Assembly (NCBI GenBank): GCA_038030265.1
Contig: CM075941.1
Coordinates: 43,090,164 to 43,154,163, forward strand
Reading direction: 5' to 3'
DNA: 64,000 bases
Origin: Corythucha ciliata
Lineage: Eukaryota > Arthropoda > Insecta > Hemiptera > Tingidae
A program made the translations under genes and the position numbers. The notes under the pieces are model-generated. The model made no database searches and was not told the origin of the DNA. It saw only the letters and a list, made by a program, of their open reading frames with translations. Shown in pieces: positions 1-64,000 of this stretch; the stretch's first letter is position 1; each line of letters begins with the position of its first letter.

Positions 1-92
1 CAGTGGAAAAACTTCCTTATTTTGTAACCTTTCCAACGATGTGTAAAGGTTTACACTTACAGTATTTTTCCGTTGAGATATAAGTAAAAAAC

Positions 93-290
93 GTGAAAAA
101 TCCCAGTCAGAAAAGTCTAAAACTGAATGTGCCAGTTAAATGTTCGAATATCGCCTTCTGTTCGTACCCAGGTAGCATAATCAATTCACAAGGCAAAATT
201 TCCGTTATGGTTGCGTATCACGGAAAACAAATTATTGGTGATTCATACATTGTTCCCGACGGACATGACTCACTTCTCGGGAGACAATAA
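93..290 (+). pseudogene. Gypsy retropepsin C-terminal fragment
   Basis: A 65-codon open stretch ends in SLLGRQ, matching the conserved end of the gypsy aspartic protease just before the RT. The catalytic DTG motif is not visible and would lie upstream or has decayed. It sits directly ahead of the RT fragment and belongs to the same element. The stop at 288-290 separates it from the RT, which would normally be one polyprotein. Confidence 0.55.
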
Positions 291-332
291 ATACGAGAGC
301 TCGACATTGACCTAAAAAACATTGACCAGGAA

Positions 333-1350
333 ATGAAACTGTCGATTCTGTTCAAACAACTTCACTCGGATGACTCGATAAAATCTCTTTTTGATCATTT
401 TTCAGGAAAAAATGGGCTGCGTTCCAGGTTTTACAGTGCGCCTCATAATCTTTGTCCGGGTGTAAAACCAGTTATCACGAGGGAGCGCGATGTTCCTTAC
501 GCTCTTCGTGAACGCGTCGATAAGGAACTGGATGTACTCGAAAAAGACGGAATTATCTCCCCTGTTCCAACTAGTGACTGGGGCTCACCTCTCGTGGTGA
601 TCTCGAAGCCAGATGGAGGAGTTCGCCTTTGCGTCGACTATTAGTGCGGTGTCAACGAACGACTGGTAAAAGCCAGTTATCCGATTCGACGAATAGACGA
701 TGTGCTGTACAGCCTTCGTAGCTCAAAATTCTTCTGTAAACTCGATCTATTTAAAGCGTATCTTCATTTAAAGGTCGATGAAGAAAGCAGCAACGTCCAG
801 ACAGTTATTACTACTCACCGCGTTACGTATCGTGTACACCGTCTTAGTTTTGGTATCAAGTATTTATTATATATTATATATATATTTTATATATAATATA
901 TAATATATATTATATATAATATATATAATATATATTATAATATATATATTATATATATAATATATAATATATATATTATATATATCAATATCGGAGTTTA
1001 ATAGAATACTTTCTCCAATCTTCCAAGGCGTCACACAATTCAACGACATTATCGTTCACGGTTCAACGCTCGACGAATGTTTTCAAAATTTGCGCAGCTG
1101 TTTACAATGTCTTACTGAATACGACCTGAACAAAAAGAAATTTAGTTTTTTTCACACGAAAATCGAATATTTACGTCATGTCGTCGAGTTCAACAAAATT
1201 TCGAAATCCCCTGAAAAAGTTCTTGCGGTTCAAAACTTACCACGACCGACAAATGCTGATGAGTCCGACGCTTTCTCGGTCTCGCGACATACTATTCTCG
1301 TTTCATTCCTGATTATTCGACTCTCACCTACCCGCTTCGATGTTTATTGA
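333..1350 (+). pseudogene. Gypsy reverse transcriptase, broken
   Basis: The N-terminal RT region is readable (SDWGSPLVVISKPDGGVRLCVDY), followed by an in-frame TAG at 642-644 and continued homology (KLDLFKAYLHLKVDE, SFGIK) to about 860. There an AT microsatellite replaces the segment that should carry the catalytic Y/F-x-DD motif. Homology resumes at about 1,005 in another frame (FQGVTQFNDIIVHGSTLDEC), where DDIIVHG-like residues survive as NDIIVHG. The enzyme would have copied element RNA into DNA in a cytoplasmic particle. This copy cannot be functional. Confidence 0.8.
860..985. repeat. AT microsatellite inside gypsy RT
   Basis: About 125 bp of alternating A and T with small irregularities. 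It interrupts the RT of the gypsy relic and has replaced its catalytic region. Confidence 0.9.
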
Positions 1351-1838
1351 GAAAAAAGGATCAATGGGCATGGTTGTCAAAATGTGAATCAGCTTTCAAC
1401 AGAATTAAAACAAAACTTTGCAGCGATCGAGTACTTGTGCCGTTTGATCCTGTTTTGACACTCGTGTTAACTACTGACGCCAGTGCAACAGGAATTGGAG
1501 CTGTACTAAGTCACAGTATTGAAGGCATCGAAAGCCCAATCTCGTACGCATCGGAACAAAATTACAGCCAGTTAGATAGAGAGGCCCTGGCTATCATTTT
1601 TGGCGTAAATTATTTCTTTAACTACCTGATTGGTAAGTGGTAACCATTTTTATCTTGTTACAGACAATGAGCCACTGTCACGCATTTTCCACCCTCAGAA
1701 GCCTTTGCCAAAAATAACTTCCTCGCGTTTGTTGTGTTACGCATCGGTTTTATCAGGCTTCGATTATACTGTAAAATTAAAGAAAGGAATCGTATATCAA
1801 AACGCAGATTGTTTATCGCGCGCGCCCGTCGAAAAATT
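1347..1838 (+). pseudogene. Gypsy RNase H domain, frameshifted
   Basis: The motif TTDASATGIGAVLSH, followed by ISYASEQNYSQLDREALAIIFGV, is characteristic of the Ty3/gypsy RNase H. A frameshift at about 1,630 moves the continuation (LVTDNEPLSRIF, YQNADCLSRAP) into the next frame. The domain would remove RNA from RNA:DNA hybrids during reverse transcription. It joins without a gap to the integrase. Confidence 0.8.
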
Positions 1839-3230
1839 CAGAGCGTCAAATGATGAGTTCATCGGTAACGAAGTAAATCAAATTTGTTCTCAGTTAGTTT
1901 TTCAACTTTCAAGTGAGCATATAACTTCCGTCGTTATAAAAGAAGAGGAAACAAAAAAAGATCAGGAGCTAGGTGAACTCGTCCGAAAACTCACCATCAG
2001 ACTGGTAGACTCTGAGTTTACGTTATTTGACGGTATTCTTTTCAGGAAAGATAGGGTTGTCATTCCTAACATTCTTCGTTCCAAGATTCTAGATGAGCTT
2101 CATGAAACCCATCAAGGAGTGACAAAAATGAAGCAACTTGCCCGTCGGTACGCTTACTGGCCATCCATTGACCGAGACATAGAGCGTATGGTCAAGGAGT
2201 GTGAACAATACGCCTTGGTCAAATCGAATCCCCCTAAAGCACCTGTTCACCCGTGGGACCTTCCAGATACTAACTGGGAGAGGATCCACGTTGACTATGC
2301 TGGCCCTATTGGCGGACAATATTTCTTAGTCTGTGCGGATTCTAGGTCCAAGTGGCCTGAATTTCGAATCGCTTGCGATCCTCCTACCACGCCTGTCACA
2401 ATTTCATTGCTGGAAAACATATTTTCGTTCCATGGCTCGCATAATCGTTTCAGATAACGCTTCGGTTTTTACGAGTCACGTACTGTAAGACGAGTGGAAT
2501 CAGCCAAAAATTTATTGCGTCTGGACATCCAGCTACAAACGGTTTAGTGGAAAGAAATATTCAGACTCTCAAAAATGGACTAAAAACCGCTTCAGGTGAA
2601 AATATTTCCGTTGAAGAAAAAGTGAGACGAATACTTCTACGTCATCGTGCTACGCCACTAAGTTGTGGAGAGTCCCCGCAGAAAAATATCTTCACCGGAC
2701 CCTTCGACTTCGCCTAGACGCAATTTTCCCGGCAAGGCCCGCCACAACCGTCAATACTTCTTCTTTTTCATCTAAACCTTGTCGTTTTTTTCAGTCGGAA
2801 AAAGAGTTCAAGTTCGATTCATCTCGAATTCTAAAAAACCCACTTGGGTATTCGGCCAAATCAGAAGAAAGATGGGCACTCGCCATTACCTCCTTCTTCT
2901 GGATTCGGGAAGAACGATCAAGCGTCAGGTGAATCAATTGAGGTCGACACTAACTTGTTTAAAAAGTCAATTTCGGGCCGACCGAAGTTTTTGAAATTCC
3001 TAGACCCCGTTCCAACCCTATCATCCTTTCAAACGAATCTTGCAGTCTGTTTTCCAGATATCCTTTCTTCTTCAGCTGTACCGCCCATCGATCAAGAATC
3101 GGTGAACTATCGATTTTCTCCTCATTGCTCTCCCGCATCTGTCGGTTCTCCCTCTTCTTTCGAACATCAAAATCAGTCGGAAGCTCTGTGTGAGCGTCCC
3201 CGTCGGAACATTTGATTGCCTCTTCGCTTC
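1839..3230 (+). pseudogene. Gypsy integrase, damaged
   Basis: An open stretch to 2,457 carries the N-terminal zinc region (HETHQGVTKMKQLARRYAYWPSI then CEQY, so the second Cys of the expected CxxC is replaced) and the first catalytic Asp (IHVDYAGPI). The second Asp region (SDNASVF) appears at about 2,450 and the catalytic Glu region (GHPATNGLVERN) at about 2,525-2,560, split by frameshifts. A C-terminal beta-rich segment (VGKRVQVRF) runs from about 2,790. It inserted element DNA into the genome; the lost Cys and shifts make it inactive. Confidence 0.8.
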
Positions 3231-3285
3231 AGGGACTATATCATGGAGTGAAGAGCCTGCAGCATCCGTTCAAGTGGGGGAGAAT

Positions 3286-3400
3286 TGTTATATCCTTCAC
3301 TACTGACTGCAGTATTTATTACTGGACGAATGATTATTATTCAATTTAATTAAAAAGAAGTCAGTTTTCTTCCAAGTTCTAAAAACTAAGCGTGCACTTT
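3286..3400 (+). repeat. Start of gypsy 3' LTR
   Basis: A TG dinucleotide directly follows a polypurine tract at the end of pol, the standard position of the 3' LTR. No second LTR copy is in the window, so the right boundary is unknown; about 3,400 is a guess. Confidence 0.5.
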
Positions 3401-3413
3401 TTCTTTTCCTTTT

Positions 3414-4130
3414 TCACAATAATTCTAAGGTCCTCATACAAAGACCTCCTAAGTTACAAATAGGCCCCAGTACTGTACCTTGGGGTACACCACAGTTAAC
3501 GAATTGCACGGAACTGAAGGAATCATTCATTTTCACAACCTGTTCTCTGTTGGGAAAGTAAGACGAAAATCGTTCTTTTAAAACTCCTCGGATTCCATAG
3601 TTATTCAATTTCGCCAAAAGCAAGTTGTGGTTTACCGAGTCGAACGCCTTTTGCATATCGAGAAATAACCCAAACACAAAAGTTATTCTTCTCTAGATTT
3701 TCATAGATATTTTTCGTGACATCAAACAGCGCGTGACTCGTTGATATTCCTTCCTGGAAGCCATGCTGTCTCAAAGAGATTACTCGCTGTCTTATCAGTC
3801 TGACTGTGACACTCATAGCTTTATGGAGCTTTCCAGCATCTTGGACGGTGAATATGTCAAGGAAATATGTCTTTAATTGAAGGGAGTCCTACCATCTCCA
3901 CTTTTGAACAACGGAATCACAATTTTTTTTTAAACACTCTACGAAACACACCTGTCAAAACACAAGGTTAAATATATACTTCAACGGGAGCAGTATAAAG
4001 TTTTTAATTTTACTCGGTAAATAATTATTGATACCATCAATCTCAAGCCTACTGAGCTAAAAAACTTTATTAAACAAATTAGTCTTATCAAAACTATCAC
4101 TCATTACTACTCCATTACTGTATAAAACAT
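3414..4130 (-). pseudogene. Non-LTR retrotransposon RT fragment (jockey/CR1-like)
   Basis: Reading leftwards from about 4,130, RT blocks appear in order across several frames: LEIDGINNYL, VIPLFKSGD, RHISLTYSPSKMLE, QHGFQEGISTSHALFD, FLDMQKAFDSVNH, then CGVPQGTVLGP near 3,470. It stops before the catalytic FADD motif, so the downstream half of the RT is missing. At least three frameshifts and stops are visible. This is a truncated, inactive copy of a LINE-type element. The clade is inferred from motif style only. Confidence 0.75.
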
Positions 4131-4364
4131 CTGTACAAAAACTATGTGTCCCGCACATAGTCACTGTAGTATCATTATAGTAGTACAAAAACCATGTTTA
4201 ACCGGTAGAGCGCAGCTATGAGGCAAAATGATGGGGGCAAGGCTAGGCAGTTGCCCAACTCTAGATAAGTTTTGAAAGTATGAATCCTTAAGGATAATCT
4301 CATTTTGTTTTTTGTTTTTTTAAATCGAGGATTTTCGATGCTCACAAAACGAATTTCGCGGGGA

Positions 4365-4841
4365 TGACATTCCGAAATTCTGATGGTGTTTGATACTGTA
4401 TTCAAAAGACGCCTCACGAACGAACAACTTCAGAAATAGTAAGGTCTTGAGATGGAAAGAACTGCTGATGATGAAATAACTCAGCGTCCCAGTCAACTGA
4501 AAAATAGCTATTTTTGTGAGCTCTCAACCGCCCTAAGAATGAATAAATTGAGACGCAGCACTTACAACGAAATTATAAAAAAATAATAACAATTTTGCTG
4601 TAATCCAGTAACACGAATTCTTTTCGATTCAGGAAGAGGATTACATTTCAAGACCTTTTTAATGTCAACACGTTTGATGTGTTTACTCACCAAAGAATTT
4701 TAAAAACCAGCCAGATTATTAAGTCGCGTCGTGAGATGTGAAATTATTTACGAGCTCTTCAAGATCAACAACATTATGAACTGAGTTATCAATACTTCTT
4801 ACACTATCAGCAATGCGTGTGACACTAACCCTCCAATTGAT
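4365..4841 (-). repeat. 477-bp duplicated unit, copy 1, with small conserved coding stretch
   Basis: This segment matches 17,494-17,970 nearly end to end, with the same length and scattered substitutions and small indels. On - it encodes a short peptide shared by both copies (RVSVTRIADSVRSIDNSV, then VDLEELVNNFTSH in this copy), followed by a shared GTGAGTAAA that looks like a splice donor. No known family is recognised. It may be a diverged duplicate gene piece or an unrecognised mobile element. Confidence 0.6.
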
Positions 4842-7590
4842 TGCCAATTGGCCGAAGATAGCGTTCTTATTATTCGTCTTAAGGTTTGTACTTCAGGTTT
4901 TGTTTAAATTTAACAGGCTTCTTGTGTTTGTTTACAGAATTTATCCAACGACTTGCTGGTATTTCAAGAGTTCTTACTTCTAGTAATTGTTTTAGGCCAA
5001 AAACGGACCACTATTATGCGTACGCTGCTACAAGTAACATCGGGGAAAGGATCAGTCGCGTTTTCTGCGCCCCCAGAGCTCCAACAATGACCGCGCTCGC
5101 CGCACAGTGTATGTGTCGTTTCTCGTTCCACAATTTTCCTGCTGAAGGAACATTGAAATAAAAGTTGCTGGTCATCCTAAGAATGAGCAAGAATGGAACA
5201 AACGGCAGGATAAAACCTTTATAATGGAACTTGGGGCGATTTGGAATGGCAACACGACAGAACCGGTTTTGCCTCGTACTCGTATGGCTTTGTCCCGTCT
5301 TTAAAATTGACACAAATATAGTGCTGCAGACAGTCCAAACTTAAGGTCTGCAGGCACAAGGCGAAAACACTTGAAATCTCGTGCTCACCGATCACTAAAA
5401 CATACTACCAAATGAGTCGACTAGAGGATTGCGGATTTTTCGCCGAGAGGGCAGGAGCGTCAGTTAGTAACGGCGCTACCTCCTTTTTGAGAACATTGAA
5501 GGCAGGTCCGTCTGGATGACGCGGCCCTCCCACCTTCTCACTTAAGGCGCTACCTAAATCTTAAAAAGCGCAAGTTTTAAGTTAGAGAATGTTGGATTTT
5601 TATGTCTAAGAGAGTAGACGTTGATGAAAAGCCTGCTTGAGTGCCAAGCCTTTCCTACAAGTTTATCAATTTCCGGGGAAAACATTGCCAATTTTTGGAC
5701 AGAAACACACGAATAGAAGGCTAAAACCGATAGTTTCCCAACGGAGTTGTTAGTTTCCGATGGATTACCGCGCCCTTTATTGTGAAAATTAAGTTTCTGG
5801 GGATGAATTGACGACATCCATCGCCGAGTTGATGGACTACCGCAGTTCTTTTGCGGTATAGTCTTCTCCAGGTGAAGCTGCCCACAGCTGGAAGGCTCAA
5901 GGGCTGGCTACGCCCTCTGGACATTTGTTTCGTGGTACCTTCTAGACCCTTCAAAATAGCAAACTCGACGGCTTCAAAACTTGTATAATTTTCCCCTCCA
6001 TGGAAACGGCCAACCTCTTCCAAACTGGTTGATTGGGGCTTTGATACAATTAAATAGCTTCGTGAATTGTTACTTTTAAATTAAATTGTGCATTGAGCTC
6101 GATGAAAAGCACCCCCTCTCCCGCCACAACGACCCACCCCACTCAGTCATATTATTTTAATCCGTTCCCTGAAAAATCATTTCAATTCACAATGAAGTTT
6201 CAATATAGGGACAAAGCGATTGTCGCGTGATGCTATACATAAGAGAAAGAGAGAGTGAAAAAGGGAGTAAACAATCACACGGTCTCTAAACCCCCACTTC
6301 GCCACCACAGCCATAGCGGAATCGCGTAATTAATTATGCAAACGGTTTTACAAAAGAGAAGCGCGACGCGATAGACGGCATGAAAATGTGCCTTACTAAG
6401 AATAATTTATTAATTCCTTTCGTTTTCCCTCGAAAAACCCTTTTCCTTCGCCTTTTAGGATCGTGAAGGGGATGGCAAAGCCCTTACAGCGGTTATTCAA
6501 GTGGTCTGGGTGGCGTGGTGGTTGGTGGGGGGGGGGCGGAAGAGTCGAGGGTCGAGTTCCCCATGTTGACAAAACAAGTTTCTTTGATCCCTTTTCATGA
6601 AAAGGGGTGTAAATGTGGGTGTAGGGGTTTGGGAGGTGTGGGGGGTGGGTTTATCATACCAAATTGGGTTTCACATTCAACAAGAATTACATTCGAAACG
6701 ATAATCTGTTGATTTTCTGTTTAAATTTAGCCCAAAGGCAAAGTCGTGCCCTAGGGGTTGGAAAGGGGTGGTCCCAGCTTTTCGTTTCAAATTGAAACGA
6801 GCTCCCCCCCTCCCATACCATCCCTTTTTCATGTTAACGAACGGCTAATGTGAGTAAAGCTCGTTATAAAACATTTCCTATTGACGTATTTATTTATTCA
6901 GGAACCTTTTTACGATAATTATGTTTCACACCCTCGGGAGAAGGTGGGGTGGGAGCTTAAATTCACTTTAATCAAATTCATCGGCGATTAAACTTTCCGG
7001 AGTGACAGAGTCACCGTCATACGCCTGGGATTAAACTGGCACGCTGAGGGTGTAATTAATTAACTTCCAATTTGTTTAATTGTTCGCCATTATCTTCCTA
7101 TTAGACGCGTTCAAAGGTGGAACGTCCGCCTTCGCCACCACTTTACTTGCCGGCATGATTCAGAGGTTATTATTTGTTAAGTGATGAGTTGGACAATTCA
7201 ATTTTGAGTAGTTGAACATTGTTATTGATTAATGCCCGAACGATTTCTGTTGTAATTGGCGATATTGTCGACGAGTGGATAAAGATAAGATTAAACGCTG
7301 TGTTTGTCAGTTAATTACACATTAATTTTTGACAATTTTCCATTTCTAACGCCGCTGACAACTGTACAAAAAGTGGAGCATGCCGAATTTCTCAAGGTCT
7401 CTGTCTTAATATCCGATATAGAAGACATGACCAAACTACACGACAGGCTTCCCACTGTGTATCCCAGTCAAAAATGGTGGTCAAAGGTGCCTCCGCTTCG
7501 CGAGAAAAAAAAAATGTTGGTTTTCAGGGGAGGCAGCTGCCCAATGATTGGCAATGATGCCCAGTCCGTCAAGAGGCTATAGTCACCACC
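4842..7590. other. Intergenic DNA, no gene recognised
   Basis: Apparently single-copy sequence with only short unsupported open frames. It includes a G-rich stretch at about 6,505-6,540, pyrimidine/purine-rich tracts, and several AT-rich palindromic motifs (for example taattaattat near 6,328). I see no coding homology, tRNA or transposon ends. Confidence 0.5.
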
Positions 7591-7595
7591 CTTCG

Positions 7596-7596
7596 C

Positions 7597-7624
<28 letters not shown>
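7596..7624. repeat. (GA)n microsatellite
   Basis: A run of GA dinucleotides directly left of a fold-back element; a shorter GA run lies on its other side (7,991-8,004). Confidence 0.9.
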
Positions 7625-7628
<4 letters not shown>

Positions 7629-7632
7629 TAGA

Positions 7633-7990
7633 TGCAAGTGAACCTGACCCGAACCGTAACCCAAAAAACGACGAAAACGTTCCTATATTCATTTGTTTAC
7701 GTTTGTTTAGCCTTTCAAAGTACTTTGAATTACTAAACAAACGAAAATAAAAATTTAGCTAAAAAAAACGTAAACCAATGATTTTAAGACTAGAAATGGC
7801 GCTAAACAAACGATTTCGTTCATGGGTCGGGTTGCGTGAAGTTGGCCGCATCCATCTATTTTAAAACAAAAAAAAATCAGGTTTAGAAATACAAAACAAA
7901 CGAAAATTTTGGCTATAAAAACGGTAAACAAACGAATAGGAACAATTTTCGTCGTTTTTTGCGTTATGGGTCGGGTCAGGTTCACGTGCA
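7633..7990. mobile_element. Fold-back MITE-like element with ~70-bp inverted repeats
   Basis: The left end (TGCAAGTGAACCTGACCCGA...) is repeated inverted at the right end (...TCGGGTCAGGTTCACGTGCA) and the match continues with a few mismatches for about 70 bp on each side. The interior contains another partial copy of the right end (about 7,820-7,840). There is no coding capacity. GA repeats flank both sides, so a target-site duplication cannot be told apart from the microsatellite. Confidence 0.75.
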
Positions 7991-8110
7991 TGAGAGAGAG
8001 AGAGAGTCTGAGAGAGCATTACGTGCCTAGTATTTTTTTTTTTTTGAGACACCACCCACGGGTAGGAGGGTTGCCCCCCCCCCCGGCGGGTAGGTGTATT
8101 ATTGTGCCCC

Positions 8111-8621
8111 CTAGTCCAGGATCCCCTTCCCTCTGACAAGTTTTAGGAGGTCCTCGGCTAGAGTTTCGCCGGTCGGAGCACCCTCGAGTAGGTCGGCCCC
8201 GATGATGCTGAGCCGGCGGCCCGCGAGCGCCTCACACTCTAACACGATGTGATAGGCGGTCTCGTCTTCTTCCCCACACAGTCTACACACCAGGGACTCC
8301 GTGGTTACCCCGATGCGGTGTAGGTGCGGTAACGGAGCTGGCAGAATCCTGTGATAAGGCCTACCACCGTTCTAAGGTCTCTCCGGCTAAGTCGGAGCAG
8401 TTTGCTCGTAAGCCTCCTGCACGGTCCTTCGACCATGCGCTTACTCTGCTGATGTCCCTCCAGTCTCTGCCAGCGTATAGCCGCCTGTGCATTAACCCAC
8501 TTGGCTATTGCCATCCTGAAGGTCGAAGGCTCCGGGCCAGTGAAGTCTCCACTCTAGCCCCCCCTGGCCTGTCCTCTACTCATGTCCCGTAGATACCCTT
8601 GTGTCCCGGTACCCATTCAAG
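8111..8621 (-). pseudogene. C-terminal end of the non-LTR pol: RNase H end and CCHC motif
   Basis: Beyond the nested insertion the - strand continues EWVPGHKGI (RNase H), then an open stretch at 8,514-8,305. A final in-frame segment holds the zinc-knuckle-like CRLCGEEDETAYHIVLEC (C-x2-C-x8-H-x4-C) at about 8,240-8,295 and ends with a stop at 8,111-8,113. This C-terminal motif is common in I, R1 and jockey elements. Frames differ between pieces. Confidence 0.8.
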
Positions 8622-8736
8622 CGTAGCGGCCAGCAGCCGTCGCATTGTTTACAATTAAAGATGAATAAAAATAAGAGAGTTTTTAGTTTTTTAGTTTTAA
8701 AAAGTCGTATTTTGTCTGAGATAATATTCGACAATA
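8622..8736 (+). repeat. 5' LTR of nested gypsy element
   Basis: Shares GTAGCGGCCAGCAGC at the left and GATAATATTCGACAATA at the right with the 3' LTR. It lacks about 34 bp present in the 3' LTR. It is followed two bases later by the primer-binding site. Confidence 0.85.
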
Positions 8737-8738
8737 AT

Positions 8739-8756
8739 TGGTGACCCCGACGTGAT
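8739..8756 (+). promoter_or_regulatory. Primer-binding site for tRNA-Trp
   Basis: TGGTGACCCCGACGTGAT is complementary to the 3' end of metazoan tRNA-Trp including CCA. It lies two bases downstream of the 5' LTR, where minus-strand DNA synthesis starts. Confidence 0.85.
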
Positions 8757-8819
8757 TAACCATGTCCCACGACGAAGCTGGAGAAAGAAGCCTCGCTCCG
8801 CAAAACAAAGAAAACCAGA

Positions 8820-9238
8820 ATGTGTGCAATTGAAGCGCACAACTCGACCAGATGGACACTAACTCTACCAACAGTCCTGCTTGGATTGAGAACAGCCGTT
8901 CCCCAAGACGTAAGTTATTCGATTTCGGAAATGGTCTACGGAAAAACTATAAAACTTCCGGGCGAATTTTTTGAAGAATCCAAATTGAACACCGAACCAC
9001 AGTCTTTCGTGACCAATCTCATCCGGCAAATGACAAGTATTTTAATATTGACATTCGAAACAAAGACGTCAGTATTTCTATTGATCGTTTAAAACCGGCG
9101 TACCTCTTGACGGAATTGGACGAGATATGTTCGAAAAATTCACCGGAAGACAACCCTCGACCCGCCATCACGTCACGTTCGCTACTCACTCTCATCGCAA
9201 TTTCACTCACCGGCGACAAATTGCTGGAAGGGGAGTAG
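8820..9238 (+). pseudogene. Integrase C-terminal fragment of nested gypsy element
   Basis: Open to 9,092, with residues typical of the region after the gypsy integrase catalytic core (TLPTVLLGLRTAVPQD, then SEMVYGKTIKLPGEFF). The end of pol (DRLKPAYLL and a short hydrophilic tail) follows in another frame and stops at about 9,236-9,238, just before the 3' LTR. Gag, protease, RT and the integrase core are deleted. Mobility of this copy would have required proteins from an intact relative, or the deletion arose after insertion. Confidence 0.75.
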
Positions 9239-9387
9239 TGTAGCGGCCAGCAGCTGTCGCATTGTTTACAATTATTTAATTGTTTTTTCGTTCAAAAAAT
9301 CAGATGAATAAAAATAAGAGAGTTTTTCGTTTTTTAGTTTTAAAAAGTTTAGTTTAAAAAGTTTGGCTGAGATAATATTCGACAATA
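9239..9387 (+). repeat. 3' LTR of nested gypsy element
   Basis: Starts TGTAGCGG directly after the polypurine tract and ends CGACAATA. It is followed by the right copy of the CAAG target duplication. Confidence 0.85.
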
Positions 9388-9389
9388 CA

Positions 9390-9869
9390 AGGCTTACCTT
9401 GTTATCGTGGGCTAGTAGACAAAGGCTTTGGCGGCAGTCCCATACAAGCTCGGAGCTCACTATCGGAGCCGTTAGTGCCTTAATGGCAGCCTGGCCTGGT
9501 GAGAATACGTATATAGGCATTTCGCTCGTCCCTACGTATATTCTCAGCAGCACAGGCCTTGATTGCGTAGACTTCGGCTTGGAAGACCGAGGTGTGTACC
9601 CCCAGAGGTGTAGACAGCCTCCATTCGGGTTCCACCCCGTACACCCCCGCACCAGTCCCGTTATTCGTTTTAGAGCCGTCTGTAAAGCACAACCGCTCCT
9701 TGTGATTTCTTTTCACCACCTGCCCCTCACCGTACACAAGGCAGACGGAGAAGGGACGGCATTTACCGAGGGTTCTGGGCATGATGTCCAGGATCCCAGT
9801 GTGGGTCCTTCTGGAATTAAGGCTCCCACCTCTCCATAAACCATCCCATTTATGCCTTAGGGCCGACAT
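9390..9869 (-). pseudogene. RNase H domain (N-terminal part) of the non-LTR element
   Basis: The - strand reads LCFTDGSKTNNGTGAGVYG and SVFQAEVYAIKAC, the first and second acidic blocks of an RNase HI domain, then a frameshift to AAIKALTAPIVSSELVWDC. The remaining part, with WVPGHKGI, is at 8,585-8,621 beyond the gypsy insertion. The domain would degrade template RNA. Its presence separates this element from R1 and most jockey elements. Confidence 0.85.
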
Positions 9870-11165
9870 TGCCGCCCCCCCTTGATGAAGATATCGACGG
9901 GAGGGAGTCCCGTCAGTATCTCCATCGTTGCAGTAGGAGCGCAGTGCATAGCCCCAGTGACCATCAGAACACTAGTGAGGGTATTTTTGGCCCCCACTTG
10001 TTCCGCTTTGTGCCACCAGACCACTGAGCAATATGTCAGTGCGGGTCTGACTACCGCCGTACATAGCCATAGAACCATTTGTGGCCTCAGTCCCCACTGA
10101 ATGGGCAGGCATGTTTCGTCCTCATAAGCAGCATTTTACCCCTGTCGGCAACTCTGTCCAGGTGCTTGTTCCAGGTGAGCATGGGGTCCTGGGTTACCCT
10201 CAGATACTTCACTTCCCTCCGAAGAGATAGTGAAGGCCACTAGTGAAGGTCTTGTCAGGGTTTACATTCAGCCCTTCCTTCCCACACCAGTCCTTCACTA
10301 TATTCAATGCTGCCTGAGTCAAGTCCGACACCACCCCGACATGTCGCCCTCTAATGACGACGACAATGTCGTCCGCGTATCCCTGGACATAGAACCCGTT
10401 ATCAGCCAACCGCACCAATAAGGAATTGGCCACCACGCCCCACATTAGGGGTGACAACCCCCCCCCCCTGTGGGCACCCCTTCTTTACAGCCACCTCCAG
10501 GGATTCCCCAAGGAGCGCGGCGGTAACTGTTCTGCTTTCAAGCAACACCCTCAACCACCTACCAACGGTGTCGCAGATGCCATGCCGTCCTGCAGCTTCA
10601 ATTACCGAGGATATGGAGGTGTTGTCAAAGGCACCCTCTATGTCCAGGAAGATTCCCACCGCTAGTTCCTTTTGCTCTAGAGTATCCTCCAGCAACCAGC
10701 TGGTGTAGTGCCGTTTCGCAGGACTTACCCTGCCGGTAGACAAATTGACCTGGGTGTAGTGGCCTCGAAGGGAGTCAGCTTTACCAGATAAGCCTATCCG
10801 CCAGTTTTTCCAACGTCTTCAAAACGAAAGATGTTAGACATATGGGTCGATACACCTTAGCCAGTGCATATGACGGGAGCCCCGGCATAGGAATAAACAC
10901 AACCCGTGCTTTCCGCCACACCTCCGGGATTCTGCCAATTGCCAGGCAAGCCTTGAAGATGCAACACAGTTGTCTGGCAACCTCCGGCCCCCCCATCCTG
11001 CAGGTGTTTGGGGATTATGCCGTCCGGTCTAGGAGCTTTGAAGGGGGAAAACGAGCCAATGGCCCATCGTACCCTTCCCATTGTGACCACCTCCCTAGCC
11101 ACATGCCAGTCCACTCTTGTCGCTCTACTTCGCGAGGGCTCCAAGGGCGGAATGGACGATACCAC
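9857..11165 (-). pseudogene. Reverse transcriptase of the non-LTR element, frameshifted
   Basis: RT blocks occur in order on -: FKAPRPDGIIPKHLQ (about 11,070), the palm segment VVFIPMPG and YRPICLTSFVLKTLEKL (about 10,800-10,900), FLDIEGAFDN (about 10,640), GCPQGG (about 10,480), the catalytic YADDIVVVI (about 10,375), and the thumb-like VRPALTYCSVVWW (about 10,040). The frame changes several times. The catalytic YADD is intact although the protein is not. It would have carried out target-primed reverse transcription in the nucleus. Confidence 0.85.
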
Positions 11166-11249
11166 CCCCCACGGCCCCCAGAAAGTGCACCCTCTTCAGG
11201 GTCGTCAACGTTTCCGACGCCTTCGTAGTACAACTTCCTTCCACTTTCG

Positions 11250-11490
11250 TCTGTGTTCATCTCCACGATGACCTACCTGTTGTCCGAGAACGATGGAGTC
11301 TCGGACACACTCCAGTTCCTGGCCCAACCGGCCAGTAAGGAAGTAGCGAGGGTGAGGTCGAGGACCTTCTTCCTACTTGATGTTACAAAGATGGGCTAAT
11401 TGCCCCTAGTGCCTAGTAGCGACACAATGGTGTAACCGTTTCAACTTCCAAGCGTTTCCTGACCCATGAGATGCTCCGTGATTGGGAGGT
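11250..11490 (-). pseudogene. Endonuclease (EEP) C-terminal fragment of non-LTR element
   Basis: The - strand reads SRKKVLDLTLATSLL, then WSVSETPSFSDNR, the usual end of the LINE apurinic-like endonuclease. The SDH catalytic triplet is SDN here, and stops interrupt the frame. Upstream residues resembling the N-G-x-PTF block lie near 11,390. The enzyme nicked target DNA to prime reverse transcription. Only the last part of the domain remains. Confidence 0.7.
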
Positions 11491-11499
11491 GACCGGAAT

Positions 11500-12125
11500 T
11501 AGTTTTGAATGAGACAACTTCAGAAATTTCAATTTTGAATGAAGCCACACTCACCAAATTGGCTTTTTGAGTGAGAAAAACTCGATAAATTTGAACTTCG
11601 ACATCCCTTCAAACGTTCTAGATTTTATCCCAGAAGATGCCCTGGATTGGTGTAGTTTTAATTACAGCCAAAAAAAGGATTTTTTCCAATTTTAGCGGCG
11701 AATTACCTTTTTCTCTTAATTTAGTGACGAAGTAGCGTTTTTATCCCACATTAGCGATTTTTCTCAATTTTGGCTACGAATTGAAGTTTTCCTCAATTTT
11801 TTCAGCAAATTAGCGATTTTTCCCCTTTTCAGTAGCGAATTAGCACTTTGAGATGCAAGTCAGCGTTTTTCTCAATTTCAGCGCCACTAATTAGTGATAG
11901 CGGTGTATAAACTATTTTTGCCCCGCACATTAGGTACCATTTTTTCCACTTTAGCTGTGGATTAGCGCATTTTATCTCAGTTTTAGCCAGTTTTTAGCAG
12001 AACGGATTTGTGTTATCCTAAATTTTTAGGCGCGATTCAGCGTTTAACTAATTTTTAGCCGTGGATTAGCGTTTTTCTCGACTTTAGCCGTCAATTAGCC
12101 GATTTTCTCACATGTATCCGCGAAT
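11500..12125 (-). repeat. Degenerate minisatellite family A
   Basis: Roughly 30-bp units, here inverted relative to the arrays at 33-35 kb, recognisable by TTAGCG-TTTTTCTCAATTTTAGCCGCGAA-type phrases repeated with many changes. On the other strand the core reads GCTAATTCGCGGCTAAAATT. No coding content. Confidence 0.75.
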
Positions 12126-12780
12126 TAACGTTTTTTTCCAGACTAAAGCCCCGATCACATTAGGCTACTAAAGTTAAGCTACTAGTAGCTTTCGGGCGAA
12201 GGGTGAGGGAAACTCGTTCAAATTAGGCTACTACAGTGCGCTACTACTAGTGAGCTACTTCGTAAGCTTAAACCAAAAGCAAAAAGCAAAAACCTTTTGG
12301 TATTTCTTGTAATTTCTGTTTGCTACTAAATTTACTGGTCGCGACTAAAGTCGAGCATGCTCAAATCTGTGCTACTGGTAGCTTGCTACTATCTGAGTGG
12401 GAGTTTTGCTTCTATTATCAGTTGCTCGTATGCTCACGGAGGAGGACAAAGAATATTATAATTTTTTCTCGTGATGGCAACTTTAATTGAAATGTCCCTC
12501 CCTCTTGATTTTATTGGAGGGGGGCGGGGGTGTCTAGCAAAGGTTGAAGAAATGTCAGGGCAACATTTGTTTTTTATAATTTTCCGAAATTTTTCCTACA
12601 CGTGAGAACGGGCGTCACGTTGCCCGATTATTTGAAAAGAGACGTGAAAGAAACATCCTACGCAGTGCCAGCTTTTAAGGGTGAGGGGCCGGAGCCGGGG
12701 CGCCGGCCGAGTCCTCACAATAAGGGGAAAAGGGGAACGAGAAAAAATGACCTAAAGAAGCACATTTCATTTATGAATTA
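12126..12780. other. Intergenic DNA with a MITE-like end
   Basis: Near 12,150 the sequence CACATTAGGCTACTA, followed by CTACTAGTAGC, matches the terminus of the fold-back element at 27,297-27,396. No second end was identified. The rest (12,440-12,760) is unexplained and contains a short GC-rich run near 12,690. Confidence 0.45.
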
Positions 12781-12945
12781 AATAAATTAAATGAAAGTGA
12801 TATCTTCCGGACAACGATGGAAGGGCATAGCCCGACACGATTCGAGTTTCGAGAAAAATGGGCTCCCCGGCGGGATTTTAACCCGCAACCTCTGGATTAC
12901 AAGTCCAGCATGCTGCCAATTGCGGCCACGGTGACGCCTTTGGCA
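12760..12945 (-). mobile_element. tRNA-Thr-derived SINE (or tRNA pseudogene with SINE-like body)
   Basis: On - from about 12,944 there is a tRNA-like head: an A-box-like TGGCCGCAATTGG, an anticodon arm CTGGACTTGTAATCCAG with anticodon TGT (Thr), a T-arm GCGGGTTAAAATCCCGC containing a B-box-like GGTTAAAATCC, and a 3' acceptor strand GGGGAGCC. Acceptor pairing with the 5' strand (GGCGTCA) is poor, so this is not a functional tRNA gene. It is followed by about 100 bp of unrelated body and an AT-rich tail (TTTAATTTATTTAATT), the layout of a SINE. Confidence 0.6.
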
Positions 12946-13214
12946 ATCGTACAGCGAGGGATCAGCTAAAACGAACCCCACCCAGGGCCATTGTTTCTCG
13001 AAAGTCTATCGAACTTCATCTACGATAACATTGGCGTGGTTTACCTTTGTCATAAGGAGAAACAGAGTTTCTTTTTAAGTTCCTTGACCTTCCGCTAGAA
13101 GGGAATCGGTGGCAACGCTTTTAGATGCGCCGGGAGAAGATTGAAAAGTTGTGGCCCATATGCCCTTGGGTTGTACGCATCCGACTTTTGTAGTCGACAT
13201 TTAGCCGGAATAAA

Positions 13215-14564
13215 CTAATCTTTATTCCTCGTATTGTAAGAATGCTGCAACGTTGGTAGGTCTCCCTGACCCTCAATAGTCTTCACGTGGCTAAGCATTT
13301 CGAGAATATTCGTGCCGTAAAATGTAAGTATTTTCAGATCTCTGAATTTGGAGCGGCATGACACTCGAGGACGAGACTTCGATAACAGTCGGATCGCCCT
13401 GTTTTGCAAGCGAAATATACGCGATGCACGGGGTGAATTTCCCCACACGAGAATTTCGTATGATATTTTAGAGTGGACTAAGGCGAAGTACACTGTTCGA
13501 AGAATCCATTGCGACACTGAAAGCACGAGTCGTCTTAGAAGAAATAAGGTTTGCGATAGTTTTTGGCACAATTTGTCAACGTGGGGTTCCCAACTGAGCC
13601 TCGAGTCGAACTCAATGCCCAGAAAATTGGCACTGGGTCATATGACATCTGCGAGATATGTCGAAATCTAGATCCTGAGTCTTTCCAGCGTTCAGAAGAA
13701 GCCGGTTGGCGCTACACCACTCCTTCGCCGTCGAAGTGATATTTTCCTTTGCCACATGTACGTCAGATACTGTGGTACCAGTGACAACAACGGTTATGTC
13801 ATCTGCATAAAGGAAAGGCCGGGATACTGCTGAATCTAACGTCGACGCCAAACCGTCTATGTACACATCGAAAAGTGATGGCCCAACTTTCGATCCTTGT
13901 TTGACACCAAGTTCGAGATCCTCAATTAAAGCGATGTATTACCGTTGTAGGTAACGCACTGTTGCCATCCCGTGAGGAGTGACATAATTATTTCAACAGC
14001 ATCGTTTTCCAAACCTGCGTGAGTCAGCTTCGACGCCAGAATCTCGAGGTTGAACGTGTCAAAAGCACGGGAAAGGTCGAGAAGTCTAAGGGAGACAACT
14101 TTTCTGTTCTCCAATGAGCGAAGGCAAACCTGAAGGAGGTCAAGAGCAGCCGAGCGCGTTGACTTTCCTGGTTGAAAACCATATTGTGAGTGCGAAAGTG
14201 TATTGGACTCCTCCAGGTATCCACTGAACTGGTCGAATATGAGGGATTCAAAGATCTTAGTTAACACACAACTTATGGTGACTGGACGGAAATCTTCGTA
14301 TGTCAAGTCCGCTTTTTTCGGTATAGGCACCACTCAAGAGACCTTGAAAGACGGATCAATTTTACCAGTTTTCAGAAAGATATTGAAAATATGACTGAGA
14401 GGCTCCACTATCTCATCAGCAACAAACTGGATGGCAGCAGATGTGAGGCCATAAGCATCAGTGGAATAAGTTTTCTTGAGTCCTTTAATGGCTTCAAAAA
14501 CCCGTTCCACGCTCAACTCCTGGAACATGAATTTCGCACCCGAAATGCAAGGAGCCATTGACAA
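13215..14564 (-). pseudogene. Reverse transcriptase of the CR1/jockey-like element, broken
   Basis: Blocks in order on -: GLKKTYSTDAYGLTSAAIQF, VPIPKKADLTYEDFRPVTIS, SQYGFQPGKSTRSAALDLL, LLDLSRAFDT, FLYADDITVVV (catalytic YADD intact, about 13,805) and the tail ALVHSKISYEILVWGNSP. The CGVPQG block is frameshifted near 13,900. The conserved structure is clear but the gene is inactive. Confidence 0.85.
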
Positions 14565-14862
14565 TCATGTCCTGAGGAGTGTTCTCGAAAAAATCGTTGA
14601 AGCCCTCAGCCGTCAAGCGCGAGCTTTTGTCAGATGATTTCTTCAGACGTGAGTTTCTCATCACTTTGTGAACTATTTCCCACGCAGCTTGGGATTTATT
14701 TTTGGAGCGAGAAATTAATTCGTCGTTATGACTTATTTTTGCCATCTTGAGGCTTTTAGGATAGTCTCGCCGAGCGGAGATAAGAGCACTCCTCCAGTAC
14801 ACTGAATTCATCACGTCACACTGACTCATACGATTCAGGAAAATACAATTTTCTCTCATCAT
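14565..14862 (-). pseudogene. Endonuclease-RT linker of the CR1/jockey-like element
   Basis: Open - frame with DYPKSLKMAKISHNDELISRSKN, KSQAAWEIVHKVMRN and LTAEGFNDFFEN. This is typical of the helical linker (K..K.W..I........ and FN.FF) between the endonuclease and RT of CR1/jockey elements. It overlaps the RT start in another frame. Confidence 0.65.
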
Positions 14863-15069
14863 CCTGAGTTCTCGGTTATACTATTTGTACCCTTCCAACT
14901 GCCTGAAACAGCTTTCTCTCAGCTCCTTAGTGGGACAAGTGGAATCAACTGCGGTCAGTAGGCTATTAAGAAAACTCCAGGAGCTTCCTCCAACGATGCT
15001 TGATAGAACGGGTTCCATCTTCCTGGTTCCGTTAGAGTTTTTTGTAGCCGTAAAATGTTCTCCGGTCTC

Positions 15070-15690
15070 ATCGAGCGACGAAGAGTAGGCACCTCCAATT
15101 TCTTCGGAGCAGAACGAGACCCTGACGGCACACTCACTTCTAATGCAAAGTGATCCGCAAAGCTTTGAGAGCAGAACCTCACGCTCATCTGGCTGGGATG
15201 AACGTTAGTAACGATCTGATCTATAGTAGACAGTCCTCCCGAGAAGTGCACACGTGTAGGTTCCTTCACAACCGGTCGTAAACCGTGGCTTTTTAATAGG
15301 GACAAAAGTTCCTGACGTTCTCTCCCATCGACTTCCATTCACACGTTGAAATCTCCAACGATGATGACAGGCGACCTGGCTAGGAAGTGAAGAGCCGAAG
15401 TGAGACGGTCCACAGACATTGAGAACGACGCGCCCGGAGGCCGGTACATACAGCAAACAGCTACGTTCTGATCAACGAGCTGAACCCCAGAAATCTCCAA
15501 TACGCATTCAAGAGATGCCCCATGTAGTTGCTGTTGTGGTATTGCGCCTACCCCATCTTTAGCAAGAATCATTGTTCCCCCGTGAGCACGCTCTGATCGG
15601 CAAAAATTCGAGGGACATACAAATTGGTCTGGCGGATACATATCAATCTGTTCCGCTCTCATCCAGTATTCAGTGATTCCGAGCAATATT
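15070..15690 (-). pseudogene. Endonuclease domain of the CR1/jockey-like element
   Basis: The - strand starts LGITEYWMRAEQIDM and reaches VIIVGDFNV at about 15,340 (Asp and Asn of the catalytic core), stops, and continues in other frames with STIDQIVTN and SFADHFALEV (the SDH block is ADH here). The domain would nick chromosomal DNA. At least two frame changes separate the parts. Confidence 0.75.
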
Positions 15691-15700
15691 GTGTGAAATT

Positions 15701-16267
15701 TTTATTTAGTACGAGACCAATATTTCGATGTTTTTACTTAATCGTCAATCGCTTAGTCGACGTCAGCAGCTAATCCACAATCACAAACAGTTATTCAAAA
15801 TTTTATCGTGTGTTTCTTAATTTATGTCGAAGAACTCGCGGGATACCATTATCCCGATCATTCTCTAGTTACTTCCTGCAAACAGAGTGGAAGACTGTCC
15901 AAACGCTTTTCATTGGCGGAGCCACTCCGTCACACACTTTCGTCTCCAGCTTACGCCCCAACTTCTGCTCGTGCAGGCCTTCTGCTGATCACTGCCTGGA
16001 CGCAATTCAAATCAAACGACTTCTCGGACAAACTACGGTGAAAACCGCTACCCGATCGCGTTAACAACTGTGTTTTTTGTCGTTATTTCCATGGTTATTT
16101 CTGGGGGCTTGTTCTGTAAGATTTCAGTGTTCCTAGGATTATCATTTTCCACCCGTTCGCCCCGATTTAAATCACATGTTGATGGGGAGGACGGGTGGAA
16201 AGAGACAGTGATAGTGAAAGTTGAAAGTTATAGAACAGGCACCCTGCACAAGTCGATTTTGAATTTT
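15701..16267. other. Unassigned DNA between non-LTR element and solo LTR
   Basis: No clear gene. A + frame at 15,810-16,064 ends QIKRLLGQTTVKTATRSR, which faintly resembles the end of tyrosine recombinases, but without catalytic residues I do not assign it. Confidence 0.35.
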
Positions 16268-16455
16268 TGTTATTAGAACGCGAAAAACATTATTGTATTT
16301 TATTTAATGGAAAGAACTTTATTTTAATCGACGGAACAAAAACTAGGAGGAGTGCTTTTTTTAGAATCGGAGACCCCAGTACACAACAAAACCGATACCG
16401 TGGAAACGAAAAGAACAGTTACCGCACGTGTTACAAAATTGTGAGAATAAATTCA
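16268..16455 (-). mobile_element. Solo LTR of Ty1/copia element
   Basis: 188 bp, TG...CA on +, the same length as and nearly identical to the copia LTR at 26,936-27,123. No internal region is attached. I could not see a convincing target duplication. Confidence 0.8.
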
Positions 16456-17493
16456 ATACTTTCCCTTATTGGCGATTGTAGCTAAGGAAGACGCTGTCTG
16501 CCGGTCATAGAGAAACTAGTGATACCGATAGTGTAAGCGGTATGTTAAATTTTGGATTATTTTCACGTCTTTTTCATTTTTTGCCATTATAACTCATGGA
16601 AAAGTGTGTACATTTATTAATTACGCTAAGGTCGACTAATAGGGCTCGGTATTACATTAGTGCGAGTTGTTAATAAGGAGGTCACTGGTTACTCAAATAT
16701 GATGGAAACGCACTTCACGCGCGCGTACGCTGACGCGACGGGGGAGTCCGACCTACGGGTGTGCCGTCGATGGAACAACCGCTCAACAACAGAGTCAACG
16801 GAGCCACAGCGAACGGCCGGAGACCGTCGATCAGCAATTGGGTGGCGTTGGGGCACAACAGAGAAAAGACTGGTGCTCGCTCGTTTTCTGAAACGTCCCT
16901 TCTTCCTCACGGTTTTATCCTTGCTAGCGTTGCCGCCGATGAGACGACTTTCCCCGAGCTCGGGTGCTGGCCCAAAAACTCCCGGTCTCAGCGCCTTCTT
17001 TTTTGTTTCTCGTTTTCTTCTTCCCACTTTTTGACTAGCGAAGTTCCTCTCACTCGTTCATTTCGGCTGGATCACCAATAATTACGACAGAGGAGGATAG
17101 TTTGATTACCTATCTCTCATATCGTGCCTTGTTCTGTTCCATTCAAGGTTCGAGGCGCTTACTTACTATATTGTATACTTTCGTGCTTATTTTTATACTT
17201 TTTATTAATTAATACAATTTACCGGAGCACCCCATCTCGACTATACCCTTTAATATCAGTGTCGGTATTGGTGTGATCCATAACTAGTATCTGTCCTTGT
17301 TATTGTTATACCTTGTTATTGTTATACATGAGGATATAGTTTGGAATGCCGAAAATAACCATTTAAGAGCATTTATTAGGATCATTCAAGCGCAGACGAC
17401 TGCAGGCAAAGTGCAAATATCTCCTTTGAGTCCTCTTCGTCCCATCTAATGCCATGCTGATATGGTTAGCATCGTAGCCTTTTCTTCCATCTG
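16456..17493. other. Unassigned DNA with a CpG-rich block
   Basis: 16,690-17,040 is richer in G, C and CpG than its surroundings, with open frames on both strands but no recognised motifs. It is followed by AT-rich DNA to about 17,230. It could be a promoter/CpG-rich region or an LTR of an unrecognised element. Confidence 0.35.
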
Positions 17494-17970
17494 TGACATT
17501 CCGAGATTTTGATGGTGATGAATCTGTATTCAAAATTTAAAGTATAAAAAGGCGCCTCCCGAACGAACAACTTCAGAAGTAGTAAGATCTTGAGATGGAA
17601 GGAACCGCTGATAATGAAATAACTTAACACCCGGTCAACTGAAAAATAGCTATTTTGTGAGCTGTGAGAATAAATTGGTTCGTAGCACTAACAACGAAAT
17701 TATAATAATTTTGCTAGCTATAACCCAGTGCCCACGATTTCTTTTCGATTCAGGAGGTGGATTAGGTACATTTCAAGAACCTTCTTTTCCGAATTTTTAA
17801 TGTGAACACGTTTGATGTATTTACTCACCAAAAAATCTTAAAAACCCAGCAAGATTAAGTGAGATGTGAAGTTATTTACGAGCTCTTCAAAATCAAACAA
17901 CAATACGCACTGAGTTATCAATACTTCTTACACTATCAGCAATGCCTGTGACACTAACCCTCAAATTGAT
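17494..17970 (-). repeat. 477-bp duplicated unit, copy 2
   Basis: Second copy of 4,365-4,841. It shares the short - coding stretch (RVSVTGIADSVRSIDNSV) and the downstream GTGAGTAAA donor-like site. An upstream ATG adds a hydrophobic N-terminus in this copy (see next entry). Confidence 0.6.
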
Positions 17971-18039
17971 AACAAATACCGCATACACTATCAAGAACAC
18001 TAGCGCAGCTAGTGATAGTTTCATTCGCCAATTCGAGCA
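17893..18039 (-). CDS. Hypothetical small peptide, possible signal anchor
   Basis: On - an ATG at about 18,025 opens MKLSLAALVFLIVYAVFVIN, a strongly hydrophobic segment that could be a signal peptide or anchor. It is followed by LRVSVTGIADSVRSIDNSVRIVV and a stop. In the other copy of this unit the frame continues further (VDLEELVNNFTSH), so the stop here may be a frameshift. The hydrophobic start lies partly outside the duplicated unit. No family was recognised. It may be a first exon or a fragment; transcription is unproven. Confidence 0.3.
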   Translation of the reverse strand, partial: CSNWRMKLSLAALVFLIVYAVFVINLRVSVTGIADSVRSIDNSVRIVV

Positions 18040-18164
18040 CTTTTGGAAATGAAAAGCGCGGGGGAAAACGTAGAATAAAAAAAAATTAAAATTGACCAGT
18101 AGTAAGCCCATTTCTTTGGATGACCTCGATGTTGTGGAGTTTTTTTTTCAGCTAGGATTAAAGC

Positions 18165-18320
18165 AGCAGCCGTGGCTAACGGGTTGAGCTGAGCGATGGG
18201 ACCGACTCTGTTGCGGTATCCGGGCCAAAGATGGGGTACATGCCAGGTAAAGGCCTGCAAAAAGGTCTAGGTACTGGCCACATCTTAAAGAGTTCCGCAG
18301 AGAGAGAGAGAGAGAGAGAG
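18165..18320 (+). mobile_element. tRNA-derived SINE inserted in the inverted PLE arm
   Basis: 156 bp flanked by a perfect 15-bp target duplication AGCTAGGATTAAAGC (18,150-18,164 and 18,321-18,335). The head has a good A box (TGGCTAACGGG) and a weak B-box-like GTTGCGGTATCC, so RNA polymerase III origin is likely. The tail is a (GA)n run rather than poly(A). The other PLE arm (21,870-21,890) shows the uninterrupted empty site with one copy of the 15-mer, confirming the insertion. Part of the body recurs at 53,024-53,080. Confidence 0.85.
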
Positions 18321-18391
18321 AGCTAGGATTAAAGCTCGAATAAAATAGTAATCTCCACGGTACTTTAATTATTTAATTCAGTGTAACCGGT

Positions 18392-18416
18392 TTTCGATCC
18401 ACCGGATCATCATCAG
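18392..18416 (-). ncRNA. Hammerhead-ribozyme-like core, inverted PLE copy
   Basis: Reverse-complement copy of the 21,782-21,806 core, identical in CTGATGA, stem II and GAAA. Confidence 0.6.
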
Positions 18417-18593
18417 CACTACATATCAATAAAGAAAAACACACGATACGTTGGTTAAACAAACAATGATGAAAGCACAAGGAAACAATGAATGACTAGA
18501 TTAGTTACCTTAAAATAAAAACATCAGAAAAATGACTTTGTCAATTGTAACATTAGGCTTCACCGTGTATCGGCTTGTCAACACCTTCTCCAA

Positions 18594-18960
18594 CTAACTG
18601 ATTTGACTGAGTGGGATTTTCTTACTACTACGACTAGAAGAGATAAGCGTATTAAATAACAAGTTGAATGGGGAGGAAACCCCTTCCATCCTCTCGTTTA
18701 GACAGTGAGGATTATCCAGCAACTCCCTTGAAATAAATAAACCCTCCAATGCCTCCATCCGTCTCCCATACTGCTCAACCGCAAGAACCTGGGCTATGTG
18801 CTCTGAACCCTCTGCACCGCACTCACCCACATGAACCTTAAAGGCAGAATCAGACCTCGATAAATGCTCACGAAAACGCGTACGAAATTTTCGACCAGTA
18901 CGTCCACAATACGTAGCTAATTCACATTTCCCACACGTCAATTTATACATACCGCTTTCG
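18594..18960 (-). pseudogene. PLE GIY-YIG endonuclease, inverted partial copy (domain frame intact)
   Basis: The - frame reads YKLTCGKCELATYCGRTGRK, then TRFREHLSRSDSAFK, ending SSKKIPLSQIS and a stop near 18,594. This is the GIY-YIG fold of Penelope elements, with the second motif as YCG. The catalytic Arg region (RFREH) is present and the frame is uninterrupted, whereas the + copy has a 1-bp deletion. It lacks the RT and so is only an inverted terminal part. It pairs with 21,237-21,604 as an inverted repeat. Confidence 0.8.
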
Positions 18961-19853
18961 TCTGGTTCAAATGAACGCGAGCGCCCCTAAATTATATGCT
19001 CTTCCTAAATTACATAAACCGACGGAGAATGGTGTACCGAGAATTCGTCCGGTTGTGTCTTATATTGCGGCACCGAGTGGAAAAAATAGCTAAAAGAATA
19101 AGTCAAGTATTTGTGAAAGAAACTAATTTTAAAAGTCAACACTCTATTATTAACAGTACGGATTTAGTTGAGAAAATTGTGCAAGTCAAATTGGATGATA
19201 AATGTAGGTTATTCTCACTTGATGTGTGTAATTTATTTATGTCCATCCCCCCGAGTGATGTATTGGAAATAGTGAATAAGAAACGTAATGAAAAATGTAA
19301 AAATAAGGTCTTATTGGAGGAGATCCAGCAACTCTTTGGCCTGTGCCTGAAGCAGAATTACTGTCAGTTTGAGCACAAATTTTATGAGCAAAAGAATGGG
19401 CTAGCGATGGGTTCTCCCCTCTCACCATTAAGTGCGGAATTATTCATGGACGATTTTGAGAAGAGTTTCATAATGAATGAATCGAATCCATTTAGAGAGA
19501 ATATTCGTTTCTATTGCCGATACGTGGATGACACACTCTTGGTTTGGGAGGGCGAGGACGAGTTATTTTCCAAGTTCGTGGAATATCTGAACTCAAGGAA
19601 AACGTGCATACAATTCACTTCGGAGAAGGAATCGGTAACGAGGAGCATAAACTTTTTGGACCTCACTTTAACACGCACTGAGGAAAGCATAAAGTTTCAG
19701 ATATATCGTAAACCCACGGCGACGGACATAATCAACCATCGGACTCAAATCACCATCCGAGGCATAAAATGGCGGCCCTCCGTAGTTTTGTGCATCGTCT
19801 CCTTACCGTACCCTTGGATAGCAATGCGTATTTAAAGGAACTACAAGTTATCT
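18961..19853 (+). pseudogene. PLE reverse transcriptase, N-terminal and catalytic part
   Basis: Begins with the PLE signature PKLYALPKLHKP in one frame; an A-run at about 19,078-19,088 shifts to the frame carrying FSLDVCNLFMSIPPSDVLE, QKNGLAMGSPLSPLSAELF, the catalytic RYVDDTLLVW (about 19,520-19,548) and INFLDLTLTR. Another shift near 19,740 leads to FVHRLLTVPLDSNAYLKEL, where the palindromic insertion breaks it. PLE RTs are telomerase-related and prime on nicked DNA. Catalytic residues survive but the frame does not. Confidence 0.9.
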
Positions 19854-20379
19854 TGTATCGAAATGACGTCACTACGAAAATATTTAAAAAGAGTCAGATT
19901 GAAAAAAAAGAAAAAGAGGAGGATTTCAGTTCCTTTCTGGAATCAAAGCGAGGTGGGCCTTTTGACAAATTAAAAAAAAAAAGGTAGAGATCTCGTCCAT
20001 AGAAACTCGCGACGTAAGCGCTCATCAGTTTATACGCAACGTTAAAGAAACATCCGTCTGATAATCACGAAACCGATCACCGAAAAGTATCGAATCACGG
20101 CCGTCGGATTGACTTCATCAAACTCATCCGAAATCGACAATTCCATTGTTGGACCATCGGCGTTTGGAGGAAATTGAAATAACCTCGTCGGTCATCGACC
20201 AAGAAATTCGATCAAGAACAAAAAAAAAAGATACAGAAGCCAGAAGAAAGAGGAAAGGAAGTCTTTTCAAAATTTAAAAAAAAATAGATTCATTTTAAAT
20301 TTCGATACTAATTCAAACTCTTTCATTTCAGTTACAATTAATAATTCTTTTTTAAAAATAAAATAACGGAAACGTTACA
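19854..20379 (+). repeat. Left LTR of the palindromic element
   Basis: 526 bp with TG...CA ends. It is followed after one base by a perfect 18-nt tRNA-Lys primer-binding site, which sets its orientation as a 5' LTR on +. Confidence 0.85.
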
Positions 20380-20380
20380 T

Positions 20381-20417
20381 TGGCGCCCGAACAGGGACAC
20401 GAACCCTGGACCCTCAG
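20381..20417 (+). promoter_or_regulatory. tRNA-Lys primer-binding site extended to 37 nt
   Basis: TGGCGCCCGAACAGGGAC is the complement of the 3' 18 nt of tRNA-Lys(UUU) including CCA. Complementarity continues through the T loop, variable loop and into the anticodon stem (to CCCTCAG), far beyond a normal primer site. One T-loop region difference (ACG versus TTG in the vertebrate tRNA I remember) is visible. Confidence 0.8.
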
Positions 20418-20420
20418 CAA

Positions 20421-20951
20421 TGTAACGTTTCCGTTATTTTATTTTAAAAAAGAATTATTAATTGTAACTGAAATGAAAGAGTTTGAATTAGTATCGAAAT
20501 TTAAAATGAATCTATTTTTTTTTTTAAATTTTGAAAAGACTTGCTTTCCTCTTTCTTCTGGCTTCTGTATCTTTTTTTTTTTTGTTCTTGATCGAATTTC
20601 TTGGTCGATGACCGACGAGGTTATTTCAATTTCCTCCAAACGCCGATGGTCCAACAATGGAATTGTCGATTTCGGATGAGTTTGATGAAGTCAATCCGAC
20701 GGCCGTGATTCGATACTTTTCGGTGATCGGTTTCGTGATTATCAGACGGATGTTTCTTTAACGTTGCGTATAAACTGATGAGCGCTTACGTCGCGAGTTT
20801 CTATGGACGAGATCTCTACCTTTTTTTTTTTTTAATTTGTCAAAAGGCCCACCTCGCTTTGATTACAGAAAGGAACTGAAATCCTCCTCTTTTTCTTTTT
20901 TTCCCATCTGACTCTTTTTAAATATTTTCGTAGTGACGTCATTTCGATACA
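20421..20951 (-). repeat. Right, inverted LTR of the palindromic element
   Basis: 531 bp, the reverse complement of 19,854-20,379 with a few substitutions and homopolymer length changes (for example near 20,900-20,910). It ends CGATACA directly before the right ATCT duplication. Confidence 0.85.
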
Positions 20952-20955
20952 ATCT

Positions 20956-21604
20956 ATCACATAGCTAAAGTGAATGGTTTCTCGAAATCCTGTGTTGACA
21001 GATTGATAGGAAACAAGAAGAGACAACTGCTGCTTAGACAATGTTTCCCGGCTTCCTTTCAAGCAGAAAGGAGTAAAGAAGAGGTAGCAGGCCCGTGGAT
21101 TTGTCTTCCGTATCTTGGACAGGCATCACTTGGTTTGGAGAGGATCCTACGGAAAAGAGTTTACAAGATAGCCTTTAAGAGTGTTGATACCGTGAAGGAG
21201 CTTGTAGGAAACGGAAAAGACAAAGTTAAAATGGTGGACAAAAGCGGTATATATAAATTGACGTGTGGGAAATGTGAATTAGCTACGTATTGTGGGCGTA
21301 CTGGTCGAAAATTTGTACGCGTTTTCGTGAGCATTTATCGAGGTCTGATTCTGCCTTTAAGGTTCTTGTGGGTGAGTGCGGTGCAGAGGGTTCAGAGCAC
21401 ATAGCCCAGGTTCTTGCGGTTGAGCAGTATGGGAGGCGGATGGAGGCGTTGGAGGGTTTATTTATTTCAAGGGAGTTGCTGGATAATCCTCACTGTCTAA
21501 ACGAGAGGATGGAAGGGGTTTCCTCCCCATTCAACTTGTTATTTAATACGCTTATCTCTTCTAGTCGTAGTAGTAAGAAAATCCCACTCAGTCAAATCAG
21601 TTAG
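20956..21604 (+). pseudogene. PLE RT C-terminus, linker and GIY-YIG endonuclease
   Basis: Continues the RT after the palindromic insertion: HIAKVNGFSKSCVDRLIGNK, a linker ending KVKMVDK, then SGIYKLTCGKCELATYCGRTG and RFREHLSRSDSAF. A single C missing near 21,313 (compared with the inverted copy) shifts the frame inside the nuclease. The GIY-YIG nuclease nicks target DNA for priming. The C-terminus SSKKIPLSQIS matches the inverted copy exactly. Confidence 0.85.
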
Positions 21605-21781
21605 TTGGAGAAGGTGTTGACAAGCCGATACATGGTGAAGCCTAATGTTACAATTGACAAAGTCATTTTTCTGATGTTTTTATTTTAAGGTAACTAATCT
21701 AGTCATTCATTGTTTCCTTGTGCTTTCATCATTGTTTGTTTAACCAACGTATCGTGTGTTTTTCTTTATTGATATGTAGTG

Positions 21782-21806
21782 CTGATGATGATCCGGTGGA
21801 TCGAAA
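21782..21806 (+). ncRNA. Hammerhead-ribozyme-like core, PLE copy
   Basis: CTGATGA, one base, a perfect stem II (GATCC/GGATC with loop GGT), then GAAA. This is the conserved hammerhead core, downstream of the nuclease stop where PLEs are known to carry such motifs. Stems I and III and the cleavage site were not resolved, although GAAA is followed by the palindrome ACCGGT. Confidence 0.6.
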
Positions 21807-21913
21807 ACCGGTTACACTGAATTAAATAATTAAAGTACCGTGGAGATTACTATTTTATTCGAGCTTTAATCCTAGCTGAAAAAAACTCCACAACATCGAG
21901 GTCATCCAAAGAA

Positions 21914-22546
21914 ATGAATTCGGACGCAAGTAATGCTTTTTGTGCCTCACAACAGATAGGAATATTTCACGCGATATCTGAGGAAGGGATTAGGTTAATT
22001 AACTCTTTAAACTTTTCACAATTGAAGGTTAAATATTTTGATTTAAAATTAAAATTTGGCATGGTTAACAGATGTATTTGGTTCAATACAACTTGTAGGA
22101 AAAATAATTTATACCCGAAGTATGTAGTTAACAATCCCATTTTCAAGAAATTCAATGGTGAAAGACGTCTTCACAAAAAGATCATGAATACAATTGTAAA
22201 CGAGGAGATTAAGAAAGGCTACCGTAGACGCGATTGTTTGAGTTTTTATTTGTATAGAGTTTGGAACCGACTTGTTACACAATGCAATGTTGTTGAGTGG
22301 GAAATCTTTGATAGAGACGTAAGGCTAAAGGTTCACGAAGTGTTAGTAGATGATAAAGTAAAACTGGATAGAAAAATAGCACACTTAAAGGAATTAAAGG
22401 ATATAGGTGAGGGGGAAAGGATAGGTAATAGGGAAGAGAGTAGAAAAGAATGTACTAACTGCTTTCCAAGAGTTGTTAATTTTTCGTCTGCAACTTTTTC
22501 TGCGAATGAAATTCACTTGTTAGAGAAGGGGTTAAAGCATAGTGAT
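21914..22546 (+). pseudogene. PLE N-terminal region, truncated by gypsy insertion or junction
   Basis: An ATG at 21,914 opens a basic, RT-free region with FDLKLKFG, then CTNCFPRVVNFSSATFSANEIHLLEKGLKHS, matching the block (VVNLS....E..LL.KGLK) that precedes the RT in Penelope proteins. At about 22,547 the sequence switches to gypsy protease in the next frame. It follows head-to-tail after the 3' end of the preceding PLE copy, a usual PLE tandem arrangement. The frame is open, so this part is not obviously old. Confidence 0.75.
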
Positions 22547-22902
22547 CGCCGACATGGACACTCCGATCATCGGTTCAGATTTTCTTGCCCACTTCTCTCT
22601 GCTTCCTGATCGTCGCAACACTCGTCTGATCGATTCAGTGACCGGTCTATCAACACCTTGTCTTCCAGGACGAACAAGTCAATCGAGCGTCAAAACCCGG
22701 TGATTCACTTCGTAGCAAGTCACCTTTTCACGCTGTCCTCGCCGAATTTCCTCAACTCACTCAACCGTCTGGAACTCAACGCGTCGTTCGACATTCTACC
22801 TTCCACTACATGAACACGACGCCTCATCCCCCTCTCTTCTCACGCGCCAGACGCCACTCTCCTGATCAACTGAAAACAGCCAAGTAGCCAGAATTCGACC
22901 TC

Positions 22903-24312
22903 ATGCTTCGCGAAGGTATTATCCGCCGCTCTGACAGCCCTTGGTCTTCTCCCCTCCACATGGTCCCGAAAAAGGATTCTAGCTGGCGCCCTTGCGGCGA
23001 TTATCGCGCCTTAAACGCCCGAACAATCCCCGACCGGTACCCCGTGCGCCACATTCATGATTTTAATCACCAGCTCCGTGGATGCTCCGTCATCGATCTT
23101 GTCAAGGCGTACACTCAAATCCCAGTCAATCCATCCGACATCCCAAAGACCGCCATCACGACGCCTTTCGGAATTTTCGAATTCCCTTTTATGAGTTTTG
23201 GCCTCCGAAATGCTGGCCAGACGTTCCAACGCTTCATCGATGAAGTCCCCCATGGCCTCGACTTTTGTTTCCCCCACGTCGACGACATCTTGGTATACTC
23301 CACCAACGCAGACACTCATCTCGCTCATCTCCGCGCTGTATTCGACCGCCTAGAGAGCCACGGCCTCCTCGTCAACACCAACAAAAGTGTCTTCGGTGTC
23401 AACACGATAACTTTTCTCGGATACGAAGTATCAGTTAAAGGTATTCGTCCACCTCCAGAACGCGTCGACGCTCTCTTAAACTTCGCCAAGCCACTAACAG
23501 CCGAAGGTCTCCGCCGTTTTCTCGGTATCTTGAATTTTTACCGCCGCTTTCTTCCCTCAGCTGCACAATTTCAAGCACCTCTCCATTCCGCTTTAACTGG
23601 TCTTCAAGGAAAAAACAAAATAGCTTGGACCCCAACGTTGGAGGCAGCATTTCAATCGTGCAAAGATCACCTCGCACAGGCCACCCTTCTCACTCACCCT
23701 GACCCAACAGCTACTCTCGCTCTTTTCACTGACGCATCACAAATTGCGGTAGGAGCATCTCTTCAACAACGCGTAGCTGATCAATGGGAACCTCTAGCTT
23801 TCTTCTCTCAGAAACTTACCCCTCGCCAGCAGCAATGGCCAGCGTTTTATAGAGAACTCCACGCTGTGTATGCTTCTATTCAACATTTTCGCCACTTCCT
23901 CGAACCACGTCCATTCACAGTTTTCACTGACCGCAAGCCTCTATTTTACGCTTTTCGACAACACAGAGACAAACTTCCTCCTATCCAAATCAATCAGCTG
24001 TCATTCATTTCCCAATTTACAACCGACATCCAACGCGTCAGCGGTTCCGCCAACGTTGTGGCCGACGCTCTATCTCGGATCAATTCAGTTAGCACCGATC
24101 CTCTCACACCGATCAACCTCAACACTCTTATACAAGAGCAAGCAAACGACGTTGAACTCCGTGATCTTGAGAAAATGGTCAATAACTCATCACTTCGTCT
24201 CAAGCGCGTCAAAATACCAGAATCGAACGCTACTCTTGTTTGTGACACGTCAATCCTTAACCTTCGACCATTCGTTCCCTTGTCACACCGACGCCGTGTT
24301 TTCAACTCAACC
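22903..24312 (+). pseudogene. Gypsy reverse transcriptase and RNase H, long open frame
   Basis: One long open frame, preceded by a TAG at about 22,885 within the normally continuous polyprotein (SPDQLKTAK then stop then PEFDLML). RT blocks: [48 protein letters not shown] and the catalytic VDDILVYS. The residue two before DD, usually Tyr or Phe, is His (FPHVDD), which may impair activity. The thumb, then RNase H ([24 protein letters not shown] end), follow. It is among the best-preserved enzymes in the window. Confidence 0.85.
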
Positions 24313-25040
24313 CAGGCGTCAAGTCTACCACTCGCCTCGTCACCGAACGTTACGTTTGGCCCCGAATTCGTCAAAACTGTCGATCGTGGACGCAATCCTG
24401 CATTCCATTTCAACGCGCCAAAATCTCTCGACACGTACGTTCTCCTACAGGTTTCTTCCCCCCACCTTCCGCACGATTTGAACACATCCATGTCGACATA
24501 ATTGGCTCTCTACCTCCTGCAGGCCCGTACCGCTACTGCCTGACAGTCGTCGACAGATTCACAAGATGGCCTGAGGTATGGCCACTGGAAGATGCAACTG
24601 CCAACAAAGTCGCTGAAGGGCTTCTTAATTGCTGGTTTTCTCGCTTTGGCTCACCTCTTCGAAATAACAACCGATCAAGGACGACAATTTGAATCCGACC
24701 TTTTCCACTCACTCGGATCAGCTTTTGGTGCTCACCGTCTACGCTCAACTTCTTACCACCAGAGCTCTAACGGTTTAGTCGAGCGCTTTCACCGACACCT
24801 CACCTGACCTCGACCTCGATTCCTGTTCCCATGCATTCCTCCGCGCTGACCATACTCGCCGCAGTTTACAACCACCCTACACGGGACCGTATCCCATCGT
24901 GAAGAGAAGCTCCGAAATCTCCACCCAGAGTCGCACGTTGCAACCATTTCGCCTCATCGCTCTCTCAATCCCTCATATCACACAACATCACGACGTCAAG
25001 TGCGCTTCGCTTCCGAGAGACTTCCAGTCTCCCCGTAGGG
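24313..25040 (+). pseudogene. Gypsy integrase, frameshifted
   Basis: A frameshift near 24,312 moves the integrase to another frame: the zinc region [15 protein letters not shown], the first catalytic Asp in [13 protein letters not shown] (about 24,480-24,510), then a second shift near 24,655 to [16 protein letters not shown] (second Asp) and NGLVERFHRHL (catalytic Glu, about 24,770). After a stop at about 24,806 an apparent deletion leads to the C-terminal QPPYTGPYPIV segment. All three acidic residues are visible but not in one frame. Confidence 0.8.
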
Positions 25041-25081
25041 GGTTATTTGTGGCGTCATCTTTTTGTTTTCTTTATTTTTGG

Positions 25082-25509
25082 TCATATGAGTAAATGAACA
25101 GTCTTTGGAGAAAATCGAAATAAAAAAGTTGATACAGTTCTTGGATCCATTTTATCAACGGAACATCGAAACTCGTTAGCTTCTTTCACTGCCGATTTTT
25201 CCCGCACGACGAAACAAAAACGAAAATGTGAAAAATAGTCTTTGATCACGATCAAATACCTGCGCCCGTTGAATGATTTATCGAAAGGACCGCTGACGTC
25301 ACCTGACATCAGCTCTCCTGAACCCTGGTACCAAATGACAGCCGGTGTGCCTTTCCGAATTGACAAGGACCACAGAGTTCTTTGCTAGGTTTGACCGCGA
25401 TACCCAGCTCAGATTGCAGCTTGGCTCGAATAATTATATTGTTTGTCCAGGTGTCCCCATCGCTCATGGTACAATTGCAAGGTATCGGTACCTTCGACTT
25501 GATTAACAC
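25082..25509 (-). pseudogene. Copia integrase N-terminal half, truncated
   Basis: The - strand shows the end of the zinc region (CGPCQFGKAHRLSFG, about 25,385-25,340), then in another frame the catalytic-core start LMSGDVSGPFDKSFNGRRYL and VIKDYFSHFRFCFVVREKS. The first Asp (GDVSGP) is present; the second Asp and Glu are lost with the truncation at about 25,082. Confidence 0.75.
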
Positions 25510-25602
25510 ACCGTTCTTCAGGATGAACCGAATGAAATGATGCTCGATTCAGCGTTCCATGCTGTTGTCTAGTTCCAGTGAAAACAACCTTTCCATCGAC
25601 GA

Positions 25603-26004
25603 TTAATTTACATTCACAAGGATCCGATTCGAATTTCCTTGTAGGATTTCGATCGTGCGCTGCCAGTACGGAGAAAAGATTCCGAGAAATTTCGGGAACG
25701 GGTTAAGTGTCCAATTTTTCAATTTACCGTTTGAAAAGTTTGTTACTTCGATAGTTCCGCTGCCGAATGCTTTCAATTTCTTGTTGTTTGCCGCGGTTAC
25801 AACAAAATCTCCAGAGAATGGCTCATAATTTTTGAACCAATTGAAATTTTGGGAAATGTGCTTAGTTGCACCGTTGTCAACCCACCAATGATCATTCGTA
25901 GATACTGTCAAAACGTCACTACTGACAGATATTAATGCCGTTTTCGTTTTTATTGACTGTTGTTCCGGTTCCACGAGCACGAGCGGGGTACGGTGGTTGA
26001 CCAT
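25603..26004 (-). pseudogene. Copia protease fragment
   Basis: The - frame contains WWVDNGATKHISQN at about 25,893-25,852. This is the copia aspartic protease active site (normally W..DSGA.NH), with the usual DSG as DNG. The flanks (VVTAANNKKLKAFGSGTIEV) fit the protease core. It overlaps the gag frame end and precedes the integrase. Confidence 0.75.
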
Positions 26005-26920
26005 CGGCTTTCCAGCGATCGCATTGCTTTAGCCAATGACCTTTCACGTTGCAGTATTTGCAAATAACGACAACCAGTTTGTTTCCGCCGTTCGTAGATT
26101 TTTCAAATTTATTGCAGTCCGTAAAATGAGGCTTGTTTGTTTTCCGAACAAACTTACCCTTGTTGCCGCTGCGTACCTCTAAAACTTCGCCTGACGCGTT
26201 TGACGTAGGTACGGGGGCGATGTTTCTCTCGTGAAGAATGAGCGCGGATGAGAGATCATCAATCGTTTTGTCGTTGTTTGCCTTCATTAATAGGTAGCTC
26301 GATTTGAAGGTTTCAAGCCGTTTAGACAGAATATGAAGGACTTTCGGGACGGAGAGAAGCTCAAGAAGACGTTCAACGCTTTCGATTTTACGCGATGCTG
26401 ATTTTTAATACGAGCTAAAACTGATGGAGCGTCTTCGCTTTCAGACCATTCGACACTAAACAAATCGAGGTACTGACGAAAAAGCTGGTCTTCCGCTTTA
26501 TTATCGAATTCATTTGTTAAAATTTCCCAAGCCTCCTTCGCAGAAATACGACCCGAAATTCGTTCGTGAAGCTCGTCGCTGACGAATTGAGATATAACTA
26601 TTTTAGCTTGGGGCTTGGGCCGAGCGTTTTATCCAAGATTCTAGTTGTTCTTTTTCAGCTTTCGTCGGAGTTTCTGTAAGGGTAGGCTTGGTAGATTTAC
26701 CTTCAATTATGTCGATCGCGTTGAAGTACTCCAGCACGTCCACTACTTTGTCTCTCCGTTGAGGCCAATCATCGGCTCCTTTTAGCGGTTTTATTCCCTT
26801 GACGAATTCCATGGCCGATGGAAAAGTGATGAAATGTACTCGCACACTAATCACTTGAGAGGGGAAAAACGAAAACGCCACTTTAGGTGTCCGCGCGATG
26901 AAAACACTAAAACTCATAAC
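25919..26920 (-). pseudogene. Copia gag with zinc knuckle, frameshifted
   Basis: The - strand starts MSFSVFIARTP and carries the copia gag block SAMEFVKGIKPLKGADDWPQ. A continuation in other frames (ELHERISGRISAKEAWEIL) belongs to the UBN2-type gag domain. A final open stretch holds the zinc knuckle CKYCNVKGHWLKQC (C-x2-C-x4-H-x4-C, about 26,065-26,024). Gag forms the particle and the knuckle binds RNA. Frame breaks lie near 26,600 and 26,300. Confidence 0.8.
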
Positions 26921-26935
26921 CTTTTGATTTTATTT

Positions 26936-27123
26936 TGTTATTAGAACGCGAAAAACATTATTGTATTTTATTTAATGGAAAGAACTTTATTTTAATCGAC
27001 GGAACGAAAACGAGGAGGAGTGCTTTTTTTAGAATCGGAGACCCCAGTACACAACAGAACCGTTACCGTGGAAACGAAAAGAATAGTTACCGCGCGTGTT
27101 ACAAAATTGTGAGAATAAATTCA
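26936..27123 (-). repeat. 5' LTR of copia element
   Basis: 188 bp, TG...CA, matching the solo LTR at 16,268-16,455. Immediately inside, on -, GGTTATGAG resembles the internal tRNA-iMet primer site used by copia elements and overlaps the gag start codon. Confidence 0.8.
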
Positions 27124-27296
27124 ATAGTCGATAATTATTATTGCTGAAGCCTAACTTGAATAGTAAAAGAAGCTCACAAGTTTCGTACAACCATTTTTTT
27201 AAATGAACTACAACAGACAATGCGCTACTAACGTTGGAAAGTTTCACCTTTAGTAGCTCGGTAGCTGCTACTGAATAGTATAGCAGGTATTGAGTG

Positions 27297-27396
27297 TTCA
27301 CATTATGCTACTAGCGCAGCTACAAGTAGCTTCCTGCTAGTAGCGCGCTACTAGTAGCTTCCTGCTAGTAGCGCGCTACTAGTAGCCTAATGTGAA
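27297..27396. mobile_element. Small fold-back element (CTACTAGTAGC-rich)
   Basis: Starts TTCACATTATGCTACTAG and ends with the inverted CTACTAGTAGCCTAATGTGAA. Inside, a ~28-bp phrase (AGTAGCTTCCTGCTAGTAGC...) is repeated twice in tandem. A related end occurs at about 12,150. No coding capacity. Confidence 0.65.
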
Positions 27397-27406
27397 TGGG
27401 TCTTAA

Positions 27407-27546
27407 GGCCCGCTTTATCAATCGTTGATTAAAGAGCTGACTGAAGAAGCCATCTGTTTCATGATTAAAAATTGCGTAATGGTTCGCAGATGATTTTTCT
27501 AAATCGGTTCTTTAATTTTTTTAATTGACAATTGCTAAAGCGGGCC
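27407..27546. mobile_element. 140-bp MITE
   Basis: Imperfect terminal inverted repeats starting GGCCCGCTTTA and extending about 30 bp (the right arm carries an extra T-rich insertion). TTAA on the left and TAAA on the right may be a decayed target duplication. Non-coding. Confidence 0.65.
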
Positions 27547-27663
27547 TAAAGTTTAATAACCGAACGCGTTTAAAAACTTGAATTAGCGGTTTTCCCTATT
27601 TCATTCCTGAATTAGCGATTTTTCTAAATTTTAGCCGCGATTTAATTAGCGGCGATTTCTTTC

Positions 27664-28156
27664 AATGAGGAAGTAACATAAAAAAGAAAAATCGCTGGAA
27701 ACATTTTTTTCGAAGGAAAATGACAAAATATGAACAGGAATTGAATATTAGTTCATAAATGATTGATTTCGATTTATAGCGAAATAATAAAATTTGCCAA
27801 TTTTTTTTTGTTACCTTAAACGGCCGGTCTGTGACTCGTGACGTAGTAATGGGGTTGTGACCCCTCCCAACCCTCCACATCATTGCTGTTATCATGTCTT
27901 GCCCCTTCTTGTCCTTCCCATTCTCTTAAGTCCTATTGTTTGATTTGTGGGAAGCTATTGTGAAGGCTATGCAAATGCTGTTATTACGTCATCAGTCTAT
28001 CTAGCCTATTTCAAATGGGTCCCGCAACCCAATAGTTTTAAAAATTAATAAAAAAATATAGGGCCTGATTTTATTTGAACGGATTGGGTTTTCATGAGTT
28101 TTGGTACCCAAGCTATTACGACAGCATGATTTTGGAAAATGTGTTGCTTCCTCATT
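27664..28156. mobile_element. 493-bp MITE, copy 1 (AATGAGGAAGTAACA ends)
   Basis: Inverted ends AATGAGGAAGTAACA and TGTTGCTTCCTCATT. The whole element matches 56,362-56,825 in inverted orientation with scattered differences. No transposase is present; the family of the autonomous partner is unknown. Confidence 0.75.
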
Positions 28157-28940
28157 CCATAAAAGTGGCAAATCTGTACACAGTGAATCGGCGATTTTTT
28201 CTCAATTTTGGTCTGGAAGTTTCATAATATAGAGATTCCGCGAATGAGCGCTTTTTCACAGTGTTAGCCACGGATATTAGCACTTTTCCCCTACTTTTTG
28301 CGGCGTACTTTCCCCCCAGAACAGCATATTATTAGTGCGCCCTCCCATCTTTATCCGTTCAAGGACCTATAAAAAAAAAAAACTGGGGATCAGCGTATTT
28401 TCTCTATTTTAGCCGGAAAGTTACCCCCAGAAGGCGCGAATTCTCTCAATTTGAGCCTTCAGATAGCACTTTTGTGGGATAAATCAATATACAACTAATC
28501 TTATTGCTGAAACTGTATAACGTTCCATTCCGCGACCTGTGTCGGATTGACCGAAAATCGTCGAAAGGAGTCAATAATCATTAATCACCGTTCAACCGTA
28601 TACCAAAACTCGTTTTCACATACCTACAACCTAAAAATCCTCATTTTTGCCATCTTTAAGCTTTTCGGGGAGCCTTCTCTGGTAGGGGTCCCGGGGCAAT
28701 CCGCCACCCTTGCCTCTCAGAACAAGAGGAGAAAAAAACGCTAATTCACCCCCTAGCCCAGTAGGGAAGGAAGGAAAATATTTTTGTCACAACACGGGTA
28801 TAGACGTGCTTATTTGCATATCCACGCCGATTGGTGCAGAGATGTTTAACTTATCAGGTTTGTAGTGCATTTAAGAAGTGAATCACGAAAAATAGCTAAG
28901 CACAGTTTTTTTTATTTTTAAAAAATTGAAAAGAATTTGG
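28157..28940. other. Upstream region of the NRF-like gene with minisatellite A remnants
   Basis: Degenerate family A phrases (ttagc..ttttt..caatttt) occur at about 28,190-28,490 in inverted orientation. The rest shows no gene. Confidence 0.5.
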
Positions 28941-28945
28941 TTATC

Positions 28946-28953
28946 TATATAAG
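28946..28953 (+). promoter_or_regulatory. TATA box of the NRF-like gene
   Basis: TATATAAG lies 129 bp before the proposed start codon at 29,075, implying a transcription start near 28,975-28,985 and a short leader of about 95 nt. Position and match are good, but it is a prediction. Confidence 0.5.
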
Positions 28954-29074
28954 AGTGGGATAAGATATACCAGAAACCACTCGATATTTAACTTTTTATT
29001 GAGGCTCCCTCCTCTCCCTCCTGTCAACGACAAGCGTCAACCTCACAAAACAGTTTACGCGTTGATCGCCCAGG

Positions 29075-32000
29075 ATGAGCGTCCCGGGTCGAATCGGTTT
29101 GTTGTCACTCCCGCTGCTGATTATAGTGACGGCGACGGCGGCTGTGGTGACAGTTCAACCAGCCGCACTAGACGAGTCGAACGCTGCGACGCAGGAGGCC
29201 CTGAAAATATTCGCGACTGAGTCCGGTAGTGTGGTCGCTGGCCTGTACGACGAGTTGATTCAAGCGTTGGCCGTCATCGAGGACACCTCGGATGAGGACG
29301 TGTGGAATTGCGTTCTCGGCATGGTCACCTTTGCCAAGGGATTGTCCAGTTTTCAAATGTGGGCATTGGCCAGTAAGCGTTTCCTTTTCTTTTTTTTCTC
29401 TATCACTTTCTCTCTCTCTGTCTTTTGCTGGTACTTTGACCACAACGTCATTGTGGAATTCCCGTAGCAGAAATCGAGTTCGCCTCTCTTAGTTAGGTTC
29501 GTCATAAGCCCAAAGGCCCAAGGCGAGAATGTTACTGGTGAGGACCTTTTTTGGAGATAGGAGATTGTCTTTATTATTATTATTAGTCTTTGTTTTTTGT
29601 GGGAATCACCTTTTTCCCCCCTTTAACTAACGTGGCGATTTCAGGTCAAGTGTATCACGATGATATCAATAACAAATGAATCAACAAGTGTGTGTGATTC
29701 ATTTCAACACATATTGCGATCACTCGACGAGTTTACTAAGATCTTACATCAAAGTCTGAGTGTTGTGAATTTTTACGTTGAAAATAGTCGACGCGTCGCT
29801 CCAACGTGGAAATAAAGGCGAAATCTCAACCACTTGATGTATGAAGTCGCTTTGCGAGGAGTGGAAAACGCGCGTGCTACGTGACGATAGAGGTTAAGAT
29901 GATACAGCGTGCGTGACGGCTGTAAATCTTGGGTTTTAAGGAAAGCCTGCTTAAATTAGAAGGGTACTCGAGTAATCGAAAGCATCCAGGCTTATAAGAC
30001 CAGGCCAATAAGACCGTCTGCAGGGTGGTTGAGGGGATTTGGAGGTGCATTTTCGGGGGTTTATTTTTGAGGCAAAACTTCTGTCGCCAGTTCTTGAGTG
30101 TACAATTATCTGTAGGCTCACAGTCATGTGCATGTTTATAATATAGAAAAAGCGATCATGCCCAAACTCGACCGTGCAGCACTTTTCACTGCTCAAATTC
30201 AGAATAAACATTTACTATTACTTTATTATTATTACTTTATTTATTTCCCGTCGGTCACGTAGACATGGGCACGTCAAAATTAAAGATATCAAAACATCAA
30301 AGATATGCGTACATAACAAACAAGACAAAGTAACAAACAACAAAACAACTTATAAATCTGTCATAGAAATAATAATTTATAAGACAATCGTGAAGAAATC
30401 ATTTACATCGTACAATACTTTGTCTATTAACAATACTTTTATGGCTCTGCGAAATTTCTTCATTGGTAGCTCCCTAATGCTCAAAGGTAGAGCGTTGTAC
30501 ATTTTGAATGACAAGTATAAATGGCTATTAATAGTCTTACTCAGCCTGTAAAATGGAAGAGCAAAATCACTTCCGTTCCGCAAATTGAAATCGGTCTTGC
30601 AACGGACTTGTCCCGATTCTTCCGCCTGCCCATGGGCATAACACAAACACTCTAGGACGTAAAGTGATGGCAGAGTCAATATTCGATGATCACGAAACAG
30701 GTCAACACAATGTTCAGAACTGCTAACACCCTTAATTATACGCACAGCTTTCTTTTGTAAAAGAAAAGCACGTTTAGAAGAGCTAGAATTACCCCACAAA
30801 ATAACTCCATATGATATAAGTGAATGGAACAGCCCATAATAAACATTCAAAGGGAATGACAGGTCTCAGTCTCCTGATTACAAATAATACCCGGCTCAAT
30901 CTTTTACAGAGGTGGTCCACATGTTGAGTCCAACCAATCTTAGAGTCCAGCCAGAGACCCAAGAACTTGACTGGCGCACAGTCTGTATCAGGCAACTGCC
31001 TCAAACCGAAGACCAGAAGTTTGGTTTTTTCATTGTTCAAAAGCAAGTCATTACTCAATAACCAGCCCTCAACCTCTCCAAGTTCCCGGGCTAGGTTCGT
31101 TAAGAGCGTATCAATATCGGAACCACTCGCTCTTAATGTCGTATCATCCGCAAACAAAGTGACTAAAGCTCTTGTAAAGGATGGGAGATCATTAATCATT
31201 ATGAGAAAGAGCAATGGCCCAATGACAGATCCTTGCGGAACTCCACTTTCAACAACAGTAGTGTCAGACCACTCATGCTGGAAGACAACCCTTTGTTTCC
31301 TGTTCGATAGGAAATCTGATAGAAGGTCCAGAGCTTTATCATGAAAACCATATTTCTTTAACTTCCCAACCAGTTTGTCATGGGTAATGCTATCAAAAGC
31401 ACGTGATAAGTCACAGAAAGCGGCTGCCGTGTACGATTTTTCCTCGAAGGACCGATAAACGTCCTCGACAAAAGACAACACAGCTTGAACAGTACTTCTT
31501 CCCCTACGAAACCCATACTGACCAGGGTACAAAAGGCCGTTTTCAGAGAGGAAATCGTACATCTGAGAATAAATCGCTCTTTCCAACACTTTAGAAAATA
31601 CTGAACAAACGGAAATGGGGCGCCAATTGCTGCAGTCACTCTGAACGCCTTTGCCCTTATAAAGAGGAACGACTTTCGCGACCTTCAACACATCTGGGAA
31701 AACTCCCTCCCGAATACACAAATTGATTACTGAGGTCAGAGGCTTCACAATGACGTGTATGATTGACTTAAGGAAAACTCGTGAATGTCAGTGGATCCAG
31801 TGGATGCCAAGTTATTAACAATGCCTATGCAGTCTGATTCACTAATAGGCTTAAAATTGTACAACACAGAACTTTTTTGGCAATCAGCCATCTGAAACTT
31901 GTCGACATCTATATCATTTTGTTGGACACTAATTTTAATTTTGTCGGAGACTTTCTCCACAACATCAACCAGATAATTACTGAAATCTGAAGCATTTATA

Positions 32001-35000
32001 CTGCCACCAATAGAGCTACGTGTATCTACGCTCAAGCACTCATTCTTGACTACTTTCCATGAGGCCTTAACAATATTGTCGGAACCCATTATAAACTCTT
32101 CATTATACTTTTTGCGAGCTAGCGTTATCATATTTTTGTACTCATACAAAGCACTCTTATACACAATCTTAGCCTCAGGGTCATTTTTTTGTCGAAAATC
32201 ATGATACAATGTCATAACCCGGTCTTTAAGACTACAAATCTCAGGAGACAGCCATCTCAATTTTTTTTGGCCAATTTTAGCCTTAGGTAGAACCACTTTG
32301 GGGATACAAATGTCTCTGTAAAAAACGAGAGTCTTAATAAAACTATCAAAGGCTTCATTGGGCCCACGCGCCTCAACGACGTCGAGCCAATCAACTTTAC
32401 TTAAGCTCCAAATACAAAAGTTTACATTTTCGATGCTGTACACGAATCTCTTTGGTTCAACATTTATCGAGGCCTTACTCGCTTCAGTAAAGTGCAAGAA
32501 AGGCAGGCTGACAACTTGAGCCGCGTGGTCGGAAAAGCCCCAGTCAAACACTTTGGCTTCAAAGAGAAAACATCCACAGTTCCATAATTCATGCTAGACA
32601 ATTTCTCTATGTCCACGTGGCACCTTGAACAAAACCACTTCGTTTTCTTTTGCAACTCGCAAATCATGTCATAATCTTTGCTTGTGAGATTCACACACGA
32701 CAAATGAAACCGTTTTCCGCACGGCCCTTCACAAAAAATTGACCCACCATTGTCCGCAAAAGAACTTAAGCAGAGACCGCATTCAGTCCTCTTCCGAGCG
32801 CCGGCCATTTTTTTCAATCCGTAGGTACGGGGTAAGTCCTCGCATAAACTTGAGGAAAAGCGCTAATTCGAAGCGAAATGGAGAAAATGCTCCAACTCGC
32901 AGCTAAAAATCGAGGATTCACGGCTAAAATTGAGAAATAGTGCTAATCCACAACTTAAGTCCGAAAAAATCGCTATATCGCGCTACCTGGAGGCAAGTTC
33001 GCGGCAAAAATGTAGATAATGCTCCAACTCTCAGATAAAATCAAGAAAAAACGCTAATTCACGATCGCAATTTAGAAAAATTGTTTATTGGTGGATAAAA
33101 TCGAGGAAAAGCGATAATTCACGGTGAAAATTGCGGGAAATCTTTAATTTGCGGCTGAAATACAGAAAATCATTCGTTCACGCCTAATATTAGGGCAAAA
33201 AAGTAATTCGCGGCCTATAATTTGAAAAATATATATTTATTCGCTATTCAATTCGAGCGAAAACGCTAAATTTCGCGTAGGTAAAATTATGAAAAATTGA
33301 AAATTCACGGCTAAAATCAGCGAAAAGCGTTAAAATTCTTGCTGGAACATTGAAAAAAGGCTAAATCGCTTGTAAAATTGAGTAAAAGTGCTACTTTTTG
33401 GTATCCGGAGGCAATTTCACGGCAAAAACTGAGAATACTCCAACTCGCCTGAAGTCGTGGAATAGCGCTAATTAGTGTTATCTAAAAGCAACTTTGCAGC
33501 TAAATTAGCGAAAATCCGCTAGCTCGCAGCTCAAAATAAGATAAAGCGCTAATTTTGGAGTCGAAATTGAGAAAACCCGATTTACTGCTAAAACTGGGCG
33601 AAATTAAGAGCGCTAAATCGATGCTAAAACCGAGAGCAAACGCTAATTCACGGTTAAAATTGAGAAAAGCGCTAATTCCGTGAAATCTTGAGGCAACTCT
33701 GCATCTTAAAAGGCGAAAATACGCTAAACACACCGAAAAAGAGAAAAAGCGCTAATTTACTGCTAAAACTGGGAAAAATCGATTATAAAACCGAGAGGAA
33801 ATGCTAATGCTAAAATTGAGAAAAAGCACTAATTCCATGGTATCTGGAAGTAACTTTGCAGCTAAAAAAAGGCGAATATATGCTAACTTGCAGCTAAATT
33901 TAGGATATAAACTAGCACTAATGTTTAGCCGAAATTGAGAAAAAGCGCTAATTCGTGGTGTCCGGAGGCAAATTTGCAGATAAAATAGCGAAAATCCTCT
34001 AACTCGCTGCTAAATAAAAACTAAGCAATAATTTGTCGCAGAAATTGGGAAAAAGCGCTAATTTAGTGCTAAAATTGAGGAAAAGCGCTAATTCATGGTA
34101 ATCTGCTATCATGGTGCTCTACTGATATCAAGGATAAACGCTAATTCGCAGAAATAATTGAGCAAAAGCGCTAATTTGTGGCTAAAGTTGATAAATGGTA
34201 CTGCTATTTTGCTGCTAAAACTGTGTAAAACAGCTAATTCGTGTTATTTAGAGAAAACTTTGTAGCTAACATTTGGAGAATGTGCTAACGCAGCTAAAAA
34301 ATTGAGAAAAATCTATATAACGTAGTTGAAATTCAGAAAAAGCGTTCATTTCACTGCTAAAACTGGTAAAAAGTGCCAAATCGCTGCTGAAACTGAATAA
34401 AAGGCACTAATTCGCGTCTGAAATTGAGTAATAAACGTTCATTTGTGCCCGAATTGCATGTATAAAAATATATGACTCACGGCAAAAATTGAGGAAAAAC
34501 GCTAATCCACGGCTGGAATTGAGAAAACTTGCCAAATACGTTGCTAAAAATGAGTAAAAGCGCTAATTCGATGCTAGAATTGAGTAGAATCGCCAATGCA
34601 TGCCTGATGACATTCCGGGTGAACATTAATTCACGAATAAACTGGAGAAAAATCACTCATTCGCGGCAAAATTGAAAAATAGCGCTTATTCGCGGCTAAA
34701 ACTGATTAAAAGTGCTAATTCACGGCTGAAATCTTGGAAAAGCGTTGATTCGAAGCTGAAATTGAGGAGAAGGTCTAATTAGCTGTTAAAACTGAGTAAA
34801 AGAGCCAACTCGTGGTATCTGGAGGAAACTTTGCGGCTCAAATTTGGTGGATGAGGTTGAATGAAATTGGTGAAGAGATTGAAATTTTTAGAAAAAGCGC
34901 TAAATTCACTGTTGAAATTAATAAATAGTGCTAATTGGGCACTAAAACTTGCTAAAATCGCTAACTCGTGGCTGAAATTGAAAATTATAAACGCTAAAAT

Positions 35001-38000
35001 TAAAAACTCATGGATGAAATCTAATTCTTCGATAAAAATATAAAATCTAGGAAAAGCGTTAATTCGAGAATAAAATTGTTGAAAACCGCTAATTCGCTGC
35101 AAAAACTGAAAAAAGGCGGCCATTCGTGGGTGAAATTAGGAAGAAAACGTCCATTCAATTGAGAATATATAAAAATCTGTAATTCACGTCTAAAAATTAG
35201 TAAAAAACGTTAAAACGCGGATAAAATTGAGAGAAAACGCAAATCCCGCATTGAGCCGCGCGCTGGAATTGAAAAACGTGCCAAATTCACTGCTAAAAGT
35301 GAGCAAAAGCGCTAATTCATGCTTGACATTTTGAGTAAACGCTAATTCACGGATAAACTCGAGCAAAACCACTAATTCGTGGAAATTGAAAAATATCGCC
35401 TATTTGCTGCTAAAACGGAGTAAACGCGCTAATTCGTGGCATCGTGGCTGAAATTGATGATAATAACCCGCTAATTCGTGGATAAAGTAGAGGAAAAGCG
35501 TGAAAATTATATTATTTGTTATTTTAGATGCTTGAGGGGCCTTATCATAGAGATTTCAGCCACAGGTCTCGTTAGGTGTGTAGGTCCGTCATTGCTTCCC
35601 CTCTCCCTCTTCGGGGGTGACTCCCCCAGAGTCGCAACCCAGCCGGAATTGGGATCGCTTGAGATTTAACAGACAGGTCTAGACGTGAGGGACCAGTGAT
35701 CGAGAGTCGAAGGTGAGAAAGTCCCCCCCCCCCACTCACAGGTCCTCTCACCAACAGCCAGGCAACCATTCGGACCGTTGAACAGGGCCTGTGGTTGTCC
35801 GAAACCTCTCAGGCGTCTCGCAATGACCAGTATGGACTCGCCAAGGCCTGCGGCATGCCAAGATCTTCACTCTCCCCGGACTGGACACAGTCTCTTTCGT
35901 TATAAATTAGCTCCTTAGGATAATGGCAAAGGTTGACAATTTGCCAACCTTATCCCCAAAGGTTGAGGATAAGGTTGTACCTTAATATCCTCAACAAAGG
36001 TGGCCAATTTTCGGCTCCGAAATTGTTAGTTTCCAGCCAATCGCGACGCATGGATTAATAAACCCTAAATGTCTCTTTTAGAACGGATCATCGTTTAATT
36101 TTTATTATTTTTTTAATTCGTTTTCCTTTTGTTTTCTTCCAGTGGTCGATTCCACGGCAAAAATACCTGACGGCATCCTACAGGGCAACTTTTATGAACT
36201 GGGCAGCTACGACCAGTGCGTCGGCGTCCACGGACAAGTCTCCGACTTCTCCATCGATGGACAATACTGCCTGGTCGACTTGTCGTTTAAAATACCAGAA
36301 AATTTGACCATAGAAGTTAGTTGGATGCGTTTTTAACGGCTTTGGAGGAGGAGGAGGGGGGTGATCGATCAAACATGTGTCCGTCATTTATAACGTTATA
36401 ACACAGGTGAACGGCGTAACAAGCACTCTCGCCTTTCTACTCGGCAAGGACACTGTTACGTTCAGTTTGGGGCAGTGTTTTCCGTCCACCTGTAAACCGT
36501 GGGTGTTGGAGGCCGCATATAATGACGTCCTTAAACTACCCAACCGGTTGACGAACAATTCGTACGAGTTGCAAGTGAATATTTCAACGTCCGATTGTCA
36601 CACATCGGCCGTTGCTCCACTGTCGACTTCACAATGGGTAATGCTGTAAGTTTTCTTTGGCGTTTTTTGTGTGTGTGTGTTTTTTTTTTCTCTCTAAAAG
36701 TCGGAAACTCAAGCCCATTCGATATTTCAATAGACACAAGTGTAAATTACGGTTTTTTTTTCGTTATGAGTCATGAAGTTTCAACAATTTTCCTCAGACC
36801 CCTTGTCTTTCCGGCTGATTCATTGAAAATTCGATTAAAAAACATTTAGTTTCCGACCGATCCTCTAAGCCCTACACAAATAAACCAGCCCGTAACGATA
36901 AAGTAACATCCTCTTTTGATTTCTCTCCTCCGCAGGGTCTTCACTATTATCCTCGTGCTTATCGTAGCCGCCTGTACCACGATAGATATGCTCCACGTGA
37001 GGAAACAAGTGAATTCAAATGGTCAAGGTACACTTCCCTCTCTCCAACCCTCGTCTCTAACCTTTACAAAACTTTTTCCGCCATTTCTTCAGCTCCCAGC
37101 ACAACAGAATTTCTGGTCCAGTCATTTTCCGCCCACTACAACGGAACTCGTCTCATTTCAATGGAACCCGTACCTGACGCCATCGCGTGCTTGAACGGCC
37201 TTAAATTTCTGTCCATTTTGTGGGTGTTTCTGGGCCACCGGTATCGCTATTTACTGTTTCAACCTTTGGCAAACTACACGACATTATCCGATGTTAGACT
37301 AATAAACAGTAAAAAAAAATTATTATTACAATAATATTAAGTGGGTTAATTAAAATAAATCGACGTTTACAGCTCGTACAGCAATATTCTAAGGCTTTGA
37401 TAGCAGCTGGTCCGCTGTCAGTAGACACTTTTTTCCTTATTTCGGGCTTGTTGAACATGTTTGGATTTATGAGGATGAGAGAAAAAACAAGAGGGAAACG
37501 AGCTGTATTCTTAGAGGTGGTCACCGGTTACATTCACAGATATCTCAGGTATTGTTCTACTCTATTCATTTGGAGGGAGAAAAGTGACCATTTTTCTTTT
37601 CGTTTCTTATCGTTTTTTTGTAGGTTAACCCCGTCGTACGCCTTTGTAGTCGCCTTTTCAGCGATTTGGATATACAGGCTCGGCGATGGACCCATGTGGA
37701 ATCGAATTGTCTACGAGCGTGTAGCCGAACCGTGTACCATCGCCTGGTGGAAAAACATAATTTATTTGAACAATTACCTTACCGACAATTACGTGAGCCA
37801 TACCCCCCTCCCCTTCCCGTCTATGTGCTAAACTGATCTTGTTTTCATTTGATTAGTGCATGATGCAATCCTGGTATCTATCGGCCGACATGCAACTCTA
37901 CTGGCTTTCGCCCATTCTTATCATTCCACTTTGGCGGTGGCCGGTTTTTGGTTGCATCGTCACGGTGATACTGACCATAGCGTCAATAGCGGCACCGTTC

Positions 38001-41000
38001 ACCGTTGCCTTCATGAATAAAATTTCGTCGCCGCTTCCTATCAATCCCAAGTACTGATGGCTGCTCCCCCCTCCATCCCATCCACCATGGGCTCATAATT
38101 AATTTTTTTCTGTTTTTTTTTTTTTTTTAAATCAAGCGTTACGCTTCAAAGTGAAATTATGTCGATCGAATATTTTCCGACTCACACCAAGGCCACAGCC
38201 TACATAATTGGCATATTCGTAGGGTACATCGTCTATTTGATCAAAGAAGAAAAAATCAACATCCAGATCAAAGCTGTAAAAAATTTGTCTTATTCCTCAC
38301 CCCACCACCACCACCACCAAACATAGTTTTACAGCACGCACTAACCCGCTTACAGGTCTACGCCCTCATATTATGGTTGGTCGCCTTCGCCTGTATGGGC
38401 TACTCAATTTTCGGCGGCTGGCAACTCTACCAGTTGGACTATCAGTACAACGCCGGTCTCTCCTCCTTCTACATCGGTTTTTACCGGTTTTTCTGGGCGC
38501 TCGCCCTGTCCTGGCTCATTCTCGCCTGTATGACGGACCAAGGAGGTTTGTTTTGTTTGACGGGGATTCGGACGTTATTTTGCTTTTTAATCGACGTTTT
38601 CGTTTTTTTTTTTTTTTCAGGCCCTATCAACGATTTTCTGTCCTGGCGTGGGTTCGGCCCCCTTGCAAAACTGACGTATTCAATTTATTTGCTACACATC
38701 GCAGTCATCTCGGTCGGTGTCTCCTCCGTTCGAACCGCCTACTATTTCATGGATTATCAACTGGTGCGATCGTCGTTTCTTTTAAGATTTTGGTTCCCCC
38801 CCCCCCTGCCATCATCACTAGAACCTTACATCGGTCGATTTTTGTTTACACAGGTCCGAACATTTTTGGGTGATCTCGTCATTACGGTGGGATTTTCCGC
38901 GGTGCTGTCACTGATCTTGGAGTCACCGTTTATTGGCGTCGGAAGGATACTGACAGGAAAATGTAAGTAGACTGATTTCAACCATATTTAGAAGGGGGGG
39001 GGCGGTGATCTGACAAAATTTGCCTTCTGGTGAATTCGCCTCCTCCGAAACCACATTTTCTCCAGGTTTTTACTCTTTATTCAAGTGTAATCCCGCACGG
39101 TGGGCTCTTTTAAAAATAAAATTTACGGACCCAGGTTCTTAAAACCCATATTTGACAAGTTTGGGCTCTATAATGTACAAATTTTCCTTAGTTCAACTCC
39201 TAAAAACCAAAATTTCACGGCTTTTGCACTCCACATGAACATATTTAACCGATTTGACTCTTAGAAATTTGTTTTTGAGGTGTTGGCTCTCTCATACAAT
39301 ATCCAAACTTCGCGGGCTCGATTTTCCAAAATTAAGAATTACACGTGATTGTCCCTTTTAGGACAAGATCCCTTCTTTGTAGAGGCGCGGAGCCTGCGCC
39401 TGAAAAAGCCAATTTTACCGGATTGGTTATTTTATAGACGAAATTTCACAGATTTCGACGGCTGAGACAAATAATTTCACGCATTGCCCTTTCAAAAATT
39501 GAATCTTTCGAGAAAAAAAAATTGTACGTGATGGAGGACCCCTATAGTATTTAAAAATATTGATATCCAAAAAAAAAGCGTTCATTGAATATTGAAGTCC
39601 AAAAAAGCGTTCAAACCTCAGGAAAGCTCCAACCACAAAAAAGCTGAGACCACAATAAAACTTCAACCACAAAAACCGCAAAAAAACACCAAACCACAGG
39701 ATCGCCTCAATCGCAAAAACCTCGAAACCACCAATAACGCTCCAACCATGAAACCACGGGAAAGCTCCAACCACAAAACCTCCAAATGAAAGAGACCTCT
39801 AACCCCAAGATCGATCCAACCGCAAAAAAACGCCAAACCACCAAAAAGCTCAGACCACAAAAAACACCAACCACTAAAATCTTCAAACATTAATAGAGCT
39901 CCAACCACAAAAAATGCCTACCACTTAAAGCTCCAAACCACAGAAAAGCTCCAACGCAAAAAAAGCTCCAACCAAAAAATAGCTCAGACCATAAAAACCC
40001 TTCGAACCACGAGAAAGCTGCAACCCCGAGAAGCTTCACTCCGAACCAACAAACAAAAGGTTCCAATTCCAACCATGAAAACCTCCAAACCAATAAGAGC
40101 TCCAATCGCAGCAGAAATGATCCAACCACGAAAACCTCCCACCGCATAAAAAAAGACACCGAGCCAAAAAAAATAAAGCTCGTTTTCATGGTCTGACATG
40201 AGCTTTTTAGTGGGTGCAGCTTTTTTGTGGTTGGAGTGGAGCTTCTCGGGGTTGGAGATTTTCCGTGGTTTGAAGGGGTTTTTGTGGTCAGAGCTTTTTG
40301 GTGGTTTTCACAGGTTTTTGTGGTTTGAGCTTTATTCGTGGTCTGAGCTTTTTGTGGTTGGAGTTTTTTGTGGTTATGTGTTTTTTTTTGCAGTTGGAGG
40401 TTTTCGTGGTACAAACCACGGGAAAACTCCAACCCCGAACAGCTGCAACCATAAAAAAGAGCCTCGGTATTAGATGAGGCTATTTCGTTATTTGGGTGTT
40501 CGTTAGATGGCAACTAGAAAAACTCCAAACCACAGAAAAGCTCCAACCACAGGAAACCTCAAACTACAAACATCCTCTGACCACAAAAAAGCTCCAACCA
40601 CGAATAATGCCTTCCCTTAAAAGCGCCAAACGACAGAAAAGCTCCAACCACAAGAAAGCTCCAACCACAAAAATCCTCTGACCACAAAAAAGCTCCAACC
40701 TCAAAAAACTCCAACCACAAAAAACTCTCCAGACCGCAAAAAACCTCCAAACCCGGTTTGCGACTTGTCCCTGGGACTAATGGGTTAGGTCATTAATGTG
40801 ACCCTTTCCCATTGTGAGAAGACGATAATTTGCCGTACGATGTGGGATGGCCCGACACGTGCAAGACCGGGTTCTCGACCGCGCCCCACCCGTTGGCTGT
40901 TGTCAGATGGCCACTCTGACAACACTCAGCGTGGACCCCGTGAAGGCGGGCGTTTTACAGAGGTGCAAGTAGGCGGTCGGATGGCGCTCTGAGAAGAGCG

Positions 41001-41845
41001 GATTTCCTTGCTCCGTAAAACCTGCAAACCAACAAAATGCTCGAACCACACACAAAAATAATACCCTCCAAAAAGCTCGGACCTCAAAACACCTACAAAC
41101 CACAAAATACCTCCAACCACAAAACCACAAAAAGCACCAATCACACATAGACACCTCCAAACCACGAGGACGTTTTGATTTGCGGAGTCCAATAAATGCT
41201 TGCGGACTCCATTTGTGAAAAGACGATCGAGAGCGGTAATTTAGACACGAAACGTGCTACGAGATGCCAGTAACTTTTACTAGCACATTCTGTGTTAAAT
41301 TGCTGGTCTGCAACGTCATTTTACATGTGAAATTCGCAAGCTTTTGTGGAATCCGCAAATTGAAAGCTTCCCCCCAAACTACCCCCCAAATTAAAAGCTC
41401 CAACCCTAAAAATCTTCAAACCAAAAACGAGCTGTAACCACAAAAAAGCTCCACCCTCCGCCCATCCCAACCATTCAAGCTCCAACCACAACGCAGCAGG
41501 AAATACTACTTTTACCTCATGAACTGACTTTTGGTCAATGAAATCATAAATATTTAAAATTTTGGCGATTCGGTCACGAAACTGAGGAAAGTTGCGATTA
41601 AAAACAGATTGAACCGAATCATAAACAGAATTTCTCACTCTGTGGCCCGGATTTTTGTTTTGTGGCTATTCTTCTGTTTTTCGCGTTGGGCTTCTGCCCA
41701 CCCCCCTCAACAAACAGCCGGTAAATATTGCAATTCTGTTTTTCTTACAGCTGGACCGCGGCGAAAACGAACCGGTGACGACACTGAAGCTGCGGCGCCC
41801 TCAGCGCCAAGCGATATAAACGGCGGGGAAAGGCTAAATTATTGA
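29075..41845 (+). CDS. NRF-6-like acyltransferase (nose resistant to fluoxetine family), 13 exons
   Basis: Exons: 29,075-29,372; 36,143-36,315; 36,407-36,645; 36,936-37,027; 37,093-37,292; 37,373-37,548; 37,624-37,792; 37,857-38,050; 38,137-38,275; 38,356-38,545; 38,621-38,763; 38,854-38,962; 41,751-41,845. All junctions are GT-AG and phase-consistent, giving 738 codons. Residues 1-30 form a signal peptide. Residues about 70-235 are the Cys-rich extracellular NRF domain (WNCVLG, YDQC, GQCFPSTC). From about 238 follows a multi-pass acyltransferase-3 domain with GLKFLSILWVFLGH (His about 316), VDTFFLISGLL, WWKNIIYLNN, WYLSADMQLYWLSP and LTYSIYLLH. The family is linked to lipid or yolk handling and drug uptake in worms; the substrate here is unknown. 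The frame is intact and looks functional. A stop at 38,968-38,970 would end the protein if exon 12 were not spliced. Confidence 0.9.
30377..31748 (-). pseudogene. Reverse transcriptase of the PHD-type non-LTR element
   Basis: The open frame 31,748-30,789 carries the RT blocks VAKVVPLYKGKG, NWRPISVCSVFSKVLERAIY, GQYGFRRGRSTVQAVLSFVE, FCDLSRAFDSITH, SGVPQGSVIGPLLFLIMIND, the catalytic TLFADDTTLRA and VKFLGLWLDSKIGW. After a frameshift near 30,850 the C-terminal tail (YYGLFHSLISYGVILWGNSS to FFTIVL) ends near 30,377. All catalytic motifs are intact. Antisense position in the host intron makes it unlikely to be exonised. Confidence 0.85.
31745..32551 (-). pseudogene. Endonuclease end and linker of the PHD-type non-LTR element
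   Basis: The - frame starts FDWGFSDHAAQVVSLPFL (the SDH catalytic block), then a helical linker with KKLRWLSPEICSLKDRVMTL, ASWKVVKNE and ISESDCIGIVNNLASTGSTDIHEF, which leads into the RT. A frameshift near 31,765 separates it from the RT frame. Confidence 0.8.
32464..32817 (-). pseudogene. PHD-finger ORF start fused to endonuclease tail region
   Basis: On - an ATG opens CGLCLSSFADNGGSIFCEG, CGKRFHLSCVNL and WFCSRCHVDIEK: a C4HC3 PHD finger as found at the start of ORF1 proteins in some CR1-related elements. From about 32,565 the frame no longer matches; the endonuclease end (WGFSDHAAQVVSL) is in another frame. So a large internal deletion joined ORF1 to the last part of the endonuclease. Confidence 0.7.
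32850..35520 (+). repeat. Minisatellite family A array in intron 1
   Basis: About 2.7 kb of ~28-36-bp units with core GCTAATTCGCGGCTAAAATT and an A-rich spacer (gagaaaaag). Units are individually very diverged but the phrase recurs continuously in one orientation. The unit itself contains two related halves (GCTAATT and GCTAAAATT). Non-coding. Confidence 0.85.
35521..36142. other. End of intron 1, unassigned GC-rich block
   Basis: 35,560-35,900 is richer in GC than its neighbours, with a C-run at about 35,725. It resembles no family I know and may be an old retroelement fragment. The polypyrimidine tract and acceptor of exon 2 follow. Confidence 0.4.
38963..41750 (+). other. Intron 12 of the NRF-like gene (2.79 kb)
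   Basis: Donor T|GTAAGT and acceptor TTCTTACAG. Holds minisatellite C-like phrases (about 39,060-39,540), minisatellite B (39,590-41,470), and an unassigned unique block at about 40,760-41,010. Confidence 0.65.
39590..41470. repeat. Minisatellite family B (AAGCTCCAACCACAAAA) in intron 12
   Basis: Units of about 18-28 bp built on AAGCTCCAACCACAAAAA. The orientation is + except 40,198-40,415, where units are inverted (tttttgtggttggagctt), and it returns to + after 40,420. Units are diverged. The block is interrupted by unrelated DNA at about 40,760-41,010. Confidence 0.8.
41751..41845 (+). CDS. Proposed last exon of the NRF-like gene
   Basis: A strong acceptor (ttctgtttttcttacag) is followed by a hydrophilic, basic-then-acidic tail (SGPRRKRTGDDTEAAAPSAP) ending LNY and TGA at 41,843-41,845. 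The phase matches the exon 12 donor exactly, and a cytoplasmic tail after the last membrane span fits the family. The alternative is a protein ending GKCK at 38,970. Confidence 0.6.
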
Positions 41846-41916
41846 AGAAGAAGAAGAAAAAAAAAAACAAAAAACAAACATCCTATATTAAACGAATAAT
41901 AAAAATACAAACATTA

Positions 41917-41922
41917 AATAAA
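41917..41922 (+). terminator. Poly(A) signal of the NRF-like gene
   Basis: AATAAA 72 bp after the proposed stop codon, in AT-rich 3' UTR sequence. Confidence 0.5.
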
Positions 41923-41929
41923 TTTTATA

Positions 41930-44900
41930 CTTTTAACGGTAAAAACTCAATTTGTCCCCTCCCACCCTCTCCTATTCCTTCATCACTATCCGACTGTTTC
42001 TCGCAATAAATAATTCATTGAAATCGTTAAAATAAAAAAAAAATGAAAAAGGAAGAAGTTTTCAACTTTTGAAGAGCTGGGAAACGAACTCGCGGATGAC
42101 CGTTGGATCGGTAGAGTGCGTGGGGGGAGGGAGTGAGGGTGTACTTTATCTTTATAGAAAGTTGTAATGAGTTTTGTTTCGAGCACCTGAAAATACGATG
42201 AAGCGGTAACGAGCGAAAGGAAAGACGAAGAAGAACGCGAGCTCTCCTCCACAGGGTTTTGTGCATGTTCCAAAGATGACACTTTCATTAAAGTCTTTCA
42301 AGGAGGGTGTGGGGTGGGGGGGGGCCTTTTCCCTAGAAGGGCCTCTTGAGAGATGGGAAATGGAGTTTATAAGTTGTTTTTTTTGTGTGTGAGGTGGGGA
42401 GGGGGGGCCAATGGCGAGGGATTGAAAGGCCATGGGGGAGAGGAGGATCTTATTCTTTCAACGTTTAACTCGTAATAATTCAAGAGACAGGGAATATTAA
42501 GAAAGTTAAATGTTCAAGAAGAAAAGTAATATAAGTGAGTTTTTTGGAAGTTTCCGAGAGAATTTTGTTTATTCTCTTCGGTAGCCGCCCTCCCCTCCCC
42601 TCCGCTCCCCTCCCCTCCTCACCGTTACTCACCACGAACCGCCATAACTTTTTAGAAATATTTCAAATTGATCTGTCTTTCAAAAAAAAGAAAAGGGTGA
42701 AAAAGGGAGTGAATTAATGATCCGGAAAAAATACACGAGCTGTTTATATTTGGGTGGCCTCGAAAAGCGTCAAGTTTTCCCAACCTCCGCCCTTTAATTA
42801 TACCTCTCGAGACCACTAAAATAGAGTACCTTTAGCGGGCGCTGCCGTCTGAAACTATTAAAGTTTAAAGTTGATACACGAGTAAAGCCCCCTCCCCCCT
42901 GCGTGAGAGATGGTGTGACTAGGGGGTTGGTGGTGGGGAGGGGAAATCTCTCCGACTACTAATAATTTTGGAAATAGGAGAAGGTGGGCGAGTTTTAACG
43001 CTGCGAGTAGTTAAACTTGACAACGCCACATATGTGTATGTACCGGCGCTGAAGCGCTTCCTTCTCTCACTGTGAGGCAATTAGTGCCATGTGAGCAGCC
43101 CTTTTTTTGAGTGTATAGGAGCGCGGTGTGAAACATTTTTTTGTATTTTTCACGGTTGTCACGAGGAATAAAAATTGTGTAGTGCAGCGGCCTAAACGAT
43201 GCAGATGCGCTCGTTAAAAAAAAAAAAGTCATTTCACTCTTGCTTCTCAGTATTTCATTTTTATTATTCTCATAATGCGTGTGAGAGGAGTACACGTCTG
43301 TCTGTTCCATAAGTTACGATGTGCTTACACTGAACCAATTAAGAGGACGAGTATTTTTAGTATCGTCGAGGAGAGACAAATTACTGTACAATTGTTATAA
43401 ATGAAAAGGTCTCGAACGCGAACCCCCTTCATTAGGGTACGCGTATCCCGGAAACAAGCCCCCTGGACTCACTCACACGTGGATACAGGTGTGGGGGGGA
43501 GGGATGGCTTCAGCGTTAATTTAGCCTGTGAAAATGTTCAATACCCGACGAAATTGGACGATTCGTGGACTGCTTCGTGGGTCCCAGGAGTGCAAAATTA
43601 CCCTCCTTCTTTAGTAAATTTCTCCAAACTATAAGGTTCTTATATCTTCTCTCCCATTTTCAAAAGTTAAGCTCTTCTTATACCGCGCGCAATCATGAGC
43701 CGGGGATACCTCCCACCACTGCCGGAGAGCTCGTTTAATATTACGAAACCACTTTTACAGAAATTTTCATGGAAGGGAATAAACAAGAGAAGGTAAGGGG
43801 GAAGGGATGTAGACGAGGTCGCTATTTTAGTTTTATAAATATGAGCGCGGTTCGAGAGATTTTATTCGAGAGGAAAATTGCGAGATTTAGAGAAGAGATG
43901 AAGAGGCAAAGAGGGGTAGGTGGTTGGGGACTTTTCCCGTCGTCTTTCCCAGCACAGCAGCAAAAAAAAAGAAAAAGGTTTTCCCTTTGTCTCTCGTTTT
44001 CCTTATCTTGCGTAGGCTTTTAGAGCTTTTCCTAGATTAAGGAAACACATCCTAATTTTCTCCCTCCACCCCTGCAGCCCATCGGATTACGGACAAAAGC
44101 CTACAGATAATGCCTAACTATCCCGACCGTCCTATTATCCACGATTAAAAGAGAAGAGGAAAAACCAGAATAATTAGACTTGGAAGTCACAACAATCAGA
44201 AGGGGAAGGGGGAGTAAATTGAGCAAGGTCCGTGGCACGCTGACGGTAGGCCTTGGGAGTCCAAGGAAAGAGACTGCGGACCTCAATTGGCCGATCCTGA
44301 GTCCACGGAGCAGTGTTGTCACAAGCTCCGAGGAAAAACTTGAAAGGCCGGTGAATTTTTCAATTTTATCGACTAGTGAGTAGGGGGAAAATTATAAATT
44401 CGCTACGCGAAGTTCTTATGAGACAGCGATGGCGGAAAAAATTACCTGGCGTCTGTTTTGGAAGATGACGAATGGCGCCCCCACCCCTTCCCATAGCTGA
44501 TGGGGCCTGCACAGAGTTGAAAAATGCTCCGCGACAGAAACCACGGAGTATTGAGGTGTGAGGTCCACCGTATTGAGCCTCAAAAACCGTACTCATTGCC
44601 CTTGGGGAGCCCTCAGGGTACATCGCAGGAGATGACCAGGGCAGTCCAAAAGTTTGCTCTACATCAGTCATTTCAGCGCTCGCCACTGGAAATCATCAAT
44701 TTTATCCCTGACGATGCCCCCCCCCCCGGCCCGCATTCTAGCCGAACTCCCTCCCCCCACCATCAGACCGAATTTTCTTGTGGTTCTTCAAAAGCGGCCA
44801 AATCGAGATTCATGGACCCGTCCCCTGGGCTTTTTTCCGTGCCTGTCCCGGCTATGAGAGTGTGGAAGGGGGCGGGGAGCGTAAAAACCCACAAAGAATG

Positions 44901-45060
44901 CTGAGTCTTGGCGACAGCAAATTTGCCCTCTCCAACGGAACGAACAATTATCGAATAAGAGCCCATCAGCAGAGCGGCTGAGCGAGGTGGATCATCGGTT
45001 GGACCCACCACCACCGGTCACAGCTCCGAGTACGCTTGCCTCGCCCCTCCCCCACAAGAC
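41930..45060. other. Gene-poor intergenic DNA
   Basis: G-rich and C-rich runs, purine-rich tracts and no convincing gene. A possible - exon at 44,446-44,685 has an acceptor (TTTCCAG) and donor (CAG|GTAATT) around an open 240-bp stretch (...FGLPWSSPAMYPEGSP...). No homology is recognised and I do not call it a gene. Confidence 0.4.
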
Positions 45061-45099
45061 ACTGACAAATTGGGGTTGAAGTCTCCTAGAAGCCCCTAA

Positions 45100-46711
45100 A
45101 TTGAGTTTTCTCCTCTTTAGTAGCAAATTAGCATTTGTTTCAATATTTTAGCAGAGAATTAGCACCGTTCTCAGTTTGAGCTGAAAATAAGCGTTTTCTT
45201 ATTAGCCTCAAATCAGCGGGTTTTTTTAAACGTGAGTACGTTATACGGAAGTCTAGGGACCAATGCGGCAGAAGTGGCAAAAATGGGTATCACAGCGCGT
45301 GCGCCGTCTAGTGTGGGATGGTGCTGGGTGGAGGGTATTGTGGCTGGGAATGAGGGATATCACTAAGATCCCAACCAGTAGCTTACTGAGATGGGGGCGA
45401 GGGGGGCGGACGGCCCCGGGGCCCCAGAAAAGCTTATACGGAAGAATGACGATTTTTAGGTTCTACATTCATGGATGTAGGTAAGTGAAAAGGTGGGAAG
45501 GTTGAACCGCGATTTGACTCCTTTCTACGAATTTCAGTCTCTCCTAACGTTTCAATAAGTGATATCAGCAAAGAGTGTGAGCTGAATACTCGATTAGCCC
45601 TCGAGAGCGCTTCTGGTGGCTCAAATTTTAGGAAATGCGCGCCTTCTTGAGGAAAATTCGCGGCTAAAATGGAGAAAATACACCGTCCACTGTTTTGTTA
45701 GGTCCTTGAGCTCAATAATGTGCTGATCGTCAATGTACAACTTGCTGACGTGGCCAAAACTTTGGAAAAAACGTTAATATTCGTGGCTAAAACTGCTAGA
45801 AAGCGCTGAATCGTGGTCTAAAATTGAAAAAAAAAACACCATATAATCAGCGCGGCAAAAATTGAGAAAATTCTAATTTTCAGCTCAAATTGAGAAAAAT
45901 TGCCAATTCGCTGCTCAAAATGGGGCTAAAATTGAGGAAACTCGCGAATTCACGGGCTAGAATCGCTGCTGCATTGAGAAAAAGCGTTAGCTATGTCTTC
46001 ACTTGTGCCTTTTCACGTGCGTCAGAGGCATGCGCCCGGTGTGTTGAACGTGAGGAATGCGCTATTGCATACCTCAAATAGCTGGAAGGATATCAGAAAT
46101 TGGTTCATAGCTTAGACGCATGCGTTGTTGAAAGTTGAAGCGAAAGTTGAAAAGGCGTGTTGAATTGAAAGAGGAAGACGAAAGCGCATATGTGAATGCG
46201 TAGCTTTAGTCCGCGGCTAAACTTTTGAGGAAAATCACCAATTCACGGCCAAAATTGTGGTAAAATTTCCAACTTGAACACTATTCTTCGCGCCTTCTGA
46301 AGACAATTTTGTGGCTAAAATTGAGAAAAACGCCAATTCATGGGCGTACCTAGAAATCCTTCAAGAGGGGGTGATTCTGGCAGTCCACAGCCTACTAAGA
46401 ACCGGCGGGGGACGGGTGTTGTAATGAATGCCCTTCGTATTGCTGGAATTTCGCAAATACTTGGCTGAAAACGGCCTCCCGGAAGGGCAAATCCACCTGT
46501 CCTCCTCCTCTGAGTACGCCACTGGGGCGAATTCATGGCTACGAGTTAAAAAACACCGCTGATTCAAGGCTAGAACTGTGAAGAAGCGCTAATCTATAGC
46601 TAAAAATAAAACAAAATTGCTCATACAGTGCTAAAATGTACAAAAATGCTAATTTGCATTTGTGGCTTGACAAAATCAAAATTAGGAGAAAAGCTAATTT
46701 TTCAGCATAAA

Positions 46712-46749
<38 letters not shown>

Positions 46750-47200
46750 AATTCGCTACTTTGCTACTAAAAATGGAAAAAACTACAATTTGCATCTAAA
46801 GTGCGGAAAACACGAATTCGTGGTTAAAATTGAGAAAATTCGCTAATTCACGGATTAGAAACGCTACTACGCTGCTAAAATTAGGAAAAAGCCCTAATTC
46901 ACGGGAAAAATTGAGGCAAATCACTAATTCGCGGCCAAAATTTTGAACAATTCCAATTTGCATTCGTAATTGAAAATACGTCCATATGCGGCTTCTAAAA
47001 GGCAATTTTGAGGTTAAAATTGAGAAAAAGCACCAATTTATGGCTATTACAGGGGAAAAACCGCTGATTTAAGGGTGAGAAAAATCGCGAATTCCTAGCG
47101 CATGGTGAACAAAAAAATGCGATTCGTGGCAAACATGTGGACAAAACCTGCTATTTTGGGTAGTATTGAGGAAAATATGTAAGAAAAACTTAATTTTCAC
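45100..47200. repeat. Minisatellite family A (mixed orientation)
   Basis: Inverted units at about 45,110-45,220, then + units from about 45,640 to 47,200 (GCTAATTCA.GGCTAAAATTGAG-type). It includes a poly(A) run at 46,718-46,746. It contains insertions of unrelated sequence, for example 45,250-45,640 and about 46,330-46,530. Confidence 0.75.
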
Positions 47201-47759
47201 AACAAACTGAGAACAGTGCTATTTCTCTGCTTAAGTATAGAAAAAATTGATAATTTGCTGCAGAAGTGGAGAAAACTCAACTTAGGGGGCCGCCCCGGGC
47301 CCCGGCCAGTGATCCCAACTCAAAAGTCAAAACTCGAGCTCCACTGCCACTTATTGCCAGCCAAGAAATCTATTCACGCTAAACTCCGCGTCCGTGGACC
47401 TAACGGTTTTTTTTACTTTTATTATTTTATTATTTTTACTTATTGTTTACCATAAATTGGCACTATTTCTAGATTTTAACCTCAAAGTCAGAAGCCGCAA
47501 AATTGCGTATTTTCAATTTTGACGCAATAAGTGAAATATTTTACAATTTTTGCAGGGAGTTTTCCATTTTTCCCGCGATTAGCGTGTATTTTATCTATTT
47601 TAGCCGCGAATTTTCTTCAAGAAGGAGCAAATTTCTAAAATTTGAGACACCAGAAGCGCTTTCGGGTGCTCAATTGAATATTCAGCGCTCGGGAGTCCGG
47701 GGAGAGGTCAAAATTCCCGTTTTTTTTGTCCCATTTTTCTGTCCCAACTTGTTGTAACG

Positions 47760-49400
47760 GCTGGTTTGTCTAACCCCCCCAATCACAGTTTAATGAATTT
47801 TTCCTCTTTCAAAACTAAATTTTGCAGATTCACCTCGTTCAAATTTCGATTTCATGGGTTTTAAGGTCTATTCACACACATGAATGCCGTGGACGGGACG
47901 GACGGGGCACGTCCGACAAGTAAAACATTATTCTCATATGGGAATTGTGGGGCTCGTTCACACATATCCGGCACGTGTCAGGGACGTGACCCTTCAACTT
48001 CCGTTGAGAATAATATTTTATTTGCCGGACGGGGCACGTCCCGTTCACGGCACTGATGTGTGTGAATCGATCTTAATTCTTTCAAAAACTAAATTTCGTG
48101 GCTTTTGCTCTTTCGAAAGACAATCTTATGGACTTGACTCCTTTAAAACCCGATTTCTGGATGTTTATTATAACTATTGCAAATTTTATTAATTAATTTA
48201 GTTTAGGTTTGGTTAATATTGTAAAAGCTAATATGGCGAAAAACGAACCACGAAAAAGAAAATTTCGTGATTTTGGCTCTACCAAACCCAATTTTACCGT
48301 GTACTTTCGCTCTTCCATAACCAAAGTTCTCCGATTTGGCACATTCAAAACACAATGTCGTGAATTTTTGATATTTCAAACCATTTTGATATTTCGCCAA
48401 ATTTTGCGATTTAAAAACCAACTTTTGTGGTTTAAGCTTCTAATGAAATTAGTTTCACGAAAATTAATTAGCCTCTTTCCAAAACCGGAAATTTCGCCAT
48501 TTTGGCGTTTACAAATCCTAAGTTTTGCGGATTTTCACACTTTCAAAACGCCATTTTGTGAAAAACGAACTACGTTAAATACAAATTTCACGATTTTGGC
48601 TCTTTCAACCCCAATTTTGCCGCGGATGCCGCGGACTTCAAGGGACTTCAAACCCTAATTTCGTGTATTTTAATTCTTTCGTAAACCAAATTTCGTGGCT
48701 TCTTCTAGGATCAATTTTGCTGATTTTGCTCGTTCGAAAAACATTCGGTGGCTTTTTCTAAAAGCCCATTTATGGTTTTCGCTCATTCAAAACGAAATTT
48801 CGTGGATTCGGTTGGTTTGCAAAATTCGAATTTCAGAGGATTTCGTTCTTTCAAAAACCAAATTTAACGGACATTCGCTCATTTGAAATCAAATTTATTG
48901 GACTAATTTTGCACTTAACATTTGCTTATTCATGCTCCAGAAGGTCAAACAGCAAACACCCTTGAAGCAAATGTGTACTACTGATGTGTTTTTTTGGTCT
49001 AAACAATAAACACTCAAATACCCCCCCCCCCCTATTCTACGAATATCGTGTTTCGAGTCAATTATGTCTAAATGTGCAAAATTACACTTTTTGAGGATAA
49101 AAGTCCAAATTCCCTTGCTTCATGCATGATTTTTCTGGCGTCTTTTGCGGTCCAAAGGTGCAGTTTTATTAGATAAACTCTGAGTTGTGCTGCCGAATTG
49201 GCAACGACGGCCATAAAATGGCGTATTCATCCCGGAAACTTGGAGGGAATAAAGGGATAAAGGGAAAGGTATGCTCTTTTCCCTTTAAATCCAAATTTCG
49301 CCGATTTTGCACTTGAAAAAAAAATCATTTTTTCGCGTGGGCTGCTCTTTTCAAAGCACAAATTTCATGGATTTGAACCTCATAGAGCCCAATTTCACGG
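47760..49400. repeat. Minisatellite family C (AAACCAAATTTCGTGGATTT)
   Basis: Units of about 30-40 bp built on AAACCAAATTTCGTGGATTT with a TTTTGCTCTTTC-like spacer, strongly diverged. Related phrases are at 39,060-39,540 and 51,450-51,660. Open frames across it are by-products of the repeat. It is flanked at 47,480-47,640 by inverted family A units. Confidence 0.7.
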
Positions 49401-49659
49401 GTTTTGCTCACCCAAAAGGCAAGCGGGTGGACGAAACAGCTTATTCCTGACCCACCTTCCTCTTCTCTGTTGTCTTGGGTTGGGTTGTTCGTAAACATCG
49501 ACGGCTAGAATTGTTTGTTTTTACCCCCTTTAAACCCAGATTTCGGAGACTTGGGTCCGAGGTTATCCCGGGCTTATGTTCCAGGGTACCTTGAAAGGTC
49601 CTAAGAAGACTTGGTATCCAGTTGGAAAAGCCCGCGGATAAAAGTTCAGACAAAACCAA

Positions 49660-50900
49660 CATTTGTCAACAAGTCAATATTTGTGGCTAAAATTGCGAAA
49701 AAGCGTGTCTAAAATGGACCAAAAAAAACCGACGTTTACCACAAAAAGTGCTTGTAACTTTGTGATTGTAACTTTTGATTCGATATTATTTCTCTTATTT
49801 CATTTCTTGGATTTTTTTTTTCAATTTTACTCATTTCTTCACTTGCAAAACAAAATTAAGCCATAAAAGAGAAGATTATAAGAAATCGCTTTTTGATTTT
49901 TCTTACCACAATTTTAATGCATGGGAACAAGATGAAATGTGTAAACAATATTTCTCGCGTGCAATGAAAATCAAGGTACATTTTTTCGATTTTACTTTTT
50001 CGATTTTATTCCATTTATTTTATTTTTTAATAGAAAAAACAATAAAGCAAATGTAAGAACCCCGTTTTGATTTTTCATAGCGTTTTTTTTTATTTATTTG
50101 AGCAAAAAGAAATGAGTGAAAACAATCTCAAGAGTGTAGTAGGAATATAATATTCTACATATTATTTAATTATAATATGTAGAAGGAAAATAAAATGTCA
50201 ATAATGAAACGTGTAGTCATTTTTTGATAACTTCTGTACATTAACACTCACCTCCCATCAATAAAAAAAGCACTGAAAAATACCCATCAAAATGAAAAAA
50301 TAAAAAAGTGTAAAATATAATTCCATTTTTCAATGCATGACTTGCATATTACTTATTCCCCAAAAAATATGATACTTCAACATTCATAGAAACGATTGAA
50401 ATTTGATATTTTACTACGACAATAAAGAGAAAAAAAAAACCAGGATAGTTTTATTGCCGTTTTATTTTATATTTTACAGCCATTGAGGGGTATAACAAGA
50501 AACAGAACAGTTGTATTGCGATACATATCAAAAACCTATAATCTCTCATTTCTTTTATCAATACTCAATCATAAGCGTAAGGTAAATCTCAAATATAATT
50601 TTATTACAATAATAGGGAGTGCTTTAATGTTTCATTTCTTTCTAATTCCCGACAATGTTAATTAAATATATGGAAGTACAAAAAAAATTAAGATAGAAAA
50701 AATAAATTTAATCAATACATTAAAAAAATAGAAGAAAGATAAATTTAAAATCATAATTCAATTCAACAATAGTAAGATTTTGTATAAAGTAAAAACATGA
50801 AGGTCTTTGTTAATGTCCGAAGAATAATTTTGATTTCAACAGCTGATTCTAGGCTTCATGAAAAAAAAAAAAAAAAAATCAATTTTTCGTGTGTAGAGCT
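49660..50900. other. Very AT-rich block
   Basis: A/T-dominated DNA without the minisatellite phrases or any gene, ending in a poly(A) run at about 50,862-50,878. Confidence 0.6.
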
Positions 50901-50924
50901 AGACCACTTTTACACTTCTAGTAC

Positions 50925-51215
50925 TTTCAAGTAACTATCACGTAAAGGATATCAAAAGTTACTCGTAGTTAGTAGTATACGTGTCGATTCGCAGCTCTCT
51001 ACCATCATTTCACATATGGAATCCACAAGCTTTTGTGGAATCCGCAACTTGACCTGCGGGGCCTAGTACTAGTACCTTTGAGTAACTATTACGTTAATTG
51101 CCAATAATAATTACTATTATAGTATAGCAGTATGCGTGTCACTTTTCAGCTCTCTATCGTCATTTAACATATGGAATCCGCAAGCTTTTGTGGATCCACA
51201 ATTTAGAAACTCCCC
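50925..51215 (+). repeat. Two tandem copies of a ~140-bp repeat with a CCACAAGCTTTTGTGG palindrome
   Basis: 50,925-51,055 and 51,065-51,215 share a layout: CTAGTAC, TTTCAAGTAACTA-like, a stretch ending CAGCTCTCTA, then ATATGGAATCC and AAGCTTTTGTGGA. A third, more distant copy ends at about 41,360 in intron 12. The palindrome at 51,023-51,038 could form a hairpin. Confidence 0.6.
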
Positions 51216-51799
51216 GTTTAAAGGCTACTTGGTAACCTGTTGGATGTTGGACGAGTCCTCAGATAAAAATTCGGGAAAACTATATAATACTCGAGGACAG
51301 AATTGATGAAAAGCGCTAATTCAGTGATTTCGCCGGAGAGCGCCTCATTGAGATTTCCATCCCGGGCCCCAGTGTGTAGTGTGTACGCTGTACACTAGTA
51401 TAGTGTATACAGTGGTGTAGGTACGCCACTGTATATACGCACCCAAATTTTTGTGAATTTGAGTCCTACAGAACCTAATTTCGCCGGTTTTGCCCATTCA
51501 AAAATCCAATTTCACAGGATTGACTCACTAAAATGCAAAAATCAAAAAGCCAATCTGAGGGGGTGACACGTTAAAAAAAAAAAACAATTTCCCACGTTTG
51601 GGGCTTTGGTATAAAAGCAATTACGCGGGGCGAGCTTCTTCGAAGTTGCGCGGATTCAACGTTTACGGACCCCCCCCCCCCACGGCTCCCTGGTCTTTAA
51701 ATAAACAATGAACAAACAACAATTAACGAACAAGCAATAAACAAAAACCTCAACCCTAAATAAAGGATCTTCAAATAAACAAAACACAAGATGCATTAC

Positions 51800-54030
51800 A
51801 AACCCCGATTCAGCGTTTCCGCAATTTTAGCTGTGCGAATTAGCGTTTTCCCCAATTTCAGCTGTGAATTATCATTTTTCTCAATTTTAACCGTGAATTA
51901 AAGATTTCTTTAAAATTTTTGCCGCGAATAATCGCTTTGTCAACATTTTATCCGCGAATTTCTTTCAAATTTAGTTTGATGTACAGTTTTTCCGAATTTG
52001 CGTTTTCCCAATGTTGGCCGTGATTTAGCTCATTCGTCATTTTGAGCCGCGAACTAGCACCTTTTCTCATCCACGAATTAGCGATTTTTCCTAATTTTTT
52101 GCCTCGAATCAGCCACTTTTCGTAATTTTTGCCCCGAATTAGCGCTTTTCCCAATTTTAGCCAAGAAATTGCCTTCGAAAACTGCCAATTGGCGTTTTCA
52201 TAAATTTTAGCCGTGAATTAGCGATTCTTTTGTTTTTAACCGCAAATTAGCGCTAGCTGTTCATTAGTGCTTTTTCTCAATTTTGGCAACGAATGGTCGA
52301 CTCTTCTCCATTTTTGCCGGAAATTCAGGTTTTCCCCATTTTTTCTGTTTTAGACGGCTAAAACAGAAAATGGGGGAAACGGATGGAAATTCACGGAAAT
52401 GAGCGCTTTTACATCATTTAGCCGTGAATTAGCTATTTTTCTCCATTCTAGCCGCAAATTAAAGTTTGTTCTTAAGTTCAACCTCCAATTAATGCTTTTT
52501 TTTTCTTAAAGTCAAAATCATTGATTGCATCATTGAACCATTTTGGCCGCGAATTGGAGAATAATTGCTTTTCCTCAATTTTAGCCGTTTTTTACCTTTA
52601 GCCGTGGATGAGCGCTTTGTTTTCGTTTTAGCCGTGAATTAACGCGTTTTCTTTGTTTTAGCCGCGATTTATCCCTTGTTTTCCAACTCTCCGGATTTTG
52701 AAATTTGGGGGTTTTTCTCCTCAATTTAGCAGCAGTTTTATTACTTTTAGTTTTAGCAATAATTTAACATTTTTTCTGCCTGTGTTCTTGAAGTCGAATT
52801 TATTGCTTTTTCTCAATTGTGGCCGGTTTTTTTTACCGTAAAATTCACGTTATTCTCCATTGTAGCCATGAACTAGCGATTTCTTTCCGTTCTAGCAGGG
52901 ATTGCGTTTTTTTCTCAATTTAGCAGCAATGTTATCACTTTTTGGTGTGAACTAACGCTTTTTCTCCATTTTAGCCGCAAGTCAGTGCTATTTCAGTATT
53001 ACAGTCGTGAGTTATTGCTGAGGTGCCGGTTAAAGGTCGGCAACGGCCTAGGCACCGGTCATTCGAAGGCATCACAGCAAGAGTTATTGCTGAGGAATTC
53101 AGAGGTTTACATTGGATAGAAAAAATATATAACTGTGCAGCTGATAGCCCTAAAATCAACCCATAAATATTTGCCGCGAATTATCGATTGATTGCTGCTT
53201 TTGCTCAATTTCAGCCACGGTTTTCACCTTTAGCCGCAAATTCACTGATTTTCCTCAAATGCATAGTCGTGAACCAGCGTTTTTTCTCAATTATGCCCGT
53301 GAATTAGCATTTTTCTCTATGTTTAGACGCGAATCAGTGATTTTTTTATGAATTGGCGTTTTTTTTTTTGCTATTTTAGCCGCTTAATATAAGTTTTGTT
53401 TCCAAATTTGTTTCCGAGTACTTTCCCCAAGATTAGCGCGTCTTCTCATCTTTAGCAGCCTATTAGGGGCCCGTAGAAATGTGGTGATAGCGAGCATTTT
53501 CATAATTTTTTTAGCCGCAAAGCTGCCTTCAAATATCTCGAGTTGGCGCATTTTCCTTAATTGTAGCGGCAAATTTACGCTTGTTGTCAATATTAACCAT
53601 GAATCAACAGTTTTTAAAGAATACAATTTTTCCCAAATTTTTTTTATTTAAGCTTTTCGGGAAAAACCCTCAGAGAACGATGGCTCAGAACAGTCCCCCC
53701 TCTTTGCCACCTCATCGTTACGGTTGTGAGCGATTTTTCCCAATTTTAGCCGCGATTAAGCGCTCTTTCTCAATTTTAACAATGAATTGTAGCGCATTTT
53801 CTCACTTCTTAAGTTTAGCCGCAATTTTTTCCTCTTTTAGCCATGAATCTAATTTCACCGCTTTTTCTCTATTCCAGGCGTGGAGTTAGCCCAAAAACAG
53901 CGCATTAGCCTTTTTTCTATCTAAATTTTAGCCTTAAATGGCCTTTATACACCGCGATTCAACGATTTTCTGGTAAGTTGAATCGAGAAACCGCGAATTA
54001 GCGCTTTTTCGCACTTTTTGCGAAACTGCG
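51800..54030 (-). repeat. Minisatellite family A, inverted orientation
   Basis: Continuous diverged units (TTAGCG..TTTTCTCAATTTTAGCCGCGAA phrase) over about 2.2 kb, with a hairpin at 52,329-52,380 and a SINE fragment at 53,024-53,080. Confidence 0.8.
53024..53080 (+). mobile_element. 5'-truncated SINE with 15-bp target duplication
   Basis: 57 bp resembling the body of the SINE at 18,165-18,320 (TGCCGGTTAAAGGTCGGCAA versus TGCCAGGTAAAGGCCTGCAA). Perfect duplication GAGTTATTGCTGAGG at 53,009-53,023 and 53,081-53,095. No GA tail is seen. Confidence 0.75.
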
Positions 54031-54039
54031 GGCGTTCAC

Positions 54040-56250
54040 AGGTTCACCCCTTTTTCAACCCCCTCCTAGGTACGGGAAATTTCGCACTGCACGATGACCC
54101 ATTAGCAATTTGTTGCATGAGTGTTCATGGCTTTACTTACCTCCAACCACCCCTTTCGTCGCCCCTTCACCGATCATCACCAAACTTGAATGGATTTTTT
54201 TGGTGGGGGGAGGAGGGATGACAACATCAAGAAACTTTCCACTCGCAAACTTATTCAAACAGAAAAAAAAAAGTATTTTGTGATTAAATCGAAACTTTTT
54301 TTGTTGCAAGCTGACCCCGCGCTGTTTCGCTTTTTCAATTTTTAAAAACTGGCTCAAGGGGAGAAAAATATAACTCGTTGAAAAAAAAAAAAAAAAAAAA
54401 AAAAACCCTCGAATTAAAAGGAAAGCAAACAAAAAACACGCAAAAATCACCCCCCTCCCCCGCCTCCAGCATAGTCCTTTCCATAGTGAATGGCAAACAT
54501 TGATCTTTCATTAGGCCGCGTATTGTGTTAGCTATAACAAGCTCATACGGTGCTATGGATAGCCAGTCAACGAGAAATGTTTGAGAGCGATGACGAATTA
54601 ACAGTCTGATGGAGGGTGTTGGTGATTATAGGGAGGGGGGTACATACTTTTTAATAATTAAAAGTTACGTGATCAATTCATTTTTTTTTTAAATCAGCGA
54701 AATCGTGGGGCGTGCCTACTGAAAAAATGTAAAATAATTACGCAACTATTAAACGTGACTTTCAATTGTTTTTTATGGTTTTCTTCTAAAATTCTGCAAT
54801 TTTTAAACCAGGAAAAATAGGAAATTTGAGACAAATGCATAACTTTCTCTCCCTCGCATCATAAAGGCCTTAGCCTTCACCCCTAGAGGAAAACCAAGAT
54901 TGTAACAAGAGCCCCCCAGGCTTAATGGTATAGGGCTTTCTAAGGGACCCGAATGGAGAGAGTTTTCTGCCTATATACATATATATTATATATATATTCC
55001 TCTTTATATCTCCGTCTCACACCCTCGCACTGTCTCTCTCTTCCTATAAACTGGAATAAAATTGCAACGCGCGGGGTGGAACAAAACATAAAAATCCAAG
55101 CCTTTGAAATGGTGAAGATGAGAAATTGAGAGACTATGTGCATGGTGGGGAGGGACGTGGAGGCAATATCGTCTCACTCTCTCTATGTCTGTGGGCTGTA
55201 TAAAACACGGTAGGCGAGAAGATAATTGAATTGTGCGAAGGTGCAAAGATAGGAGTGAATTTAGGGGGGGGGGCGGTTGGATTTTGCCTTTTCCGTGGCA
55301 TCTTCTGAATGAAATGAAGGATCATATAAGTCAAAATCGTGGTGAAATGATTCCATACCAAGCCTCTTCGCGAGAGACTTTTTTCCCCTTTTTTTTTCAC
55401 GTTTCCCAGAAGGGACTCAACGTGATAGGAAATGGTCAAATGGTGGTCCTTTTCCATTTTGGGTGCACATGACAGGACGTCCCCGCCAACTTTTTTCGGA
55501 GCTTTACGACCCCTCTTGGCGGACTGACACTTATCACCGCGATAGCACAGATTTTTGCTTTATTTTTGTATTCTATGGTGGACACTGCAGGAGTTATTTG
55601 TGTCGTGGGCGGGGGAGTTGGTAAGGAAGGCGGGGAGGCACCAATCCAGAGCGCCGGAGCGTCTTCAATTTTTAATTCGTTTCCAAAACTCCGTTCAGTT
55701 TGAAATTAGCAAACTTGATTAATTAGATTTTGATGAACCATGAAACGTGGTCGACTATAAGTGGGAAACGTGCAAAGTGGGGAAATACCCTAAACTTCTC
55801 TCTCTTGGAAGAGAATGAGAGGCGAATTAGTTTACTTGCGGAATGTTTAGCCAACTCCATTACTGGTAGTAGTCAAGAGAGAGAGAAAGAGTGAGTGTGT
55901 GAGAGAGACGGTACAGCGGGATTTGTGTGATGTGACGGGAGTGAGGGTAAGCCAACGGATTAGATAAGGAGATGACTGAGGGGGTGTATGGGTGAGGGAA
56001 GTTTTAAGGACATCTCAAAATGGTAACGATCACATGCCATACCATGCCATGGGTTGGGTGCTTCAAGACTATTACAATGAAAGTTTCGCGAAAGTTTCAA
56101 AATTGAGTTGGGATTCTTCAAAGTACATTATTGATCGAATGGTATAGGCGTAAACCGTGTGTGGGTGCTGGTGATGGAGGGGGGGTCGAGGCCCGATTTT
56201 GACTAAAACGTTCGGATGAGAAGTGATGACAGAGAGATCCTTAGGCACCT
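54040..56250. other. Gene-poor intergenic DNA
   Basis: No gene recognised. Contains poly(A) at 54,381-54,404, an AT microsatellite at about 54,973-54,998 and GA/GT-rich tracts near 55,870-55,910. Confidence 0.5.
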
Positions 56251-56361
56251 AAAAGTACGAAAACGCGCTAATTGGCCACTCTTAGGGCAATTGCGCCGCT
56301 AACAGTTGGTTTAAAAAATATTAAAAGCGCTCAATCGTGGCAAAAATTGAGAAAACGCACC

Positions 56362-56825
56362 AATGAGGAAGTAACACATTTTCCAAAACCATGCCGTCAT
56401 GATAGCTTGGTTACCAAAACTCATGAAAACACGATCCGTTCACATAAAATCAGGCCCTATATTTTTGTATTAATTTTTAAAACTATTGGGTTGCGGGACC
56501 CATTTGAAATAGGCTAGATAGACTGATGACGCAATAACAGCCTTCGCATAACCTTCACAATGGCTTCCTTCAAATCAAACAATAGGACTTTAGAGAAAGG
56601 GGATGGTCAAGAAGGGGCAACACATGATAACAGCCATGATGCGGAGGGTTGGGAGGGGTCATGACCCTTTAGTTACGTCACGAGTCACAGACCGGCCGTT
56701 TAAGGTAACAAAAAAAATTGGCAAGTTTTATTATTTCGCTATAAATCGAAATCAATCATTTACGCACTAATATTCAATTCCTGGTCATATTTAGCGATTT
56801 TTATTTTTTATGTTACTTCCTCATT
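56362..56825. mobile_element. 464-bp MITE, copy 2 (AATGAGGAAGTAACA ends)
   Basis: Inverted relative to 27,664-28,156. Terminal inverted repeats AATGAGGAAGTAACA / TGTTACTTCCTCATT are exact here. Inserted in minisatellite A. No transposase. Confidence 0.8.
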
Positions 56826-56829
56826 CACT

Positions 56830-58878
56830 GCCACAATTGAGAAAAGTGATAATTCGCGTCTAAAATTGACAAAAGGCGTTAGCTAAAAATGATAAAATCG
56901 GCTAATAAATTGTGAAAAAAGGCAAATTCTTATTGTATATTTGATAGACATGTATAATTTGCGGATAAATTGGAAGAACTATAATTCGTAGCTAAAATGT
57001 GGAAAAAGTGCCTATTCACGCCTATAATGTGGGAAAAGTGCAAATTCGCGGCTAAAATGGAAAAAAACGGGTTAATTCATGACTAAAACGTAAAGAAAGC
57101 GCTAATTGAGGGATTGGGGGGGGGGCAAAGGGAGAAAAAAGTGAATTTACAGCTAAAAGAGAAAAATCGGGGTCTAAAATGGAGAAAAACTTACATTTTG
57201 GGCTAGAGGTGATAAATCGGTTGAAATTGAAAAAAAATCAATCATTCGCTAATTCTCGACCAAAATTTGAGAAAAATCAATAATTTCGATTCTAATCACG
57301 AGTCCTATGAGAGGTGGGACTCGAGCGATTCTAGCGTTTTGTGCGTGTTTAGCGTTTGTAGAAGGAGCACGCTGAACACTACGAGCGTTTTCCACAACTA
57401 AAAACGCTCAAACCGCTGAACGCTAAGCACGCGATTCTTACTCACATATGACGCACGGGGACTACAAATAAAATTGACTAATTTTCGTTTAAAATAAAGA
57501 AAAATCATTAATTATTTCCCAAAAGTGATAAAATCGCTACTTAATTGAGAAAACCGCGGTAATTCCCGGGTAAAAATGAGTAAAAACACTAATTAGCGGA
57601 TGAAATGTAGAAAAAGTGCTAATTAGCGGCTAAAATGGTGAAAAAACTATGCCTAATTCACGGCAAAAATTGAAAAATGCGCTAATCCGCGGATAAAATG
57701 AAAAGAAAGCACTAATTCCAGGCCAGAAAAAGAGTGAGAAAATAAAAAGTGGCTAAAATTGAGAAAAAGCCATCATTCGCTAATTCACGTCCAAAATTGA
57801 AGAAAAACACTAATTCCCACTTAAATGAATGAAAGGCACTGATTTGCCGCTGAAATGGAGAAAAAGGGTAATTTCATAGCTAAAAGTGATAAAAGCGCTG
57901 CTAAATTGATGAATTAATGCCAATTCCTGCGTATATAAATGAGAAAAATACACTGATTCCAGGCTAAAACGAAATATAAATGTTGATTAATGGCTAGAAG
58001 TGATAAATTGAGAAAAAATCTCAAATTCTCTGCTTGAAATGAGAAAAAACGAAAAAATTCGAGGCTGAAATTAAGAAATAACTTTAAAAATTAAAAAAAA
58101 AAAAATAAAGCTGCTAAATTCGTGGAAAAGCTCTCATTTGCGGCTAAAATGAAGATAAAGCGTTAATTCGTTGCTAGAAGTGATAAAATCGCTGCTAAAT
58201 TCAAAAAATCAGGAAAACACCGGAAATTCCCGGTCTCGTACTCAAAAACACTAATCAACTAATGGGCGGCTGAAATAGGGAAAAAGTGTTACTTAGTGTC
58301 TAAAATGGTGAAAAAACGACCATTCGCGGCAAAAATGAAGCGAAAGCACTAAGTTGAGGCTAAATTGAAGAAAAATCGTTCGGTTAATTGTACAAAAAAA
58401 GGGGCTAAAATTAAGGGAAATTCACGGCCAAATTAAATTGAGAAAAAGCACAAATTTGCCGCTAAAATTGTGCAAAAGCGTTGATTCATAGCCAAATGTG
58501 ATGAAAAAAAGCTGCTAAATTGATAAATAAACGGAAAATCCTAGGTATAATAATGAAAAAAACAAACAAACAAAAACGCCAATTGGCGGCTAAAATTGAA
58601 TGCAAACGTTAAGTGCTAGATGTGAAAAACACTGTTAAATTGATAACAAATCTCAAATTCCCGGCTTGAAATGAGAAAAAACACGAATACGCGGCTAATA
58701 TGGAGAAAAATCGCAAATTTGCGGTCAAACCGAAAGCTGATTATGTGAAAAAACGACTCGAGGAAAATCAATCATCCGCTAAATCACGGCGCCAAAATTA
58801 TATAAAGCACTAATCTGCTGCTAAAATGAAGAAAAAAACGTTCATTCATTGCTAAATGTGATAAAATCCCTGCTAACT

Positions 58879-58951
<73 letters not shown>

Positions 58952-59560
58952 AAACAAAAACAAAAATATAATAAAAAAAACCGATTCTCAGATATAAATG
59001 AGAGAAACACTAATTTGCGACTGAAATAGAAAATACGTTAATCCACTGCTAAAATTGAAAGAAAGCACTAATTCGAGGCTAAAATTAAGAACAAATGTTC
59101 GGCTAATTGTGGGGAGGAAAAAAAAGAAGAAAAAAAGGCTGAATTTGAGGAAAAGCACTATTTGTGGTTAAAATGAAGAAAAAATCGTTAATTCGTTGCT
59201 AAACGTGATAAAATCGCTGGCTGCTAAATTTAAAAAATCAAGAAAAGACCGAAAATTCCAGAACTAATTGGCGGCAGAAATGGAAAAAAAGGTTGCTAAT
59301 TAATGGCTAAAATACAGAAAAAACTATAATTCCAAAATAAAATGGGAAAAATGCGCTAATTCGCAGCTAAAATGAAAAAAAAACAAACGCAATAATTTAG
59401 AGGCTAAAATAAAGAAAAACGTTAAAATGAAATGAAAATCGATGCTAATTGAAAAATTGATGGAGCCCCGGTAATTCCCGGCTGAAATTTAAAAAAAAAG
59501 GATAATTCGAAGCTAAAATGAAAAAATTCGCTAATTCGCAGCAGAAATGAAATGAAAGCT
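56830..59560 (+). repeat. Minisatellite family A array, unit 1 of a tandem duplication
   Basis: Diverged family A units in + orientation. Landmarks shared with the second unit: a G-run near 57,115, a GC-richer island at 57,297-57,470 (AGCGTTTTGTGCGTGTTTAGCG) and a (GAAA)n microsatellite at 58,877-58,955. Confidence 0.8.
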
Positions 59561-59648
59561 CTAATATTAAGGGGTTCAATAAAAAGACGTTGTTATGCGG
59601 TTTCTCCTTCGCGTTTGAACGTGTACAGCAGGCCCAAAGCCTGCCTTT

Positions 59649-60362
59649 TTGGCAGTCCCACTGACGAATGAAACATTTAATGAAGAGTTAGCCTACATAG
59701 AACACGTGGCACAGGTGAATGGCTTTAAAGAGGGCATGGTGAGGCGAATTGTCCAAAAACAAAATAATAAAAGGCTACTTCCACGCTTAACGCAGCTCAC
59801 GCTCATCAACAATGAAAAGTCAAAAGGTTGGGTATCTCTACCATTTACAGGAGAACTTTCGATGGAGATTGGAGGAATTCTGAAGCGCCGCGGCTATAAT
59901 ACAGGTTTCAAGTCTAGCCAAAACCTCCGTGATATGCTTTCCCAGGTAAATGACAAAATTAAATATGAGGACCGGAACGGGGTGTATAGACTGATTTGCG
60001 GCAAGTGTGGAGAGGCATCGTACATTGGACAGGTGGGACGAGCACTAAAACAAAGAATAAAAGAACACACGTCAAGAACGGAGTCGAAATTTAAGCATCA
60101 CTTGAGCGAGTGTGAAGGGACGGTTGACGGAGTTCATCAGGCATCCCTTCTACATAACGTCACGAAGGGGAGGCTGATGAATAGTCTGGAGTCATTCGAG
60201 ATTTATCGCGAATTTAAAATCCGAGGTGAAAAAGTTTTGAACGAAAGATCGGAGTCCACACGAACGCCTCTTCTCACAACGCTTTGGGCCTGCTGTACAC
60301 GTTCAAACGCGAAGGAGAAACCGCATTTGACATTTAATGATGACGGTGTGATAAACCCCTAA
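59649..60362 (+). pseudogene. PLE RT C-terminus and GIY-YIG endonuclease, copy A (open frame)
   Basis: 237 open codons without an ATG start, so a truncated protein. Residues 1-30 (VPLTNETFNEELAYIEHVAQ) match the region after the PLE RT. From about residue 111, NGVYRLICGKCGEASYIGQV gives the GVY and YIG motifs with the CxxC insertion typical of Penelope, followed by ALKQRIKEH (catalytic Arg region). The C-terminus runs to GVINP. It differs from the 18-22 kb PLE family. The nuclease frame is intact. Confidence 0.85.
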
Positions 60363-60498
60363 CTTTTAATTTATTTTTAACTTATTTCTCCATGCGATCT
60401 AGTCAAAAGGTAATCAGCCGTACTGTTTAATTGTTTTGTTTTCTATATTACTTATTTATTGATCAATTACCCCTCTCCCTACTTGTGTAGCCTAAACC

Positions 60499-60522
60499 CT
60501 GACGATGATCTAGCGATCGAAA
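60499..60522 (+). ncRNA. Hammerhead-ribozyme-like core, PLE copy A
   Basis: CTGACGA, one base, stem II GATC/GATC with loop TAGC, then GAAA: a complete core (CUGANGA is permitted). It lies in the 3' region, 137 bp after the stop codon. Stems I and III were not resolved. Confidence 0.55.
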
Positions 60523-60589
60523 GCGCTCGGGAGTCGAATTAAAAAGTGAGTGAAACAACGTCTTTTTATTGAACCCCTTAATATTACAA

Positions 60590-61536
60590 GGGCACTCACA
60601 ACATCGCCTTCGTTTGAAGAACTGAAAGCTCTAATTCGAGGCTAAAAATCAAGAAAGAACGTTCGGCTAATTGTGAAAGAAACGGCTAAGTTCGAGAAAA
60701 ATTGAGCAAGCAAAATTGAAAAACACTAATTAGCGGATGAAATGTAGAAAAAGTGCTAATTAGCTGCTAAAATGGTGAAAAACCTATGCCTAATGCACGG
60801 CAGAAATGGAAAAAAACGGGTTAATTTATGACTGAAAAGTAAAGAAAGCGCTAATTGAGGGGTTGGGGGGGGGCAAAGGGAGAAAAAAGTGAATTTACAG
60901 CTAAAAGAGAAAAATCGGGGTCTAAAATGGAGAAAAACTTACATTTTGGGCTAGAGGTGATAAATCGGTTGAAATTGAAAAAAAATCAATCATTCGCTAA
61001 TTCTCGACCAAAATTTGAGAAAAATCAATAATTTCGATTCTAATCACGAGTTCTATGAGAGGTGGGAGTCGAGCGATTCTAGCGTTTTGTGCGTGTTTAG
61101 CGTTTGTAGAAGGTGCACGCAGAACACTACGAGCGTTTTCCACAACTAAAAACGCTTAAACCGCTGAACGCTGAGCACGCGAGTTCTTACTCACATATGA
61201 CGCACGGGGACTACAAGAAAAAATTGACTAACTTTCGTTTAAAATAAAGAAAAAGCTTTAAATTCGTTGCCCGAAAGGTGATAAAATCGCTACTGAATTG
61301 AGAAAACCCCGTAATTCCGGGTAAAAATGAGTAAAAACACGAATTAGCGGATGAAAGTAGAAAAAGTGCTAATTACTGCTAAAATGGTGAAAAACCTATG
61401 CCTAATTCGAAGCTAAAATGAAAAAATTCGCTAATTCGCAGCTAAAATGAAGAAAAAAACGTTCATTCATTGCTAAATGTGATAAAATCCCTGCTAACTG
61501 AAGAAAGAAAGAAAGAAAGAAAGAAGAAAGAAAGAA

Positions 61537-61572
<36 letters not shown>

Positions 61573-62180
61573 AAACAAAAACAAAAATATAATAAAAAAA
61601 AAACCGATTCTCAGATATAAATGAGAGAAACACTAATTTGCGACTGAAATAGAAAATACGTTAATCCACTGCTAAAATTGAAAGAAAGCACTAATTCGAG
61701 GCTAAAATTAGAACAAATGTTCGGCTAATTTTGTGGAGGAAAAAAAAGAAGAAAAAAAGGCTGAATTTGAGGAAAAGCACTATTTGTGGTTAAAATGAAG
61801 AAAAAATCGTTAATTCGTTGCTAAACGTGATAAAATCGCTGGCTGCTAAATTTAAAAAATCAAGAAAAGACCGAAAATTCCAGAACTAATTGGCGGCAGA
61901 AATGGAAAAAAAGGTTGTTAATTAATGGCTAAAATACAGAAAAAACTATAATTCGAAAATAAAATGGGAAAAATGAGCTAATTCGCAGCTAAAATGAAAA
62001 AAAAAAAACGCAATAATTTAGAGGCTAAAATAAAGAAAAACGTTAAAATGAAATGAAAATCGATGCTAATTGAAAAATTGATGGAGCCCCGGTAATTCCC
62101 GGCTGAAATTTAAAAAAAAAGGATAATTCGAAGCTAAAATGAAAAAATTCACTAATTCGCAGCAGAAATGAAATGAAAGC
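60590..62180 (+). repeat. Minisatellite family A array, unit 2 of the tandem duplication
   Basis: Repeats the landmarks of unit 1 (G-run at about 60,865, AGCGTTTTGTGCGTGTTTAGCG island at about 61,045-61,215, (GAAA)n at 61,501-61,574) but lacks roughly 1.1 kb corresponding to about 57,660-58,830. A short piece matching 59,507-59,543 is at the deletion junction (about 61,408-61,442). Confidence 0.8.
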
Positions 62181-62269
62181 TCTAATATTAAGGGGTTCAA
62201 TAAAAAGACGTTGTTATGCGGTTTCTCCTTCGCGTTTGAACGCGTACAGCAGGCCCAAAGCCTGCCTTT

Positions 62270-62982
62270 TTGGCAGTCCCACTGACGAATGAAACATTTA
62301 ATGAAGAGTTAGCCTACATGGAACACGTGGCACAGGTGAATGGCTTTAAAGAGGGCATGGTGAGGCGAATTGTCCAAAAACAAAATAATAAAAGGCTACT
62401 TCCACGCTTAACGCAGCTCACGCTCATCAACAATGAAAAGTCAAAAGGTTGGGTATCTCTACCATTTACAGGAGAACTTTCGAGGAGATTGGGAGAATTC
62501 TGAAGCGCCGCGGCTATAATACAGGTTTCAAGTCTAGCCAAAACCTCCGTGATATGCTTTCCCAGGTAAAAGACAAAATTAAATATGAGGACCGGAACGG
62601 GGTGTATAGACTGATTTGCGGCAAGTGTGGAGAGGCATCGTACGTTGGACAGGTGGGACGAGCACTAAAACAAAGAATAAAAGAACACACGTCAAGAACG
62701 GAGTCGAAATTTAAGCATCACTTGAGCGAGTGTGAAGGGACGGTTGACGGAGTTCATCAGGCATCCCTTCTACATAACGTCACGAAGGGGAGGCTGATGA
62801 ATAGGTTGGAGTCATTCGAGATTTATCGCGAATTTAAAATCCGAGGTGAAAAAGTTTTGAACGAAAGATCGGAGTCCACACGAACGCCTCTTCTCACAAC
62901 GCTTTGGGCCTGCTGTACACGTTCAAACGCGAAGGAGAAACCGCATTTGACATTTAATGACGACGGTGTGATAAACCCCTAA
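62270..62982 (+). pseudogene. PLE RT C-terminus and GIY-YIG endonuclease, copy B (frameshifted)
   Basis: Same product as copy A. Small differences at about 62,480-62,503 (GAGGAGATTGGGAG versus GATGGAGATTGGAGG) break the frame before the nuclease, which then runs open from 62,449 with NGVYRLICGKCGEASYVGQV. Other changes are single substitutions (Ile to Met, Asn to Lys, Ile to Val, Ser to Arg). Confidence 0.85.
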
Positions 62983-63118
62983 CTTTTAATTTATTTTTAA
63001 CTTATTTCTCCATGCGATCTAGTCAAAAGGTAATTAGCCGTACTGTTTAATTGTTTTGTTTTCTATATTACTTATTTATTGATCAATTACCCCTCTCCGG
63101 ACTTGTGTAGCCTAAACC

Positions 63119-63142
63119 CTGACGATGATCTAGCGATCTAAA
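63119..63142 (+). ncRNA. Hammerhead-like core, PLE copy B, broken
   Basis: Same as 60,499-60,522, but GAAA is TAAA at 63,139-63,142, which should abolish the ribozyme core. Stem II is unchanged. Confidence 0.5.
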
Positions 63143-63209
63143 GCGCTCGGGAGTCGAATTAAAAAGTGAGTGAAACAACGTCTTTTTATTGAACCCCTTA
63201 ATATTACAA

Positions 63210-64000
63210 GGGCACTCACAACATCGCCTTCGTTTGAAGAACTGAAAGCTCTAATTCGAGGCTAAAAATCAAGAAAGAACGTTCGGCTAATTGTGAAAGA
63301 AACGGCTAAGTTCGAGAAAAATTGAGCAAGCAAAATTGAAAAGCACTAATTTCCGCTTTAATAAATTGTTGCTTAAATGGTGGAAAATCGTTAATTCATG
63401 GCTAAACGTGACGAAATCACTGCTAAATTGAGAAATAAACGAAAACTCCAGGGTTGTAATAAGAAAAAACGCGAATTCGTGGATTAAAAAAGAGAAAAAT
63501 TGCAAATTCGCGGCTGAATTGGATACAAAAACGTCAATGTGCGGCTCATTGTGAATATAAGACGGTTAAATTGAGGAAAATCAATCATCGGCTAGTTCAC
63601 GGGCTGTAAATTAGAAAAAACACAAATTCGAGGCTTTTAATTGAGTAAAATCGCTAATTCGTGGCTAAAATAGGGAAAATGCTTTAATTCACGGTTCAAA
63701 ATGAAAGATGGCGTTAACGGGCTGCTAAAATAGTTAAAAATCGTGATTTTGCGGCTAAAATTGAGGAAAAGCAATCATTCTCTAATTTGCGGGCAGAATG
63801 AGAAAAATCACTAATTTCGACTAATTATTGAGAAAAAACACTAATTTGCGGTTGAAATTAAATAAGAGCGTTAATTCGTTGCTGAAATTGTACACTCACT
63901 GTTGAGAATAGTGAGAGAAAAAACGCAAACTCTCATATTTCTATGACTTATTGCACGAATTGCGAAAATTAAGAACAGCAATAAGTCCTAGCTATAGTTG
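63210..64000 (+). repeat. Minisatellite family A array continuing past the window
   Basis: Diverged + units to the window end. The duplicated segment ends at about 63,345; beyond it the sequence differs from the equivalent position at about 60,722. Confidence 0.75.

Follow-up and report, generated by a model that had tools for sequence, protein, structure and literature searches.

The window, a stretch of 64,000 nucleotides of the Corythucha ciliata genome (C5:43090164-43154163, in a searched assembly of 400.9 Mb and 57 contigs), contains a retroelement with a reverse transcriptase (RT) domain (RVT_1, ORF at 18975..19835, +), which is probably Penelope-like, as labelled in the original prediction, and which is interrupted by a short insertion. 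The insertion begins with a target-site duplication ATCT (19850..19853), followed by a full LTR (U3-R-U5) of 526 bp in sense orientation (19854..20379, +, TGTATCG...CGTTACA) and a single spacer T (20380, +). Next comes a copy of tRNA-Lys(UUU) from position 76 to 40 (20381..20417, -), including the CCA, which reads TGG on the forward strand. The trinucleotide CAA (20418..20420, -), the complement of the spacer T and the first two PBS nucleotides (TG), leads into a second full LTR of 531 bp, inverted with its U3 end outwards (20421..20951, -), and the right ATCT duplication closes the unit (20952..20955). The host retroelement is itself flanked by a 642-bp inverted repeat (18321-18962 and 21237-21877, 98.8% identical), and elsewhere the window holds a 1.94-kb direct repeat (58791-60731 and 61412-63351, 98.1% identical). 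A protein search with a neighbouring element returned 3630 hits, mostly insects among the named ones.

The ATCT duplications on both sides of the 19850-20955 unit are identical, and the exact TGT..ACA ends together with a 4-bp duplication mark the insert as integrase-mediated. It does not have the layout of a Ty3/gypsy LTR retrotransposon, that is, direct LTRs, an internal coding region, and U3 and U5 outer ends; instead, it has inverted LTRs, two outer U3 ends and a centre of 41 nt (20380-20420), 35 nt of which are non-palindromic. The original prediction of an LTR, a tRNA-Lys-derived core and an inverted LTR is supported: the arms, given there as ~530 bp, measure 526 and 531 bp, the non-palindromic centre has the anticipated ~35 nt, the ATCT copies are perfect, no coding internal region lies in the centre, and the sharing of one LTR terminus by both ends agrees with insertion through two U3 ends. 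The same prediction held that excision restores the host reading frame. When the insert is left out, one frame is indeed open through the join (...AYLKELQVI/YHIAKVNGFS..., frame 2), but it differs from that of the RT ORF, which stops before the insertion, so the host copy seems to be already frameshifted upstream.

The two arms differ at five of 524 aligned positions, one of them in an ambiguously aligned A/T-rich stretch, and also in the length of several homopolymer or A/T runs; for comparison, the LTR pairs of ordinary copies show 2/524 (C6) and 1/510 (C7) differences. At gap-free variable LTR columns the arms differ at four, with every state private to one arm, a pattern which, on the alignment, fits one source with later changes or polymerase errors. 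Alternatively, the arms may come from two slightly different sources, as some right-arm indel states in A/T runs are common to other copies, or from two identical RNAs rather than one minus strand.

The LTR of the window insert belongs to a family, referred to here as family 1, whose LTRs match the left arm in gapped BLAST at 98.3% (L009, C6), 98.1% (L012, C3), 97.7% (L011, C3) and 95.5% (L014, C7) identity. Relatives with direct LTRs lie at C6:33937313-33943416 (duplication AGAC) and C7:27124477-27130563 (duplication TAGG), and, as in Ty3/gypsy elements, the direct LTRs of the family have TG..CA ends and a short target duplication. Profile matches of the C6 copy comprise RVT_1, RT_RNaseH, Integrase_H2C2 and rve, with Asp_protease and RVP_2 both below the cut-off. 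Judged from the domain order protease, RT, RNase H, integrase, family 1 is a Ty3/gypsy LTR retrotransposon. A protein search with its integrase part gave 15 hits, the best-scoring at 36% identity and one of them named (Venturia canescens).

After the LTR and one T, as in the window, all six family-1 leaders fetched read TGGCGCCCGATCGAGTTA, and all six match the tRNA for 10 nt only. An origin of the core as an inherited family leader was considered and rejected, since the core is present in none of these six leaders. As they diverge from it after 10 nt, the tRNA most likely served as the template of the core during the insertion event, and tRNA sequence does not appear to be inherited in these copies. 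Past the PBS, the resemblance between one family-1 leader and the tRNA is weak, being equalled by 14 of 2000 simple shuffles. A different picture is seen in a third LTR family (family 3), which has two PBS forms: three loci (L055, L090 and L033) carry the exact 18-nt tRNA sequence, and at four others (L091, L092, L095 and L099) leader sequence sets in after a 10-nt match. It is as if the tRNA sequence had been inherited in some copies only of this young family, and the exact 18-nt PBS means that non-inheritance of tRNA sequence does not apply to every family.

We searched the genome for the tRNA-Lys complement, allowing T or A at the complement of position 58 and up to two mismatches, and found nine places. 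Five are tRNA-Lys(TTT) genes according to ARAGORN, all with A58, and two are fragments with T on the complement (L027 and L035). Only the window core and L026/L047 (C3:52542195) have A on the complement, and in both the TGG complementary to CCA adjoins an LTR end. The window core corresponds to tRNA-Lys(UUU) positions 40-76 with the CCA, and its sole mismatch to the tRNA-Lys gene plus CCA is A58 read as T (20399, +), the position of m1A58; the L047 copy has the identical lone mismatch. m1A is often copied as T, and the change in the core looks like an m1A58 signature in genomic DNA. The window copy stops at C40, so that two nucleotides, 39 and 38, separate its end from A37. A distant search of a phage collection and an exact 25-nt pattern search of viral contigs gave no match.

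L047 consists of a lone LTR (908-1391 of L047), the query for a second family (family 2), followed by a tRNA-Lys copy that extends to about position 12 and includes the CCA. ARAGORN calls this sequence (L026) a tRNA-Lys too. Because it carries the CCA, abuts an LTR end and aligns to the tRNA-Lys gene only from about position 12, we read it as a probable reverse-transcribed tRNA copy and not as a gene; even so, a tRNA-like sequence with T58 does exist in this genome, which counts against our reading of the window core. L047 was rejected as a second palindrome, having one LTR and no inverted arm; no clear 4-bp duplication was seen when its ends were examined, but 16 nt of its right flank recur ~95 bp upstream of the LTR. 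The fragment L027 (C4:1148514-1148549) has the same C40 boundary as the window core, and lacks the full CCA and the A58 change.

The window palindrome occurs once among the matches listed from the LTR search of the genome. Searches with the family-2 and family-3 LTRs, however, yielded further inverted pairs, and three insertions of these two families resemble it in that both U3 ends point outwards and the 4-bp duplications are perfect. L062 (C2:37506772-37508299, duplication CTAT) is made of an LTR, the PBS, 655 nt of leader and an inverted LTR. L061 (C5:15579222-15581060, duplication CAGC) follows the plan of L062, with a further stretch nested in the leader. L093 (C7:31457359-31458082, duplication GTAG) is made of an LTR holding a 77-nt internal repeat, a T, 18 nt of tRNA complement and 187 nt of inverted U3, which is entered through a 2-nt overlap. 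Since some family-3 copies have the 18-nt PBS, either this or the tRNA itself may be the source of the 18 nt in L093. In all four inverted insertions, plus-sense DNA runs on into an antisense LTR that ends at U3. The join lies after tRNA sequence in the window and L093, and within the leader in L061 and L062; the inverted arm starts two nucleotides into the PBS in the window and at most one in L061 and L062, where an overlap hides the exact point. Among the matches listed, the three families occupy ~65-70 LTR insertion loci, four of which are inverted with two outward U3 ends. These loci were grouped by eye, with shared-flank copies counted apart, and exclude matches to tRNA genes and other PBS regions, three matches to the non-LTR flank of the query, and two 124-nt matches at 72% (C3:4.92 and 4.95).

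Perfect 4-bp duplications flank all four of these inverted insertions, and 4-bp duplications were found at six of nine ordinary LTR copies tested, the misses being C5:40.43 and L018/L019 (shared flanks). A fifth inverted pair, not counted with the four, is L092 (C6:22308497-22309963), whose left LTR follows a PPT and is cut in U5 (399/438 nt), where it joins antisense leader; beyond the PPT, the integrase part alone of the body was recognised, and DNA adjoining L092 is 79% identical to the family-1 integrase part. At L016 (C5:52133097-52133854), a partial LTR leads through a short G-rich tract into a full LTR of the same orientation, another odd product, perhaps of plus-strand re-priming.

The junction shared by L061 and L062 bears on whether such insertions propagate. 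In both, the leader is joined to the U5 end via a 7-nt overlap, AAATGTA, which is found in the leader of the full-length copies L072 and L073 and at the inverted LTR end. Their LTRs are only ~81% identical and nearest to different subfamilies. There are 23 aligned leader sites at which L062 has the state of both full-length copies and L061 another one, no site unites L061 and L062 against both full-length copies, and a search with leader and junction found the complete join in these two loci only. From these site patterns, the junction apparently arose twice, and two origins at one microhomology are the simplest reading.

We propose, with a probability of roughly three in four, that the window insert arose from two plus-strand strong-stop (+sss) DNAs, one still tailed with tRNA sequence and the other made after primer removal, which were joined U5 to U5 and inserted via their two U3 ends. 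As read from the core, minus-strand DNA would have been primed by tRNA-Lys(UUU). A first PPT-primed +sss DNA would then have copied the LTR, entered the tRNA and passed m1A58 with A opposite, presumably on account of the modification, and would have ended after position 40, either just short of the anticodon loop or because the template was a tRNA 3' half whose 5' end lies there. In retroviruses, RNase H removes the tRNA and leaves one or two ribonucleotides. The right arm ends two nucleotides into the PBS, and the inverted arms of L061 and L062 at most one, as would be expected of a similar step here: once RNase H had stripped off the tRNA down to one or two ribonucleotides, a second +sss DNA would end two nucleotides into the PBS, and CAA at 20418..20420 may be read as the end of this second plus-strand DNA. 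Next, the tRNA tail of the first DNA would be linked to the second at its U5 end, through a homology-free template switch of reverse transcriptase or through end joining. Finally, integrase would pair the two U3 ends, whose use is indicated by the orientation of the LTRs, and make the 4-bp duplication. In the original prediction, the first of two alternatives was a tRNA-primed palindromic cDNA used by integrase, and this fits the core, the U3 ends and the ATCT duplication. To it we add that the core is not the leader of the family-1 copies fetched, that it has a single change, at the m1A58 position, and that the arms match two kinds of +sss DNA. The insertion appears to preserve a reverse-transcription intermediate that is normally lost.

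A possible, albeit more doubtful, alternative is that LTR DNAs of the proposed intermediates were joined by cellular end joining and not by reverse transcriptase. It is favoured by the second arm ending at or beside the natural U5 end and by the zero microhomology of the window junction, where, with no overlap, template switching is not favoured over end joining. The 7-nt overlap of L061 and L062 and the 2-nt overlap of L093, on the other hand, resemble priming of a 3' end on LTR DNA, although overlaps as short as these can be used by end joining too. Template switching could account for the junction overlaps, and end joining is possible, above all for the window. With regard to how far the first DNA was copied, the primer may have been a tRNA 3' half starting at position 40 and copied to its end, in place of a complete tRNA on which synthesis stopped near positions 39 to 37. 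C40 is the exact boundary of both the core and L027, and the available part of PMC5371799 mentions copia priming from a half tRNA and, for Ty5, a primer that is cleaved internally. We nevertheless consider this variant unlikely, as the L047 copy extends to about position 12, showing that a longer tRNA was copied at least once, and as L027 has neither the full CCA nor the A58 change.

The original prediction offered, as its other alternative, a non-autonomous family of this design; such an inverted-LTR family would replicate with LTRs taken from helper elements. That L061 and L062 share architecture and junction, yet have LTRs ~81% identical and nearer to different subfamilies, could be explained in this way. 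We find it improbable, however, because of the 23 sites at which L062 sides with the full-length copies against L061 and the absence of any uniting the two, and because the complete join is confined to L061 and L062 and the exact window palindrome occurs once among the matches listed; several copies with shared derived sites, as in a self-propagating family, were not found. As the inverted insertions in the other families look like separate events, the window insert is most likely a recurrent dead-end error product and not a replicating family. LTR pairs are known to recombine, and an ordinary element might have been rearranged later by inversion, deletion or LTR recombination. There is very little to recommend this, since recombination yields no CCA-bearing tRNA copy with the A58 change, and within one target duplication an ordinary element would not show U3 at both outer ends. 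Palindromic chimeras are likewise a known class of artefact, but an assembly error or a mirrored long read is hardly credible in view of the asymmetric tRNA core, the 4-bp duplication, the open frame of the empty site, and the substitutions and run-length differences between the arms, which mean that the arms are not one read mirrored. The palindrome is confirmed as genuine at the assembly level.

The two forms of +sss DNA in the window would fit, by analogy, the PPT-recycling model of yeast Ty1 and Ty3, with a left arm tailed by tRNA positions 76-40 and a right arm ending two nucleotides into the PBS. According to the accessible portion of PMC5371799, Ty1 and Ty3 appear to re-prime the PPT, and in PPT recycling (Lauermann and Boeke, as cited there) a first +sss DNA ending in the tRNA is displaced, a second one ends at U5 after the tRNA has been cut off, and dead-end +sss DNA builds up in Ty3 particles. 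Both tailed and tail-less +sss DNA are predicted by this model, as is a PBS not inherited from the tRNA; the window has one arm matching each kind, and the six family-1 leaders fetched have no tRNA sequence beyond 10 nt. Unlike the tailed DNA described there, which is a dead end in particles, that of the window is part of an integrated inverted dimer. The 37-nt tail of the window counts against our reading, as the available text of PMC5371799 states 12 nt for Ty3 and that of PMC13191261 18 nt for HIV-1, and so does the end of the copy at C40, short of A37. In HIV-1, according to the same portion of PMC13191261, plus-strand synthesis stops at m1A58 and a minor product stops at ms2t6A37; among the +sss products P2 to P5, these stops at m1A58 and in the modified anticodon loop lie at or near the ends of the tRNA sequence in L093 and in the core of the window, respectively. 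In HIV-1, stopping in the anticodon loop gives a minor product in vitro, whereas here it would be seen in a genomic copy of a Ty3/gypsy-type element.

Other known structures resemble the window insert in part. DIRS-1 has inverted LTRs too; it encodes a tyrosine recombinase, and its proposed intermediates are circular (PMC5633606, in the part available). In contrast to it, the window insert has no coding region and a 4-bp duplication, its centre, at 41 nt, is too short to encode a tyrosine recombinase, and its relatives are direct-LTR elements with an integrase, the domain being found in the related C6 copy. A solo LTR is a single LTR. TRIMs and solo LTRs are, like the window insert, short non-coding derivatives of LTR elements, but they have a single LTR or, as the consulted part of PMC6934838 describes for TRIMs, terminal direct repeats with PBS and PPT, and not an inverted LTR pair. 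Palindromic junctions of retroviral 2-LTR circles and inverted autointegration circles, as far as the available part of PMC5314604 goes, are also aberrant joins of LTR ends; they are circles, however, and not an inserted linear U5-to-U5 dimer. Our searches of open-licence literature turned up no account of inverted LTR dimers that are integrated and have both U3 ends facing outwards.

Whether animal Ty3/gypsy elements repeat +sss synthesis within a particle, as yeast Ty1 and Ty3 appear to, with tailed copies sometimes joined U5 to U5 with tail-less ones and integrated via two U3 ends, seems to us evenly poised. From the window insertion, it seems that a pair of U3 ends can be used by integrase in vivo, and the core indicates which tRNA really primes a family with a PBS match of 10 nt only. 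An intermediate known from particles and yeast genetics becomes countable in assembled genomes, and joins of an LTR, a tRNA tail and an inverted LTR may serve as a gauge of PPT recycling and of over-reading into the tRNA beyond yeast and retroviruses. If such repeated synthesis and joining do occur, genomes would retain a record of tRNA read-through, of primer identity and of tRNA modification at the time of reverse transcription.
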